From Eubacteriales bacterium mix99 (GTDB lineage Bacteria; Bacillota; Clostridia; Caldicoprobacterales; DTU083): a DNA stretch of 64,000 nucleotides. The notes below the pieces were generated by a model. That model was not told the origin of the DNA. It saw only the letters and a program-made list of their open reading frames with translations, and did not search any database. The DNA lies in contig CP121690.1 in assembly GCA_038396605.1 (NCBI GenBank), positions 1,210,500 to 1,274,499 of the forward strand, in the 5' to 3' direction. Position numbers and translations under genes: made by a program. Of this stretch, positions 1 through 64,000 are shown in pieces. Every line of letters starts with the position of its first letter. Position 1 is the stretch's first letter.

Positions 1-1458
<1,458 letters not shown>

Positions 1459-1467
1459 ATAAATAGA

Positions 1468-1487
1468 GCATTGTGCAGTTTTCAGGG
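1468..1487 (+). other. 23S rRNA processing stem, 3' strand
   Basis: The 20 bases just after 23S are complementary, with one G.U pair, to the 20 bases at 9321-9340 upstream of the complete 23S gene. In this truncated operon the partner lies outside the window. Such flanking stems are the usual RNase III / Mini-III target that releases pre-23S. Confidence 0.7.
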
Positions 1488-1498
1488 TATATCCCTTA

Positions 1499-1614
1499 TC
1501 CGGCGGTTACAGCGAAAGGGTCACACCTGTTCCCATCCCGAACACAGCAGTTAAGCCTTTCTGCGCCTATGGTACCTGGAGGGTGACCTCCCGGAAGAGC
1601 AGGCCGCTGCCGGA
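1499..1614 (+). rRNA. rrf: 5S rRNA
   Basis: This is a 116-nt 5S gene with the conserved GAACACAGCAGTTAAGCC core and closing ends TCCGGCGG / CCGCTGCCGGA that pair. It follows 23S by about 40 nt and is identical to the second copy at 12392-12507. Confidence 0.95.
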
Positions 1615-1625
1615 TCTTGATATAT

Positions 1626-1700
1626 TCCTCAGTAGCTCAATGGTAGAGCACTCGGCTGTTAACCGAGGGGTTACTGGTTCGAGCCCAGCCTGAGGAGCCA
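1626..1700 (+). tRNA. tRNA-Asn (GTT)
   Basis: The acceptor stem TCCTCAG / CTGAGGA closes a standard cloverleaf. The anticodon GTT is at 1658-1660 in the loop after CTCGG, the T-loop reads GGTTCGAGCC, and CCA is encoded at 1698-1700. It lies 11 nt after 5S and is probably co-transcribed with this rRNA operon. The second rRNA operon lacks it. Confidence 0.96.
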
Positions 1701-1720
1701 TATTTTATGTATGATACAGT

Positions 1721-1752
1721 CGAAAGCCTCCGACAAAAATCGGAGGCTTTCG
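1721..1752 (+). terminator. rRNA/tRNA operon terminator
   Basis: A perfect 13-bp inverted repeat, CGAAAGCCTCCGA / TCGGAGGCTTTCG with a 6-nt CAAAAA loop, starts 21 nt after tRNA-Asn. The following T-run is short, but stem strength and position fit an end-of-operon terminator. Confidence 0.8.
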
Positions 1753-1792
1753 ATGTTTCAGTCCACACTGTTCATTTCACGTTTTTTTCACT

Positions 1793-2072
1793 TATTTGAA
1801 CAATTCAGAATGACTTCCTGCACGATAAACCATCAAAACAAGTGCGCTCTCGAAAATCTCTTATATAAGTAGCAAATCAGGTTCGATATGACATTTCTTG
1901 AAAATCCTGTAAATTCCCGTCAGGTTATGGTCTCTGTATTTGGTATCCAGAACTTCACCGTATGCCAGTTTTTCGATCACCGTAAAAAGTTTCTCTGTAT
2001 CCTTGCCTTGTTTTTTGCAAGCTTAAAATCTCTTTTGAACTGGCTTGTGAATTTGACTTCGTATTTCCTCAT
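1793..2072 (-). pseudogene. YafQ/RelE-type mRNA interferase toxin, broken
   Basis: The start overlaps the antitoxin stop as ATGA (2069-2072), the classic RelBE/DinJ-YafQ arrangement. The first residues, MRKYEVKFTSQFKRDFKLAK, match YafQ. At the A6 run (minus strand; T6 on plus at 2011-2016) one base is missing, and the homologous frame continues as QGKDTEKLFTVIEKL, then KYRDHNLTGIYR and CHIEPDLLLI. There a TAA stands where the family has Tyr in LLIY. After that stop the frame continues to RAGSHSELFK and a final TAA, so the conserved YafQ C-terminus is still readable. Two independent lesions make a functional toxin unlikely. A sequencing error at the homopolymer could explain the first lesion but not the second. 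Confidence 0.8.
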
Positions 2073-2347
2073 GAAAGTGCCTTCCTCAGATCATCCATAC
2101 TGGAATATCCCCTTACGCTTTGATCCTGTGCAAGCTGTCTGCCTTCGGCAATGGCGAGGGCAGTTGTTTCGTTGGGAATATCCAATTTGAGATCAAAAGG
2201 GATTCCGTTTTCACGGATGCTCTGCCTTAAAAAAATGTTGACAGCCGTAGTCATATTCATTCCAAGCTCTTCAAAAATTCTCTCTGCAGCAGCCTTGATC
2301 TCTTTATCCGTGCGGATATTCAGATTGGTCATATTTGTTGTAGCCAT
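2069..2347 (-). CDS. RelB/DinJ family type II antitoxin
   Basis: The 92-residue protein starts at an ATG with GGAGGTG 6 nt upstream. The N-terminal half (TNLNIRTDKEIKAAAERIFEE) is the ribbon-helix-helix dimerization and DNA-binding region of RelB/DinJ, with the LGMNMTTAVNIFLRQ helix following. The C-terminal part would wrap the toxin. In intact modules it neutralizes a co-encoded RelE/YafQ RNase and represses its own promoter. Here it is full length while the toxin downstream is broken, so it may survive as an orphan or as an antidote to related toxins. Expression is supported by a near-consensus promoter at 2378-2406. Confidence 0.9.
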   Translation of the reverse strand: MATTNMTNLNIRTDKEIKAAAERIFEELGMNMTTAVNIFLRQSIRENGIPFDLKLDIPNETTALAIAEGRQLAQDQSVRGYSSMDDLRKALS

Positions 2348-2377
2348 AGATACACCTCCCAGCTTTATTCTACGTAT

Positions 2378-2406
2378 ATTATATTATTTTGTGCGTACAA
2401 TGTCTA
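2378..2406 (-). promoter_or_regulatory. Promoter of the antitoxin gene
   Basis: On the minus strand, -35 TAGACA (2401-2406) and a perfect -10 TATAAT (2378-2383) are separated by exactly 17 nt. They lie about 30 nt before the antitoxin start. Autoregulation by the antitoxin is expected from the family, but I see no clear operator palindrome. Confidence 0.7.
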
Positions 2407-2535
2407 CATTATGTGCTTCTATATGCTTTAAATTTACGAGAATTATAAAAAAGTTTCAATATTTACTCAATATATTTCATTTCGGATAACGCCAGGATTT
2501 GTAAAGGAGAAGTTTATGTGGGTTGCCTGCCTGGT

Positions 2536-2703
2536 TCATTCTTTTATCAATTGTTTGCCATGCTTTTTGGCTTTCATGGGTAAAATCATCTGGTTTTCAA
2601 TGAACGGTTTTTTCACTAATGTACGGTTTAATCCAAAATAGGGCTGATAATACGAAAAATCATAGTCTTCCGGCAAATTGGGATAGCTTTCTGTATCCAT
2701 CAT
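2536..2703 (-). CDS. Small hypothetical ORF, 55 residues
   Basis: An ORF on the minus strand starts with two successive ATG codons and encodes a basic, aromatic-rich peptide (YPNLPEDYDFSYYQPYFGLN, then a Lys-rich tail ending KKHGKQLIKE). No convincing Shine-Dalgarno precedes it and I do not recognise the family. It lies between the antitoxin promoter and the first 854-bp repeat, and may be a remnant of a longer gene. The rest of 2407-2785 shows nothing else that I can support. Confidence 0.3.
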   Translation of the reverse strand: MMDTESYPNLPEDYDFSYYQPYFGLNRTLVKKPFIENQMILPMKAKKHGKQLIKE

Positions 2704-2807
2704 TTATTTCACCATTCTCTGTCAAAAATCCATATAGAGTACAGTTTCGACCAGGAAGACTTTTTGAGCTTCAATCTATCCCGCCTGGCAGGGAGTCACC
2801 GGAGCAC

Positions 2808-2966
2808 TCAATATTCCGTTTCTGTGTCTGGCTTTTTCTCCAGAAATTTCACAATATGAGTGTCCAGCAGCTGACTGATTTTCAGTATTTCATCTTTGCT
2901 GTCGTTCATTTCTATTGCTTTATTCAGCATGTAACGCAGATTTTCCATGTCTTCTTCGCATTCCAA
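2808..2966 (-). CDS. Spo0E-like aspartyl-phosphate phosphatase (copy 1)
   Basis: This small protein of about 52 residues is of the Spo0E family, which dephosphorylates Spo0A~P or related response regulators and so restrains sporulation. The signature helix ILKISQLLDTHIVKFLEKK matches the family motif, SQ-x-LD followed by a hydrophobic residue. The first helix is ENLRYMLNKAIE. I chose a TTG start at 2966 because GGAGAGG lies 8 nt upstream; an ATG at 2999 would add 11 residues but has no ribosome site. The gene lies about 110 nt downstream of the coiled-coil gene on the same strand and is probably in its operon. An identical copy is at 5677-5835. Confidence 0.8.
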   Translation of the reverse strand: MECEEDMENLRYMLNKAIEMNDSKDEILKISQLLDTHIVKFLEKKPDTETEY

Positions 2967-3078
2967 ATTATTCACCTCTCCAAGTTGTGCTGAAACCATG
3001 GACTCATGCCTGTTTTCGAACTATTTTCGGAAACAACAGCCATCTATTGTTATCTATCCTGCCTTTTTATCTGACCAT

Positions 3079-3528
3079 TTAATGACTTAGTTGGCTTAGC
3101 CTGTCTCCGGATAACTTTTTAATTTCAGCTATCTTGGAATCTTTTTGTTCATCCGTTTGATTTATAAGGTCCAATTGTTCTGATAAATCGGCAACTTCCT
3201 GTGATTTTCTCTGATACTTCTCCTGTAATTTCTGAATTTCCTCGTTTCTTGCCTGAAGATCCACATCTTTGTTCTGCAGATCTTTTTGAAGCTGAGCAAT
3301 ATTATCTTGAAGACTCTTACATTCCGTTTGCTTTTGCGTCAATTGCGCTTCCAACAATTCAGCGTTTTCCTTATATTCGTTTCCCTTTTGGAACAGTCCT
3401 TCAATATTTTGAATTGTTTGCTGTGCATCTGCAAAAAAAGTGGAACCTACAGCAGCATGTACGACAATTCCGCCAAACAATGCACTTACTGCAACTACCG
3501 CCAAAGTAATCAAAATTTTTTTCTTCAT
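3079..3528 (-). CDS. Membrane-anchored/secreted coiled-coil protein (copy 1)
   Basis: The 149-residue protein starts with KKK followed by a hydrophobic stretch (ILITLAVVAVSALFGGIVVHA), a signal peptide or membrane anchor with possible cleavage after VHA. From about residue 35 to the end it is one long coiled coil rich in Gln, Glu and Lys (LLEAQLTQKQTECKSLQDNI, LQEKYQRKSQEVADLSEQLD). The ATG at 3528 is chosen for GGGGG 9 nt upstream; an upstream ATG at 3576 would put non-signal residues in front. I do not recognise a family. It shares a promoter (3565-3593) and probably an operon with the Spo0E-like gene, suggesting a role at the envelope or in signalling to sporulation. An identical copy is at 5948-6397. 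Confidence 0.7.
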   Translation of the reverse strand: MKKKILITLAVVAVSALFGGIVVHAAVGSTFFADAQQTIQNIEGLFQKGNEYKENAELLEAQLTQKQTECKSLQDNIAQLQKDLQNKDVDLQARNEEIQKLQEKYQRKSQEVADLSEQLDLINQTDEQKDSKIAEIKKLSGDRLSQLSH

Positions 3529-3564
3529 TATTATTACCCCCAAATTAATTTTATTCCAGGCATT

Positions 3565-3593
3565 ATTGTAAAACATATTAATGCTAATTGCAA
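3565..3593 (-). promoter_or_regulatory. Promoter of the coiled-coil/Spo0E-like pair (copy 1)
   Basis: On the minus strand, TTGCAA (3588-3593), a 17-nt spacer and TACAAT (3565-3570) lie about 37 nt before the coiled-coil start. Confidence 0.6.
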
Positions 3594-3644
3594 ATTTATT
3601 TTATTGGCAAACAGCACATTCCATTATAACTCATAAATCTCAAG

Positions 3645-5648
3645 TTTGACAGTAAAAAAGAGAAAAAGGAGCCGTAAGCCTTAGGTATGAGCAAGGTTGC
3701 GGCTTTTATCATATGAGAAGAAGTTGTAGTGAAAATTATCTTTTTTTGCTTGTCCTAAACTTTTTTTAATTTCGGATCGGGTAAGTCTCTTCTTTGTAAA
3801 ATCGAAGCCCATTGCCTTACCGATTGCATCCGTTACATCTGACCTGTAATCAAAAAGATAGATATTTTGGGATTCAGGTGAGCAGGTAATGTTCTTCAGG
3901 GCATTGATGATAGCTTCGGGGGAGTACGCGCCACCAAGACGTTTTTGGATCAGTCTGAGGATTACCAGCGATATATAACAAATGAGGAAGTGCGCATGAA
4001 TCCTGTCTTTACGGGAAACGTACACAGGCCGCGTTTCAAGATCACTTTTTGTAACACGGAAATTATCCTCAATTCGCCAGAGCCCGCGGTACATATCGAT
4101 GATCCTGTCATCAGAGAATGTGTCGGATCCATCTTCATCGAACAGGTTTGTCACGATGCAGTAATAACCGTCATACTTTTCATCTTCCCTGAATTTCTCC
4201 ATGTCGATACATGGCCGGCCTTTGGGAGCTTTTTTGATTTCACCTGTTTTCTTATCCACCTTGATATTCTTAACATATCTGAGAGCCCCATAGGACGTGG
4301 CCCTTGTGTATGCAGACGGTGTTGAGGCGATACACTGGGCCTTTTTGAGCACAGCTTCCCGTTTCGCTTTGGAGCGGTCCGCATACTTCTTGTTATAGAA
4401 AACGATTTGCCGCTGATCCACAAGTACCTTCTTTTTATATGTTCTTCCGCCTTCCTTTAACATATCGACTTCTATCTCCCGCCTGATTACCCGGGACTTG
4501 CGCTTGTACTGATCACTGAACTGCTTGTAACCGGATTGATTATTAACATAATCCTTGAATTCTTTGCTTCCTCCCCGGATCGTCTGGCTGAATACGTAGG
4601 AGCATTTGCCGCTTTCCAGGTAATAGATGTTGTTCCCGGTATTTTGGGCCGCATCAGCCACTGCGACAACTCTGCCGGATTCATAGGCTCGTACAAGCTC
4701 TCCAATCATAGGCCTCAGGTGCAGCTTTTCCGAATTGTTACCAGGGAACAATTCGTAAGAAATCGGAATGCCATCCGCATCCATGGCAAGGCCCAGCTGT
4801 ACAATGGGATCGGGCCGGTGTTCCTTGGAAGGACCTTTTGCCCTCAGTTCGTCTTCCATATCAATCTCAAAGTAGTAATTCGTCGCATCATAATATACCA
4901 GGCTGGTGTCCCGGCTGTATTGCTCTGTAATCCGCTTATGGATTTGAAGCTGTATGGCAGAATCGATCCCTGCATAAAAGCTCAGTGACCGGTATATGTC
5001 AATAAGGGAGAAATCATCTTTCTTCTCGAAATCAAAATAGGTGCTCCGATGCTCAAAGGTGCGTTTCTTTGATGCAGGTTCAAGAATCCGCGATATGACA
5101 AGCAGTTTCAATATGGTGCTTGTGTTGTAGTCGAAATTCCTGCCTCTCTGCCTGTTGAGAAGGAGCCGGTCCAATCCCAGCTCATAGTAGATCTTTAGAA
5201 TGGCAATATATCCAAAATTTTTACGGCCGGCTGTATTTTCAGGGAGAACAGTGTCCTTACGTTCTTTTACGATATATTCCGCATCGTTTAAAGCCTTTTC
5301 TTTGTTCTTCTCCTCTACATAGGCCTTAAAGTGGGCAATGGGATCATCGTAAACTTTTTGAAGATCATCCAGATACCCGAAGGACTCGACAGTAGTACTG
5401 CCTGGATATTTCTTTCCTTTTTTCCGATAGCTTTGCGCCATGCTTAAGTATGTACGTCCAGTTTTTTTGTTTGTTACAGTTTTTAGATACATGACAAAAC
5501 CTCTCCAAACGGTGTAATATATATCTATTATACCATATATCTCTACGATTGTCTACTATTATTTATCATAATTTTGGTTTAAAAAAAGCCCTGTAGCCTA
5601 TCGGCTGCAAGGGGTTCAGGAATCGTTGTTCTGTTTTCTACTGTCAAA
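3645..5648 (-). mobile_element. IS1634-family insertion sequence, about 2.0 kb
   Basis: The element is bounded by imperfect 22-bp terminal inverted repeats, TTTGACAGTA... at 3645-3666 and its complement at 5627-5648 (19 of 22 match, first 10 perfect). It contains one transposase gene filling nearly the whole length. A hairpin with the base AGCCG/CGGCT overlaps the 3' end of the gene (about 3670-3710) and is followed on the minus strand by CTTTTTC, probably a terminator. No clean target-site duplication is visible, because the outer flanks run into the 854-bp repeats (TCAAG on the left, GAAGCG on the right). Confidence 0.85.
3681..5492 (-). CDS. IS1634-family (IS4-like DDE) transposase
   Basis: This 603-residue transposase has the layout of the IS1634 group. 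It has an N-terminal domain with the KKGKKYPGSTTVESFGYLDD segment. The first catalytic Asp lies in VYYDATNYYFE, the second in VVAVADAAQNTGNN, and the third acidic residue in the block YRGLWRIEDNFRVTKSDLE followed by RPVYV. The length is normal for the family and the frame is intact, so the element may be active. It is transcribed inward from the right terminal repeat. Transposition by cut-and-paste with AT-rich targets is typical of the family. Confidence 0.93.
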   Translation of the reverse strand: MYLKTVTNKKTGRTYLSMAQSYRKKGKKYPGSTTVESFGYLDDLQKVYDDPIAHFKAYVEEKNKEKALNDAEYIVKERKDTVLPENTAGRKNFGYIAILKIYYELGLDRLLLNRQRGRNFDYNTSTILKLLVISRILEPASKKRTFEHRSTYFDFEKKDDFSLIDIYRSLSFYAGIDSAIQLQIHKRITEQYSRDTSLVYYDATNYYFEIDMEDELRAKGPSKEHRPDPIVQLGLAMDADGIPISYELFPGNNSEKLHLRPMIGELVRAYESGRVVAVADAAQNTGNNIYYLESGKCSYVFSQTIRGGSKEFKDYVNNQSGYKQFSDQYKRKSRVIRREIEVDMLKEGGRTYKKKVLVDQRQIVFYNKKYADRSKAKREAVLKKAQCIASTPSAYTRATSYGALRYVKNIKVDKKTGEIKKAPKGRPCIDMEKFREDEKYDGYYCIVTNLFDEDGSDTFSDDRIIDMYRGLWRIEDNFRVTKSDLETRPVYVSRKDRIHAHFLICYISLVILRLIQKRLGGAYSPEAIINALKNITCSPESQNIYLFDYRSDVTDAIGKAMGFDFTKKRLTRSEIKKSLGQAKKDNFHYNFFSYDKSRNLAHT

Positions 5649-5676
5649 GAAGCGTGGCAGGGAGTCACCGGAGCAC

Positions 5677-5835
5677 TCAATATTCCGTTTCTGTGTCTGG
5701 CTTTTTCTCCAGAAATTTCACAATATGAGTGTCCAGCAGCTGACTGATTTTCAGTATTTCATCTTTGCTGTCGTTCATTTCTATTGCTTTATTCAGCATG
5801 TAACGCAGATTTTCCATGTCTTCTTCGCATTCCAA
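5677..5835 (-). CDS. Spo0E-like aspartyl-phosphate phosphatase (copy 2)
   Basis: Identical to the gene at 2808-2966, including the SQLLD signature helix and the TTG start behind GGAGAGG. Two identical copies could raise dosage of a negative regulator of a phosphorelay. The downstream side of this copy meets the end of the insertion sequence. Confidence 0.8.
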   Translation of the reverse strand: MECEEDMENLRYMLNKAIEMNDSKDEILKISQLLDTHIVKFLEKKPDTETEY

Positions 5836-5947
5836 ATTATTCACCTCTCCAAGTTGTGCTGAAACCATGGACTCATGCCTGTTTTCGAACTATTTTCGGA
5901 AACAACAGCCATCTATTGTTATCTATCCTGCCTTTTTATCTGACCAT

Positions 5948-6397
5948 TTAATGACTTAGTTGGCTTAGCCTGTCTCCGGATAACTTTTTAATTTCAGCTA
6001 TCTTGGAATCTTTTTGTTCATCCGTTTGATTTATAAGGTCCAATTGTTCTGATAAATCGGCAACTTCCTGTGATTTTCTCTGATACTTCTCCTGTAATTT
6101 CTGAATTTCCTCGTTTCTTGCCTGAAGATCCACATCTTTGTTCTGCAGATCTTTTTGAAGCTGAGCAATATTATCTTGAAGACTCTTACATTCCGTTTGC
6201 TTTTGCGTCAATTGCGCTTCCAACAATTCAGCGTTTTCCTTATATTCGTTTCCCTTTTGGAACAGTCCTTCAATATTTTGAATTGTTTGCTGTGCATCTG
6301 CAAAAAAAGTGGAACCTACAGCAGCATGTACGACAATTCCGCCAAACAATGCACTTACTGCAACTACCGCCAAAGTAATCAAAATTTTTTTCTTCAT
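5948..6397 (-). CDS. Membrane-anchored/secreted coiled-coil protein (copy 2)
   Basis: Identical to 3079-3528: N-terminal signal or anchor helix, then one long coiled coil, ATG behind GGGGG. It is divergent from the XRE regulator that starts at 6539. That spacing of about 140 nt suggests the regulator controls this promoter. Confidence 0.7.
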   Translation of the reverse strand: MKKKILITLAVVAVSALFGGIVVHAAVGSTFFADAQQTIQNIEGLFQKGNEYKENAELLEAQLTQKQTECKSLQDNIAQLQKDLQNKDVDLQARNEEIQKLQEKYQRKSQEVADLSEQLDLINQTDEQKDSKIAEIKKLSGDRLSQLSH

Positions 6398-6433
6398 TAT
6401 TATTACCCCCAAATTAATTTTATTCCAGGCATT

Positions 6434-6462
6434 ATTGTAAAACATATTAATGCTAATTGCAA
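6434..6462 (-). promoter_or_regulatory. Promoter of the coiled-coil/Spo0E-like pair (copy 2)
   Basis: Same TTGCAA-17-TACAAT element as at 3565-3593, on the minus strand. Confidence 0.6.
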
Positions 6463-6538
6463 ATTTATTTTATTGGCAAACAGCACATTCCATTATAACT
6501 CATAAATCGATAAAGTAATTATCTAAGGAGAGGATTTT

Positions 6539-6958
6539 TTGGAAAAAAATGAGGCGGGTAAGGCAGCAATCATTGATCATAAAACCATAGGGCAAAGAAT
6601 AAGGGAAGAAAGGGAGAAGCTGGCATTATCACGGGCAGACTTTGCTGAGATCATTGACCTTTCGGATTACTATGTCGGCCAATTGGAACGGGGAGAAAGA
6701 CAGATGAGCCTGTCTGTACTGCTCAAGGTATCATCGTGTCTGCATTTATCCCTGGATTATTTAATTCTTGGTACATCCAGGTATCAGAAAGATCCCTCTG
6801 TAAAAGGAGATAACCCCGCCTATACAAAGGAGAGCACTCAGTTTGATGAGATGGTGCAGCTGCTTTCAAAGTGTTCGGATAAGGAACTGGCGCTGATCAA
6901 AAAACTGATTCAAACCATCATACCATATATGAGACAGTATGAGACAAAACTGTTTTGA
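6539..6958 (+). CDS. XRE-family transcriptional regulator
   Basis: The 139-residue protein has an N-terminal Cro/C1-type helix-turn-helix at about residues 17-75 (GQRIREEREKLALSRADFAE, then DYYVGQLERGERQMSLSVLL) with the usual LDYLILG end. The C-terminal helix (residues 100-135) probably dimerizes. The start is TTG with AAGGAGAGG 5-6 nt upstream. It is divergent from copy 2 of the coiled-coil/Spo0E-like operon, so it is a plausible repressor of that operon. It resembles SlrR/SinR-type regulators in size, but no specific family can be assigned. Confidence 0.85.
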   Translation: MEKNEAGKAAIIDHKTIGQRIREEREKLALSRADFAEIIDLSDYYVGQLERGERQMSLSVLLKVSSCLHLSLDYLILGTSRYQKDPSVKGDNPAYTKESTQFDEMVQLLSKCSDKELALIKKLIQTIIPYMRQYETKLF

Positions 6959-7055
6959 GGGCGTTTTTTGATTGCTATTAAGAAGAGAGGAGATCCATCA
7001 AGATGTGAATAGCAGTCCAGGTCATAGATCTTTTAATAAAAAAGATAAAAAACTG

Positions 7056-7084
7056 TTGACATGGCTATAGATATTTGATACAAT
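7056..7084 (+). promoter_or_regulatory. rRNA operon promoter
   Basis: Consensus TTGACA (7056-7061), a 17-nt spacer and TACAAT (7079-7084) place the transcription start near 7091, about 260 nt before 16S. The stretch 6959-7055 holds no gene I can support. Confidence 0.8.
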
Positions 7085-7165
7085 AAGAAAGTCGCCTTGA
7101 GGGAGCAGGTAAAGCAAGTGATGAATCAACTGCGAACGGCAGAGGCGGCAGGAAGACTGGTCCTT

Positions 7166-7185
7166 GAAAACAGAACAGTACAAAT
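7166..7185 (+). other. 16S processing stem, 5' strand
   Basis: GAAAACAGAACAGTACAAAT in the rrn leader is complementary, apart from one mismatch and the end base, to ATTTTGTACTGTTTTGTTTT at 8983-9002 after 16S. The two strands would form the long stem cut by RNase III to release pre-16S. The rest of the leader (7091-7353) has no ORF. Confidence 0.75.
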
Positions 7186-7353
7186 CCGTGAGTCGGAAGC
7201 CTGAGTCAGAAGCGGGAGAGATCCAGCGGAGAGCAGGGAGAAGAGGAACGGAAAGGAATTGAAATCGAAGTCAATTCTGGAGGAACAACGCAAAGCGGAA
7301 GCAAGCGTTAAGGAAAGAGCCAAGCAAACGAAACCCATGAGGGTTTGAAGCTT

Positions 7354-8890
<1,537 letters not shown>

Positions 8891-8982
8891 GGGAGAAATT
8901 CTTAGATCGAACTTAGCCGGAAGGTTAAGGGAATGATGGAACAACAGGTTCCAGAATCTGATGGAATATTGCTTGGATTTCA

Positions 8983-9002
8983 ATTTTGTACTGTTTTGTT
9001 TT
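8983..9002 (+). other. 16S processing stem, 3' strand
   Basis: Pairs with 7166-7185 across the 16S gene (see that entry). Confidence 0.75.
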
Positions 9003-9025
9003 GAGGGATCAATCCTCAAATGAGC

Positions 9026-9101
9026 GGGGATGTAGCTCAGTTGGTAGAGCGCCTGCCTTGCACGCAGGAGGTCAGGAGTTCGACTCTCCTCATCTCCACC
9101 A
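9026..9101 (+). tRNA. tRNA-Ala (TGC)
   Basis: Acceptor GGGGATG / CATCTCC, anticodon TGC in the loop CTTGCAC, T-arm AGGAGTTCGACTCTCCT, and encoded CCA. It is the first of two tRNAs in the 16S-23S spacer, a common bacterial pattern. Confidence 0.97.
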
Positions 9102-9152
9102 ATATAGTTGGAGGTTGGACGCAGCGGGAGCTGGGGTTCAGCTTCAGGTTAT

Positions 9153-9229
<77 letters not shown>

Positions 9230-9320
9230 CACTGGACTTTAGAGACCAGAGGAAGGGCTTGATTGGGTACGGAACCAAATCCAGCTTCCAACCGAAGAAC
9301 ATCTTAAGTTCAGAAATGTA

Positions 9321-9340
9321 CCTTGAAAACTGCACAATGC
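9321..9340 (+). other. 23S processing stem, 5' strand
   Basis: CCTTGAAAACTGCACAATGC pairs with GCATTGTGCAGTTTTCAGGG at 12361-12380, with 19 Watson-Crick pairs and one G.U. It would form the base stem of pre-23S. Confidence 0.8.
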
Positions 9341-9420
9341 AAAGAACGAGAAAGAAAGAAGTAGGTGGTAGACCTGCGAAAGCAGGGAGCTACACTACGA
9401 TTTCGCAAGGAAAGAACCAA

Positions 9421-12351
<2,931 letters not shown>

Positions 12352-12360
12352 ATAAATAGA

Positions 12361-12380
12361 GCATTGTGCAGTTTTCAGGG
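12361..12380 (+). other. 23S processing stem, 3' strand
   Basis: Pairs with 9321-9340 across the 23S gene. Confidence 0.8.
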
Positions 12381-12391
12381 TATATCCCTTA

Positions 12392-12507
12392 TCCGGCGGT
12401 TACAGCGAAAGGGTCACACCTGTTCCCATCCCGAACACAGCAGTTAAGCCTTTCTGCGCCTATGGTACCTGGAGGGTGACCTCCCGGAAGAGCAGGCCGC
12501 TGCCGGA
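12392..12507 (+). rRNA. rrf: 5S rRNA
   Basis: Identical to 1499-1614. Unlike the first operon, no tRNA and no strong terminator follow; the sequence diverges one base after the gene. Confidence 0.95.
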
Positions 12508-12877
12508 TCCAAAAGAAGCATTCAACGTAGAATTTGCTGATACGTTGGGTGCTTTGCTTTTTGTTGTTTATTGTATATTTGCTTTTGATTTAATGATATT
12601 TATGAACTCCATTGTTTCTTCATCAGATTTAAAAATAAATCGGCCTTATCTCTCCGCATATGTTGTTCCATGTCTTAGAGGCGTCTGATGCAGAACAGGA
12701 GCTTATCTTGCTATCTTTACAGCAGTAAAAAATATGCCATACTGTAAAATGGATGGTCAGTGCTTTTCATATATTAGAAACAGGATTATGTTTAAACTTG
12801 CAGAGTTATGCAGAGAAAATATAAAGAGAGAAAAAGTAGAGTATCCGGAGTCAGTGCTACCGGCCATGATGACTTAG
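12508..12877 (+). pseudogene. Possible decayed reading frame after the second rRNA operon
   Basis: One frame stays open from the end of 5S to TAG at 12875-12877, except for a single TGA at 12686-12688. The translation looks protein-like on both sides (ALLFVVYCIFAFDLMIFMNS before, AYLAIFTAVKNMPYCKMDGQ after). There is no recognisable start and I cannot name a family. It could be a gene fragment with one nonsense mutation, or chance. The rest, 12878-12937, holds only a 5-bp hairpin (TGCGC-TTCTT-GCGCA at 12889-12903), a weak candidate terminator for the minus-strand genes. Confidence 0.3.
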
Positions 12878-12937
12878 ACAAAATATGTTGCGCTTCTTGC
12901 GCACCTGGCAGTGCAAAGTGGAGCCCAGCTGCGGAAG

Positions 12938-13513
12938 CTATGGCTTCATGAAAAATGCAAAGGCTTCCTTTATAGCTCCGTTTACCGTTTCGGGATTCCT
13001 TATGTTTCGGATATGATATAATTTACCGCCGTAGTCGTTGGCCTGGTTGTCACATATATAGGCATAATCATAATTTCCTTCTTTTGCCCATTTCATGAAG
13101 ATATAGCAGTGGGTGGGCTTTCCGTATTTATTGCCTGCCGTATCTGTGGTAAATGCGATGTCTCCCGGCTTTAAGTTCTGATAGGATTCGTCCTTCCGCC
13201 ACCATTTGCTTTTCAGCTCGGATATCAGCTGGGTTGTGTTGCAGGTTCCCTCCGGAATCGGGATATTGTTTTCCCTCAGTGCCTCTGAAACAAAATATAC
13301 GCAGGTATTCAGTGTTTTGCCGTCATTCTGTGCTATAGCGGATTGAAACACCTCCAGCCGATTTGCCTTTTCCGACATATATTGATAAAGCTGTTCCTTC
13401 AGCAGGGCATCCCGCCGCGGTTTGACGACCCATTTGCCTATGATAAAACAAACTACAAGGGAAAGAAGGATCCATCGGATGGCTTGTCTTTTTGATTTTT
13501 TGTGTGCCTTCAT
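12938..13513 (-). CDS. Membrane-anchored cysteine-peptidase/amidase-like protein
   Basis: The 191-residue protein begins with a Lys-rich tail and one transmembrane helix (about residues 13-32, WILLSLVVCFIIGKWVV), so the catalytic part would face outside. The C-terminal domain has a Cys at the start of a helix (NTCVYFVSEALREN), a His after a strand (KPTHCYIFMKW), and a downstream polar residue (DNQANDYGG). This order is like the papain-fold NlpC/P60 and CHAP amidases that cut peptidoglycan peptides. The ATG at 13513 follows AGGAGG. It is about 140 nt downstream of another Cys-peptidase-fold gene on the same strand. The assignment rests on fold-like motifs only. Confidence 0.6.
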   Translation of the reverse strand: MKAHKKSKRQAIRWILLSLVVCFIIGKWVVKPRRDALLKEQLYQYMSEKANRLEVFQSAIAQNDGKTLNTCVYFVSEALRENNIPIPEGTCNTTQLISELKSKWWRKDESYQNLKPGDIAFTTDTAGNKYGKPTHCYIFMKWAKEGNYDYAYICDNQANDYGGKLYHIRNIRNPETVNGAIKEAFAFFMKP

Positions 13514-13651
13514 GAATGATCCTCCTGTGTCGAACGATAGCGCATTCCAATAGGCTATACCGGTCAATACCCGTCCGTATTGTCAACTTCTGCTTCGGCA
13601 AGAAAAACTGCTGCTCCACCGGTTCATTTTCCCTGCCGGTTCATTGTCTTG

Positions 13652-14602
13652 TCAGCTGCTGAAAGCCCAGAGATTTTTGATCTGTGGCTTCAGTGTACGG
13701 TAACCCCACAGCTTTTTGCTGTTTCTACGGCTGTTTGGATCCCGAACGAGAAACTTTCCGTTCCGATATCCGTACAGAACAATAAAATGTCCCTTGGTGG
13801 TAAAATCACCCGGCCGCATGCTGCAGATAATGGGATGCCCCTGGGAAAGCTCCTGGACCATCCGGTCTTCATCCAGGGACAGTTCGGTGGAATGCAGCCC
13901 GAGTTTTTTGGCTCCGTCGGTCATCAGGGACCAGAGAGTGCTGCCACTTTGCTCATCAAGATATCCGTTTGTTTCGCTGAATGCGCAGACTGCTTTCGGA
14001 TTCCATGAAGTATTTCCGGTCAGGCCCACCGTTACCATGGAAAGGCATGTTGGCCCGCATCCGTTCAGAGCGATGGTGCCTGGCCCGTAGGGAGCATATC
14101 CCCAGTCTTCGTCCCACTGGATCAGCAGCGGAATATTTCCCGGTTTGTATTGATCGGAAAGGTTGATATTGTCCTTCCAGGTGCCCTTCTTTTGCGGATA
14201 GTTCAATGTATAGGAAAGAAGTTCCGGATTGTTGGACAATGCTTCCAGCAGCTTCGGAGGGTACTGGGCAGAGTTTTGCAGAACTGACATAACCTGAGGA
14301 TCCCTGGACGCCATGGTCTCCAGGGAGTTGATGACTTCATCGGAAACCTCTCCGTTCAATTGACTTGCATCAAAAGTAGGTCCGGGAGTAAGTGCAGGAT
14401 CCTCCTTGCCTCCCTCATTCCCGTTTTGATTCGGCAGGCTTTCCTTTTCCATTGTTATTGGATTCGGTATTTCTTCATGATTTATTATATATGGAATTTT
14501 TTCCATAAATTGCTTCCCAAAATAGAAAATCAGAACAATCAGGATCATCTGCATCAGGCGCTTGAAAAAGCGGCGCCGGACCGTTCTTTTTTTTCTTCTC
14601 AC
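13652..14602 (-). CDS. Membrane-anchored C39-like peptidase domain protein
   Basis: The 316-residue protein has a basic N-terminus, one membrane helix (residues 15-30, LMQMILIVLIFYFGKQF) and a Pro/Asn/Gly-rich linker. A C39-like papain-fold domain follows at about residues 155-316. The putative catalytic Cys is in LNGCGPTCLSMV, the His in GHFIVLYGY and the Asp in VRDPNS. Stand-alone C39_2 proteins of this kind are common in Clostridia; their substrates are mostly unknown. Start is GTG with GGAAAGGAAGG upstream. A promoter at 14676-14704 probably drives this gene and the next one (12938-13513). Confidence 0.8.
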   Translation of the reverse strand: MRRKKRTVRRRFFKRLMQMILIVLIFYFGKQFMEKIPYIINHEEIPNPITMEKESLPNQNGNEGGKEDPALTPGPTFDASQLNGEVSDEVINSLETMASRDPQVMSVLQNSAQYPPKLLEALSNNPELLSYTLNYPQKKGTWKDNINLSDQYKPGNIPLLIQWDEDWGYAPYGPGTIALNGCGPTCLSMVTVGLTGNTSWNPKAVCAFSETNGYLDEQSGSTLWSLMTDGAKKLGLHSTELSLDEDRMVQELSQGHPIICSMRPGDFTTKGHFIVLYGYRNGKFLVRDPNSRRNSKKLWGYRTLKPQIKNLWAFSS

Positions 14603-14675
14603 GCAAACCTTCCTTTCCTTTAAAATGGTTCAGACCCCAGGGCAAGCTGGCCCACAGGCCTGTCTGCCAATGACT

Positions 14676-14704
14676 ATTATAGTATACCAGGAACCAGCTG
14701 TCTA
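14676..14704 (-). promoter_or_regulatory. Promoter of the two peptidase-like genes
   Basis: On the minus strand, TAGACA (14699-14704), a 17-nt spacer and perfect TATAAT (14676-14681). It lies about 75 nt before the GTG start. Confidence 0.65.
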
Positions 14705-14791
14705 TGCGGAAAATTTTCCTGATCAATTTCTTAATATTTTTTGAATTTATGAAAAATTAATTCCGCGGGTTCCCTGGGACAGCCTTTTTTA

Positions 14792-14820
14792 TTGGTAAAC
14801 CGCCTGTCTTGTGATATACT
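14792..14820 (+). promoter_or_regulatory. Promoter of the GT2/GtrA/GT-C operon
   Basis: TTGGTA (14792-14797), a 17-nt spacer and TATACT (14815-14820) lie about 80 nt before the GT2 start. Confidence 0.5.
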
Positions 14821-14901
14821 TTTATAAAGATACAGATAATAATTCACAGAGTTCCGGGTTTCGGGAGGAAATTCCAATTGGAAGGGAAACGGAGGATAGG
14901 A

Positions 14902-16056
14902 ATGGGCTGCGTTGTTTGTTCAATCGTTATCCCCATGTATGAGGAAGAAGAGGTCATAGCCGAGACCTATCGGCGCCTCAGTAAGGTGATGGAGGAAACA
15001 GGCGGGAGCTATGAGCTGCTGTTTGTAAATGACGGCAGCCGGGACAGATCTGCTTCGATTATTGCTGATTTGGCCCCTGCTGACGATCATATCCGCCTGA
15101 TCGATTTTTCCCGGAATTTCGGCCATCAGATTGCCGTGTCCGCCGGTCTGGACTATGCCCGGGGTCAATCGGTGGTCATTATTGACGCGGATCTTCAGGA
15201 TCCGCCGGAGGTCATTCCCCGGATGTTGGAAAAATGGCGGGAAGGCTATGATGTGGTTTATGGCAAACGGCGGAAGAGGGAAGGGGAAACCCTTTTCAAG
15301 AAATTCACTGCCTTTGTTTATTATCGTATTCTCGGTACCCTGACAGGCGGCACCATCCCAAAGGATACCGGCGATTTCCGACTGATTGACCGCAGGGTTT
15401 GTGATGTCATGAAAACGCTGAATGAGAAAAACCGTTTTCTGCGTGGCATGATCAATTGGGTGGGGTTCAGACAGACGGCGGTGGAATATGTCCGGGAGGA
15501 ACGCTGGGCAGGGGAGACCAAATATCCGTTGAAAAAAATGCTGAAGTTTGCTGCGGACGGTATTTTTTCCTTTACCTATAAACCGTTGAAGCTGGCCACC
15601 TATATTGGATTTATCCTGTCCATATCCGGTTTTGTGTATCTGCTGTATGTCCTGTATCAGCGCCTGTTTACGGACAATACCCTGACGGGATGGGCATCCA
15701 TCATAGCGGTGAACCTGGTCTTTCATGGCATTACTCTGCTGATCCTCGGCATCATCGGGGAATATGTGGGCCGGATTTATGAAGAGGTAAAAGGGCGTCC
15801 CCTTTATATTATTCAGGATAAAATAGGATTCCCGGAGGAAAAGACAGATCAGCCGGAAGACAATGGGGACGGAAGGGGACGGGGCAATCCGCAGGCAAAG
15901 GACCGGGAAGCAGGAGCCGGGATGGGAAGAAGTGAGCACCATGAGAGAAAGGGCCCCGGAGCATGTCAGGCAGCAGACAGACCCGGAACAAGTCAGACAG
16001 AAGACAGTTCCGAAACCAGAGCACGGGGTAAAAACAGTCATGAAGAACAGAGCTGA
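14902..16056 (+). CDS. GtrB/DPM1-like GT2 polyprenyl-phosphate glycosyltransferase
   Basis: A GT2 enzyme that likely transfers a sugar from a nucleotide donor to undecaprenyl phosphate on the cytoplasmic face. Residues 1-230 are the GT-A domain, with VNDGSRDRS and the metal-binding DADLQDPPE, then DTGDFRLIDRRV. Two membrane helices follow (LATYIGFILSISGFVYLLYV; VNLVFHGITLLILGIIGEYV), ending in GRIYEEVKGRP as in GtrB/YkoT/CsbB. The last 75 residues are a low-complexity polar tail overlapping the next gene. The ATG at 14902 follows GGAGG by 6 nt; a TTG at 14878 with GGGAGG is a possible alternative. The neighbouring GtrA-like flippase and GT-C enzyme support the role. Confidence 0.9.
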   Translation: MGCVVCSIVIPMYEEEEVIAETYRRLSKVMEETGGSYELLFVNDGSRDRSASIIADLAPADDHIRLIDFSRNFGHQIAVSAGLDYARGQSVVIIDADLQDPPEVIPRMLEKWREGYDVVYGKRRKREGETLFKKFTAFVYYRILGTLTGGTIPKDTGDFRLIDRRVCDVMKTLNEKNRFLRGMINWVGFRQTAVEYVREERWAGETKYPLKKMLKFAADGIFSFTYKPLKLATYIGFILSISGFVYLLYVLYQRLFTDNTLTGWASIIAVNLVFHGITLLILGIIGEYVGRIYEEVKGRPLYIIQDKIGFPEEKTDQPEDNGDGRGRGNPQAKDREAGAGMGRSEHHERKGPGACQAADRPGTSQTEDSSETRARGKNSHEEQS

Positions 16057-16423
16057 AGGGCAGCTGATCCGGTTTGCCCTGGTCGGTATTCTGAATACGG
16101 CAATTGATTTTGGGCTTTTTTCACTGCTGGCCCTGGGGTTTCACGGGAATCCCGTTGTCAGCCATGTTGTTTCCTATTCCTGCGGCGTCCTCAACAGTTA
16201 TTTTTTCAATCGCCGCTGGACATTTCAGCGGAAGGCAACAGCCCACGCAGCCGAATTTGCGCAGTTTGTCCTTGTAAATCTGATCTCCCTGGGGGCATCC
16301 TCCCTAGTTCTGTATCTTCTGGAGGAGCAGGCCGGGCTGCATATTTTTATCAGCAAGGCGGGGGCCACCCTCTGTTCCATGATGATCAATTTTATTGGAA
16401 GCAAGATGTTGGTGTTTCGCTGA
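16040..16423 (+). CDS. GtrA-family membrane protein (putative lipid-linked sugar flippase)
   Basis: The family is proposed to flip undecaprenyl-phosphate-linked sugar to the outer face. Four hydrophobic helices can be seen, with the family motifs RFALVGILNTAIDFGLF, NSYFFNRRWTF and, near the end, NFIGSKMLVF. From the ATG at 16040 it has 127 residues, the usual size; this start overlaps the GT2 gene by 17 nt. The frame stays open further upstream to 15863, with an ATG at 15941 that would give 160 residues, so the true start is uncertain. It belongs in one operon with its neighbours. Confidence 0.85.
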   Translation: MKNRAEGQLIRFALVGILNTAIDFGLFSLLALGFHGNPVVSHVVSYSCGVLNSYFFNRRWTFQRKATAHAAEFAQFVLVNLISLGASSLVLYLLEEQAGLHIFISKAGATLCSMMINFIGSKMLVFR

Positions 16424-16453
16424 CCGGAGAATAATGCAAAGAAGGGTTTCAAT

Positions 16454-19400
16454 GTGAGAATCATTGCCATTGTTTCTTGTTTATTGTTTTTGCTTGCCGC
16501 TTTTCTTTTCCTTCTCATTGAAAGGAAGAAGCTGTCTGTGAAGAAAAGGCCTCATGTGATTCGTTATGCGCTTTTCTTTGGCTTATTGATCCGGTTGGTA
16601 CTGGCGCCTGTCATAGAGGGGTTCCCCAATGATATGGCACTGTTCCGTTTCTGGTCCCGAAAGGCGGCAGAGAATTTTACCGGCTTGTATCAGGGAGATT
16701 TTTTCCTGGATTATCCGCCGCTCTACATGTATGTTCTCTTTCTGATCGGGAAGCTCGCGGGTTTGCTGGGGCTGGCAGGAGGGGAATGGCTGGATATTCT
16801 GCTGCTGAAGCTGCCCTCCATTGCAGCTGATCTGATAACGGGATATCTGCTTTATCGTGCGGCAGAGGACCGTCTGCCCGGGAACTGGCCCGTTCTTGTT
16901 TCTGCAATCTACCTGTTCAATCCTGCCGTTCTTCTGGATTCCACGGTCTGGGGACAGGTGGATTCCTTTCTGGTGATGTTTCTGGCATTGGGCTTTTTGA
17001 TGCTTTCCTCCAAACGACCGGCACTTGCCGGTATCCCTCTGGCTGCAGCGGTATTGACGAAGCCTCAGGGACTGATTTTTTTGCCGGTTGTTTTTTTTGA
17101 ACTGCTGAAGCGCAGGGACTGGAAGCAGCTATTGAAGACACTGGCATGCGGAATTGCTTCCATTTTTGTTGTTATTCTGCCCTTTGCGCTCCGGCAGGGA
17201 CCTGCCTGGATCTTCCGCCTTTATTTCAATACGGCGGAAGGATACCCGTACGCTTCCCTGAACGCCTTTAATTTTTTCAGCTTGATCGGAGCGAATCTAA
17301 AGTCCGATTCCGAGGCGTTTCTTATGCTTTCCTATCAGCAGTGGGGAATCCTGCTTATGATTGGCCTTACGGTATTCACAGCGATTTTGTATTGGAAGGG
17401 AAAGGGCCCGCAACTGCCTTATGTCGGTGCTGTGGCTTTCTCCATGGGTTTTTTTATGCTTTCAGTACGGATGCACGAACGGTATCTGTTCCCTGTGCTG
17501 TTTTTCCTGCTGATGATCCTGATACAGACCCGCGACAAATGGAGCCTGATCTTTTACGGTGTGGCCTCCTTTACGGTTTTTGCCAATACCTTTGCCGTGC
17601 TGGACCGGATGCTGAAGGCAGGTTCTCCGCATATCCCCCCGGGTCATCGAGTGCTGCTCCTTGTTTCTGCCCTGAACATAATTCTTTTTGCTGCTGTCCT
17701 GATTTGGTCCTGGCGCAATGTGGTTCAGGGAAAGTCACAACCTCTTTATATCAGGGCGCCAAAGAAACCCCTGGAGGACGGACCCTTGTGGTTTTCCCCG
17801 GAAAAGTCCGGGGAACGCAGAACCCGCCGCCCGGAGCCGAAGGAATATGCGCCTCTTCATGTGGAAAAGAAGGATTTTGCCGTTATGGCTGTCCTGACGG
17901 CTCTTTATCTGTGCATTGCCCTGATTCATTTGGGGGATTTTGCTGTGCCCGAAACGGAATGGGTGGGAAAGAATTCCGGGGACAGCTTTGTCCTGGATCT
18001 GGGAAAGGAGCAGTATGTAGACCGCATGACGTTTTACTGCGGGCTGGGAGAAGGCGCCTGTCATGCCTGGTACGAGGATGCCAACGGGGAATACCGAAGC
18101 CTTGCAGACATGGAAATGGATGAGTTCTATAAATGGAAGGTGCTGAATGTCTCGCAGCTTACTTCCCGGATCCGAATCGAGGTGGCGGATCCCGGAGGGG
18201 CGATCAAGGAGATTGGTTTATTTGGTGAAAAGGAAGGGAAATGGAATTCCCTTGCCTTTAAGGTACGAAATACGGATGGCACCAGGGTGCAGGGGGATCT
18301 GCTTCACCTGGCGGATGAGCCGGATCTTGCCCGTCCCCGCGCCGATTACCGGAACGGCACCTATTTTGATGAGATCTATCATGTCCGGACGGCCTATGAG
18401 CATTTGCACCGCATCAAACCCTATGAATGGACCCATCCGCCCTTTGGCAAGATTCTGATCTCCGCCGGCATTGCCCTGTTCGGCATGAATCCCTTTGGGT
18501 GGAGAATCATGGGCACTCTGACCGGGGCAGCCATGATCCCCATAATGTATTTGTTTGGAAAGAAGCTGTTTCAAAGGAGCTTCTATGGATTCTGTGCTGC
18601 TTTCCTGATGATGTTTGATTTGATGCATTTTGCCCAGACCCGGATTGCCACCATTGACAGCTATACGACCCTGTTTGTCATGCTGATGTATTATTATATG
18701 GCGGATGCCTTTCTGCAGAAGTCTTACCGGAAAGGGTTCGGCAAATCCCTGAAGCCGCTCTTTTTCAGCGGATTGTTCTTTGGGCTGGGTGCTGCGACCA
18801 AATGGTCTGCATTGTATGGGGCGCCAGGCCTGGCTGTGCTGTTCTTTACGGCAAAATATGGGGAATATAAAGACTACAGGGCAGCAAAAGGGGGAGCAAA
18901 GGAAGATGCAAAGGGTTCTTCCTCTCCTGCCTGGATGGAAAAATTCATGCCGGTTTACATGTGGAAAACCATGTTATGCTGTGTCCTGTTCTTTATTCTT
19001 GTGCCTGCGGCTCTTTATCTGCTGTCCTATCTTCCTTACCTCAGGGTGCCGGGAATGAAGTTTTCGGATATTCTGGAATATCAGAAATCCATGTTTCACT
19101 ACCACAGTACCCTGAAGTCCGGGCATCCTTTCCAGTCCGCATGGTGGTCCTGGCCGCTGATGGTACGTCCCATCTGGTACTATCAGGGCGTGGATCTGCC
19201 GGCGGGAATGGCTTCCACCATTTCTTCCTTCGGAAATCCGGCCATATGGTGGTCCGGAATTCCGGCGTTTCTGGCAGCGGTCCGGGCGGCCTGGAAGGAA
19301 AACAAGGCCATGTTCCTGGTGGTGATTGCCCTGCTGTCCCTGTACATTCCCTGGATGGCTGTTCCAAGATCCGCTTTTATTTACCACTTTTTCCCCATGG

Positions 19401-19594
19401 TGCCGTTTCTGATCCTGTCCATTGTTTACGGGATCAAATGCCTGATGGAAAAAGGGGTCAGAAAAGGTTGGATTTATGGGTATCTTGGCCTGGTGGCCAT
19501 CGTGTTTGTTCTGTTCTATCCGGCGGTATCGGGAATGGTGGTGCCCAAAGCCTATATTGAAGGACTCAGATGGTTTCCTTCCTGGGTATTTTGA
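16454..19594 (+). CDS. Large double GT-C protein: GT87-like half fused to PMT (GT39)
   Basis: This 1046-residue membrane protein appears to join two polyprenyl-phosphate-sugar-dependent glycosyltransferase units. The N-terminal half (1-440) has GFPND (56-60) with D60 in the first outer loop, DYPPLYMY, STVWGQVDSF, KPQG and MHERYLFP (about 340-347), typical of GT87/DUF2029-like enzymes. Residues about 480-620 form a helix plus an extracytoplasmic beta-sandwich resembling an F5/8-type C (discoidin) fold. From about 631 the classic protein O-mannosyltransferase start appears (YFDEIYHVRTAYEHL, then EWTHPPFGK), followed by PFGWRIMGTL and RIATIDSYTTLF. GTG start at 16454, AAGAAGG upstream. The preceding GtrB/GtrA pair would supply its lipid-linked donor. 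The acceptor is unknown (wall glycan or protein). Confidence 0.88.
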   Translation: MRIIAIVSCLLFLLAAFLFLLIERKKLSVKKRPHVIRYALFFGLLIRLVLAPVIEGFPNDMALFRFWSRKAAENFTGLYQGDFFLDYPPLYMYVLFLIGKLAGLLGLAGGEWLDILLLKLPSIAADLITGYLLYRAAEDRLPGNWPVLVSAIYLFNPAVLLDSTVWGQVDSFLVMFLALGFLMLSSKRPALAGIPLAAAVLTKPQGLIFLPVVFFELLKRRDWKQLLKTLACGIASIFVVILPFALRQGPAWIFRLYFNTAEGYPYASLNAFNFFSLIGANLKSDSEAFLMLSYQQWGILLMIGLTVFTAILYWKGKGPQLPYVGAVAFSMGFFMLSVRMHERYLFPVLFFLLMILIQTRDKWSLIFYGVASFTVFANTFAVLDRMLKAGSPHIPPGHRVLLLVSALNIILFAAVLIWSWRNVVQGKSQPLYIRAPKKPLEDGPLWFSPEKSGERRTRRPEPKEYAPLHVEKKDFAVMAVLTALYLCIALIHLGDFAVPETEWVGKNSGDSFVLDLGKEQYVDRMTFYCGLGEGACHAWYEDANGEYRSLADMEMDEFYKWKVLNVSQLTSRIRIEVADPGGAIKEIGLFGEKEGKWNSLAFKVRNTDGTRVQGDLLHLADEPDLARPRADYRNGTYFDEIYHVRTAYEHLHRIKPYEWTHPPFGKILISAGIALFGMNPFGWRIMGTLTGAAMIPIMYLFGKKLFQRSFYGFCAAFLMMFDLMHFAQTRIATIDSYTTLFVMLMYYYMADAFLQKSYRKGFGKSLKPLFFSGLFFGLGAATKWSALYGAPGLAVLFFTAKYGEYKDYRAAKGGAKEDAKGSSSPAWMEKFMPVYMWKTMLCCVLFFILVPAALYLLSYLPYLRVPGMKFSDILEYQKSMFHYHSTLKSGHPFQSAWWSWPLMVRPIWYYQGVDLPAGMASTISSFGNPAIWWSGIPAFLAAVRAAWKENKAMFLVVIALLSLYIPWMAVPRSAFIYHFFPMVPFLILSIVYGIKCLMEKGVRKGWIYGYLGLVAIVFVLFYPAVSGMVVPKAYIEGLRWFPSWVF

Positions 19595-19623
19595 ATCATG
19601 GAATAGTGAAGTGAGATATATTT

Positions 19624-21081
19624 ATGGGTACGCCTCTTGTGGATGCATTGAGGGATATCATGGCAAAGGAACAGGTATCGTTTCATATGCCCGGGCATAA
19701 GGGCGGGAGACTTTTTCCGCCTTTTTCCGACCGCCTGGCGGAGATGGATATGACAGAGATACCGGGTCTGGATAATCTGCAGGCGCCGGAAGGCGTGATA
19801 AAGCAGGCTCAGGAACTGGCAGCCGAAGCCTTTCAGTCGGATGCCTGCTTTTTTCTGGTAAACGGATCCACCTCAGGGATCCATATCATGATGATGTCTG
19901 CCCTTCAGCCCGGGGAGAAGGTCCTTATGCCCCGGAACTGTCACAAATCCGTTTGGGGCGGTCTGGTGCTGAGCGGGGCTGTCCCGGTTTACCTTCCGCC
20001 GGAATACGATGAGGAATATGGCTGGGCGACCCATGTGACGCCGGAAGCAGTTCGGCAGGCAGTCAGGGAGCATCCGGATGCCCGGGGCATGATCCTGACC
20101 AATCCCGATTATTATGGGATGTGCCCCAGAATGAAGGAAATCCGCGGCATATTGGACGGGCACCATATGCGGATGCTGGTGGACGAGGCTCATGGCGCGC
20201 ATTTGGTTTTTCATCCCGGGCTGCCGCCGTCCGCTGCGGAATGCGGCGCAGATTTCTGGGTGCAGAGCGCGCACAAGACATTGCCTGCCCTGACCCAGTC
20301 CGCTTATCTGCAGGTACGGCTTTCCGGCAGGAATCCTGAGGAAGATCCGTCCCATACCGCTCTCTTTCTGCGTGCGGAGCAGGTTTCCCGAATGCTTCAG
20401 AGCACCAGTCCATCCTATTTGCTTATGGCCTCCCTGGACTGGGCCCGGGATTACATGGAGGAGCAGGGAAAGGCTGCGTTGGACCGGCTTCTGGAGAATC
20501 TGGAATGGACCAGAAAGGAGCTCAGGGATTTGGGAATTGAGACCATGGAAAATTACAGACGGCCGGAAATCCTTGGAATGGATCCGACGAGACTGGTCTT
20601 GGACCTGTCTCATCTTGGCCGGTCCGGATACGAAGGGGAACAGATGCTGCGGGAAAGCGGAGTGCAGGTGGAAATGTCCGATGCTCACCGGGTGGTACTG
20701 ATTACCACCGTTGCAGATGAGAAGGCGGACTTTACAAAATTGGTTCGGGCCTGCCGATCCTTGTCGGCTCACCCGCGCAAAACAGTGCGAAAGGAAAATT
20801 CTTTGTCTATTTCCCGGGAAATACCGGAACAAATGCTGTCGCCAAAGGAGGCTTTTGGGAAATCAAAGGAATATGTTCCGCTGAAAGGGGCAAAAGGACG
20901 GATTTGCGCAGGCCTTGTCGGGGCCTATCCTCCCGGTATCCCCCGGTTTTGTCCCGGAGAACGGGTGGATGCGCCAGGAATTGAGGAGCTGCTGGAAACA
21001 GAGGAACGGGGCGGGCATTTGTTTGGACTGTTCGGGAAAGACAGGATTCCGGTTCTCAGGGAGGGAACTTCCTTCCAATGA
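19624..21081 (+). CDS. PLP-dependent Orn/Lys/Arg decarboxylase family protein
   Basis: The 485-residue protein is of fold type I, group III decarboxylases (YaaO/SpeA/CadA-like). It has the N-terminal FHMPGHKGG motif, FLVNGSTSGIHIMMM in the cofactor-binding region, VDEAHGAHL, and the PLP lysine (about K218) in VQSAHKTLPALTQSAYL. The C-terminal domain includes VGAYPPGIPRFCPGE. It lacks the N-terminal wing of the long E. coli enzymes, as do Firmicutes forms. Substrate (arginine or lysine) cannot be told. It sits just before tmk, matching the B. subtilis yaaO-tmk order. Confidence 0.92.
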   Translation: MGTPLVDALRDIMAKEQVSFHMPGHKGGRLFPPFSDRLAEMDMTEIPGLDNLQAPEGVIKQAQELAAEAFQSDACFFLVNGSTSGIHIMMMSALQPGEKVLMPRNCHKSVWGGLVLSGAVPVYLPPEYDEEYGWATHVTPEAVRQAVREHPDARGMILTNPDYYGMCPRMKEIRGILDGHHMRMLVDEAHGAHLVFHPGLPPSAAECGADFWVQSAHKTLPALTQSAYLQVRLSGRNPEEDPSHTALFLRAEQVSRMLQSTSPSYLLMASLDWARDYMEEQGKAALDRLLENLEWTRKELRDLGIETMENYRRPEILGMDPTRLVLDLSHLGRSGYEGEQMLRESGVQVEMSDAHRVVLITTVADEKADFTKLVRACRSLSAHPRKTVRKENSLSISREIPEQMLSPKEAFGKSKEYVPLKGAKGRICAGLVGAYPPGIPRFCPGERVDAPGIEELLETEERGGHLFGLFGKDRIPVLREGTSFQ

Positions 21082-21269
21082 TTCGAATATGGCCGCAAAT
21101 GGACAAATGACCGAACAAGTGACCGGACAAAGATTGGATAAAGGATCGGAGAAGAAATCGAAGAAATGAAGGATACCGGATTTATAATTATGAAGGGTAT
21201 CGGTTTAAGATGGCACCGGAACGGAGAACCGGGGAAAAACGGGAGTCGGGAAAGTCGGAAGGAGTCGAA

Positions 21270-21941
21270 ATGGGAAAACTGATTTGTATGGAAGCCGGAG
21301 ACGGGAGCGGGAAGGAAACCCAGTCCGTAAAACTGTATCAGCGGCTGAAAAGCGATCACCATCGGGTAATGGAGGTGGAATTTCCGGATTATGCAAGCGA
21401 TTCCTCCGCGTTGATCAAAATGTACCTGGGGGGGGATTTCGGCAGCCGCCCGGAAGATGTGAGTCCGTATGTCGCTTCGACGTTTTACGCTGTGGACCGG
21501 TATGCATCCTATAAAAAAAAATGGGAACCATTTTATCAGGAAGGCGGGATCGTTCTGGCAGACCGGTATACGACCTCCAATATGATTCATCAGGCCTCCA
21601 AAATAGACGGCGGGCCGGAACGGGAGAGATTCCTGGAATGGCTGTGGGATTTTGAGTTCCGGATGTTTGGACTGCCGGAACCGGATTGTGTCCTGCTGCT
21701 GGATATGCCGGTGAAATATGCGGCCCGGCTTATGAAAAACAGGAAAAACAAATTCAATGGATCCATGGAAAAGGATATTCATGAAAAGGACTGTGCCTAC
21801 CTGGAACGGTCCTACCGTACTTCCCTCCGTCTGGCGGAAAAGTACGGCTGGCACCGCATTGCCTGTGTAAAGGACGGGGCAGTCCGATCGGTGGAGGATA
21901 TTCATAAGGAAATATATGGGATTGTTCGAAAGTACCTGTAA
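21270..21941 (+). CDS. tmk: Thymidylate kinase-like P-loop kinase with altered Walker A
   Basis: The 223-residue protein is of the dTMP kinase family (dTMP + ATP to dTDP). The Walker A region reads CMEAGDGSGKETQ, where the family has EGxDGSGK(S/T)TQ. The first Gly is Ala and the Ser/Thr after Lys is Glu. The DRY motif is present (LADRYTTSNMIHQASK), as are the nucleoside-binding segment DRYASYKKKW and the lid-region Arg/Lys (AARLMKNRKNK). ATG at 21270 with AAGGAG upstream. The position between the decarboxylase and darA-holB fits the standard Firmicutes cluster. Because of the Walker A change it could be a specialised deoxynucleotide kinase, or the group may tolerate the change. Confidence 0.85.
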   Translation: MGKLICMEAGDGSGKETQSVKLYQRLKSDHHRVMEVEFPDYASDSSALIKMYLGGDFGSRPEDVSPYVASTFYAVDRYASYKKKWEPFYQEGGIVLADRYTTSNMIHQASKIDGGPERERFLEWLWDFEFRMFGLPEPDCVLLLDMPVKYAARLMKNRKNKFNGSMEKDIHEKDCAYLERSYRTSLRLAEKYGWHRIACVKDGAVRSVEDIHKEIYGIVRKYL

Positions 21942-21973
21942 AATGGGATATAGAATAAAAAGAAGCAAAAGCT

Positions 21974-22016
21974 AAGGATGGTGGAGCAGAAGGAACTGTT
22001 TTGCCATCCTTTTTGA
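21974..22016 (+). terminator. Terminator after tmk
   Basis: AAGGATGG (21974-21981) pairs with CCATCCTT (22004-22011), followed by TTT. The 22-nt interior allows extra pairs (GCAG/CTG). It separates tmk from the ATPase operon. Confidence 0.65.
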
Positions 22017-22107
22017 TTGGATGGAAAGGAATCAGCCGGAATATTTGTACGGCAAACTATAGTAAATAAAGGTATTAAAGTAATAATAAAACTTAATATT
22101 TAAGTAC

Positions 22108-22136
22108 TTGAAATTGAAAAACAACAGGAGTAAAAT
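22108..22136 (+). promoter_or_regulatory. Promoter of the A/V-ATPase operon
   Basis: TTGAAA (22108-22113), a 17-nt spacer and TAAAAT (22131-22136) lie about 33 nt before the first ATPase gene in an AT-rich stretch. Confidence 0.55.
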
Positions 22137-22168
22137 AAGCTACATTCTTTCCGGAAGGTGGCGGAGAA

Positions 22169-22519
22169 ATGCAGGAGATGCAGGATATTGTCCAAAGGAT
22201 TCTGACCATTGATCAGAATGCCAGAGATATGGTCCAAAGAAATGAAGAGGAAAGAAAAACCCGGGAGGAACAGGCTCGAAGTCGCCTGGAGCAGATGAGC
22301 ACAGAGGAAATGGATCAGGCGGAGAAGCAGGGACGGGCGCTTTACGACAGGAAGATGAAGGAAGCGGAAGAGGAATCACAGCAAATTTTAAGCCGGAATG
22401 CGGAGGCGATACAGAGCCTGGAGCAGCATTTTCTTGCGGTGGAAGACTCTCTGGAGGCGGATATTTTCCGGGAGATCTTCCTGGAGCCGGAGACGCAGGA
22501 GGAGAAATCGAACCAATGA
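22169..22519 (+). CDS. A/V-type ATPase peripheral stalk subunit (H/G-like)
   Basis: The 116-residue protein is almost entirely helical and charged (NEEERKTREEQARSRLEQ and KMKEAEEESQQILSRNAEAI). It is the usual pattern of the small peripheral-stalk subunit that pairs with subunit E as a coiled coil. It opens the operon, as NtpF or AhaH does in others. The ATG follows GGAGA, and the stop overlaps the next start as ATGA. Sequence identity to known family members is weak by eye, so the call leans on position and helix pattern. Confidence 0.75.
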   Translation: MQEMQDIVQRILTIDQNARDMVQRNEEERKTREEQARSRLEQMSTEEMDQAEKQGRALYDRKMKEAEEESQQILSRNAEAIQSLEQHFLAVEDSLEADIFREIFLEPETQEEKSNQ

Positions 22520-23556
22520 GCAATGCTGTCCGGTACGCTGCCGTCAACACCAAGATCCGGGCTCTGGAGGGCCGGCTTCTTACTGAAGCGGATTACAAAA
22601 TGTTGCTGGAGAAGGAAACCGTTCCGGATATCATCCGCTACCTGGAACAGACGGATTACCGGCATGCTTTTGAAGGACTGGAGGAGCAGTCCCTTCATCG
22701 TGAGACAATTGAGGTTCGGCTGAATCGGTATGCTGTGGATAAACTGGTACGGCTCCGCCATTATTTTCAGGGAAATTACAGCAAATTCCTGAAGGTATTG
22801 CTGATGCGCTATGAAGTGCAGGATTTAAAGATCCTTATCCGGGCGATTCATACAGACCGGGATTATATTGATTTTCCCCACGCGCTGGTATATATTGGGC
22901 GTTATGGGGATCTGGACTTTCAAAAGCTGTCTGCGTCGCAAAGCTTCCCGGAATTGGTGGATCATCTGAAAGGAACGCCGTATTATCGCTACCTGGTTCC
23001 GCTGACGCAGGGAAAGAAAAGCCGGTTTCAGGTTGAAATGTCCTTGGACCTGGCCTATGTCAGCATCTTCAAAAGCTGCCTGGAGCTGCTGACAAGAGAC
23101 GAGAAAAAGCGGGTCCTTCAAATTGAAGGAATGCAGACGGACCTTCAGAACCTGCAGTGGATTTATCGTGGCAGGAAATTCTATCATCTTCCTCCTGATA
23201 TTTTACTGAACTATTCCATCAGTTTCGGGGGAAGAATGGACAATACGGCGATTCGGGAACTGTGTTACAGCAAGGATGTTTCCGGAATGATGAGCAGCAT
23301 GAAGGAGAAGCGCTACCGTTTTTTGTTTCAGCATAACCGAACCAGGGATCTGTTTATGGAACGCCGGATTTCCCGGTATTTATATTATCGGCTTTTGGAA
23401 TTCAAGCGCAAGAGTTCCATGGATATTGTCCCGATGATCGTATATTTTGATCTGCTGGATTTTGAAATACGGGACATTATCACCATAATGGAAAACATTC
23501 GCTATCATAATGAGGATCCGGATCAGATCAAGCGATATCTGATCCGGGAACTGTGA
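22516..23556 (+). CDS. ntpC: A/V-type ATPase subunit C (central-stalk cap)
   Basis: The 346-residue protein is of the V-ATPase subunit d/AC39 family, which links the central rotor to the membrane ring. It has the N-terminal NTKIRALEGRLLTEADYKML, the SFPELVDHLKGTPYY repeat, LKILIRAIH and the C-terminal LLDFEIRDIITIMENIRYHN characteristic of the family. The start overlaps the stalk gene by 4 nt. It comes before subunit I here, whereas in E. hirae and archaeal operons C usually follows E. Confidence 0.9.
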   Translation: MSNAVRYAAVNTKIRALEGRLLTEADYKMLLEKETVPDIIRYLEQTDYRHAFEGLEEQSLHRETIEVRLNRYAVDKLVRLRHYFQGNYSKFLKVLLMRYEVQDLKILIRAIHTDRDYIDFPHALVYIGRYGDLDFQKLSASQSFPELVDHLKGTPYYRYLVPLTQGKKSRFQVEMSLDLAYVSIFKSCLELLTRDEKKRVLQIEGMQTDLQNLQWIYRGRKFYHLPPDILLNYSISFGGRMDNTAIRELCYSKDVSGMMSSMKEKRYRFLFQHNRTRDLFMERRISRYLYYRLLEFKRKSSMDIVPMIVYFDLLDFEIRDIITIMENIRYHNEDPDQIKRYLIREL

Positions 23557-23571
23557 AAGGAGGATATCGGC

Positions 23572-25569
23572 TTGGCGGTGGAACGGATGAAAATGCTGAA
23601 CATCATCGGACATTTGGAAGATATGGATTTTATCGCAAGAGAGCTGGTTTTGCTGGGATGTGTGCATCCGGTAAATGCCCTGCATGAGATCAATTCCAAC
23701 AATTTCACCATATCAACAACGGTGAAAAACATGGATGCCCTGATGGATGTGGGGTTTGTCAAGCCTTATCATAAAGACCAGGAGATGGACAGGACTGCAG
23801 AGCAAATCAACACTCTTCTGGAGGCATTTGAACTGGATCGGAACGATATCACGGTGGACCCGGAAAGCAAGACCGGTTTGCGGGGGGTTGCCGGGGACAT
23901 CAGAGATGTTTATCAAAAAGTGGAGAAATGCAAAAAAGATACGGAATCTCTGAAGGGGGAGCTGGCACGCAACCGGGAGCTGAAGGAACATTTTGGCTAT
24001 TTTGCAGGCCTGGACTTTCCGTGGCAGAACCTGATGGGGATGCAGTATTTTGATTTTCGGGCAGGCACGTTTTCCAGGGAAAATACGGTCAAGCTCCGGA
24101 CCAATTACGGGAATGTTCCGGCCATTGTGTACCCTGTAAAGTCCGGGAGGGAACGGAATGTGGTGGTGACCATTGTTCCAAAATCCCTTACTGTGGAGCT
24201 GGAGCGGATATACAACGCCCTTGGTTATCAGTCCCTGCAGATCCCTCATGAGTTGAAAGGGACCCCCGCCCGCATCATTCAGGATCTGGAGGAGAAGGAG
24301 CGGGATATGACAGCGCAGCTGGAAGCCTGCGATGCAGCCATGCAAAAGACCCGGAAGGAATATGGGCCGCTGGTCCGGCAGGCCTGCGGCGAGTTGATAC
24401 TATATGAGAAATTGCAGGAGATCAATAACGAAACGGCTTGCAGCAACGACTTCTTTTATATGGCCGGCTGGATCCCGGCCGATGAAGAGAAAAGGCTGGA
24501 AGCAAGGCTGAAACCGGTAAGGGAACGGACTTTACTGTTCTGCAAGGATCCGGAACCGGTGGACAAATCGGTTTCCCCGCCTACGCGGCTGAAGAACTCC
24601 GGAGTGCTCCGGCCTTTTGAGGCACTGGTCCGCATGTATGGGACGCCTTCCTATAATGAGGCGGATCCCACTGTGTTTGTAGCCCTGAGTTATATGCTGC
24701 TCTTTGGGGCGATGTTCGGGGACGTGGGTCAGGGACTGGTGTTTTTCCTGGCCGGCGTGATCCTGGCCAGGTGGAAGAACCGGCCGAATCTGGGCGGAGT
24801 CTTTACCGGGATGGGAATCAGTTCCATGGTGTTTGGTGTGCTGTATGGCAGTGTATTCGGGCTTGAAAACTGGATCCCTGCCCTGCTCATCCGCCCCATG
24901 GATGACATCACCACCGTATTGTTTGCGGCAATCGGAGCGGGTGTGGTACTGCTGTCGGTCGCCTATCTGTTCAACATATGGAATGCGATCCGGCGCAGGG
25001 ATCTGAAGGAAGGGCTGCTGGGTCAGAATGGAGCAGCGGGTCTGCTGTTTTTCTGGACTCTGCTGATCACCGTGCTGCTGTATTTTCAAAAAGGGAAGCT
25101 TCCCCTGCCCATGCCGGTTATTGTTTTGATCCTGGCAGGACTGCTGATCCTGACGGTGGTAAAGGAGCCGGTGGCAAATCTGCTTCAGCGAAAGAAACCC
25201 CTTTACCGGGAACCGGTGTCGGATTACTATATCGAGGGCGGCTTCGGGATCCTGGAAACCTTGCTCAGCATGCTGAGCAATACCATTTCTTTCGTCCGTG
25301 TCGGTGCATTTGCCCTGAACCATGTGGGCCTGTTTCTGGCTTTCCGGACTTTGTCGGAAATGGTCAGCAATGCAGGGGGAAAAGCAGTGGTTCTGATTAT
25401 CGGAAATATTGTCATTCTCGGACTGGAAGGCCTGATTGTCTTTATCCAGGGCCTGCGTCTGGAATATTATGAGTTGTTCAGCAAGTTTTACGATGGAGCA
25501 GGGGTTCCCTATCACCCTGTCGCACTGAAGATTCCACGGAAACGGCGGATCCGTGCCGGTTCCCTTTAA
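23572..25569 (+). CDS. ntpI: A/V-type ATPase subunit I (a subunit, stator membrane part)
   Basis: The 665-residue protein has a cytoplasmic N-terminal half with long coiled coil (about residues 1-345), and a C-terminal half with about 7-8 membrane helices. Family motifs include FEALVRMYGTPSYNEADPT, LFGAMFGDVGQGLVF, SNTISFVRVGAFALNHVGL (with the Arg that interacts with the proton or sodium site nearby), and LEYYELFSKFYDGAG at the end. It forms the ion half-channels with the K ring. TTG start with AAAGGAGG 8 nt upstream. Confidence 0.95.
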   Translation: MAVERMKMLNIIGHLEDMDFIARELVLLGCVHPVNALHEINSNNFTISTTVKNMDALMDVGFVKPYHKDQEMDRTAEQINTLLEAFELDRNDITVDPESKTGLRGVAGDIRDVYQKVEKCKKDTESLKGELARNRELKEHFGYFAGLDFPWQNLMGMQYFDFRAGTFSRENTVKLRTNYGNVPAIVYPVKSGRERNVVVTIVPKSLTVELERIYNALGYQSLQIPHELKGTPARIIQDLEEKERDMTAQLEACDAAMQKTRKEYGPLVRQACGELILYEKLQEINNETACSNDFFYMAGWIPADEEKRLEARLKPVRERTLLFCKDPEPVDKSVSPPTRLKNSGVLRPFEALVRMYGTPSYNEADPTVFVALSYMLLFGAMFGDVGQGLVFFLAGVILARWKNRPNLGGVFTGMGISSMVFGVLYGSVFGLENWIPALLIRPMDDITTVLFAAIGAGVVLLSVAYLFNIWNAIRRRDLKEGLLGQNGAAGLLFFWTLLITVLLYFQKGKLPLPMPVIVLILAGLLILTVVKEPVANLLQRKKPLYREPVSDYYIEGGFGILETLLSMLSNTISFVRVGAFALNHVGLFLAFRTLSEMVSNAGGKAVVLIIGNIVILGLEGLIVFIQGLRLEYYELFSKFYDGAGVPYHPVALKIPRKRRIRAGSL

Positions 25570-25586
25570 ATTTGGAGGCATGAAAA

Positions 25587-26012
25587 ATGTATTTTTTTAT
25601 TATTGCTGCGATAGGCATCGTTATCGTCACAATTACAGCTGGTTTCGTACTGAAGTATAAAAAAGGCATCGGCAGAGTATCGACGAAAAAGGCCCTGGGG
25701 TGGAATCTGCTTTCCTTTGTACCCGTTATGGCAGCCGCATTGATCGTCATGATTCCGGGTATGGCCGGAGCGGCTTCCGGAGCAGGGGCCGGCGCCGGCG
25801 GAAACGGTATTGGCTTTATCGCCGCCGCATTGTCCACCGGCCTTGCAACCATTGGTTCCGGCTACGCGGTAGGCGCCGTCGCATCGTCTGCCCTGGGCGC
25901 GGTATCCGAGGATCCATCCCTGCTGGGCAAAACATTGATTTTTGTCGGTCTGGCAGAAGGAATCGCCATTTACGGCCTGATTACGTCCATCATGATTCTG
26001 AGCGCTTTATAA
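25587..26012 (+). CDS. ntpK: A/V-type ATPase subunit K (proteolipid rotor ring)
   Basis: The 141-residue protein has four hydrophobic helices. The second hairpin (about residues 75-141) is the real c-type unit, with GSGYAVGAVASSALG, the loop SEDPSLLGK and the ion-binding Glu in GLAEGIAIYGL. The first hairpin has no carboxylate, so each subunit would carry one ion site. The Gln used by known sodium-binding rings is not at the matching place in the GSGYAVG helix (Ser there), and Glu is followed by Gly rather than Ser/Thr; proton coupling is thus my weak inference. A Gly/Ala-rich segment (AASGAGAGAGG) joins the hairpins. Confidence 0.92.
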   Translation: MYFFIIAAIGIVIVTITAGFVLKYKKGIGRVSTKKALGWNLLSFVPVMAAALIVMIPGMAGAASGAGAGAGGNGIGFIAAALSTGLATIGSGYAVGAVASSALGAVSEDPSLLGKTLIFVGLAEGIAIYGLITSIMILSAL

Positions 26013-26024
26013 TGGAGGAATCCG

Positions 26025-26342
26025 GTGAATGAAATGAAAATGTTTTTAATCAGCGACAATGTGGATACGCAGGCAGGCCTTCGACTGGCCGGGATTAAGG
26101 GCATCGTGGTCCATGAACGGGAGGATGTTCTCCGGGCCCTGAAAAAAGCTGCCGAAGATCCGGAGATCGGTATCGTGATTCTGACGGAAGGACTGTCTCA
26201 GCTGGTGAGGGAGGAAATGCAGGCCATGAAGCTCCAATCGCATCTGCCGCTTTTCATGGAAATTCCGGATCGGCACGGTTCCCGGAGGGACAGCGGGTGG
26301 ATTACCCGCAATATCCGGGAAGCAATTGGTCTGAAGATTTGA
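26025..26342 (+). CDS. ntpG: A/V-type ATPase subunit F
   Basis: The 105-residue protein has the alternating beta-alpha pattern of V-ATPase subunit F (MKMFLISDNVDTQAGLRLAG, then IGIVILTEGLSQLV), a rotor-shaft component that binds subunit D. GTG at 26025 has GGAGG 6 nt upstream; ATG at 26034 is an alternative. It precedes subunit E here, the reverse of the common E-C-F order. Confidence 0.88.
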   Translation: MNEMKMFLISDNVDTQAGLRLAGIKGIVVHEREDVLRALKKAAEDPEIGIVILTEGLSQLVREEMQAMKLQSHLPLFMEIPDRHGSRRDSGWITRNIREAIGLKI

Positions 26343-26352
26343 GGTGTTGTCC

Positions 26353-26997
26353 ATGACGACAATTGACGAAAAAATTGATCTGTTTGCGAAAGCGGTTCTC
26401 GGGAAGGCCGGAAAACAGGAAGAGGAGAAAAGCAAACAGACAGATGAGCAGGTAAAGCAGCAATATTTTGCTGAGAAAAGCCGCATTCATGATTCGGCAC
26501 GGCAGGTTGTGGAAGAACGTGCCAAAAGGGCGGATACGGCAAGCATTCAGATTGTTTCCAAAGCCCGCATGGCGGCAAGACAGAATCTGCTCCGAAAGAA
26601 TGAGGAAATGGTGGACCGAGTCCTGGCAGGTTTGAAGAAACGTGCGGTTGCATTTGCCAAAATGCCGGGGTATGAAAACTTTCTGCGATACTCCATCGGC
26701 CAGGTACTGGCTGACCTCGAAGGCGAGCAGCAGCTGATGTTTTATTTTACGGAGGAGGATCTGAGTCACAATATAGGATTGATTCGCAGTACGATTGTGG
26801 AAAAGCTGCAGTCCAATGCGGTTTATACCCTGCATGAAGCATCCAGGGAAATTCTGGGAGGCTGTATCTGCAGCAACGGGGAGCAGACCGGAAGAGTGGA
26901 TCTATCCATCGCATCCCTGCTTGCGGACAACAGGGATCGGATTGGCCGGATCATAACGGACCATAGCAGTGGGTGGTGTCAAAATGGAGAACAGTAA
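26353..26997 (+). CDS. ntpE: A/V-type ATPase subunit E (peripheral stalk)
   Basis: The 214-residue protein has an N-terminal charged coiled-coil helix (GKAGKQEEEKSKQTDEQVKQ...) and a C-terminal globular part with the family's LGGCICSNGEQTGRVDLSIA (the usual GG-x-x-x-x-x-x-G-x-I-x-x-D-N/S pattern). ATG at 26353 with GAGG 8 nt upstream. The stop overlaps the subunit A start. Confidence 0.88.
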   Translation: MTTIDEKIDLFAKAVLGKAGKQEEEKSKQTDEQVKQQYFAEKSRIHDSARQVVEERAKRADTASIQIVSKARMAARQNLLRKNEEMVDRVLAGLKKRAVAFAKMPGYENFLRYSIGQVLADLEGEQQLMFYFTEEDLSHNIGLIRSTIVEKLQSNAVYTLHEASREILGGCICSNGEQTGRVDLSIASLLADNRDRIGRIITDHSSGWCQNGEQ

Positions 26998-28756
26998 AAA
27001 AGGTGAGATTGCCATGATCAATGGTCCGGTTGTCCGGGGAGTCCATATGGAAGGGTTCCGGATGCGGGAAATGGTTATGGTGGGAGAGCAGCGCCTGATC
27101 GGGGAGGTGATTTCCATCGAAGGGGATCATGCGACCATTCAGGTGTATGAGGAAAGTGCAGGACTGAAAGCCGGAGAGGAGATTCAGTCCACCGGAAAGC
27201 CCCTGTCCCTGAAGCTGGGCCCCGGCATTATCGGCAATATGTTTGACGGAATACAGAGGCCGCTGAAGAAGATTGATGAACTGTCCCCCGGGTTTCTGCC
27301 CCAGGGAATCGGGCTTTTGTCCATAGATGAAGAAGCCCTGTGGGATGTGAAACTGGCTGTCCGGGTCGGGCAGCAGCTGCATTCCGGTCAGGTGTTCGGC
27401 GAGGTGCCGGAGACCCGTTCGATTCTTCATAAACTGATGGTGCCTCCCGGAATCCGTGGGAATGTGGAGTTTGTGGAAGAAAACGGCAGATACAACATTG
27501 GCCGGGTATTGGTCCGGCTGAAAACGGAGAGCGGCGGAATAAGGGAACTGAGAATGGCTCAGGAATGGCCCATCCGGGTACCCAGGCCCATCCGGGAGCG
27601 CAAGCGCATTACCCGGCCGCTGATTACGGGGCAGAGAATTCTGGACACCTTTTTCCCCATTGCCAAAGGCGGCACGGCTGCCATTCCGGGCGGATTCGGC
27701 ACGGGGAAAACCATGACCCAGCATCAGCTGGCCAAATGGTCGGATGCCGATGTCATTATCTATGTGGGATGCGGAGAACGGGGCAATGAGATGACGGAGG
27801 TGCTGGAGGATTTTCCGAAACTGGTAGATCCCAGAACGAAACGTTCCCTGATGGAACGCACCGTTTTGATTGCCAATACGTCCAACATGCCGGTGGCGGC
27901 AAGGGAAGCCAGTATCTACACCGGCATTACCCTGGCGGAGTATTACCGGGATATGGGTTACGATGCCGCAGTCATGGCAGATTCCACCTCCCGCTGGGCA
28001 GAAGCGCTTCGTGAAATATCCGGACGTCTGGAGGAAATGCCTGCGGAGGAAGGATATCCTGCCTATCTGCCTTCCCGCCTTGCGGAATTCTATGAGCGGG
28101 CAGGTGTGGTGGAAACGCTGGGCGGGGAAGAAGGCTCCGTTACCATTATCGGTGCGGTATCCCCGGCGGGCGGCGACTTTTCCGAGCCGGTCACGCAGAA
28201 TACCAGACGCTTTGTCAGCGCCTTTCTGGCATTGGACCGTGAGCTTGCCTATGCCAGGCATTTTCCTGCCATCAACTGGCTGAAAAGCTACAGCGGATAT
28301 GCGGATCAGCTGGTGGACTGGTATGAGGACAACGTATCCCATGATATTGCTGAAATCCGTGCCCGGATGCTGAAGCTGCTGCATGAGGAGAGCCGGCTTC
28401 TGGAAATCGTTAAATTGGTGGGAGAAGATGTGCTGCCCGATGACCAGCGGCTGATTCTGGAAATTGCCCGCATTCTCCGGAATGGGTTTATGAGCCAGAA
28501 TGCGTTTCATCCGGTGGATACGTTTGTTCCACTTAAAAAACAATATCTTATGCTGAAGATCATGGACTATCTTTATGAGCGGGGAGACCATGCCGTCAAA
28601 AAGGGAATTCCCATTTCCCGCGTAAGGAATGAGGAACTGTACGGTCGGGTCATGAAGATGAAACAAAGCATTCCCAATGATGACACAAAGCAGTTTGATG
28701 CCATAAAAAATGACATCCGTGCTTTTTACGATAATTTGGAACAGCAATACGCATAG
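26984..28756 (+). CDS. ntpA: A/V-type ATPase catalytic subunit A
   Basis: The 590-residue catalytic subunit hydrolyses or makes ATP. Walker A is GGFGTGKT (residues 236-243), followed by the conserved [18 protein letters not shown] with the catalytic Glu, [16 protein letters not shown] (Walker B region), and [12 protein letters not shown]. The bulge domain unique to A subunits is present (about 110-190). Length and motifs are normal. ATG at 26984 overlaps the E gene by 14 nt; an in-frame GTG at 26969 would add 5 residues. Confidence 0.97.
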
Positions 28757-28795
28757 ATATGGAGAAACTTTTCCGTATCCCTGGAAGGTGAGAAA

Positions 28796-30172
28796 GTGAG
28801 AAAAGAATTTCTTCTGCTGGACAAAATAGACGGCCCTCTCATTCTGCTGTCCGGTGTAAAGGATGTGGCCTACGATGAGATGGTGGACATCAATGTGAAT
28901 AACGGCGAAGAATACAGAAAGGGCAGAGTGATACTGATCGACGGGGACAAGGTGGTCATCCAGGTTTTTGGCAGCACCACCGGGTTTTCCGTGCGGAACG
29001 CCAGTGCCCGTTTCAGCGGCAAGCCATTGGAAATTCCTTTGGTTCCGGGGATTCTGGGAAGGATCTTTAATGGAATCGGGCAGCCGATTGACGGAGGCGG
29101 CGAACTATATGCAGGCCGAATGGGGAACATCAACGGCAGGCCGATGAATCCGGTGGCCCGGGTTTATCCGAGAAATTTCATTCAAACCGGGATCTCTTCC
29201 ATTGATTTGCTGCTGACCCTGATCCGGGGCCAGAAGCTTCCTGTTTTTTCCGGGAATGGACTGCCCCACAATGAACTGGCCGTGCAGATTATCAAACAGG
29301 CTAAAATTGCTTCGGAAAGCGGGAAGGATTTTGCCGTCGTGTTTGCCGCCATGGGAGTGAAACACGATGATGCGGAATATTTTCGTAGAAGCTTTGAACA
29401 ATCGGGAGTACTGGAAAAGGTTGTAATGTTTCTCAATACGGCAGATGATCCCATTGTGGAGAGAATCACCACTCCCCGATGCGCACTGACGGCTGCAGAG
29501 TATCTGGCATTTGATCTGGGAATGCATATCCTGGTGATTCTGACGGATATGACAAGTTACTGCGAAGCCCTCCGCGAGATTTCCTCCTCCAGGGAGGAGG
29601 TTCCCAGCCGGAAGGGATATCCCGGATATCTGTATTCCGACCTGGCCAGTCTGTATGAGCGGGCGGGAATGATGAAAGGGAAAAAAGGTTCCATTACCCA
29701 AATCCCGATCCTTACCATGCCAAATGACGACATTACCCATCCGGTGCCGGATCTGACCGGATTTATCACGGAAGGGCAGATTGTGCTGAGCCGGGATCTG
29801 TATCAAAGCAATATCTACCCGCCGGTCAATATCCTGCCGTCCCTGTCCCGTCTGATGAAGGATGGGATTGGAAAGGGATACACCCGGGAAGATCATCCGG
29901 AGTTGGCGGACCAGATCTTTTCAGCTTATTCCAGAGTCCGGGATGTGGAGGACCTGGCTCAGGTAATCGGGGAAGAGGAACTGTCGGAAACGGACCGGAA
30001 ATACATGGAATTTGGCCGGCAGTTTGAGGAACGGTTTGTGCGGCAGGGATTTCAGGAAAACAGGGATATTTCACAGACCCTGGATCTGGCCTGGGAGCTG
30101 CTTTCCATCCTTCCTGAGGAAGAGCTGAACCGGATCCGTCCCGAGACCCTTGAGAAATATTACAGGAAGTGA
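28796..30172 (+). CDS. ntpB: A/V-type ATPase subunit B
   Basis: The 458-residue non-catalytic nucleotide-site subunit alternates with A in the A3B3 head. It has the degenerate P-loop ([16 protein letters not shown]), then [38 protein letters not shown] and [23 protein letters not shown] start follows GGAAGGTG. The gap of 39 nt from the A gene is the longest inside the operon. Confidence 0.97.
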
Positions 30173-30177
30173 ATCGG

Positions 30178-30795
30178 ATGGCTGATACAACACCTACAAA
30201 ATCCAATCTGATGCGTGCCCAGGCTTCCCTGGAACTGTCCCGGAAGGCCTACGAACTCCTGGACCGGAAGCGGAATGTCCTGATCCGGGAAATGATGAGC
30301 CGGATTGATCGGGCGGAGGAGATCCAGGAACGGATTGGCACTACATTTGCAACCGCTTATCAGGCTTTGCAGATGGCCAACGTTACCATGGGCATCAGTA
30401 TCGTGGAGGACATTGCCCTTTCCATTCCGGAAGAAACGGATTTCAATATCCTGCTGAAAAGCGTAATGGGTGTGGAGATCCCCAGTGTCCGGTTCCACAG
30501 GGAGGAGCTGAAGCCTTACTACAGCTTTTATCATACCAATAACGCCATGGACGTGGCGCTTCTCAATTTTCATAACGTAAAATACCTCATCCTTGAGATG
30601 GCGGAAATCGAAGTTTCCGTTTATAAGCTGGCCAATGAGGTGAAGAGGACTCAAAAACGCACCAACGCTCTTCAGAATATCCAGATTCCTAGATATCAGG
30701 CCCTGGTGAAATCCATTCAGGATGCCCTCGAGGAAAAGGAACGTGAGGACTTCTTCCGCTTGAAGATGGTCAAGAAAAAAGCCGGCCAGGGATAA
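30178..30795 (+). CDS. ntpD: A/V-type ATPase subunit D (rotor shaft)
   Basis: About 205 residues forming the long antiparallel coiled coil of the central shaft. The N-terminal TPTKSNLMRAQASLELSRKA and C-terminal RTQKRTNALQNIQIPRYQ are family signatures. ATG at 30178 with AGGAAG upstream; a GTG at 30169, overlapping the end of subunit B, is an alternative. It is the last gene of the ATPase operon. Confidence 0.93.
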   Translation: MADTTPTKSNLMRAQASLELSRKAYELLDRKRNVLIREMMSRIDRAEEIQERIGTTFATAYQALQMANVTMGISIVEDIALSIPEETDFNILLKSVMGVEIPSVRFHREELKPYYSFYHTNNAMDVALLNFHNVKYLILEMAEIEVSVYKLANEVKRTQKRTNALQNIQIPRYQALVKSIQDALEEKEREDFFRLKMVKKKAGQG

Positions 30796-30814
30796 GCATA
30801 CAGTGAAAATCTGT

Positions 30815-30843
30815 TTGCATAAATAATGGCAATCAGATATAAT
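30815..30843 (+). promoter_or_regulatory. Promoter of darA-holB-ricT
   Basis: TTGCAT (30815-30820), a 17-nt spacer and perfect TATAAT (30838-30843) lie about 70 nt before darA. Confidence 0.65.
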
Positions 30844-30915
30844 AAAGGAGGGCAGAGGAAGACAGAAAAATGCATCATCGGATTTGCTTATCATTGAAAA
30901 GGAGGGTTTTGCGGT

Positions 30916-31245
30916 ATGAAATTGATCATCGCCATTGTACAGGATGAGGATGCCCAAAAGCTTACATCCACCATGATGAACGACGGCTACAGTGTCACCA
31001 AGCTGGCTACCACAGGCGGCTTTTTGAGAGCGGGAAATACCACATTCCTGATTGGTGTGGATCAGGAAAGGCTGGATCATGCTATGGAGCTGATTGAAAA
31101 GGCCTGTAAGAGCCGAAAGCAGGTTGCCACTTCCCCCTCGCCGGTTGCCGGATCTGCGGGAGTATATGTGCCCTATCCCGTGGAAGTAACGGTGGGCGGA
31201 GCTACGGTGTTTGTAATGGACATAGAGCAGTTCAAGAAAATCTGA
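30916..31245 (+). CDS. darA: Cyclic-di-AMP receptor DarA/PstA
   Basis: The 109-residue PII-like protein forms trimers that bind cyclic di-AMP. It has the N-terminal MKLIIAIVQDEDAQKL strand-helix, the conserved KLATTGGFLRAGNTTFLIGV ligand loop, and the C-terminal GGATVFVMDIEQF strand. Its output partner is not known. ATG has AAGGAGGG upstream, and holB starts within its stop codon (TGATG). The tmk-darA-holB-ricT grouping is conserved in Firmicutes. Confidence 0.95.
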   Translation: MKLIIAIVQDEDAQKLTSTMMNDGYSVTKLATTGGFLRAGNTTFLIGVDQERLDHAMELIEKACKSRKQVATSPSPVAGSAGVYVPYPVEVTVGGATVFVMDIEQFKKI

Positions 31246-32255
31246 TGAATACCCATAATATCATTGGACAATCCCGGCTTGTCGGCAGGATGGATCGGAT
31301 CCTCTCTGACGGGCGGATTGTTCATGCTTATTTATTTACAGGGCCTGCTGGCTCGGGCAAAAAAACCCTGAGCAGTCTGTTTGCCCAGGCTTTGATCTGC
31401 GAAGGGCCGGGAGAGAGGCCCTGCGGAGTCTGCAGTACCTGCCGCCAGTTTCAGACCGGCAACCATCCTGACGTGATGTGGATCCGCCGACAGGAAGGCA
31501 GGAAAAATATCCTCATTGAACAAATCCGGGATATGCAGGAGAAAATGAAGGTAAAGCCTTTTCAGGCCGGCAGCCGGATCTGTTTTATTGAAAGCGCACA
31601 GGTGATGACAGAGCAGGCGCAGAATGCCCTGCTGAAGACCCTGGAAGAGCCGCCGTCCCACTCGGTGTTTTTCCTTCTGGCGGACAATACGTTTTCCATT
31701 TTGCCTACGATCCGGTCCCGGTGCCAGATGGTTCGAATTGGAAGCCTGCCCAGGGAAGACGTGGCAGGGATCCTGACGGAGCGGCTGAACCTCCCCCGGG
31801 AAAAGGCAAGGACCTATGCTGCACTGTCCCAAGGGATTCCGGGCAAGGCGCTGTCCCTGGCGGAGGACGCAAGCTTTCGGGACAACCGGAAAAGACTTGT
31901 GGAAGGACTCTCCATGGCGGGATCCTCCCGGATTCTGGAGCTCTATGATGTTTTCCAGGACCACAGGGAACAGGTGGATGATCTGCTGGACATTTTGATC
32001 CTGTGGTTTCGGGATTTGCTTGTCTACAAGGAAACCGGGGATCCGGACCGGATCATAAACCTGGATCAGACTGACCTACTCCGAAAGCAGGCCTCTCTCT
32101 TTACAATCAGGGACTTAAACGATATGATGGAAAAGGTGGAGGCAAGCAGAAAGATTTTAAAAGGCAATGGAAATTATCAGCTGACCATCGAAAATATGCT
32201 TCTGCATTTTCAGGGAGGTTCGCACCATGCAGCTAATCGTAGGAATCCGGTTTAA
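31245..32255 (+). CDS. holB: DNA polymerase III delta' subunit
   Basis: The 336-residue clamp-loader ATPase-fold protein has a P-loop-like GPAGSGKKT (33-41), a four-Cys zinc module at C52, C60, C63 and C66, EQAQNALLKTLEEPP, and the SRC motif (TIRSRCQ) typical of clamp-loader subunits. Its start shares one base with the darA stop, and its 3' end overlaps ricT by 29 nt. It acts with DnaX and HolA in loading the sliding clamp. Confidence 0.95.
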   Translation: MNTHNIIGQSRLVGRMDRILSDGRIVHAYLFTGPAGSGKKTLSSLFAQALICEGPGERPCGVCSTCRQFQTGNHPDVMWIRRQEGRKNILIEQIRDMQEKMKVKPFQAGSRICFIESAQVMTEQAQNALLKTLEEPPSHSVFFLLADNTFSILPTIRSRCQMVRIGSLPREDVAGILTERLNLPREKARTYAALSQGIPGKALSLAEDASFRDNRKRLVEGLSMAGSSRILELYDVFQDHREQVDDLLDILILWFRDLLVYKETGDPDRIINLDQTDLLRKQASLFTIRDLNDMMEKVEASRKILKGNGNYQLTIENMLLHFQGGSHHAANRRNPV

Positions 32256-33117
32256 AAAAGCCGGTAAGATATATTATTTCGGCCCCAACGGCATGGAATT
32301 GGGGGAGGGGGATCATGTCATCGTGGAAACTGCCCGGGGAGTGGAATATGGTGACGTTGTGGTAGCTCCGAAGCTTGTCCCGGAAGAGGAGATCATATCT
32401 CCGCTCAAACCTGTTATCCGAAAAGCAGGAGAGGAGGATGACAAACGGCTTGCCGCAAATCGGGCCAGGGAAAAGGAAGCCTTCCGCGTGGGCGAGGGAA
32501 AAATAGCAGCTCACAATCTTCCGATGAATCTTGTGGATGTGGATCTTACCTTTGACAACAGCAAACTGATTTTTTACTTTACGGCAGATGGAAGGATTGA
32601 CTTCCGTGAGTTGGTCAAGGACCTGGCAGCCGTGTTCCGGACCCGGATCGAACTGCGCCAGATCGGTGTCCGCGATGAGGCAAAGATGCTGGGAGGACTG
32701 GGCCCCTGTGGCCGGGCCCTGTGCTGCAGTACCTTTCTGGGAGATTTTCATCCGGTATCCATTAAGATGGCCAAGGAACAGGACTTGTCCCTGAATCCTT
32801 CCAAGATCTCCGGGATTTGCGGAAGACTGATGTGCTGCCTGAATTATGAACAGGAATTTTATGAATGCGCACGCAAACAGATGCCCCGGATCGGCAAACC
32901 CGTTGAGACACCAGATGGTCTGGCGACGGTAACGGAAACGAATTTGCTGCAGCAAACCGTCAAGGTAAAGATGACCATGGAGGACGATACGATTGATGTA
33001 AGGGAATTCCCGGTGAAGGAGGTTCACTCTGTCAGGAGCCAGAAGGGGAAAAGCAGCCGCAGAGTCCCGGAAAAGGAAGATTTCGGACAGAACAACAAGA
33101 AAGATGCACATTCATGA
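32227..33117 (+). CDS. ricT: PSP1-domain protein RicT (YaaT)
   Basis: The 296-residue PSP1 family protein is a member of the RicAFT (Y-complex) that in B. subtilis promotes RNase Y processing and phosphorelay-dependent sporulation and competence. Paired Cys clusters (LGPCGRALCCSTFLGDF and GICGRLMCCLNYEQEFYEC) match those binding Fe-S in the complex. The C-terminal 40 residues are charged and variable. ATG at 32227 lies inside holB with GGGAGG upstream. Its stop overlaps by 6 nt the stop of a convergent LacI-type pseudogene, so the normal downstream region has been replaced. Confidence 0.95.
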   Translation: MQLIVGIRFKKAGKIYYFGPNGMELGEGDHVIVETARGVEYGDVVVAPKLVPEEEIISPLKPVIRKAGEEDDKRLAANRAREKEAFRVGEGKIAAHNLPMNLVDVDLTFDNSKLIFYFTADGRIDFRELVKDLAAVFRTRIELRQIGVRDEAKMLGGLGPCGRALCCSTFLGDFHPVSIKMAKEQDLSLNPSKISGICGRLMCCLNYEQEFYECARKQMPRIGKPVETPDGLATVTETNLLQQTVKVKMTMEDDTIDVREFPVKEVHSVRSQKGKSSRRVPEKEDFGQNNKKDAHS

Positions 33118-34065
33118 CAGGGCTTTATGGCTTGAGTTTCTTACAACAAGCTCCGGCTCCAAACGAATGGTTTTTTTCCTTTTGCGGCCTTCATTGATCC
33201 GTTCCATTAAAAGTGAGGCCGCTGTCCGCCCCAATTCTTCCTGCTGCATATCAATGGAAGAAAGAGCGGATCGCGTACAGGTACAATAGTCCGTGTTATC
33301 CATGGAGACAATCGCGATGTCATCGGGTATGTTTACATGGCTTTCATAACATGCTTCCATGCATCCAATTGCGGCCAAATCATTGGAACAGACAACAGCA
33401 GACATTCTTTTCTTTCGGCTCAATAGTTTTTTCATACTGTTGTAGCCACCTTCACGGGTATAGTCGGATTCAACCATATAGGATTCATCGACGGGAATAT
33501 CAGCGTCCCGCAAAGCGCAGGAATAGCCATCGGTTCGCTCTCGGCCAACCTGTTCGCTCCGGCTTCCACTGATCAGGGCTATGTCTTTATGCCCCTGGTC
33601 AATCAAATGCGCAGTCGCCAAATACATTCCCTTCCTGTCATCTACATATACATAATCGAAATTATCCAACATTTTTTCATTGTCATATTTGTTGGTCAGC
33701 ACAATTGGCAGGGGACAATCCCGAACAGAAGAAATGATTTTTTCGTTAAAGTCAAAAGAAATCAATATCATACCGTCACCATACCGTTCATTGAGAACCT
33801 GGATGAGTTTCAGCTCCTGCCGGGTACTATGCCGGGTATAGCATAAGAGCATAAAATAGTCATGCTCTTCGAGTATATCGTTCACACCCTTGATCATTTT
33901 AAAATAAAATGGATTGCAAATATCAGGAACGCACATCAACACTTTATTCGTCTTTTTACTTTTCAGGGATCTTGCAGCATGCGTTGGAGTATAATGAAGA
34001 TCTTTTGCGGCCTTCAATACGATTTCCCGACTTTTGGGACTGCAATAGCCTTTGTTATTTAGCAT
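33112..34065 (-). pseudogene. LacI-family regulator lacking its 5' end
   Basis: The 317-residue frame starts inside the DNA-binding domain, at LNNKGYCSPKSREIVLKAA. Intact LacI proteins carry about 20 residues before this (helices 1-2, including the recognition helix). In-frame codons upstream (YTSPWQKK) bear no resemblance to it and there is no usable start with a ribosome site. The hinge helix (ARSLKSKKT) and the periplasmic-binding-like effector domain (VCSNDLAAIGCMEA, ALSSIDMQQEELGRTAA) are intact to the end. Without helices 1-2 it should not bind DNA. The break point lies at about 34066, next to another 5'-truncated gene on the other strand. Confidence 0.8.
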
Positions 34066-34082
34066 CTTTTTCTGCCAGGGGG

Positions 34083-34475
34083 ATGTATAAGTTTACCGAC
34101 TGGGTCCCATCTTATTATCTGTTGGATGAAGATGGTGTGATCCAAGCGACTTCAACAAAACTTCAGGAAGCGATTCAATTTCTTCCGCAAAAACAGGCGA
34201 CCTCTGAGCAACTGCTGCAATTGACGGATGGAAAGCCGCTTCTTGTAGGAATTGACAGGTGTGATGCCTGCTTGAAAGCGTATACTTCATTTAGGAGGGC
34301 AGGCGAGTCTGTTTGTTATGCAGTACAGGGGTTGGAAACGGAGGCAGATGCCTCTTTTGTGGATACGTTTGCAGACCCACATTGTATTATTTCACATGCT
34401 TTTGAAATAGACATATACCCGACGTATCTGTATGTGGACAAACAGGGAACTTTGATTGCAGATACGGAGCGTTGA
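34083..34475 (+). pseudogene. Thioredoxin-fold protein, 5'-truncated
   Basis: About 130 residues remain. The first visible segment (TDWVPSYYLLDEDGVIQA) is the cis-Pro strand region that normally ends a TlpA/redoxin domain, so that domain's beginning is missing. A second thioredoxin-like domain follows, with a CxxC site in VGIDRCDACLKAYTSF and the cis-Pro region EIDIYPTYLYVDKQG. The ATG at 34083 touches GGGGG with no spacing, so it is a poor start. It lies head to head with the truncated LacI gene. The protein is probably no longer made, or only as a fragment. Confidence 0.6.
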
Positions 34476-34497
34476 TTGTCTGTGATATAATACCTTA

Positions 34498-34526
34498 TTG
34501 AAAAGGTCCTTTTCTTTTTCTACAAT
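34498..34526 (+). promoter_or_regulatory. Ferredoxin promoter with inverted repeat in the spacer
   Basis: TTGAAA (34498-34503), a 17-nt spacer and TACAAT (34521-34526). The palindrome GAAAAGG-T-CCTTTTC (34500-34514) covers the spacer and could be an operator. Confidence 0.55.
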
Positions 34527-34591
34527 TAATGATAAAATGTGTACGTATAAACAATGATGTGCTTTTGAATCCATGTAAGGGGGTGACTTCG

Positions 34592-34759
34592 GTGGCTTAC
34601 AAAATCAGTGAGGATTGTATTGCCTGTGGTGCCTGCCAGGCGGAATGCCCTGTCGGTGCCATTTCAGAGGGGGACATCTATAAAATTGATGCAGACCTCT
34701 GCACAGACTGTGGAACCTGTGCAGATACCTGTCCGGTAGGAGCTCCGCAGCCCCAATAA
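34592..34759 (+). CDS. 2[4Fe-4S] clostridial-type ferredoxin
   Basis: The 55-residue electron carrier has two full cluster motifs, [12 protein letters not shown] and [12 protein letters not shown], with the pseudo-twofold symmetry of clostridial ferredoxins. GTG start at 34592 with AAGGGGGTGA upstream. It is monocistronic: own promoter, then two terminators in a row. It serves low-potential electron transfer in the cytoplasm of anaerobes. Confidence 0.95.
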
Positions 34760-34775
34760 TGGGGAAGTCCAAAGG

Positions 34776-34808
34776 AAGACCCTGATCATATTGACCGGGT
34801 CTTTTTTT
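34776..34808 (+). terminator. Terminator after ferredoxin
   Basis: AAGACCC (34776-34782) pairs with GGGTCTT (34797-34803) and is followed by a T7 run. Confidence 0.8.
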
Positions 34809-34816
34809 GTTGCCTG

Positions 34817-34840
34817 AAAGACCTTATTTTGGTCTTTTTA
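34817..34840 (+). terminator. Second hairpin in tandem
   Basis: AAAGACC, a 7-nt loop, and GGTCTTT followed by TT. It would back up the first terminator, or act in the reverse direction. Confidence 0.55.
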
Positions 34841-34879
34841 TTGGAAAATATTAATAATTTAAAGGAATTCGGCGAGTTG

Positions 34880-34886
34880 TGTCGAA
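34880..34886 (+). promoter_or_regulatory. Candidate Spo0A box upstream of the SpoIID-like gene
   Basis: TGTCGAA is an exact match to the core 0A box, about 58 nt before the start. It sits in an imperfect inverted repeat (GAATTCGGCG...GTCGAAATTC, 34865-34890). A 7-mer match alone is weak evidence; the nature of the downstream gene makes it worth noting. Confidence 0.35.
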
Positions 34887-34943
34887 ATTCTTCAGGATCC
34901 CAATAGGGGTCCCAATTATTATATTGAAAGGTGGTGAAGTTTA

Positions 34944-37502
34944 GTGCGGCGAGTTTTAACAATTATCCTTGTTTTGATAATTGTATTCAGTTTCGTATCG
35001 ATCCGGCCCATATCTGCGACGGATTACAGTTGGATCCGTGTTGCGCTGACCTCCACGGGCACACCGGCATCGATTCCTGTCATTGTTCAGGGCGATTATC
35101 AGATACCGGAGTTCCCATCTATCAGCGTTCAGCAAAAGCAATACACTGTTAGGGCAAAAGGTGGCGGCTTGATTCTGGAGGACGGCAGTAAATCCTGGTC
35201 CCTTGGCTCCCGGTTTACTCTTATGCGCAATACCGGAAGCCTGAACATCAGGAACAGTTCCTACGGATCGCTCAATTATTTGGGCAATATGGAGTTTCGG
35301 ACCGAAGGAAGCGGTATCCGTCTGATCAATCATATTCATTTGGAAACATATCTATATGGCGTTGTGCCTTCTGAAATGCCAAACAGTTGGCCAATTGAGG
35401 CATTGAAAGCCCAGGCGGTGGCTGCCCGCACCTATGCAGTGAAAGGCCTGCGGCCCAGTTCCCAGTATGATCTGGTGGATACCCAGAGCGATCAGGTCTA
35501 TATGGGCTACAATCCAAATAAAAAAAATGCCATTCAGGCAGTGGATGGTACCCGTGGCAAGGGATTGACATATAACGGGAATTTTATATATGCCTTTTAC
35601 TCTTCCAGCAACGGCGGGAAAACAGAGACCTCCAAAAATATCTTCTTACAGGATCTTCCTTATACCGTTATCAAGGATGATCCCTATGATGTGGGAAATC
35701 CCAATAACAAAAATGCAACATGGGAAAAGACCTATGCCAAGTCACCGGTGGACTCCGATTTGTGCAAGCAGGTGAAAAAAAGAATTAAGGACTCCCTGAA
35801 AAGCAGGGGATACAGTACCAATGATTCGGACATCCAAATCAAAAGCATAAAGGAACTGACCATTCATCATAACGACAGCGGTAGGGTGAAGGATGGTCGG
35901 ATCATTGTGACTCTGCAAGCCAAAAATGCAGCCAGTGGAAAGATGGAAAGCATAGAAGAGAAGGTAGCGTTGACGAAATCCAATACACTGGCCATTCTGG
36001 GTTTAAAGAGCCTTCTGTTTGGTGCAACAACGGACGGAAAAGCCTATTATATCCATGGCGGAGGATTTGGTCACGGAGTGGGAATGAGCCAGTACGGAGC
36101 GCAGTATATGGCGCAGCAGGGACACAGCTATCAATCCATTTTGAATTTTTATTATCCCGGTACCAATCTGAAACAGCTTGAGATTGCACCGGAGCCAACG
36201 CCAAAGCCGTTCCCGAGGCCAACGCCGATTCCAGAACCGACGCCGACACCAACACCGACGCCAACACCGACACCAACGCCGACACCAACACCGACGCCAA
36301 CACCGACGCCGACGCCGACTCCGGAACCAACGCCGAAGCCGTTCCCGAAGCCAACGCCGATTCCAAAACCGACGCCGACTCCGGAACCAACGCCGAAGCC
36401 GTTCCCGAGGCCAACGCCGATTCCAAAACCGACGCCGACTCCGGAACCAACGCCGAAGCCGTTCCCGAGGCCAACGCCGATTCCAAAACCGACACCGACT
36501 CCGGAACCAACGCCGAAGCCGTTCCCGAGACCAATACCGATTCCAAAACCGACGCCGACTCCGGAACCAACGCCGAAGCCGTTCCCGAGACCAATACCGA
36601 TTCCAAAACCGACGCCGACTCCGGAACCGACATCAAAGCCGTTCCCGAGGCCAACACCAATTGTAACACCGACACCGGCAACGGAATCGAGCATAACGCC
36701 AACGCCGACACCGACTACGGAGCCAACGCCGACACCGACACCGGAGCCAACGCCGACACCGACTACGGAACCAACGCCGACACCGACACCGGAGCCAACG
36801 CCGACACCGACTACGGAGCCGACTACGGAGCCGACACCGATTACGGAACCAACGCCAACAACGGAATTCATTCCGGCGCCGACGATGGAATCGCTACCGA
36901 TACCGACACCAACCCCGGATCCGGCGCCTGTATACGGCCGGATAAAGGGAGATAAGGAATATAATGTTCGGAGCGGTGCAGGAATACAATATCCAATCAT
37001 GGATTCCCTGGATAGCGATGCGAAGGTGGAAGTGCTGAAACGATCCGGTGAATGGTATCAAATCCGGATGGATAGCCTGGCCGGCTTTATCCCACAGGAT
37101 GGTTTGATTCTGGAAAACTGCACCGGTATTGCGACAGATAGTCTGAATGTGCAAGGCGGCGCAGGAACTCAGTATCCGATCATCGCCTCCCTGGACAGTG
37201 ATACCAGGGTGGAAGTGCTGGAGATTTCCGGCGAATGGTATCGGATCCAAATGGAAAGCCTGACCGGCTTTGTCCGGCAGGACGGTCTTGTTCTGGAACA
37301 GCCGCTGAACCGTACCGGCATTGTAACTGCCGGAATTCTGAATGTGCGGGACGGCGCAGGAGAGAACTTTGATGTAACGGGCAATCTGCCCCAAAACAGC
37401 GAAGTGGAAATCCTGGAGGCCAGGGAAGACTGGTATCGGATTCGATCCGAAGATCTCGAAGGCTATGTGCATCGTGATGATGTGGAAGAAGTGACAGAAT
37501 AA
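34944..37502 (+). CDS. SpoIID/LytB-domain protein with PT-repeat linker and three SH3 domains
   Basis: The 852-residue secreted protein starts with a signal peptide ([21 protein letters not shown]). Residues about 30-415 form a SpoIID/LytB domain, the lytic transglycosylase fold that cuts denuded glycan in engulfment. [21 protein letters not shown] holds the likely catalytic Glu, and [19 protein letters not shown] is the family motif. Residues about 415-660 are a Pro-Thr-rich linker of repeated 20-residue units. Residues 663-852 are three bacterial SH3 (SH3_3) domains that would bind wall peptidoglycan. GTG start at 34944 follows AGGTGGTGAAG. Unlike true SpoIID it has a large wall-binding tail, so it may act in germination or vegetative wall remodelling (LytB-like). 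Confidence 0.9.
36190..36930 (+). repeat. Pro-Thr coding repeats, including 60-bp tandem units
   Basis: Between 36311 and about 36660 lie nearly six tandem units of exactly 60 bp, each coding [20 protein letters not shown] with few changes. They are flanked by shorter 6- to 18-bp PTPTPT repeats. The region is prone to slippage, and unit number may vary between strains. The repeats keep all six frames mostly open. Confidence 0.92.
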
Positions 37503-37541
37503 ATTCACAAAAGGGACAGGGTACCCATACGGTATCCGGAG

Positions 37542-37577
37542 TACAGCCGGGAGTACATTTTCCCGGCTGTATTTTTG
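37542..37577 (+). terminator. Terminator after the SpoIID-like gene
   Basis: TACAGCCGGGA (37542-37552) and TCCCGGCTGTA (37561-37571) form a perfect 11-bp stem with an 8-nt loop, followed by TTTTTG. Confidence 0.85.
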
Positions 37578-37692
37578 TGTCGTTTTCTGATACAATCCAA
37601 CCCAGCATCCGGCACAATAAATGCCATTTTTCAAGAACCGTAAATTGTGGTAGAATGAAAGAGATGTCATGAATAAAAAAGGAGGGGGGACG

Positions 37693-38856
37693 ATGGATTC
37701 AAACAGAATAGCAATCAATGCGTTGATTATGGACAGGGGAAAGGCCGGAATCGGCAATTATGCCTTTCATCTATTACAGGAAATGAATCGGCTTTCCCAT
37801 GGATTGAACATCGATGTTTATATCCAGCAGCAGATGAAGCCTTTTTTCCCATCCAACGATACCATGCACTTTCTGCCCTGCCCGGATTTCAAAAGCTCAG
37901 GGGATCGCATTTGGTATGAGCAATGTCATATGCCCTATGAATATCGGAAGCAGGGATATTCTGTCGTACATTTTCTGGATTACCTGACTCCGCTCCCTTC
38001 CATAGGATCGCAAAAAGTGGTTACCATTCATGATTTGTCCTATTTTGTTTATCCGGAGTTTTTTACAACTGGTAGCCGGCTGTTGAAGCAATTCCTGACC
38101 GGCCCGGGGATTCGCAGTGCGGCCAGGGTGATATGTGTTTCCGGTCATACCGGGAGCGATGTCACAAGGCGATACCACGCAGCGGACAAGGTGAGGGTGA
38201 TCCCGCTGGGCGTGGAGCCGGATCCCGGGAACCCGGAGGGGAACGATGCGGAGACATTGGACCGTTATGGGATTACAGGCGGTTATATCCTTTATACCGG
38301 AACCTTGGAACCCAGGAAGAACATCACAACATTGGTCCGTGCGTTCCGGATCGCCGCGGAAAAAGGGGAGATCCCGCAAAGCTTGGTTTTGTGCGGAAAA
38401 CCGGGCTGGAAGCCGGAGAAAATGGACCGGGAGATCGAAGCTTCCGGCCTGAAGGATCGCATTATCCGAACCGGGTATGTGCCGGACGGAGCATTGCCGG
38501 CATTGTTCCGGCATGCAGACGTCTTTGTCTATCCATCCCTGTATGAAGGATTTGGTCTGCCTCCACTGGAAGCCATGGCACACGGAGTGCCTGTTCTCTG
38601 TTCCAATGCTTCTTCCCTGCCGGAGGTGGTGGGGGATGCCGCCCTGACGTTTTCCCCACGGGACGAAGAGATGCTGTCTTCTCTTCTGATTCGGCTGTTA
38701 AACGAGCCGAAATTGCAGCAGGAATTGATCCGAAAAGGCTATCGCCGTGCTTCCCTGTTTACCTGGGAGAAAACAGCGCAGGCTACCATCGAAGTTTATC
38801 GGGAATTGCTTTCAGAAGAAAAAACAGGAAACAAGGGTTTGGAAGGTGAAAGATGA
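37693..38856 (+). CDS. GT4 family glycosyltransferase
   Basis: The 387-residue GT-B enzyme is the first gene of the surface polysaccharide locus. It has the acceptor-side GIGNYAFHLL, VVTIHDLSY, then YTGTLEPRKNI and the donor-side EGFGLPPLEAMAHGVPVLCS with the GT4 EX7E glutamates. ATG at 37693 is chosen for the strong GGAGGGGGG just before it; an upstream ATG at 37669 would read through that site. The next gene overlaps by 4 nt and is a paralogue. Donor and acceptor cannot be told. No membrane helices. Confidence 0.9.
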   Translation: MDSNRIAINALIMDRGKAGIGNYAFHLLQEMNRLSHGLNIDVYIQQQMKPFFPSNDTMHFLPCPDFKSSGDRIWYEQCHMPYEYRKQGYSVVHFLDYLTPLPSIGSQKVVTIHDLSYFVYPEFFTTGSRLLKQFLTGPGIRSAARVICVSGHTGSDVTRRYHAADKVRVIPLGVEPDPGNPEGNDAETLDRYGITGGYILYTGTLEPRKNITTLVRAFRIAAEKGEIPQSLVLCGKPGWKPEKMDREIEASGLKDRIIRTGYVPDGALPALFRHADVFVYPSLYEGFGLPPLEAMAHGVPVLCSNASSLPEVVGDAALTFSPRDEEMLSSLLIRLLNEPKLQQELIRKGYRRASLFTWEKTAQATIEVYRELLSEEKTGNKGLEGER

Positions 38857-39995
38857 GAGTTGCAGTGGAAATACAACCCATGCTGAGCGACGGCATGACC
38901 GGAGTCGGCTGGTATACGGACAATCTGGTAAGACTCCTGAAGAATTTTGTCCGTCCGGAGGATACTTATTATCTGCTGGGCATGGATTATCATGGCTATT
39001 CCAGCCGGCTGAAGGATTATACTGCTTCCAATGTAGAGCTGCGGATAAATGGGAGAATACATTATGGTATCTATCGGAGATTGGCTAGGTTTTTGCCATT
39101 TCCGGATTATGGCAGTTTTTATCATATTCAGGCAGATCTCTATCATTTTGTGAATTATCAGGTTCCCCGCAAAGTCCGGGGCAGGATTGTGAATACGGTA
39201 TATGATATGGTATATAAAACCTTTCCGGAGACCATGGAAAAGTCCAATTACCGAAAGCTGGAGCGCAATCTGAGTGACTCCTGCAAAAGATCGGATGCCA
39301 TTGTCACCATTTCGGAAAACAGCAAGCGGGAGCTGATGGGCTATCTGGGAATTCCGGAGGAGAAGATCCATATTATTTCTCCCGGAGTGGACCAATCGGT
39401 TTACCGGCCGGTGAGTTCCGGCGACAAAGATAAAATCAGGAGAAAATATGGTCTTCCGGAGAAATATCTGCTGTACCTCGGTACGATTGAGCCACGAAAG
39501 AACATTCCGGTTCTGATTCATGCCTTCCATCAATTTTCCCGGAAGGACCGGCAGGGATACCAGCTGGTGATTGCCGGGAAAAAGGGTTGGATGTTTGAGG
39601 AAGTCTTTGATCTGGCAAAACGTCTGGGGCTGGAGGACCGCATCATCTTTCCGGGTTATGTGGCAGAGGCGGACAAGCCCTGTCTGTATGCCGGTGCGGA
39701 TGTATTCCTGTTCCCGTCCCTGTATGAGGGTTTTGGCATGCCGCCTTTGGAGGCGATGGCGTGCGGTGTTCCGGTGATTACATCGAATACGTCTTCTTTG
39801 CCGGAAGTGGTCGGCGATGCGGGGATTCAAGCCGATCCTGGGGATATCGATGCCATCTGCTCCGCCATGCTGCATCTGACATCCGATCCGGAGGCCCGGG
39901 CGGCCATGAAGGAAAAGGGCCTGCAGAGGGCAAAGGCCTTCTCATGGGAGGATTCGGTAAAAAAATTGCTGAGCGTCTATGAAAAGCTGGAATAA
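38853..39995 (+). CDS. GT4 family glycosyltransferase
   Basis: The 380-residue GT-B enzyme resembles the preceding one ([35 protein letters not shown] with the EX7E pair). The N-terminal [17 protein letters not shown] is the usual glycine loop. Its start overlaps the previous stop as ATGA, showing translational coupling. It probably adds one sugar of the repeating unit; mannosyl or rhamnosyl transfer would fit the nucleotide-sugar genes of the locus. Confidence 0.9.
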
Positions 39996-40089
39996 AGCTC
40001 CCAAAGCCGGTCACAGTGCATAAAGCGGGCAAATTTCGTCAATAAATCAGATAAGAATGGGCGATTCATTTGTAAAGGGGGTAACAAAT

Positions 40090-41205
40090 GTGAAGACGGC
40101 AATCGTGCATGACTGGATTACCAATCCGGGCGGTGCGGAAACGGTGCTTCAGTGTATGCTGGAGCTTTTTCCGGATGCCCCGGTTTATACAGCCGTTTAT
40201 AATCGAAAGAAAATGTCGGGTTATTTTCCGGATACAGAGATTCATACATCTTTTCTTGACCGGATGCCCTTTTCCAATACAAAATATCCCATGTATCTCG
40301 GGTGGATGCCCCGCGCATTTGAACAGTTTGATTTGAGGGGGTATGACCTGGTCCTTTCCTCCTCCACAAGCTGTGCAAAAGGGGTACTGACAGACGCCGG
40401 TACGCTGCATGTCTGCTACTGCAACACCCCGATGCGCTATGCATGGGATTTCTATTTTGATTATCTGGATCAAAGTTCCAATCCGGTGAGACAGCATGTG
40501 GTCCGCAGGCTGATGCACCGGATCCGGATATGGGATGTTCTGTCCTCCAACCGGGTGGATTATTTCATAGCAAATTCCCATAATGTGGCAGCCCGGATCG
40601 AAAAGCATTATCGCAGGGAATCAACGGTTATTTATCCGCCGGTATCCCTGACGGATGTTGACCTTAAGGACTGTGAACCGGGTATGTACTATCTGGTGGT
40701 CTCCCGGCTCGTTCCCTACAAGCGGATCGATCTGGCCGTGGAAGCCTTTCGCTCGCTGCATCTTCCGCTGATTGTTGCGGGGGACGGTTCGGAATGCAAG
40801 GCATTAAAAAAAGCAGCGGGGCCTGATACCCGGTTTGTCGGAAGGGTGCCGGAAGCTCAGAAGGATGATCTGTTCCGGCATTGCAGGGGATTTATCTTCC
40901 CCGGGGAGGAAGATTTCGGGATTACCCCAGTGGAGGCGCAGGGGTATGGAAAGCCGGTCATTGCCTTTGGAAAGGGCGGTGCCCTGGAAACCGTGATCGA
41001 TGGGAAAACGGGAATCCATTTTGATGAGCAGACGCCGGACTCCCTGGCAGAAGCAGTGCAGAGGGCTGAACAGACCCATTTTGATCCGCAGGAAATCCGG
41101 GAAAACGCCCGGACATTTGATCGGTCCGTCTTCCGGGACCGGCTTTGTTCCTTTCTCCAGGAAAAGATGCAGGAGTTCCAGGGTCAGAAAGGGGTGAAAT
41201 GGTGA
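40090..41205 (+). CDS. GT4 family glycosyltransferase (WbaZ/mannosyltransferase-like)
   Basis: The 371-residue protein starts AIVHDWITNPGGAETVLQ, typical of WbaZ-like mannosyltransferases. CYCNTPMRYAWDFYFDYL, VVSRLVPYKRIDLAVEAF and FPGEEDFGITPVEAQGYGKP are family blocks. The last is the EDFG-x6-E form of the donor motif. GTG at 40090 has AAAGGGGG 7 nt upstream; an ATG at 40057 lies in front of that site. It belongs to the same transcription unit, after a 94-nt gap. Confidence 0.9.
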   Translation: MKTAIVHDWITNPGGAETVLQCMLELFPDAPVYTAVYNRKKMSGYFPDTEIHTSFLDRMPFSNTKYPMYLGWMPRAFEQFDLRGYDLVLSSSTSCAKGVLTDAGTLHVCYCNTPMRYAWDFYFDYLDQSSNPVRQHVVRRLMHRIRIWDVLSSNRVDYFIANSHNVAARIEKHYRRESTVIYPPVSLTDVDLKDCEPGMYYLVVSRLVPYKRIDLAVEAFRSLHLPLIVAGDGSECKALKKAAGPDTRFVGRVPEAQKDDLFRHCRGFIFPGEEDFGITPVEAQGYGKPVIAFGKGGALETVIDGKTGIHFDEQTPDSLAEAVQRAEQTHFDPQEIRENARTFDRSVFRDRLCSFLQEKMQEFQGQKGVKW

Positions 41206-41209
41206 GATT

Positions 41210-42619
41210 ATGGTAGAGAAAGGCTATACACCGCTTAAAAAAATTACGATTGCCATGGATGTTCTGCTGACCCTGTTGTCCTTTTTACTGGCTTATGAAC
41301 TTCGGGATAATATCATTTTTGACCGTCATGGCCATTTGTTCAGCCTGCAGCAGTATCTGTGGGTTTTGTGGATCATTATTCCGGTCTGGCCAATCGTCCT
41401 GAAATATTTCGGACTGTACGAGGGGGTATTGACGGGATCGATGAGGGATATGATTCTGGCCATTCTCAAGTCGGTCCTGACCGCTTCCCTGGTTCTGGCT
41501 TCCGCAATTTACGTGATGAAGGACAGTCTGTTCAGCCGGTTGTTCTTTGGTTTTTTTATCAGCATCAATTTCGTCCTGCTGTTGATTGAAAAAATTATAT
41601 TGAAATGGGTGTATCACCGGCCGCACAGTAAATACAATGATCGGAAGGTAATGCTGATTTCCGCGCCGGAAGGAGTTTTCAAGTTTACCAACCTGATGTC
41701 CCGTGAGGAGGATATCAGTGTCAATGTCATCGGTTATCTGACCGTGGATGACAGCCGGAATACCGTGGACGGAGTGGAATGCCTCGGCAGAATGGAGGAC
41801 ATGAAGCGGATCCTGCTGTCCAATGCGGTGGATGAGGTGATTTTTGTATTGCCCAAGTCCTATGTCCCGGAAATTGAAGGCTACATCATGGACTGTGAGG
41901 AAATGGGCATTACGGTCCGGATGCTTCTGGATTTCTATCATCTGAAACTGTCAAAAACCCTGATCAGTTATCTGGGTAACCTTCCCATGCTGTCCTTTCG
42001 CACGGTAAACCTGGATGAAAATCAGAAGTTTATTAAACGTATTGTGGATATTGTGGGCGCCATTGTGGGGCTTGCGGTCACAGCGGTTCTCTTTCTTATT
42101 TTCGGGCCGGCCATTAAACTGGAATCCCGGGGACCCGTTTTCTATTCCCAGATGCGGGTTGGTCAAAACGGCAGGAAGTTTCGCCTCTATAAATTCCGGA
42201 CCATGTATGCTGATGCCGATGAACACAAGAAGGAGCTGGAAGATCAAAACATCATGAAAGGTGCCATCTTCAAGGTGGAAAATGATCCGCGGATCACCCG
42301 GGTGGGCAAAATCATGCGGAAGTTCAGCCTGGACGAATTTCCACAGTTCTACAATGTCATGAAAGGGGAGATGAGCCTGGTGGGCACCCGCCCGCCGACA
42401 GAGGATGAGGTGGCGGGATACGAACAACGCCATCGCAGAAGACTCAGCATCAAGCCCGGAATTACCGGCCTCTGGCAGGTCAGCGGGAGGAACGCGATTG
42501 AGGATTTTGACGAAATCGTCGCCCTGGATGTGAAATATATTGACAGCTGGTCCCTGTGGCTGGATATCCGGATCCTGTGCAAAACGGTACTGGCTGTGTT
42601 CCGCAGCACCGGAATGTGA
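41210..42619 (+). CDS. Priming phosphoglycosyltransferase (WbaP/CpsE-type)
   Basis: The 469-residue polyprenyl phosphoglycosyltransferase starts glycan assembly by moving a sugar phosphate from UDP-sugar to undecaprenyl phosphate. Residues 1-130 hold four membrane helices, about 145-260 a Rossmann-like CoA-binding fold (MLISAPEGVFKFTNLM), and from about 270 a re-entrant helix and the catalytic domain. The catalytic part has FRLYKFRTMYADADEHKKEL, FSLDEFPQFYNVMKGEMSLV, GTRPPTEDE and GITGLWQVSGRN. UDP-glucose or UDP-galactose is usual for the family. ATG at 41210, 5 nt after the previous stop. Confidence 0.94.
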   Translation: MVEKGYTPLKKITIAMDVLLTLLSFLLAYELRDNIIFDRHGHLFSLQQYLWVLWIIIPVWPIVLKYFGLYEGVLTGSMRDMILAILKSVLTASLVLASAIYVMKDSLFSRLFFGFFISINFVLLLIEKIILKWVYHRPHSKYNDRKVMLISAPEGVFKFTNLMSREEDISVNVIGYLTVDDSRNTVDGVECLGRMEDMKRILLSNAVDEVIFVLPKSYVPEIEGYIMDCEEMGITVRMLLDFYHLKLSKTLISYLGNLPMLSFRTVNLDENQKFIKRIVDIVGAIVGLAVTAVLFLIFGPAIKLESRGPVFYSQMRVGQNGRKFRLYKFRTMYADADEHKKELEDQNIMKGAIFKVENDPRITRVGKIMRKFSLDEFPQFYNVMKGEMSLVGTRPPTEDEVAGYEQRHRRRLSIKPGITGLWQVSGRNAIEDFDEIVALDVKYIDSWSLWLDIRILCKTVLAVFRSTGM

Positions 42620-42651
42620 CAGGGACGGAAGATTGGAAACAGACCGTAAAA

Positions 42652-42684
42652 TGTAAACAGATTGTAAACAGAATGTGAACAGTC
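42652..42684 (+). repeat. Three 11-bp direct repeats, TGTAAACAGAN
   Basis: TGTAAACAGAT, TGTAAACAGAA and TGTGAACAGTC lie head to tail with exact 11-bp period (one helical turn), with a related half-unit (TGGAAACAGAC) at 42634. They lie before the promoter of the ABC exporter. An 8-bp inverted repeat (CAGTCCGG/CCGGACTG, 42680-42708) follows. They could be a protein-binding array. The 275-nt gap 42620-42894 holds no gene. Confidence 0.5.
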
Positions 42685-42764
42685 CGGAAGGGACCGGTGT
42701 CCGGACTGCCGCAATCCCATGACTTTTGTGGCAGAGACCGGCTGTCCGGGCGGATGGGACAGGT

Positions 42765-42793
42765 TTGCCATCCCGTTACGGTTATGGTAAAAT
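42765..42793 (+). promoter_or_regulatory. Promoter of the ABC exporter genes
   Basis: TTGCCA (42765-42770), a 17-nt spacer and TAAAAT (42788-42793), about 100 nt before the permease start. Confidence 0.55.
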
Positions 42794-42894
42794 AACTACA
42801 TTCTATGGAATTATGACAACCGTTGTACCGGAATGCCTGTAGGGGCATACCTGATTCCGGCAGCGGCCGAAACAGAAATGAGAGGAATCAGACT

Positions 42895-43668
42895 TTGAAG
42901 GCAATCAAGGAACTGTATCAGTATCGGGAAATGCTGAAGAATCTGGTTCGCAAGGATCTGAGGACCAGATACAAGGGGTCCTTTCTGGGATTCCTGTGGA
43001 CCTTCATCAATCCGCTGCTTCAACTGTTGGTGTATACTGTTATTTTCACCACTATTATGCGGCTTGATATTGACAATTATTCCATGTTCCTGTTCGTTGC
43101 CCTGCTTCCGTGGAACTTTTTTTCCACTTCCCTGATGATCGGAACGGGAAGCATCGTAAACAATAAGGAACTGATTAAGAAAATCTATTTTCCACGGGAA
43201 ATTGTTCCCATATCCGTGGTAACCTCCGGCTTTGTCAACCTGATCCTGAGCTTTGTCATTGTTTTCATCGCTCTTTTTGTCAGCGGGATCGGGATCACAC
43301 CTGCCGTTGTATGCCTGCCGGTTGTTTTTCTGGTGGCTTATGTGATGACCCTGGGCTTCACTTTGTTGTTTTCCGCCCTGAATGTATATTTCAGGGATCT
43401 GGAGCACATCCTGGAGATCGGAACCATGGCATGGTTTTACCTTACTCCCATCGTCTATAAGCTGGATATGATTCCTGCGCGATTCCTGAAGCTGTTCTTC
43501 ATGAATCCCATGACTCCGATTATCCAGGCATTCCGGGATATCCTGTATTATGGGATCGTACCGGATTTTACGGTTCTGGGGATCAATCTGGCTGCCGGGA
43601 TGCTTCTGGTGGTATTCGGCCACCTGGTATTTCAGAGACTGCAGAAAAACTTTGCGGAGGAGATATAA
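42895..43668 (+). CDS. Polysaccharide ABC exporter permease (Wzm/TagG-type)
   Basis: The 257-residue ABC-2 type permease has six membrane helices. It has the N-terminal amphipathic LVRKDLRTRYKGSFLGFLWT (the RYKGS-x-LG-x-W motif), NNKELIKKIYFPREIVP and FRDLEHILEIGTMAWFYLTP, conserved in O-antigen and teichoic-acid exporters. Start is TTG at 42895 with AGAGGA upstream. The ATPase follows at once. It would carry the finished, lipid-linked polymer across the membrane. Confidence 0.93.
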   Translation: MKAIKELYQYREMLKNLVRKDLRTRYKGSFLGFLWTFINPLLQLLVYTVIFTTIMRLDIDNYSMFLFVALLPWNFFSTSLMIGTGSIVNNKELIKKIYFPREIVPISVVTSGFVNLILSFVIVFIALFVSGIGITPAVVCLPVVFLVAYVMTLGFTLLFSALNVYFRDLEHILEIGTMAWFYLTPIVYKLDMIPARFLKLFFMNPMTPIIQAFRDILYYGIVPDFTVLGINLAAGMLLVVFGHLVFQRLQKNFAEEI

Positions 43669-43670
43669 TT

Positions 43671-44933
43671 TTGGAATTGATCAACGCATCCGATGTCTGG
43701 AAAAGTTTTCGGATTTATCATGATAAGGGAAGCACCCTGAAGGAAAGGGTCCTGTTTCGCAGCAGGAATCGTTATGAAGAGCGATGGGTGCTGAAGGGTG
43801 TGAATCTGCATGTGGAGCAGGGGGAATCCGTCGGACTGATGGGCGAGAATGGGTCTGGCAAAAGCACATTGCTGAAGCTCCTGACACGGATTATCTATCC
43901 CAACCGGGGCACCATCGATGTTCAGGGAAAGGTGTCCAGTCTGCTGGAATTGGGGGCAGGGTTCCATCCCGATTTGACCGGGCGGGAGAATATCTATATG
44001 AATGCTTCCATTTTCGGGCTGTCCAAACAGGAGATTGACCGGAAGCTGAGTGAAATCATTGCTTTTTCCGAGCTGGCTCCGTTTATTGATACGCCTGTAC
44101 GGACCTACTCCTCCGGAATGTATATGCGTCTGGCCTTTTCCGTGGCGATCAATGTCAATGCCGACATTCTTTTGATTGATGAAATTCTGGCAGTCGGCGA
44201 TGTGAATTTCCAGAAGAAGTGCTTTGATCGGTTGAAGGATCTGAAAAAGCGGGGGACCACCATCGTAATCGTATCCCACGATCTTTCCAGCATTCAAAAG
44301 ATCTGTGACAGGGCCGTATGGCTGGAGGACGGTTCCATTCAGGCGACAGGCGGCACAACAAGGGTAATCGATCAATACATGCAGTTCATGAACCGGAAGC
44401 AGGAGGCCACCCTGAAAGAGGAACAGGCCCGGGAGCAGGAACAGCATCGGGGGAAATCCGCCGAAGAGACGGAAGGAGATGCGGACCGGGAGAAACCCGA
44501 AAGCGATCCCAACTGCTGGGGAGGAAAAGAAGTGGAAATCACCAGTGTGCGGATGCGGAATGCCGATGGGGAACAAAAATACAGTTTTGAATACGGAGAG
44601 CCGGTTTGTATTGAAATCGGGTATATCCGCCACAGGGAGATGGAAGGGTACGTATTTGGAATCGGGATTTCCAACAGCGACGGGGTTTCGTGTTACGGGA
44701 CGAATACCGATATCGACGGACGGAAAATAAAAACATTGAACAGCAGGGGCACGGTTTTTTTCCACATTGACCGGATTACCCTGGTGGAAGGAAAGTACCG
44801 GCTGGATGCAGCATCCCATGCAGAAGACGGGCGGGCCTATGATTACCGGAAGAATATCTATGAATTTGCCGTAACCTCTTCGGTGAAGGATACGGGAATC
44901 GCCAGGCAGGAGCATCAGTGGATCATAAAGTGA
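43671..44933 (+). CDS. Polysaccharide ABC exporter ATPase with C-terminal Wzt-like domain
   Basis: The 420-residue ATPase has Walker A GENGSGKST (58-66), an ABC signature of the exporter type (RTYSSGMYMRLAFS), Walker B ADILLIDEILAVGD and H-loop VIVSHD. After residue 240 a charged linker (KQEATLKEEQAREQEQHRGK) leads to a C-terminal beta-sandwich (about 280-420: EVEITSVRMRNADG, SFEYGEPVCIEIGY, NSRGTVFFHIDRITL). This matches the Wzt carbohydrate-binding domain that in E. coli O8/O9a recognises the capped end of the glycan. TTG start behind GGAGATA. It is next to a coiled-coil methyltransferase gene. Confidence 0.93.
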   Translation: MELINASDVWKSFRIYHDKGSTLKERVLFRSRNRYEERWVLKGVNLHVEQGESVGLMGENGSGKSTLLKLLTRIIYPNRGTIDVQGKVSSLLELGAGFHPDLTGRENIYMNASIFGLSKQEIDRKLSEIIAFSELAPFIDTPVRTYSSGMYMRLAFSVAINVNADILLIDEILAVGDVNFQKKCFDRLKDLKKRGTTIVIVSHDLSSIQKICDRAVWLEDGSIQATGGTTRVIDQYMQFMNRKQEATLKEEQAREQEQHRGKSAEETEGDADREKPESDPNCWGGKEVEITSVRMRNADGEQKYSFEYGEPVCIEIGYIRHREMEGYVFGIGISNSDGVSCYGTNTDIDGRKIKTLNSRGTVFFHIDRITLVEGKYRLDAASHAEDGRAYDYRKNIYEFAVTSSVKDTGIARQEHQWIIK

Positions 44934-44980
44934 TGCGGGAGTGTATGTATTATCAGTAAAGAAAGATAGCGGGTGAAGAG

Positions 44981-46435
44981 ATGGAAAAAGACAATTCAAG
45001 GGAAGATTTTATGGAAATCAGGGATGACACAGTTGATGTCCGGAAGATCATGGAAGAAATCCGAAGCCGGATCAAGGAACGGGGAATACAGGAAGTGGAC
45101 TTTCCGGATACGCTTTCCCTGGCAAATGAAGTTGGAGAGCTGCCTGAAAACCCGACCATGGAGGATGACCGGCTTTTGGTCAATACCACATGGGATGTGA
45201 TGGCGGAACGTCCTATCACTTCGCATCGCAGATTTCTCGGCCCGATTTTAGTGTTCGGGAAAAAAGTGGTACGGAAACTGCTTCGCTGGTATGTGAATCC
45301 CTTCGTGGACCAGCAGAGGAACTTCAACGTAGCCATGGTCCATTTGATGAACGCCACACAGTCTCAGCTTGACGAAAAGAAGGAACGGATCTCTGAACTG
45401 GAGCTGACGATACAGGATCTGGAAAAAAAGGATAGGGAGCAGGAAAAGCTGCTGCAAACCGATTATAGGGGCGCCTTGTACCGGGTGGAGGAAAACATCC
45501 GGGGATTGAATCAGTTTGCGGATTCGTATCAGGATGTTCAGATCATGCAGAATGAAAAGCTGAGACAGCTCAAGCGGAGGATTTCCGGAAACGAGACAGG
45601 CACCGCAGCAGAAGCGGCTCCGGCCGGCGGCCCGGATTTGCAGGAAGCCGGCAAGACAGGAAAGACAGCTTCGGCAGCGGAAAATACAGGGACGTCTCCG
45701 GTTCCGAAAGCTGTTTCCGGATCCGGGGCAGAGACTTTTGCCTCAGGGGAAACAGAGCAGCCGGAGGAAAGTATTGATTACTTCATGTTTGAAATGAAGT
45801 ACCGGGGCAGCCGGGCAAAAATCAAGGAGAGTCAGCGAAAATACCTGAAATATCTGGAGGGCAAGAACCGGATTCTGGATATCGGTTGCGGCCGGGGCGA
45901 GTTTGTGGAGCTTTTGACCGAGCAGGGAAAAACCGGCATCCGGGGAATCGACATCAATGAGGATATGGTCACGTTTTGCAGGGACAAGCATCTTCCAGTG
46001 GAATACGGAGACGCCGTAACCTATCTGAAGTCCGTTCCGCAGGGAGAACTGGAAGGGATTTATATGGGGCAGGTGGTGGAGCATCTTCCCTATGAGGACA
46101 TGATCCGGCTGATCCGGCTGGCTTATGAAAAGCTGGCGGACGACGGCGTCTTTATCGTCGAGACGCTGAATCCCATGTGCCTGGCCATTTTTTCCAATGC
46201 CTTTTATATGGACGTGACGCACAGAAAACCCGTGCATCCGCTGACCCTTGAATTTATACTGAAATCCACCGGATTTTCTTCCGTGGAGAACATTTACTTT
46301 TCGGAAATCCGGGATAAGATTCCTGCGCTTCGGGGAAGCGGAATCGAGAACGAAGAGGAGTTCAATGCCGCCATGGGAAGGGTAAACGACCTTCTGTTCG
46401 GAATGCAGGACTATGCGGCAATTGCGCGGAAATAG
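44981..46435 (+). CDS. Coiled-coil SAM-dependent methyltransferase (possible chain-terminating cap enzyme)
   Basis: The 484-residue protein has an N-terminal region (1-115), a coiled coil at about 118-205 (DEKKERISELELTIQDLEKK, then a second helix), a low-complexity Ala/Gly/Glu linker to about 265, and a class I methyltransferase domain. Motif I is ILDIGCGRGEFVELL (about 298-312), followed by GIDINEDMV and, after the acidic loop, YMGQVVEHLPYEDMIRLI and FIVETLNPMCLAIF. It comes straight after the Wzt-type ATPase. In the E. coli O9a system, WbdD joins a methyltransferase to a coiled coil that sets chain length, and Wzt reads the methyl cap. Here the order of domains is reversed and no kinase is seen, so the parallel is inferred. 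Confidence 0.88.
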   Translation: MEKDNSREDFMEIRDDTVDVRKIMEEIRSRIKERGIQEVDFPDTLSLANEVGELPENPTMEDDRLLVNTTWDVMAERPITSHRRFLGPILVFGKKVVRKLLRWYVNPFVDQQRNFNVAMVHLMNATQSQLDEKKERISELELTIQDLEKKDREQEKLLQTDYRGALYRVEENIRGLNQFADSYQDVQIMQNEKLRQLKRRISGNETGTAAEAAPAGGPDLQEAGKTGKTASAAENTGTSPVPKAVSGSGAETFASGETEQPEESIDYFMFEMKYRGSRAKIKESQRKYLKYLEGKNRILDIGCGRGEFVELLTEQGKTGIRGIDINEDMVTFCRDKHLPVEYGDAVTYLKSVPQGELEGIYMGQVVEHLPYEDMIRLIRLAYEKLADDGVFIVETLNPMCLAIFSNAFYMDVTHRKPVHPLTLEFILKSTGFSSVENIYFSEIRDKIPALRGSGIENEEEFNAAMGRVNDLLFGMQDYAAIARK

Positions 46436-46441
46436 AACAGG

Positions 46442-47641
46442 ATGAAAACAGTTATGAAGAAAGTTGCTTTTGTTGTTCCATGGTACGGGGAAAAGATTCC
46501 GGGCGGGGCGGAGGATGCCTGCCGGGAGCTGGCAAAACATCTGAAGCAGGACGGGGTGGACATGGAGATCCTGACGACCTGTGTCCGGGAGTTTGCCAGT
46601 GACTGGGGCCGGAATGTATATAAGCCGGGAACGGAAACGGTGGGCGGTATCCCGGTGAGACGGTTTCGGGCCGCTTCCAGGGACCGGGCCGCGTTTGACC
46701 GGGTGAATGCCGCATTGATGCGGGGTCAGCCGGTCCGCCGGCAGGAGGAGGAGATTTTTTTCCGGGAGATGGTCCACAGTCCGGATCTAACCCGCTATAT
46801 CAGGGAACATGCATCGGACTATCATTGCTTTATTCACATTCCGTATCTGTTCGGCACTGCCTATTACGGTATTCCGGCCTGTCCGGAAAAGAGCATTCTG
46901 ATCCCATGTCTCCATGATGAAAGTTATGCTCATCTGGACGGGATACGAAGGATTTTTGGGCAGGTCCGCGGACTGATCTTTCTTTCCCGGCCGGAAGCGA
47001 CGCTGGCGGAGCGCCTTTACTCTATAGAAGGCAAGAAGCGCCAGGTGATCGGTTTGGGCATCCGGCAGGATTATTCCGCCGATCCCAGGCATTTTTTCCG
47101 CAAATATAAACTGAAACATCCCTTTCTCCTTTATGCCGGAAGAAAGGATGCCGGCAAGAATGTTCCGCTGCTTCTGCAGTATTTCGGGGAATTTCTATCG
47201 GAGCATCCGGACTGCCCCCTGGACCTGGTCCTGATCGGAGGGGGAGAGATCGGGATTCCTGCGTCCTGCCGGGGCAGGGTACGGGATCTGGGATTCGTGC
47301 CGATTCAGGATAAATACAATGCCTGTTCCGCTGCGCTTGCTTTGTGCCAGCCTTCCTTCAATGAGAGCTTTTCCATTGTGATTATGGAAAGCTGGATAGG
47401 GCGGCGGCCGGTGCTGGCGAACAGCAAATGCGCAGTGACCCGGGATTTCTGCGTACAGTCCAACGGAGGGCTTTATTTTGACGGGTATCGTGAGTTTGAA
47501 GGCTGCCTGGAATATTTGATGGATCACAGGGAAACGGCGGATCAGCTGGGAAGACAGGGAAGGCGATTCGTAGGGGAAAACTTTGCCTGGGATGTCGTCA
47601 CCGGAAGATATCGGAAATTTATTGAGGAATTGTACACTTAA
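46442..47641 (+). CDS. GT4 family glycosyltransferase
   Basis: The 399-residue GT-B enzyme has the N-terminal VVPWYGEKIPGGAEDACREL and LLYAGRKDAGKN at the hinge. The donor-side block (SFNESFSIVIMESWIGRRPVLAN) has the EX7E pair. It is a clear paralogue of the gene at 48727-49935, sharing LTTC, the VGGIPVRRFR / VDGIPVLRFR block and SNGGLYF/Y-x6-EFE-x-CL near the end. ATG at 46442, 6 nt after the methyltransferase; an ATG at 46454 is also possible. Confidence 0.9.
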   Translation: MKTVMKKVAFVVPWYGEKIPGGAEDACRELAKHLKQDGVDMEILTTCVREFASDWGRNVYKPGTETVGGIPVRRFRAASRDRAAFDRVNAALMRGQPVRRQEEEIFFREMVHSPDLTRYIREHASDYHCFIHIPYLFGTAYYGIPACPEKSILIPCLHDESYAHLDGIRRIFGQVRGLIFLSRPEATLAERLYSIEGKKRQVIGLGIRQDYSADPRHFFRKYKLKHPFLLYAGRKDAGKNVPLLLQYFGEFLSEHPDCPLDLVLIGGGEIGIPASCRGRVRDLGFVPIQDKYNACSAALALCQPSFNESFSIVIMESWIGRRPVLANSKCAVTRDFCVQSNGGLYFDGYREFEGCLEYLMDHRETADQLGRQGRRFVGENFAWDVVTGRYRKFIEELYT

Positions 47642-47657
47642 GCTGGGGGGAGACAGG

Positions 47658-48740
47658 ATGCCACGCATTGTTCAGATTTTACCCACCGTTGTCTATGGAG
47701 ATGCGGTCAGCAATCACGCTCTTGCCCTGGCTGACATTCTGAAGCAGATGAATCTGGAAACGGAGATTTATGCCCAGAACATAGGCCGCGGCGCACAGGG
47801 AAAGGTAAAGCATATGGATAGATATCGGAATTCCGGAAAGGATATCCTGATTTATCATATGTCCACCGGTACCAGCTTGTCCCGGGATGTGATGAAGATG
47901 CCGTCTTTCCGGAAAGTAATGATTTATCACAACATTACGCCGCCGGAGTTTATGCGGGATTACAGCTGGCGGGATTACCGGATTTTAAGGGAAGGGCGCC
48001 GGCAGCTGGCCATGATGAAGGACACCTTCGACTGGGCTTTCGGGGATTCGGAGTACAACTGCAGGGAACTTTCACAATATGGGTATCGGAATGTGCATCT
48101 CCTGCCGATCCTGATTTCCTATCCGGATTATGGGAAAGTACCGTCCCGCAGGATCCTGACAAAGTATCAGGATGGACGCACCAATATTTTGTTTCTGGGA
48201 AGGATCGCGCCGAATAAAAGGCAGGAAGATATCATCAAGACTTTTTTTTATTACAGGAACTACATGGATCCCACTTCCCGGCTGTTTTTGGTGGGCTCCT
48301 ATACGGGAATGGAGCGTTATTACGGCGCCCTGCAGCTGCTGACAGAAAAGCTGGAGCTTGCAGATGTCTTCTTTACCGGAAAGGTGCCTTTTGAGGAAAT
48401 TCTGGCGTATTATCGGATCAGTGATGTATTTTTGTGCATGAGTGAGCATGAAGGCTTTTGCGTGCCCCTGATCGAGAGCATGCTGTTCCAGGTCCCCATC
48501 CTGGCATACAGCAGTACAGCGATTCCTGATACCCTGGGCAATGCCGGGGTTTTGCTGAAGGAAAAGGATTATGGGATTGCCGCGGAGCTGCTGAACCGGA
48601 TTGTTCACGACCAGGTGCTGCGGGATAAGCTGATTGCAAATGAAGCCAAACGATTGGAGCATTTTTCCTATGAAAGGGTGGCCGGCTGCGTCCGGGAATA
48701 TATAAAGGAAATACTGGGTGAAGAAAATGAGCAGAAGTAG
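47658..48740 (+). CDS. GT4 family glycosyltransferase
   Basis: The 360-residue GT-B enzyme is of the type starting RIVQILPTVVYGDAVSNHAL (glycine-poor acceptor loop). It has KVMIYHNITPPEF, NILFLGRIAPNKRQEDII and the donor block SEHEGFCVPLIESMLFQVPI with EX7E. ATG at 47658 follows GGGGGGAG; an upstream in-frame ATG at 47583 lies inside the previous gene. Similar enzymes are found in mannan and rhamnan clusters, but specificity is not readable. Confidence 0.9.
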   Translation: MPRIVQILPTVVYGDAVSNHALALADILKQMNLETEIYAQNIGRGAQGKVKHMDRYRNSGKDILIYHMSTGTSLSRDVMKMPSFRKVMIYHNITPPEFMRDYSWRDYRILREGRRQLAMMKDTFDWAFGDSEYNCRELSQYGYRNVHLLPILISYPDYGKVPSRRILTKYQDGRTNILFLGRIAPNKRQEDIIKTFFYYRNYMDPTSRLFLVGSYTGMERYYGALQLLTEKLELADVFFTGKVPFEEILAYYRISDVFLCMSEHEGFCVPLIESMLFQVPILAYSSTAIPDTLGNAGVLLKEKDYGIAAELLNRIVHDQVLRDKLIANEAKRLEHFSYERVAGCVREYIKEILGEENEQK

Positions 48741-49935
48741 AATCGCAATGATCGTGCAGCGGTATGGCAGGGAGATCAACGGCGGATCCGAGCTGTACTG
48801 CAGACAGATTGCCGGAAAGCTTGCGGAGGATTATGATGTGCAGGTTTTGACGACCTGCGCCACCGATTATTATGACTGGGCCAATCATTATCCGGAAGGA
48901 CTGCAGCAGGTGGATGGGATACCGGTGTTGCGGTTTCGTGTGGATCAGGAGAGGGATCGGCGCCGTTTTGACCAGCTGTCATCCCGGGTATATCACAATC
49001 CGCATGCCAGCCTGAAGGATCAGATGGAATGGATGGAGCTTCAGGGCCCGCTGTCCTCCGGACTGATTGATTATATCCGGCAAAACCGGGAGAATTATGA
49101 TATCTTTATTTTTATGACCTATCTTTATTACACCACCTTCGCCGGACTCCGACAGATCCCGGAGAAAAGCATGCTGATACCGACGGCCCATAACGAGCCT
49201 TCCATTTATATGGGAATTTTTTATCCGTTTTTTCATCTTCCGAGGGCTGTGATTTATCTGACGGAGGAAGAAAAGCAATTGGTAAACCGCACGTTCCATA
49301 ACGGCTACAAGCGGTCCGATGTGGTTGGCATCGGGATCGACCTGCCCGGACAGATTGATGCCGGGGCGTTCCGGGAGAAATACCACATCCCCGGGGATTT
49401 TCTCATTTATGTGGGCAGACTGGATGAGTCCAAGGGATTACCCCGTCTGTTCGACTATTTCCTGCGCTATAAAAAAGAGCATCCTTCCGATCTCAAACTG
49501 GTGCTGATGGGCAAAGCGGCAATGGATATTCCGCGGGATCCGGACATTCTGCCTTTAGGCTTTGTCAGTGACGGGGACAAATACAACGGAATGGCCGCCG
49601 CCCGGCTGCTGGTCCTTCCTTCCCGCTTTGAGAGCCTGTCCATGTCGGTGCTGGAAAGCATGGCTCTGGGAGTGCCGGTTCTGGTCAACGGAAAGTGCGA
49701 TGTGCTGAAGGGGCACTGTATCCGAAGCAACGGCGGGCTGTACTACATCAATTATTACGAATTTGAAGAATGCCTTCACCTTCTGACCGGCAGAAAAGAC
49801 ATGTATGAAAAAATGGAGGAAAATTGTGTAAAATATATCCATGATCACTATACCTGGAAAAGTGTCATGGCAAAATACAAAAAATTGATCGATCAAACGC
49901 TGGAGGACATCCGTTCGCAGTCGGTTTCCGGCTGA
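48727..49935 (+). CDS. GT4 family glycosyltransferase
   Basis: The 402-residue GT-B enzyme is paralogous to 46442-47641 (VQRYGREINGGSELYCRQIA, LTTCATDYYDW, and SRFESLSMSVLESMALGVPV with EX7E). The start overlaps the previous gene by 14 nt. The pair may have arisen by duplication, with 47658-48740 placed between, and could add the same or related sugars in alternating linkages. Confidence 0.9.
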   Translation: MSRSRIAMIVQRYGREINGGSELYCRQIAGKLAEDYDVQVLTTCATDYYDWANHYPEGLQQVDGIPVLRFRVDQERDRRRFDQLSSRVYHNPHASLKDQMEWMELQGPLSSGLIDYIRQNRENYDIFIFMTYLYYTTFAGLRQIPEKSMLIPTAHNEPSIYMGIFYPFFHLPRAVIYLTEEEKQLVNRTFHNGYKRSDVVGIGIDLPGQIDAGAFREKYHIPGDFLIYVGRLDESKGLPRLFDYFLRYKKEHPSDLKLVLMGKAAMDIPRDPDILPLGFVSDGDKYNGMAAARLLVLPSRFESLSMSVLESMALGVPVLVNGKCDVLKGHCIRSNGGLYYINYYEFEECLHLLTGRKDMYEKMEENCVKYIHDHYTWKSVMAKYKKLIDQTLEDIRSQSVSG

Positions 49936-49982
49936 AGGCAGGATGCCGGAGGAAAATCCTTTTCCGCCGGGCAGGTTCGATC

Positions 49983-52613
49983 ATGGGAAAGGTGTTGAAA
50001 ACCATGAAGGGTTCCTTCATATTATTGTCGATGGTCTGCATCCTTCTTGACTGTTGGCTTTTGTCGAAAAAAGAGAACAGAAAAAGTATGCCGGAGAACC
50101 TTTTTCTTTCCGTATCCGGTGTTGTTGTCTGGCTGGCAGCCGCGGCTCTGGGCCTGACGATTCTGGGAGAATACAGTCTGGTTCATCTAAATTTGATATT
50201 GGCGGTCACCGCTGCATTGCTTTGCCTGGCTCTGCTCTTTACCGGGATGGCGGACAGGCGGCGCAGAAAACAGCCCGGCAGCGATGCCGGAGTCGGCGCG
50301 GGTCGGGGGCAGGAACCTGTAGGCGATGCTGCCCTCCTTCGGAAGAAACCGGATCGGTACCATCTGATCCTTTTTCTGATCTGTCTGGCGGCCTTGCTCC
50401 TTTATGTGCTTTTTCCCACGGAATATCTTATCGGCGGGCGGGATCCCGGCGTCTATACCATACAGGGAGCTTACATCAATCAAAGCGGCGGATTGTATAT
50501 CCATGATAATTATCTCAGTGAAAATTACGAAAGGCTTCAGGACGTGATTCGCAACGGATACCCGGGCTTTTATTCCGCCTTTGAGCGTGGCCTTTCCAGG
50601 GATCCCGGCCAGATCATTCCTCAGTTTCTGCCTATGTTTCCCAGCGTACTGGCCATTGGCTTTTCTCTGGCCGGTGTGGACGGCGCCGTGCGGGTCAACG
50701 CCCTGATCGCGGTTCTGTCCCTGATTGCCTTTTATGCGTTTGCAAAAGGGTTGATCGGGCGAAAAGGCGCCCTGCTGGCAACGCTGCTGCTGGCCATCAA
50801 TCCATCCCAGATCTGGAATGCGCGCATTACCCAGACGGAAATCCTGTCCCAGTTTCTGTTTTTCGCCGCCATGGCTGTCTTTACGGAGGGATATCGCAGG
50901 AACGACCGGAAGGCAGCTGCGATCAGCGGAATCTTGATGGGCATCAGCTGTTTCAATCGGATTGACACTTACATATTCGGACTGGGGATTTATCTCTGTA
51001 CTGCGTACATTATTCTGGTCCACCGGGGGAAAAGCCGGTTTTATCTTACCACATCGCTGTGGTATACCGTTGGTATGGTATTATCCGTGTTGTACGGATT
51101 CCGGTACAGTGCGCCCTATTACCGGGATCTGTGGGTGATTGGTTCTTTAAAGATGCTGCTGCTGGCCAACGCTGCTTTCGTCCTGCTGATCCCCCTGGCT
51201 TTTCTGATCCGGAAACTTATTATCGACCGGAAGCCGGATACGTTTCGTCCTCTGTTTTTCTGTAGCATGCGGTTGAAACGGCGAAGGCTTCCCCAGTGGT
51301 TCACCTGTGTTCTGTTTGCCCTGTTCCTGTTTGCTTCCTTTATTCGCCCACTCTATTTTACAGGCGGATTTGAAGTCGGCACAGAGGAATATTTCAGAAC
51401 CCATTCCTTGTTGGAATTCGGCTTCTATGTTCCTCAGATTGCCATGCTTTTTGGTTTTCTGGGTGTTTATCACATCATACGGGGAAAGGGGATACACCCT
51501 TATCTGATTTTTATTGCCATTTCTGCTGCCAGTATTTTGATCTATACGTACCAGCCCAGTATTACTCCGGATCATCCCTGGGCGTCCCGAAGGTGGATTA
51601 CGGTCAACATCCCGGTGGTCCTTCTTATGGCGGTTTATGGAATACAGAAAATTAGATTTTACGGGAGAAGTTGGAATCGTTGGATCAAGAACGCCGTTGT
51701 TTTTTCGTTATTCATTTTTTCGCTGTCGCAATCCGGATTGTTTCTCTTTCAGAGTATGTTCAAAGGATATGGGGCACAGTTTGAGAAGGTGGCCAGAGCA
51801 ATACCGGAGGACACGCCGGCATTTGCGGAAGACGTTCAACTGGCTTCTCCCCTGACCTATATCAATGGAAAGAAAGTGTATCTGTTGAAGGAGGGAGGCT
51901 TTTCGCAGCCGATGGCAGATTTCATAAAGGAGGAAGGATCCATTTATGGAGTTGGCTGGCCAAATTACAAACAGGTCGATTTTATGTTCCGAAACGGTAT
52001 ATCTTTGTCCCGCGTGCATGATGAATGGATCAGGGGATTCTATCCGGAACAAAGCCGTGGGCATTATCCGGAAAAGGTGGTTCCGCGGGACTACGACGCT
52101 GGCGTCCGTCGTCTTGACTATTCCCCTGAAAACCTGTATTATACGTACAGCCTGCCTGCCGACTTTGAGACACGAAACGGTGTTCCAGACGGGGGCAGTA
52201 TAACTTCCAACGGACAGGCCGGATTTTTGCTGTTTGGCAACTATACCTCCCTGTCGGCCGGTACCTATGAATTGTCCTTTTCAGGAAAGCTGCCGGAGGC
52301 TCACCAGGGAATCAGCAGGGACACGGCAGCAAGTGCTGCGGACAGCAGTGGAATGAAACAGGGCAGTAAGGCAGGAAAACCTCATTCGGAGGAAGATGCG
52401 GATGAGAAAACGGGATTTATCGATATTGTCTGCCGTCAGGGCGGACAGAAGGTGAGCCTGGGGAATCTGACGGACTTTTCGAACGGCGGGAAGCTTTCCG
52501 GTACCCTGTCCTTTACCCTGGATCAGGAGGAAAAGGATGTGGAATTCCGGGTTTATGCCGGAGAAGGCGTTTCCCTGACGGTGGATGGAATGATGCTGAA
52601 GAAAGTCCGGTGA
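49983..52613 (+). CDS. Large GT-C-like membrane protein with exoplasmic C-terminus
   Basis: The 876-residue protein has about 12 or more membrane helices up to residue 580. After the fourth comes an outer loop with GGRDPGVYTIQGAYI, an acidic Asp-containing loop as in GT-C/PMT_2-like enzymes, and NPSQIWNARITQTEILSQFL. The C-terminal 290 residues are soluble and mostly beta, with FLLFGNYTSLSAGTYELSFS resembling a carbohydrate-binding sandwich. It could transfer a sugar from undecaprenyl phosphate to the outside polymer. I cannot assign a numbered family. ATG at 49983 without a strong ribosome site; an ATG at 50004 behind GGAAAGGTG may be the true start. Confidence 0.72.
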   Translation: MGKVLKTMKGSFILLSMVCILLDCWLLSKKENRKSMPENLFLSVSGVVVWLAAAALGLTILGEYSLVHLNLILAVTAALLCLALLFTGMADRRRRKQPGSDAGVGAGRGQEPVGDAALLRKKPDRYHLILFLICLAALLLYVLFPTEYLIGGRDPGVYTIQGAYINQSGGLYIHDNYLSENYERLQDVIRNGYPGFYSAFERGLSRDPGQIIPQFLPMFPSVLAIGFSLAGVDGAVRVNALIAVLSLIAFYAFAKGLIGRKGALLATLLLAINPSQIWNARITQTEILSQFLFFAAMAVFTEGYRRNDRKAAAISGILMGISCFNRIDTYIFGLGIYLCTAYIILVHRGKSRFYLTTSLWYTVGMVLSVLYGFRYSAPYYRDLWVIGSLKMLLLANAAFVLLIPLAFLIRKLIIDRKPDTFRPLFFCSMRLKRRRLPQWFTCVLFALFLFASFIRPLYFTGGFEVGTEEYFRTHSLLEFGFYVPQIAMLFGFLGVYHIIRGKGIHPYLIFIAISAASILIYTYQPSITPDHPWASRRWITVNIPVVLLMAVYGIQKIRFYGRSWNRWIKNAVVFSLFIFSLSQSGLFLFQSMFKGYGAQFEKVARAIPEDTPAFAEDVQLASPLTYINGKKVYLLKEGGFSQPMADFIKEEGSIYGVGWPNYKQVDFMFRNGISLSRVHDEWIRGFYPEQSRGHYPEKVVPRDYDAGVRRLDYSPENLYYTYSLPADFETRNGVPDGGSITSNGQAGFLLFGNYTSLSAGTYELSFSGKLPEAHQGISRDTAASAADSSGMKQGSKAGKPHSEEDADEKTGFIDIVCRQGGQKVSLGNLTDFSNGGKLSGTLSFTLDQEEKDVEFRVYAGEGVSLTVDGMMLKKVR

Positions 52614-52643
52614 AATCCGGCAGGACGGAGGAATGCAGCTATT

Positions 52644-53504
52644 ATGGAAACCATATTGATCACAGGGGCAAAGGGACAACTGGGACATGCGCTGATGCGG
52701 TATGCCGGCAAGGATTCGTCGATGCGGTTTATACCGGTTGATCTTGCGGATGCAGATATTACCGTGCTGGACGAGGTGATTCGTCTGGTGCGTGAGGCAA
52801 AGCCGGATATCCTCATCAATTGTGCGGCCTATACGGCGGTGGATCAGGCCGAATCTGATGCAGACCGGGCCTTCCTGGTCAATGCGGTGGGTCCGAAAAA
52901 TCTGTCCATTGCAAGTTTTGATCTTGGGATTCCCATGGTACAGATCTCCACGGATTATGTTTTCGACGGCAGCGGGGCGAAGGACAGGGACGGGAGATTG
53001 CGGCCCTATCGGGAATCGGATCCCATTTCGCCGCAGACCGTTTATGGCCGGACCAAACGCCTGGGAGAACTCATGACCATGCAGCACAATCCCCGGCATT
53101 ACATTATCCGGACCGCATGGCTGTATGGAGAAGGACATAATTTTGTACGGACCATGCTTCGTCTGGCTTCCGGGAAGGATCCCGTACGGGTGGTGGACGA
53201 TCAGACAGGGAGCCCGACCAGTGCGGATGAGCTGGCAAAGGCAATTCTTGCGCTGATCCGGACCGGACAATATGGACTGTACCACGGCACCTGTGAGGGA
53301 GCCTGCACCTGGTATGATTTCACAAAGGAAATCTACCGGCTGAAAGGGATCCGGAAAGAGGTCCTTCCCATATCCACGGAGGATTACCCCACGCCGGCCA
53401 GACGGCCCGCGTATTCCGTGCTGGAGAATTATCTGCTGGATCAGACAACGAAAATCCGTTTTGCCTCCTGGCAGGATGCCATACGAAATTACTTATGCGA
53501 TTAG
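52644..53504 (+). CDS. rfbD: dTDP-4-dehydrorhamnose reductase
   Basis: The 286-residue extended short-chain dehydrogenase has the NAD(P) motif ITGAKGQLGHAL near the start, NCAAYTAVDQAESD, ISTDYVFDG and YGRTKRLGE (catalytic Tyr and Lys). It makes the last step, giving dTDP-L-rhamnose. First of the four dTDP-rhamnose genes in the order D-A-C-B, which is not the common A-C-B-D or B-D-A-C. Confidence 0.95.
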   Translation: METILITGAKGQLGHALMRYAGKDSSMRFIPVDLADADITVLDEVIRLVREAKPDILINCAAYTAVDQAESDADRAFLVNAVGPKNLSIASFDLGIPMVQISTDYVFDGSGAKDRDGRLRPYRESDPISPQTVYGRTKRLGELMTMQHNPRHYIIRTAWLYGEGHNFVRTMLRLASGKDPVRVVDDQTGSPTSADELAKAILALIRTGQYGLYHGTCEGACTWYDFTKEIYRLKGIRKEVLPISTEDYPTPARRPAYSVLENYLLDQTTKIRFASWQDAIRNYLCD

Positions 53505-53604
53505 GCGGTCCGTACCGGGCCGCGGAATGAAACAATCCATACAGATCTGCCGGAACATTGACAGGATAACGGAAAGACGGCAGGATGGAAAGGGGCTTTT
53601 GCAA

Positions 53605-54363
53605 ATGAAAGGTATTATATTGGCGGGAGGGACCGGCTCCAGGCTGTATCCCCTTACGAAAGTAACCAATAAGCATCTGCTTCCGGTCGGAAAATATCCC
53701 ATGATTTTTTATCCCATATCCCGTATGAAAGAGGCCGGGATCGGGGAAATCCTGGTGGTGACCGGTCGGGAGCATATGGGAGACGTGGTCGCATTGCTGG
53801 GCAGCGGTTATGATTATGACCTGCGGTTTACCTTCAAGGTGCAGGATCAGGCGGGAGGAATCGCGCAGGCACTGGGCCTGGCGGAGAATTTTGCCGGTGG
53901 GGACCGCTGTGTGGTGATACTGGGCGACAATATTTTTTCCGGAAGCATTGCCTCTTATGTCCGTCATTTTCAGCAGCAGGAGAAAGGCGCAAAGGTTCTG
54001 ATCCGGCAGGTTTCGGATCCGGATCGTTTCGGCGTTGCGGAAATTGACGGGGAGCACATTGTCAATATTGAAGAAAAGCCGAAGCATCCGAAAACCAATT
54101 TCGCCGTAACCGGTATCTATATGTATGACAGTCAGGTGTTTGATATCATCCGGACCCTGAAGCCATCTGCCCGTGGCGAACTGGAGATTACGGATGTCAA
54201 CAATTACTATATCCGGGCCGGTCAGATGACCTATGACATGCTTCCCGGATGGTGGTCGGATGCCGGTACTTTCCCGTCCCTGAAACGGGCAAATGAAATG
54301 GCGGAAGGAATGGATCTTTCCCTGATGGATGAAAAAGCTCATGCGCAGCAGGGACGAGGATGA
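53605..54363 (+). CDS. rfbA: Glucose-1-phosphate thymidylyltransferase
   Basis: The 252-residue nucleotidyltransferase has KGIILAGGTGSRLYPLTKVT with the pyrophosphorylase motif, LLPVGKYPMIFYPI, VVILGDNIF (metal-binding Asp) and IVNIEEKPKHPKTNFAVTGI. It makes dTDP-glucose. It is the short type (about 250 residues) that lacks the C-terminal allosteric helices of the 290-residue RmlA. ATG at 53605 follows GGAAAGGGG; an open frame upstream is not likely translated. Confidence 0.93.
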   Translation: MKGIILAGGTGSRLYPLTKVTNKHLLPVGKYPMIFYPISRMKEAGIGEILVVTGREHMGDVVALLGSGYDYDLRFTFKVQDQAGGIAQALGLAENFAGGDRCVVILGDNIFSGSIASYVRHFQQQEKGAKVLIRQVSDPDRFGVAEIDGEHIVNIEEKPKHPKTNFAVTGIYMYDSQVFDIIRTLKPSARGELEITDVNNYYIRAGQMTYDMLPGWWSDAGTFPSLKRANEMAEGMDLSLMDEKAHAQQGRG

Positions 54364-54395
54364 GAGGATGACTGGAAAGAAAAGAGGGAAAAAGA

Positions 54396-54977
54396 ATGGG
54401 TAAATTCCGTTTTGAAAAAGGGCCGCTGGAAGGCCTGTATTTTGTGGAACCGGCTTTGTTTCCCGATTCCAGGGGAAGTTTTATGGAAACGTATGAGTCC
54501 AGGGAGTTCCGGGATGCAGGGCTGGATATGGAGTTTGTTCAGGACAATGAATCCTGGTCCCGGAAGGGGACCTTACGGGGACTTCACTTTCAGATCCGGC
54601 ATCCCCAGGGAAAGCTGGTCCGTGTTGTCCAGGGGGAAGTGTTTGACGCTGTGGTGGACATCCGACCGGAATCCTCCACCTGTGGGAAATGGTTCGGCCG
54701 GATCCTGTCCGGGGACAACCGGATACAGATGTATATCCCGACCGGCTTTGCCCATGGATTTCTGGTCTTGTCCGGGCATGCCCGCTTCCTTTATAAGTGC
54801 ACGGATTATTATCATCCGGAGGATCAGGGAGGGTTCCTGTGGAAGGATCCGGACATCGGCGTAAAATGGCCAACGGAAGGGATCGGGGAATTCTTCCTTT
54901 CCGAAAAGGACAAGAAGCTGCCGCACTTCCGGGATTTACATTTCAGCGGAAAACAGAAAGATCCAGGGAATGTTTGA
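54396..54977 (+). CDS. rfbC: dTDP-4-dehydrorhamnose 3,5-epimerase
   Basis: The 193-residue cupin epimerase has FPDSRGSFMETYE, GTLRGLHFQIRHPQGKLV (catalytic His), VQGEVFDAVVDIR, and FAHGFLVLSGHARFLYKC with the active-site Tyr nearby. It acts between RfbB and RfbD. The length is normal. Confidence 0.95.
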   Translation: MGKFRFEKGPLEGLYFVEPALFPDSRGSFMETYESREFRDAGLDMEFVQDNESWSRKGTLRGLHFQIRHPQGKLVRVVQGEVFDAVVDIRPESSTCGKWFGRILSGDNRIQMYIPTGFAHGFLVLSGHARFLYKCTDYYHPEDQGGFLWKDPDIGVKWPTEGIGEFFLSEKDKKLPHFRDLHFSGKQKDPGNV

Positions 54978-55018
54978 GGAAATGGAAATTCGGCAACAAA
55001 GTACAGAGGAGAGATGAG

Positions 55019-56020
55019 ATGGAAATTCAAAAACTGCTGGTAACAGGCGGAGCGGGTTTCATCGGCAGTAATTTTATCCGATATCTGTTTGAGACGTATC
55101 CGGAGATCACGGTCCTGAATCTGGATGCGCTGACCTATGCCGGAAATCCGGACAATCTGGAGGGGCTGCCCGATGGATGCCGCTACACCTTCTGTCATGG
55201 AGACATTACGGATGAGGAAACGGTGAACGGCATCGTGAAAGAGGGAGTCGACGCCATTGTCAATTTTGCAGCGGAATCCCATGTGGACCGGTGTATCACC
55301 GACCCGGGGATCTTTGTTCGGACCAATGTCATGGGGACCCGGGTCCTGCTGGATGCCGCAAGGGAATATCAGGTAAAGAAATATCTGCAGGTTTCCACGG
55401 ATGAAGTGTACGGCACCCTGGGGCAGAAAGGATATTTTACGGAAGAGAGCTGCCTTGCCCCAAACAGCCCCTATTCCGCCAGCAAGGCCGGGGCGGATCT
55501 GCTGGTCCGCGCCTATCATAGGACCTTTGGCCTGAACGTCAACGTCACCCGATGTTCCAATAACTACGGGCCACGGCAGTTCCCGGAAAAACTGATTCCC
55601 CTGATGATCTCCCATGCCATGGAGGATCAGCCCCTGCCGGTCTACGGAGACGGACAGAATATCCGCGACTGGCTTTATGTGGAGGATCACTGCCGTGCCA
55701 TAGACAGGGTGCTGCGCTGCGGAGAAAGCGGACGGGTGTATAATGTAGGCGGCAACAATGAAAGAACCAATATGGAGATTGTTGATTTGATTCTTGAAAA
55801 GCTGGGAAAGCCGCGCAGCCTGATTTCCTTTGTCCGGGACCGGCCCGGGCATGACAGGAGATATGCCATCGATTCCGGCAGGATTCAGAAGGAGCTGGGA
55901 TGGAAGCCCATGTATGACTTTGCCTCCAGCATGGAGAAAACCATAGACTGGTACTGCAGCCATACGAAATGGCTGGATCGGATCCGCACCGGGGAATACC
56001 GCAGAAAGCAGGATATATAG
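55019..56020 (+). CDS. rfbB: dTDP-glucose 4,6-dehydratase
   Basis: The 333-residue extended SDR has VTGGAGFIGSNFIRYL, FAAESHVDRCI, STDEVYGTLG (the Thr-Asp-Glu catalytic triad) and the YSASKAGADLLV Tyr-x3-Lys. RCSNNYGPRQFPEKLIPLMI is typical of RmlB. It turns dTDP-glucose into the 4-keto-6-deoxy sugar. ATG at 55019 follows GGAGAG; the frame is open further upstream but overlaps rfbC. Confidence 0.96.
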   Translation: MEIQKLLVTGGAGFIGSNFIRYLFETYPEITVLNLDALTYAGNPDNLEGLPDGCRYTFCHGDITDEETVNGIVKEGVDAIVNFAAESHVDRCITDPGIFVRTNVMGTRVLLDAAREYQVKKYLQVSTDEVYGTLGQKGYFTEESCLAPNSPYSASKAGADLLVRAYHRTFGLNVNVTRCSNNYGPRQFPEKLIPLMISHAMEDQPLPVYGDGQNIRDWLYVEDHCRAIDRVLRCGESGRVYNVGGNNERTNMEIVDLILEKLGKPRSLISFVRDRPGHDRRYAIDSGRIQKELGWKPMYDFASSMEKTIDWYCSHTKWLDRIRTGEYRRKQDI

Positions 56021-57076
56021 ATGGCCGCGGAAGGGCATCGTCTGCAGGATCTGGTAAGGGGAAAGCGGGTGCTCTGCCTGGCCACGAAGAATTTGGATTA
56101 TATCCGGATCCAGCAGGAGATCCATCTGATCCGGGAATATGGCGGCAAACTGACGATACTGGGATCCACTGCCAAAGGCTATCCGGCAAGGCTGAAAACC
56201 GTTCTGCCCGGCTTGCTCCGTATGAAAAAGGAGGACTTTGATGTCATTTTCATCGGATTCCTGCCGCAGATTCTGATCCCGTTTTTTTCCTTTTTGTTTC
56301 GCGGGAAGATTGTTGTCATGGACTTTTTCATTTCCCTCTACGATACCCTGGTGTTTGACCGGCAGCGTTTCCGGCAGGGGGGACTGCCTGCGCGGTTCCT
56401 GCGATGGGTGGACCGGAAAGCCCTGCGGCGTGCGGATCATATTATAGCGGACACACGGACCGATGCGGAATATTTTGTGAAGGAGCTGGGTGCAGCCCCG
56501 GAGAAGATGGAAGTCCTGTACCTTGCGGCAGATACTTCCATATACTATCCAAGGAAATTACCCAAACCGGCCCGGTATCGGGATCGGTTTCTCGTGCTAT
56601 ATTTTGGAAGCATTCTTCCCTTGCAGGGCGTGGAGACTATTGTGGAGGCGGCAAACCTGCTGAAGGACCGGCCGGAGATTGCCTTTCTCCTGATTGGACC
56701 GGTCCGTGCGGAGCAGAAAGCGCAGGCTTCCTCCTCCAATATTGAGTTTGTGGAGTGGCTGGAGCAGGAAAAGCTGGCAGAGGCCATTGCCACGGCGGAT
56801 CTCTGCCTGGCGGGCCACTTCAACAGCCGGATCGACAAGGCGAGGCGGACCATTGCCGGCAAGACCTATATTTACCGTGCCATGGAAAAGCCGGTGGTGC
56901 TGGGAGAAAACCCGGCGAACCGGGAACGGTATCAGGAAGACGGCCGAACGGTTTTCTATACAAAGATGGGAGATTCTTCTGCGCTGAGGGATACGATTCT
57001 TCGGGCTTGGCAGGCTCTTTCCGGGGAAAGGGTCCGTTACGGGAACAGAGGAGCGGAGGAAGACAATGATGAATAG
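56021..57076 (+). CDS. GT4-like family glycosyltransferase
   Basis: The 351-residue protein starts directly after the rfbB stop. It has VLCLATKNLDYIRIQQEI at the N-terminus, HIIADTRTDAEYFVKELG, LVLYFGSILPLQGVETIVEA, and a short C-terminal donor domain (KTYIYRAMEKPVVLGENPAN). The E of the classic EX7E motif is not clear. Its neighbours suggest it is the rhamnosyltransferase of the unit, but that is inference. It overlaps the next gene by 11 nt. Confidence 0.8.
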   Translation: MAAEGHRLQDLVRGKRVLCLATKNLDYIRIQQEIHLIREYGGKLTILGSTAKGYPARLKTVLPGLLRMKKEDFDVIFIGFLPQILIPFFSFLFRGKIVVMDFFISLYDTLVFDRQRFRQGGLPARFLRWVDRKALRRADHIIADTRTDAEYFVKELGAAPEKMEVLYLAADTSIYYPRKLPKPARYRDRFLVLYFGSILPLQGVETIVEAANLLKDRPEIAFLLIGPVRAEQKAQASSSNIEFVEWLEQEKLAEAIATADLCLAGHFNSRIDKARRTIAGKTYIYRAMEKPVVLGENPANRERYQEDGRTVFYTKMGDSSALRDTILRAWQALSGERVRYGNRGAEEDNDE

Positions 57077-58046
57077 GAACGAAGAGAACAGGAAGAGTGG
57101 GACAGATAAGAAGAACGGGAAGAATTGGAGCAAATGGATTGGTATTGCCCTTATGATTCTTTCCTTCGGATTTATCATCCGGGAAATTCTTCAGATGGAT
57201 CTCTCTTCGCTTCGCATCGAACATCCTCTGCAGGCTGTTGTCCTGAGTCTGCTGTTTACCATGGTAACCGCCGGCTCCGTGATCCTTTCCGCCTATGCCT
57301 GGCGGAATATCCTGTCCGCAATCCATGGACAGGCCATTGGATTCGGAGAAGTTTTCAAGGTCTATGTCAAGGCAAACGTTGCAAAGTATCTGCCGGGCAA
57401 TGTCATGCACTATGCCGGTCGGAATATGCTTGGAGGCCGGCTGGGATGGGGCCAGGGGGATATCCTCCTGAGCAGTGTGCTGGAGATAATGATGATCCTG
57501 CTCAGTGCCGCTGTTTTTCTGATTCTGTTTGCTCACCGGCAGTTTATGGGTGTGGTGAAGGATGCCATCCGGAATGGGGCGTCCAGGCCGATCATTCCGA
57601 TTGCAATTTTGGCGGTGCTTCTTGTTGCGGCAGCAGGGATACTTTATCTCTTCCGGAAGCGGAAGGATTTGCAGGATAAGATGAAGCTGCTGGTTACACC
57701 CGGATTCCTGAAAGTGCTGGCCCTGAATTTCTTTCTCTATACCGGTACGTTTCTGATTCAGGGCATTGTGATGGCGTTCATCCTGACCGGCATTTTTCAT
57801 GTCAGCCTGGGACCGGAGAATATTGTTGCTGTCATCAGTTCGTCGGTTTTGTCCTGGTTTGCAGGATTTATTACACCCGGAGCGCCGGGCGGCATCGGGG
57901 TGAAGGAAGCGGTCCTGCTGTGGACGCTTTCCCCTGTTTACGGAAAGGAAGTTACCCTGGCAGCAGCGCTGGTGCATCGGTTTGTATCGGTTTTGGCGGA
58001 TGTGGCTGCTTTTGGAACCGGAATGATCATGGAAAAACGCAGGTAG
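57066..58046 (+). CDS. AglD/MprF-type integral membrane protein (UPF0104 family)
   Basis: The 326-residue protein has about eight membrane helices after a charged N-terminus. It is of the lysylphosphatidylglycerol-synthetase TM / AglD family, with VYVKANVAKYLPGNVMHYAG and the C-terminal SWFAGFITPGAPGGIGVKEA and VHRFVSVLADVAAF. Such proteins are linked to lipid flipping or lipid-sugar transfer, often alongside a GT2 like the next gene. Confidence 0.87.
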   Translation: MMNRNEENRKSGTDKKNGKNWSKWIGIALMILSFGFIIREILQMDLSSLRIEHPLQAVVLSLLFTMVTAGSVILSAYAWRNILSAIHGQAIGFGEVFKVYVKANVAKYLPGNVMHYAGRNMLGGRLGWGQGDILLSSVLEIMMILLSAAVFLILFAHRQFMGVVKDAIRNGASRPIIPIAILAVLLVAAAGILYLFRKRKDLQDKMKLLVTPGFLKVLALNFFLYTGTFLIQGIVMAFILTGIFHVSLGPENIVAVISSSVLSWFAGFITPGAPGGIGVKEAVLLWTLSPVYGKEVTLAAALVHRFVSVLADVAAFGTGMIMEKRR

Positions 58047-58099
58047 GATACTATCCTCTCTGTCATACCTGTTGAAATATCTGGAAAGGAAGAAGAGTT

Positions 58100-59155
58100 A
58101 TGAAGCTGATTATTCAAATTCCTTGCTATAATGAGGAAAAAACATTGCCCATTACATTTGGGGACCTTCCGAAGGAAATCCCGGGAGTGGATCAGTTGGA
58201 ATATCTGATCATCAATGACGGAAGCACGGACCGGACCGTGGAGGTGGCAAGGGAACTGGGAATTCATCATATTGTAAGTTTTCCCAACAACCGCGGCCTT
58301 GCCAAAGGCTTCATGGCCGGCATTGATGCCTGTCTCCGGCTGGGAGCGGATATCATTGTCAATACGGATGGGGATAACCAGTACAAGGGGCAGGATATCG
58401 TGGATCTGGTACAGCCCATTCTGGAAGGCAGGGCGGAAGTCGTGGTGGGAGACCGTCAGACGGATACCATAGAGCATTTTTCTCCCATGAAAAAGCGCTT
58501 GCAGAAGCTGGGAAGCTGGGTGGTCCGGAAAGCCTCCGACAGCAATGTCATTGATGCTGCCAGCGGATTCCGGGCATACAGCCGTTCTGCCGCCATGAAT
58601 CTCAATGTCGTATCGGAATATTCCTATACCCTGGAGACCCTGATTGAAGCGGGCCGTACCAAAACGGCCATTGACAATGTCCCCATCGGCACCAATGAAA
58701 AGCTGAGGGAATCCCGGCTATTCAAAAACATGGGAAGCTATATGAAACGATCCGGCAGTACCATTATCCGGACCTATTCCATGTACCGGCCCCTGAAGAT
58801 CTTTCTGACCCTGAGCGCCATTTGCCTGTTGCTGGGCCTGGTACTGGGGATACGGTATCTGTACTTTCTCGGCATCGGCGAAGGCAGTGGCCACGTTCAG
58901 TCCCTGATCCTGGTTGCCATCTTGATCCTGACCGGAATCCAGATGGGGGTATTCGGACTGTTGGCCGATGCCATTGCTGCAAACCGCAAGATCAACAACG
59001 AACTGCTTTTCCGCCTGAAACGGATTGAGTATGACCACCTGATCCCCTTTGAGCAACAGGAAGAGCAGCGGAAAAAGATCGCCTGGGTGGATGAAAAGGC
59101 GGATGAAAAATATGCCGGGGCGCAAAATAGCACGGACAGGGAAAGTCAGCAGTAA
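58100..59155 (+). CDS. GT2 family glycosyltransferase with two membrane helices
   Basis: The 351-residue enzyme has a GT-A domain (LIIQIPCYNEEKTLPITF; IINDGSTDRTVEVA; NTDGDNQYKGQDI with the metal-binding DGD; DAASGFRAYSR) and, from about residue 235, two membrane helices (FLTLSAICLLLGLVLGIRYL; LILVAILILTGIQMGVFGLL) plus a cytoplasmic tail. It resembles polyprenyl-phosphate glucosyl- or mannosyltransferases. AAGGAAGAAGAG precedes the ATG. With the AglD-like gene before it, this could supply the lipid-linked donor for the GT-C protein at 49983-52613. Confidence 0.9.
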   Translation: MKLIIQIPCYNEEKTLPITFGDLPKEIPGVDQLEYLIINDGSTDRTVEVARELGIHHIVSFPNNRGLAKGFMAGIDACLRLGADIIVNTDGDNQYKGQDIVDLVQPILEGRAEVVVGDRQTDTIEHFSPMKKRLQKLGSWVVRKASDSNVIDAASGFRAYSRSAAMNLNVVSEYSYTLETLIEAGRTKTAIDNVPIGTNEKLRESRLFKNMGSYMKRSGSTIIRTYSMYRPLKIFLTLSAICLLLGLVLGIRYLYFLGIGEGSGHVQSLILVAILILTGIQMGVFGLLADAIAANRKINNELLFRLKRIEYDHLIPFEQQEEQRKKIAWVDEKADEKYAGAQNSTDRESQQ

Positions 59156-59190
59156 CAGTTTTGAAGTATTGCGGAGGGGATGGAACCAGA

Positions 59191-59679
59191 ATGCGGAAGA
59201 TATGGAATCGGATCGCCTTATATTTGATTATTCCGCTGGCAATCATAGGCCTGCTTTATTGGGGTGCGCAGATCGCATCGGAAAAATACAACTCCGGGGA
59301 GTTGAAACCGGGCCAGTATCTGGCGGAATACACCAGTACGGCGCGAAATATTACAGCAGTGTCCGGAGAAGGAATCACCGTTCCTGTTACCGTCCGGAAT
59401 ACCGGTTCCCTGTCCTGGTCCTCAGAAGGCGAAGGAGCGGTGTTCCTGTCCTATCACCTTACGCAGTCCGGGGAACCCATTGCCGGGGAAGGAGAACGGA
59501 CAGCCCTGCCCAAAATCCTTCCATCAGGGGGAGAGGCTACGTTGGATTTAAAGGTATTGGCTCCGGAGCAGACAGGCAAATACACTTTGGAAGTGGATAT
59601 GGTCTGCGAGGGGGTCACCTGGTTCGCCGATCAGGGAGCAGAGCCCCTGAAACTTCCGATGGAAGTTTCAGGGGAATGA
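59191..59679 (+). CDS. Membrane-anchored protein with Ig-like domain
   Basis: The 162-residue protein has an N-terminal membrane helix (IALYLIIPLAIIGLLYWGAQ). One beta-sandwich domain follows, with GEGITVPVTVRNTGSLSWSS and KYTLEVDMVCEGVTWFADQG, resembling the NBR1-like or FxLD-like Ig domains next to bacterial glycosyltransferases. ATG at 59191 with GGAGGGG 12 nt upstream is preferred; a TTG at 59161 would add 10 residues. A role in presenting or binding the polymer at the outer face is inferred from context only. Confidence 0.65.
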   Translation: MRKIWNRIALYLIIPLAIIGLLYWGAQIASEKYNSGELKPGQYLAEYTSTARNITAVSGEGITVPVTVRNTGSLSWSSEGEGAVFLSYHLTQSGEPIAGEGERTALPKILPSGGEATLDLKVLAPEQTGKYTLEVDMVCEGVTWFADQGAEPLKLPMEVSGE

Positions 59680-59783
59680 GGAAGGCCGGGTCCGGTCGGA
59701 AGGGAACGTATCCTTTCGAAAGCAGGATTCGAAAATAAAATGGGATCGTTTCATAAAAATGCAGTTTTGAAAGGGGAGAATCC

Positions 59784-60836
59784 ATGAAAAAGCGGATTTT
59801 CATTGTGTTGTGTATAAGTATCCTGGCAGCCCTGCTGCTGGTATCCTGCTCCGGAGATCCGGGACTGCATCCGGACAGGACTCCGAAGCCTGCTCCGATT
59901 GCCGGATCCGATGACCAGGGAAGCAACGGGGGAGAGGACGATGTGGACATTGAAGTCCAGCCGGGATCCGGAGATCCGTCTCCCATTACCGGTTTGGATA
60001 TGAACGCGGATTACAAACCGGTGGCTGTCATGGTGGAGAATATTGCTGCGGCACGGCCGCAATCCGGCGTGATTGATGCGGATCTGGTATATGAGGCCAA
60101 CGCGGAAGGCGGAATTACCCGTCTGCTTGCCGTATTCCAGTCCAAAATGCCGGAAGTGGCGGGACCGGTTCGCAGTGTCCGTCACTATTATATGTATTTG
60201 GCAGAGCAGTGGGATGCCTATCTGGTGCATTACGGCCAGTCGTTTATCGCAAAGGACATGTTTGACAGGATTGATGTCCAACGGCTGAACGGCTTGTATG
60301 ATGAAAGGCTCTTTACCCGGGATTCTTCCCGCAAGGCGCCGCATAACGTATACATAAATGTTGGAGACTGCAGGAAGAAGATTGATTTCCCCCAGAAATG
60401 CAAAGGATTTCAGTTTTCCTCCGAAGACGTCTCCCAGGGGGAACCGTATCAGGAAATTACGATCCCTTATCATGGCAGTGATAATGTGGTAAGCTATCAA
60501 TATGATGAATCGGAAAAGCGGAATCTGCGGTTTGTCAACGGAGAGAAGAATACGGATCGGGAGACCGGAAAACAGTTGTCCGCTAAAAACATCATTGTAC
60601 AATATGCTAAACATTCCATACTGGAGCCTGGAGCCGGCTATCGGGACATCAGGCTGACCGGCACCGGAAAGGCGAAATACTTTATCGGCGGCCATTGTTT
60701 TGACGGGACCTGGGAGCGTAAGGGAGAGGACAGTTCCACCGTCTATTATGACGAAAGCGGGAAAGAAGTCCGGCTGCAGCCCGGCAACACCTGGATACAG
60801 CTTGTTCAGACAGATATGCAGGTAACGGTGAAATAG
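59784..60836 (+). CDS. DUF3048 (YerB-like) lipoprotein
   Basis: The 350-residue secreted lipoprotein has a signal peptide ending in the lipobox LLVSC, then a polar linker and two DUF3048 parts. Visible motifs are PVAVMVENIAAARPQSGVID, DLVYEANAEGGITRLLAVFQ, GPVRSVRHYY and, at the C-terminal, QPGNTWIQLVQTD. The family is widespread in Firmicutes and its function is not known to me. GGGGAG precedes the ATG. It sits inside the polysaccharide locus, so it may act on the wall glycan. Confidence 0.9.
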   Translation: MKKRIFIVLCISILAALLLVSCSGDPGLHPDRTPKPAPIAGSDDQGSNGGEDDVDIEVQPGSGDPSPITGLDMNADYKPVAVMVENIAAARPQSGVIDADLVYEANAEGGITRLLAVFQSKMPEVAGPVRSVRHYYMYLAEQWDAYLVHYGQSFIAKDMFDRIDVQRLNGLYDERLFTRDSSRKAPHNVYINVGDCRKKIDFPQKCKGFQFSSEDVSQGEPYQEITIPYHGSDNVVSYQYDESEKRNLRFVNGEKNTDRETGKQLSAKNIIVQYAKHSILEPGAGYRDIRLTGTGKAKYFIGGHCFDGTWERKGEDSSTVYYDESGKEVRLQPGNTWIQLVQTDMQVTVK

Positions 60837-62848
<2,012 letters not shown>

Positions 62849-62868
62849 CAACTTTGAGGTGATATTAC

Positions 62869-63939
62869 ATGAAAACAATCGGACTGATCCTGGCGGGAGG
62901 CTGTGGGACGCGGTTCTGGCCGCTGTCCCGGGCGAAGAGACCCAAACAGGTGCTGAAGCTGGACGGAGATAAGGAAATGATCAATTTTACCATTGACCGG
63001 TGTTCCCCGTTGATTCCAAAGGAGGATATCTATCTGGTTACAAACCGGGACCAGGCGGAGCTGCTGCAGGAAGTTACCGGCAGCCGGATGGAACCCGGCC
63101 GGATCTTTGTTGAGCCGTCCGCCCGAAATACCGCTCCCTGCATTCTTTATTCGGCGCTGAGGCTGCGGAAAAAGTATGGAGATGCAGTGCTCTGCGTCCT
63201 GTCATCCGATCAGAGTGTGAAGAAGGAAGAAGAATTTCGCAGGGTCCTGTCGGAAGCTTCCGATTATGCACAAAGCCATGATGACATTGTAACCGTCGGG
63301 ATTACCCCGACCTTTCCCAGTACCGGTTATGGCTATATCAAAACCGGCTCCATGGTGTCCGGATCCGATACAGTTCATCATGTGGACCGGTTTGTGGAGA
63401 AGCCGGATCGGGAAACCGCTTCAGAATATCTTCATTCCGGCGGATATCTGTGGAACAGCGGAATGTTTATATCCCGGATCAGCACCATTCTGGACCGCTT
63501 CCGGCAGCATCTGCCGGAAATGTCTCAGGCGCTCTCGCCGCTGAAGCATCTATCCGATGAGGAAGCCGGCTCTTTTCTCCGGGAGGTGTATCCCACACTG
63601 GAGAAGATATCCATTGATTATGGCATCATGGAAAAGGAAAACCATATTGCTGTGATTCCGGGGGATTTTGGATGGAGTGATATCGGCGCCTGGAACACGC
63701 TGGGGGATGTGATCCCTCCGGATTCCAGCGGGAATGTCATAAAGGGAGATCATGTCGGCCTGGATACGAGGGATTGTGTGGTTTTTTCAGGAGATAAAGT
63801 GGTGGCAACCATCGGCCTGTCCAATGTGGTGATTGTCAATACTCCGGACAGTGTGCTGGTCTGCAGTAAGGACGAGGTGCAGGAGATCCGGCAGCTGACC
63901 GATGAATTGAAAAGGATGGGGCGGGAAGATTTGTTGTGA
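62869..63939 (+). CDS. manC: Mannose-1-phosphate guanylyltransferase
   Basis: The 356-residue GDP-mannose pyrophosphorylase has GLILAGGCGTRFWPLSRAKR, FVEPSARNTAPCI, GYGYIKTG, FVEKPDRETA, YLWNSGMF and GDFGWSDIGAWNTL. It has only the transferase part and lacks the isomerase domain of two-domain ManC/AlgA (about 480 residues). It feeds gmd and rmd and also any mannosyltransferase of the locus. Last gene before a strong terminator. Confidence 0.95.
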   Translation: MKTIGLILAGGCGTRFWPLSRAKRPKQVLKLDGDKEMINFTIDRCSPLIPKEDIYLVTNRDQAELLQEVTGSRMEPGRIFVEPSARNTAPCILYSALRLRKKYGDAVLCVLSSDQSVKKEEEFRRVLSEASDYAQSHDDIVTVGITPTFPSTGYGYIKTGSMVSGSDTVHHVDRFVEKPDRETASEYLHSGGYLWNSGMFISRISTILDRFRQHLPEMSQALSPLKHLSDEEAGSFLREVYPTLEKISIDYGIMEKENHIAVIPGDFGWSDIGAWNTLGDVIPPDSSGNVIKGDHVGLDTRDCVVFSGDKVVATIGLSNVVIVNTPDSVLVCSKDEVQEIRQLTDELKRMGREDLL

Positions 63940-63943
63940 GGAT

Positions 63944-63986
63944 AAAAAAGAGCTGCTGCAACTTTTGATTGCAGCGGCTCTTTTTT
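63944..63986 (+). terminator. Terminator of the polysaccharide locus
   Basis: An 18-bp stem (one U.G) with a 7-nt loop, GAGCTGCTGCAA / TTGCAGCGGCTC extended by A6/T6, starts 5 nt after manC. The A- and T-runs on both sides suggest it could work in both directions. Confidence 0.92.
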
Positions 63987-64000
63987 GTCCCTCTTTTTAT

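Follow-up and report, generated by a model that had tools for sequence, protein, structure and literature searches.

A gene in the window, i.e., the 64,000-nucleotide stretch of DNA that was analyzed (G000:C1:1210500-1274499, from a genome consisting of a single 3.13-Mb contig), probably codes for a peptidoglycan enzyme of the SpoIID/LytB type that is secreted and bound to the wall, and is probably transcribed by sigma-H RNA polymerase as growth ceases or as the cell enters sporulation; we assign this reading a probability of roughly 0.6. The computed parts of this explanation are the SpoIID fold with its catalytic glutamate, three SH3 domains, the neighboring ricT gene and a conserved sigma-H-type promoter. 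These results are compatible with a link of the gene to sporulation, although expression upon entry into stationary phase is the safer statement. The vague lead of a “0A box”, with which the earlier note on this DNA had started, is thereby turned into a testable claim, namely that the sigma-H regulon of many relatives includes a wall enzyme of the SpoIID type that is not part of the engulfment complex. The open-access literature on SpoIID in connection with SH3 domains or sigma-H yielded nothing that could be tied to this gene, suggesting that the conserved sigma-H promoter of the ricT-linked group and the long stalk are probably undescribed. The architecture as such is not new, since SpoIID/LytB-domain proteins with SH3-like tails occur beyond this order as well (e.g., L073, L074; found with a rough pattern).

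Domain architecture and stalk

The open reading frame reported in the earlier note was confirmed and starts with a GTG codon (Table 1). Its proposed composition of a SpoIID-type head, a Pro/Thr-rich stalk and three SH3 domains is borne out by profile matches. The Pfam model SpoIID (PF08486) covers residues 123–210 with 100.7 bits (cut-off 23), the SpoIID_LytB model TIGR02669 reaches 246.5 bits versus a cut-off of 83.3, placing the protein among the SpoIID/LytB-domain proteins, and SH3_3 matches three stretches with 107 bits (gathering score 27). Several relatives carry clearer signal sites of the AYA-A type than the window protein.

Table 1. Window coordinates of the gene, its predicted promoter and its domains.
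Feature	Position	Strand	Basis or remark
-35 element AGGAATT, predicted sigma-H promoter	34863..34869	+	AGGA invariant in 22 distinct promoters
-10 element GAAA, predicted sigma-H promoter	34884..34887	+	overlapped by TGTCGAA (34880-34886)
SpoIID/LytB – PT stalk – 3x SH3 gene (852 aa)	34944..37502	+	open reading frame and profile matches
Predicted secretion signal (~residues 1-25)	34944..35018	+	by reading the sequence only
SpoIID/LytB head (residues 31-410)	35034..36173	+	AlphaFold model, structure alignment
Glu144 codon, equivalent of catalytic Glu101 of C. difficile SpoIID	35373..35375	+	phmmer alignment
Pro/Thr-rich stalk, seven 60-bp (20-residue) units	36189..36933	+	TRF, unit comparison
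SH3_3 domain 1 (~residues 669-722), limits approximate	36948..37109	+	profile match
SH3_3 domain 2 (~residues 729-784), limits approximate	37128..37295	+	profile match
SH3_3 domain 3 (~residues 796-848), limits approximate	37329..37487	+	profile match
Intrinsic-terminator-like hairpin and T run	37541..37578	+	stem in fold of 37500-37600; T run by reading

Modeled with AlphaFold (pLDDT 96.8, pTM 0.92), the head superimposes on C. difficile SpoIID (5i1t) with a Z score of 26.6 and 2.4 Å over 256 residues (Foldseek E-value 1.8e-19) and on the SpoIID structure 4rwr with a Z score of 20.2. Part of the head also aligns with SleC, a germination lytic transglycosylase of C. difficile (9h68; Z 13.7, 147 residues, 2.5 Å), although this structural match is weaker than that to SpoIID. 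NAD-kinase structures matching model residues 1–93 (Z of about 6) were discarded as reflecting a common arrangement and not kinship. The catalytic glutamate, on which the earlier note had made its reading depend, is present: Glu144 is the counterpart of Glu101 in C. difficile SpoIID (phmmer alignment with 5txu and related chains), the exchange of which to alanine abolishes activity according to PMC6221140. In two alignments, both including the window protein, Glu144 is invariant in 17 close heads and in 38 diverse heads, and across the latter the GHGxGxSQ motif is kept with G-H-G-G-Q invariant and the serine nearly invariant.

An identity as the engulfment protein SpoIID was rejected. The window protein reaches 161 bits with the SpoIID equivalog model TIGR02870, below its cut-off of 234.75, and a separate true spoIID is encoded elsewhere in the same genome (L067, at 1315115; 350.2 bits), in which PF08486 is over its cut-off at six places. 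This true SpoIID has a length of 359 aa, so that the earlier statement on the missing tail of true SpoIID is correct for this genome. Head fold and catalytic glutamate are common to the window protein and the SpoIID structures (5i1t, 5txu, 4rwr), whereas the signal-like N-terminus, the PT stalk, the SH3 domains and the sigma-H-type promoter of the gene set it apart from SpoIID. The zinc ligands differ as well: at the columns aligned with Cys140 and His145 of C. difficile SpoIID the window protein has neither Cys nor His, its sole cysteines being residues 274 and 726. In B. anthracis SpoIID, too, the corresponding stretch is devoid of Cys and His, and the true SpoIID of the window genome carries a Cys/His cluster at the zinc-ligand position.

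For the linker between head and SH3 domains, a length of about 245 residues with 60-bp tandem units had been noted before. It was found to comprise 250 residues, 70% of which are Pro or Thr, and seven units of 60 bp, the first at 36189 and the other six following one another from 36321. TRF reports a 60-bp period with 7.9 copies and 83% matches at 36189-36677, next to arrays with periods of 48, 24 and 12 bp. The complete linkers in relatives span 30–120 residues, as read in 18 of the 22 ricT-linked orthologues described below; in the other four the linker is interrupted by N runs (L039, L044) or by a contig end (L051, L052). The stalk of the window protein is exceptionally long compared to these relatives, and the variable stalk length suggested earlier is found between species, the complete linkers ranging from 30 to 250 residues. 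In G001, the only congener searched, the stalk is interrupted by two N runs (307 and 202) of untrustworthy length.

It is a serious possibility that repeat slippage generated the long stalk neutrally and that a linker of any kind would suffice. Within the run of six units, neighbors among the first five (36321-36620) differ by 1, 1, 4 and 0 bases, two of these units being identical, and the sixth differs by 13 bases. The differences of 0–4 bases suggest recent duplication, and the orthologues manage with linkers of less than half the length. However, the reading frame and a near-strict alternation of prolines are maintained through the units, which argues against mere slippage. The alternating prolines may form an extended rod that would allow the head to reach across the wall. 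An extended rod rises by 0.31 nm per residue, giving about 75 nm for a fully extended stalk.

A predicted sigma-H promoter

The motif AGGAWWW-N14-GAAW precedes all 23 ricT-linked copies of the gene, i.e., those of the window, of G001, a copy identical to that of the window, and of 21 others. Its GAA begins 39–82 nt before the start codons, which were chosen in the orthologues by matching the N-terminus of the window protein. In dinucleotide shuffles (300 rounds) a mean of 0.11 and a maximum of 2 of the 23 copies had a match; the motif had first been spotted in these same upstream regions and the subsequent checks therefore weigh more. With other spacings on the same strand, N10–N13 and N15–N17 occur in no copy and N18 in two. 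The 21 relative loci contain 21 matches at the place of the promoter versus five elsewhere in 494,926 bases, both strands counted. Among the 22 distinct promoters GAA is as invariant as AGGA, its preceding base is C in 20 and its following base is T in 17 and A in five. The predicted 5′ leader contains a 7-bp hairpin (GGATCCC/GGGGTCC, window 34895-34912) ahead of the ribosome-binding site.

Two independent checks were applied to the motif, a C. difficile SigH matrix and a genome-wide count of its CGAAT form. The matrix, built from 29 of the 40 published rows, picked for both boxes being visible, ranks the window site first in the 64 kb with 23.1 bits, whereas the second-best distinct site reaches 15.3 bits. 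The genome encodes sigH itself (379.6 bits versus a cut-off of 294.8). For the CGAAT form, 20 genomic sites compare to none in a reversed control, and 10 reading frames downstream of these 20 sites were scanned with NCBIfam models. The genes identified behind these sites include spo0A, dnaG, hpf and secA, all over the cut-offs, and furthermore HU-like, comEA-like and NlpC/P60-like genes with weaker or partial matches. In B. subtilis, dnaG and yvyD/hpf are sigma-H genes. In C. difficile, spo0A is a target of SigH (PMC7438776). Several CGAAT sites are not followed by a convincing gene start, suggesting that some of them are probably due to chance. The CGAAA form, which the window carries, is not enriched genome-wide (12 versus 9 in the control). 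An NlpC/P60-like wall hydrolase (L171:387-1862, near 2251057 in the genome), which scores below the cut-offs of the models matched, is preceded, at a distance of 203 nt from its start, by a sigma-H-type motif and is possibly a second wall enzyme of the sigma-H regulon.

The C. difficile SigH promoters resemble the window site in their AGG-type -35 element, the spacing of 14–15 nt and the GAAT or GAAA of the -10 element (PMC7438776 Table 3): 30 of the 32 rows tested, out of 40 published, fit an AGG-type element, 14 or 15 nt and GAAN, and nine of these 30 end in GAAA. They differ in that no SpoIID-type gene is named in Table 3, the word “SpoIID” being absent from the main text of that paper. Outside the ricT-linked group the motif was found before 2 of 43 more distant SpoIID/LytB loci (37 of the 80 loci gave no open reading frame under the pattern used), before none of the four relative loci without ricT linkage and before one of four class-level matches with short loci (G043).

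The ricT-linked group and its neighborhood

A search with the head in 61 genomes, including the window’s own, at E ≤ 1e-30 resulted in 33 matches in 32 genomes. Out of the 32 matches in relatives 26 were read at length, the six omitted being class-level rows (G043, G045, G032, G034, G050, G049). In 22 of these 26 loci ricT, a gene of the PSP1 family, lies just upstream, i.e., the gene is a conserved neighbor of ricT. ricT is usually preceded by holB and a cyclic-di-AMP receptor gene, and the window and G001 have a LacI-type regulator gene and a ferredoxin gene between ricT and the SpoIID/SH3 gene. Orthologues with readable SH3 domains carry one to six of them after the head, some of these counts being cut by contig ends. 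In three loci (L045, L048 and L052 from G004, G010 and G007) an SH3 domain is inserted within the SpoIID head, and the tails in L040 and L042 (G011, G005) contain peptidoglycan-binding-like repeats besides SH3 domains, as judged visually and with a rough pattern.

Each of the 22 relatives that carry the ricT-linked gene has Spo0A, but it is also present in 55 of the 61 genomes overall, with or without the gene, so that this co-occurrence says little. A spoIID over the TIGR02870 cut-off is found in 20 of the 22 relatives. G020 and G028, the two sampled species of genus g16 with genomes that are 83 and 85% complete, have no TIGR02870 match over the cut-off and keep the ricT-linked gene together with Spo0A, which suggests that it may not be a sporulation gene. 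These two genomes favor a general role in wall turnover or in surface polysaccharides that is unrelated to sporulation, a reading which we regard as rather unlikely. It would also fit the position of the gene just before glycosyltransferase and sugar-transferase genes, and SigH serves many non-sporulation genes as well (PMC7438776). However, the gene is separated from the glycosyltransferase block by its own promoter and by the terminator-like hairpin, the latter suggesting a single-gene transcript. Moreover, in the 17 linked loci with sequence beyond the gene (flanks of about 1.4–7 kb), matches to the window reading frames located there are found only in G001 and G011.

The downstream genes of the window comprise glycosyltransferases, a sugar transferase and RmlD (37669-42616 and 52644-53504), and relatives of the reading frames at 52.6–56.0 kb adjoin a SpoIID-family gene in L040 and L064. 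The identity of the window to G001 forms a mosaic: it amounts to 100% at 12.6–18.9 kb, 97% at 19.0–19.5 kb, 90% at 21.7–27.7 kb, 93–94% at 27.7–32.4 kb and about 100% between a point inside ricT (near 32.75 kb) and 43.35 kb as well as, in pieces on several contigs, at 44.0–63.9 kb. Either recent recombination or a chimeric draft genome would account for this mosaic, the SpoIID gene being in the part with 100% identity. An 857-bp direct repeat (99.9% identical; window 2783-3639 and 5652-6508) is located between two rRNA operons.

Proposed activity and the TGTCGAA element

The fold, the catalytic glutamate and the SH3 domains speak for a lytic enzyme or an amidase partner tethered to the wall, as suggested earlier; the germination role proposed alongside has no direct support, and no germination gene was found among the 10 window proteins scanned. 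By analogy to SpoIID, the head would cut MurNAc-GlcNAc bonds of peptide-stripped glycan, probably after the action of an amidase, and the SH3 domains may hold the enzyme in the wall, as judged from their family. The enzyme would be active in the whole cell or in the predivisional sporangium, before and apart from the mother-cell SpoIID.

A LytB-type head might not cleave glycan as SpoIID does. LytB of B. subtilis is encoded in a lytABC-type operon. The window protein shares the TIGR02669 domain and the predicted secretion with LytB, but it has a stalk and an SH3 tail and its gene stands alone with its own promoter. LytB is described as an enhancer of the LytC amidase in PMC7176660, and the head of the window protein might similarly be an enhancer of a separate amidase instead of a transglycosylase. 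This is consistent with the protein passing the SpoIID/LytB domain model and not the SpoIID equivalog model and with the absence of the SpoIID zinc ligands. We nevertheless consider it unlikely, as the catalytic glutamate and the GHGxGxSQ motif are maintained through the 38 diverse heads and as no amidase was found among the 10 window proteins scanned.

More speculatively, and with the odds well against it, the gene might represent a ricT-linked, sigma-H-dependent SpoIID paralogue present in several families of one order, which acts on the wall or septum of the whole sporangium before engulfment as a wall-anchored counterpart of the mother-cell SpoIID. In this lineage the polyproline rod might then have become at least as long as a Gram-positive wall is thick, which would allow the enzyme to be anchored at one face and to cut at the other.

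The 0A box has the consensus TGNCGAA. The upstream 0A-box match reported in the earlier note exists as an exact TGTCGAA, 57 nt before the start codon. As evidence for a 0A box the heptamer alone was rejected, being rarer in the window than expected by chance (3 versus 7.5 occurrences). The third base of the would-be box varies in the 22 promoters (G in 10, T in seven, C in four, A in one) in contrast to the invariant AGGA and GAA, and GTGTCGAAT is likewise the reading of the SigH promoter of C. difficile spo0A (PMC7438776 Table 3); TGTCGAA is therefore best read as the -10 region of the sigma-H promoter, which needs part of the box anyway. Similarly, the imperfect palindrome noted at this site is present, but its arms are short and it largely coincides with the -35/-10 pair. 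The proposed link to sporulation or the transition phase is thus supported through the sigma-H promoter rather than through a Spo0A box. Direct control by Spo0A via TGTCGAA, alone or together with sigma-H, appears improbable on these grounds, even though a TTYGNCA half-site overlaps the -35 element, making up a dyad together with the right-hand box, in 11 of the 22 promoters (by eye), the window being without this left half-site, and even though the genome encodes two full-length Spo0A paralogues. These are 53% identical and located at G000:C1:1295462 (L065:3016-3795) and at 2502686 (L173). At least two Spo0A_C matches were obtained for 27 of the 30 genomes that were searched within the order, the window’s own included, and in seven relatives one Spo0A copy is on the same contig as the ricT-linked gene.
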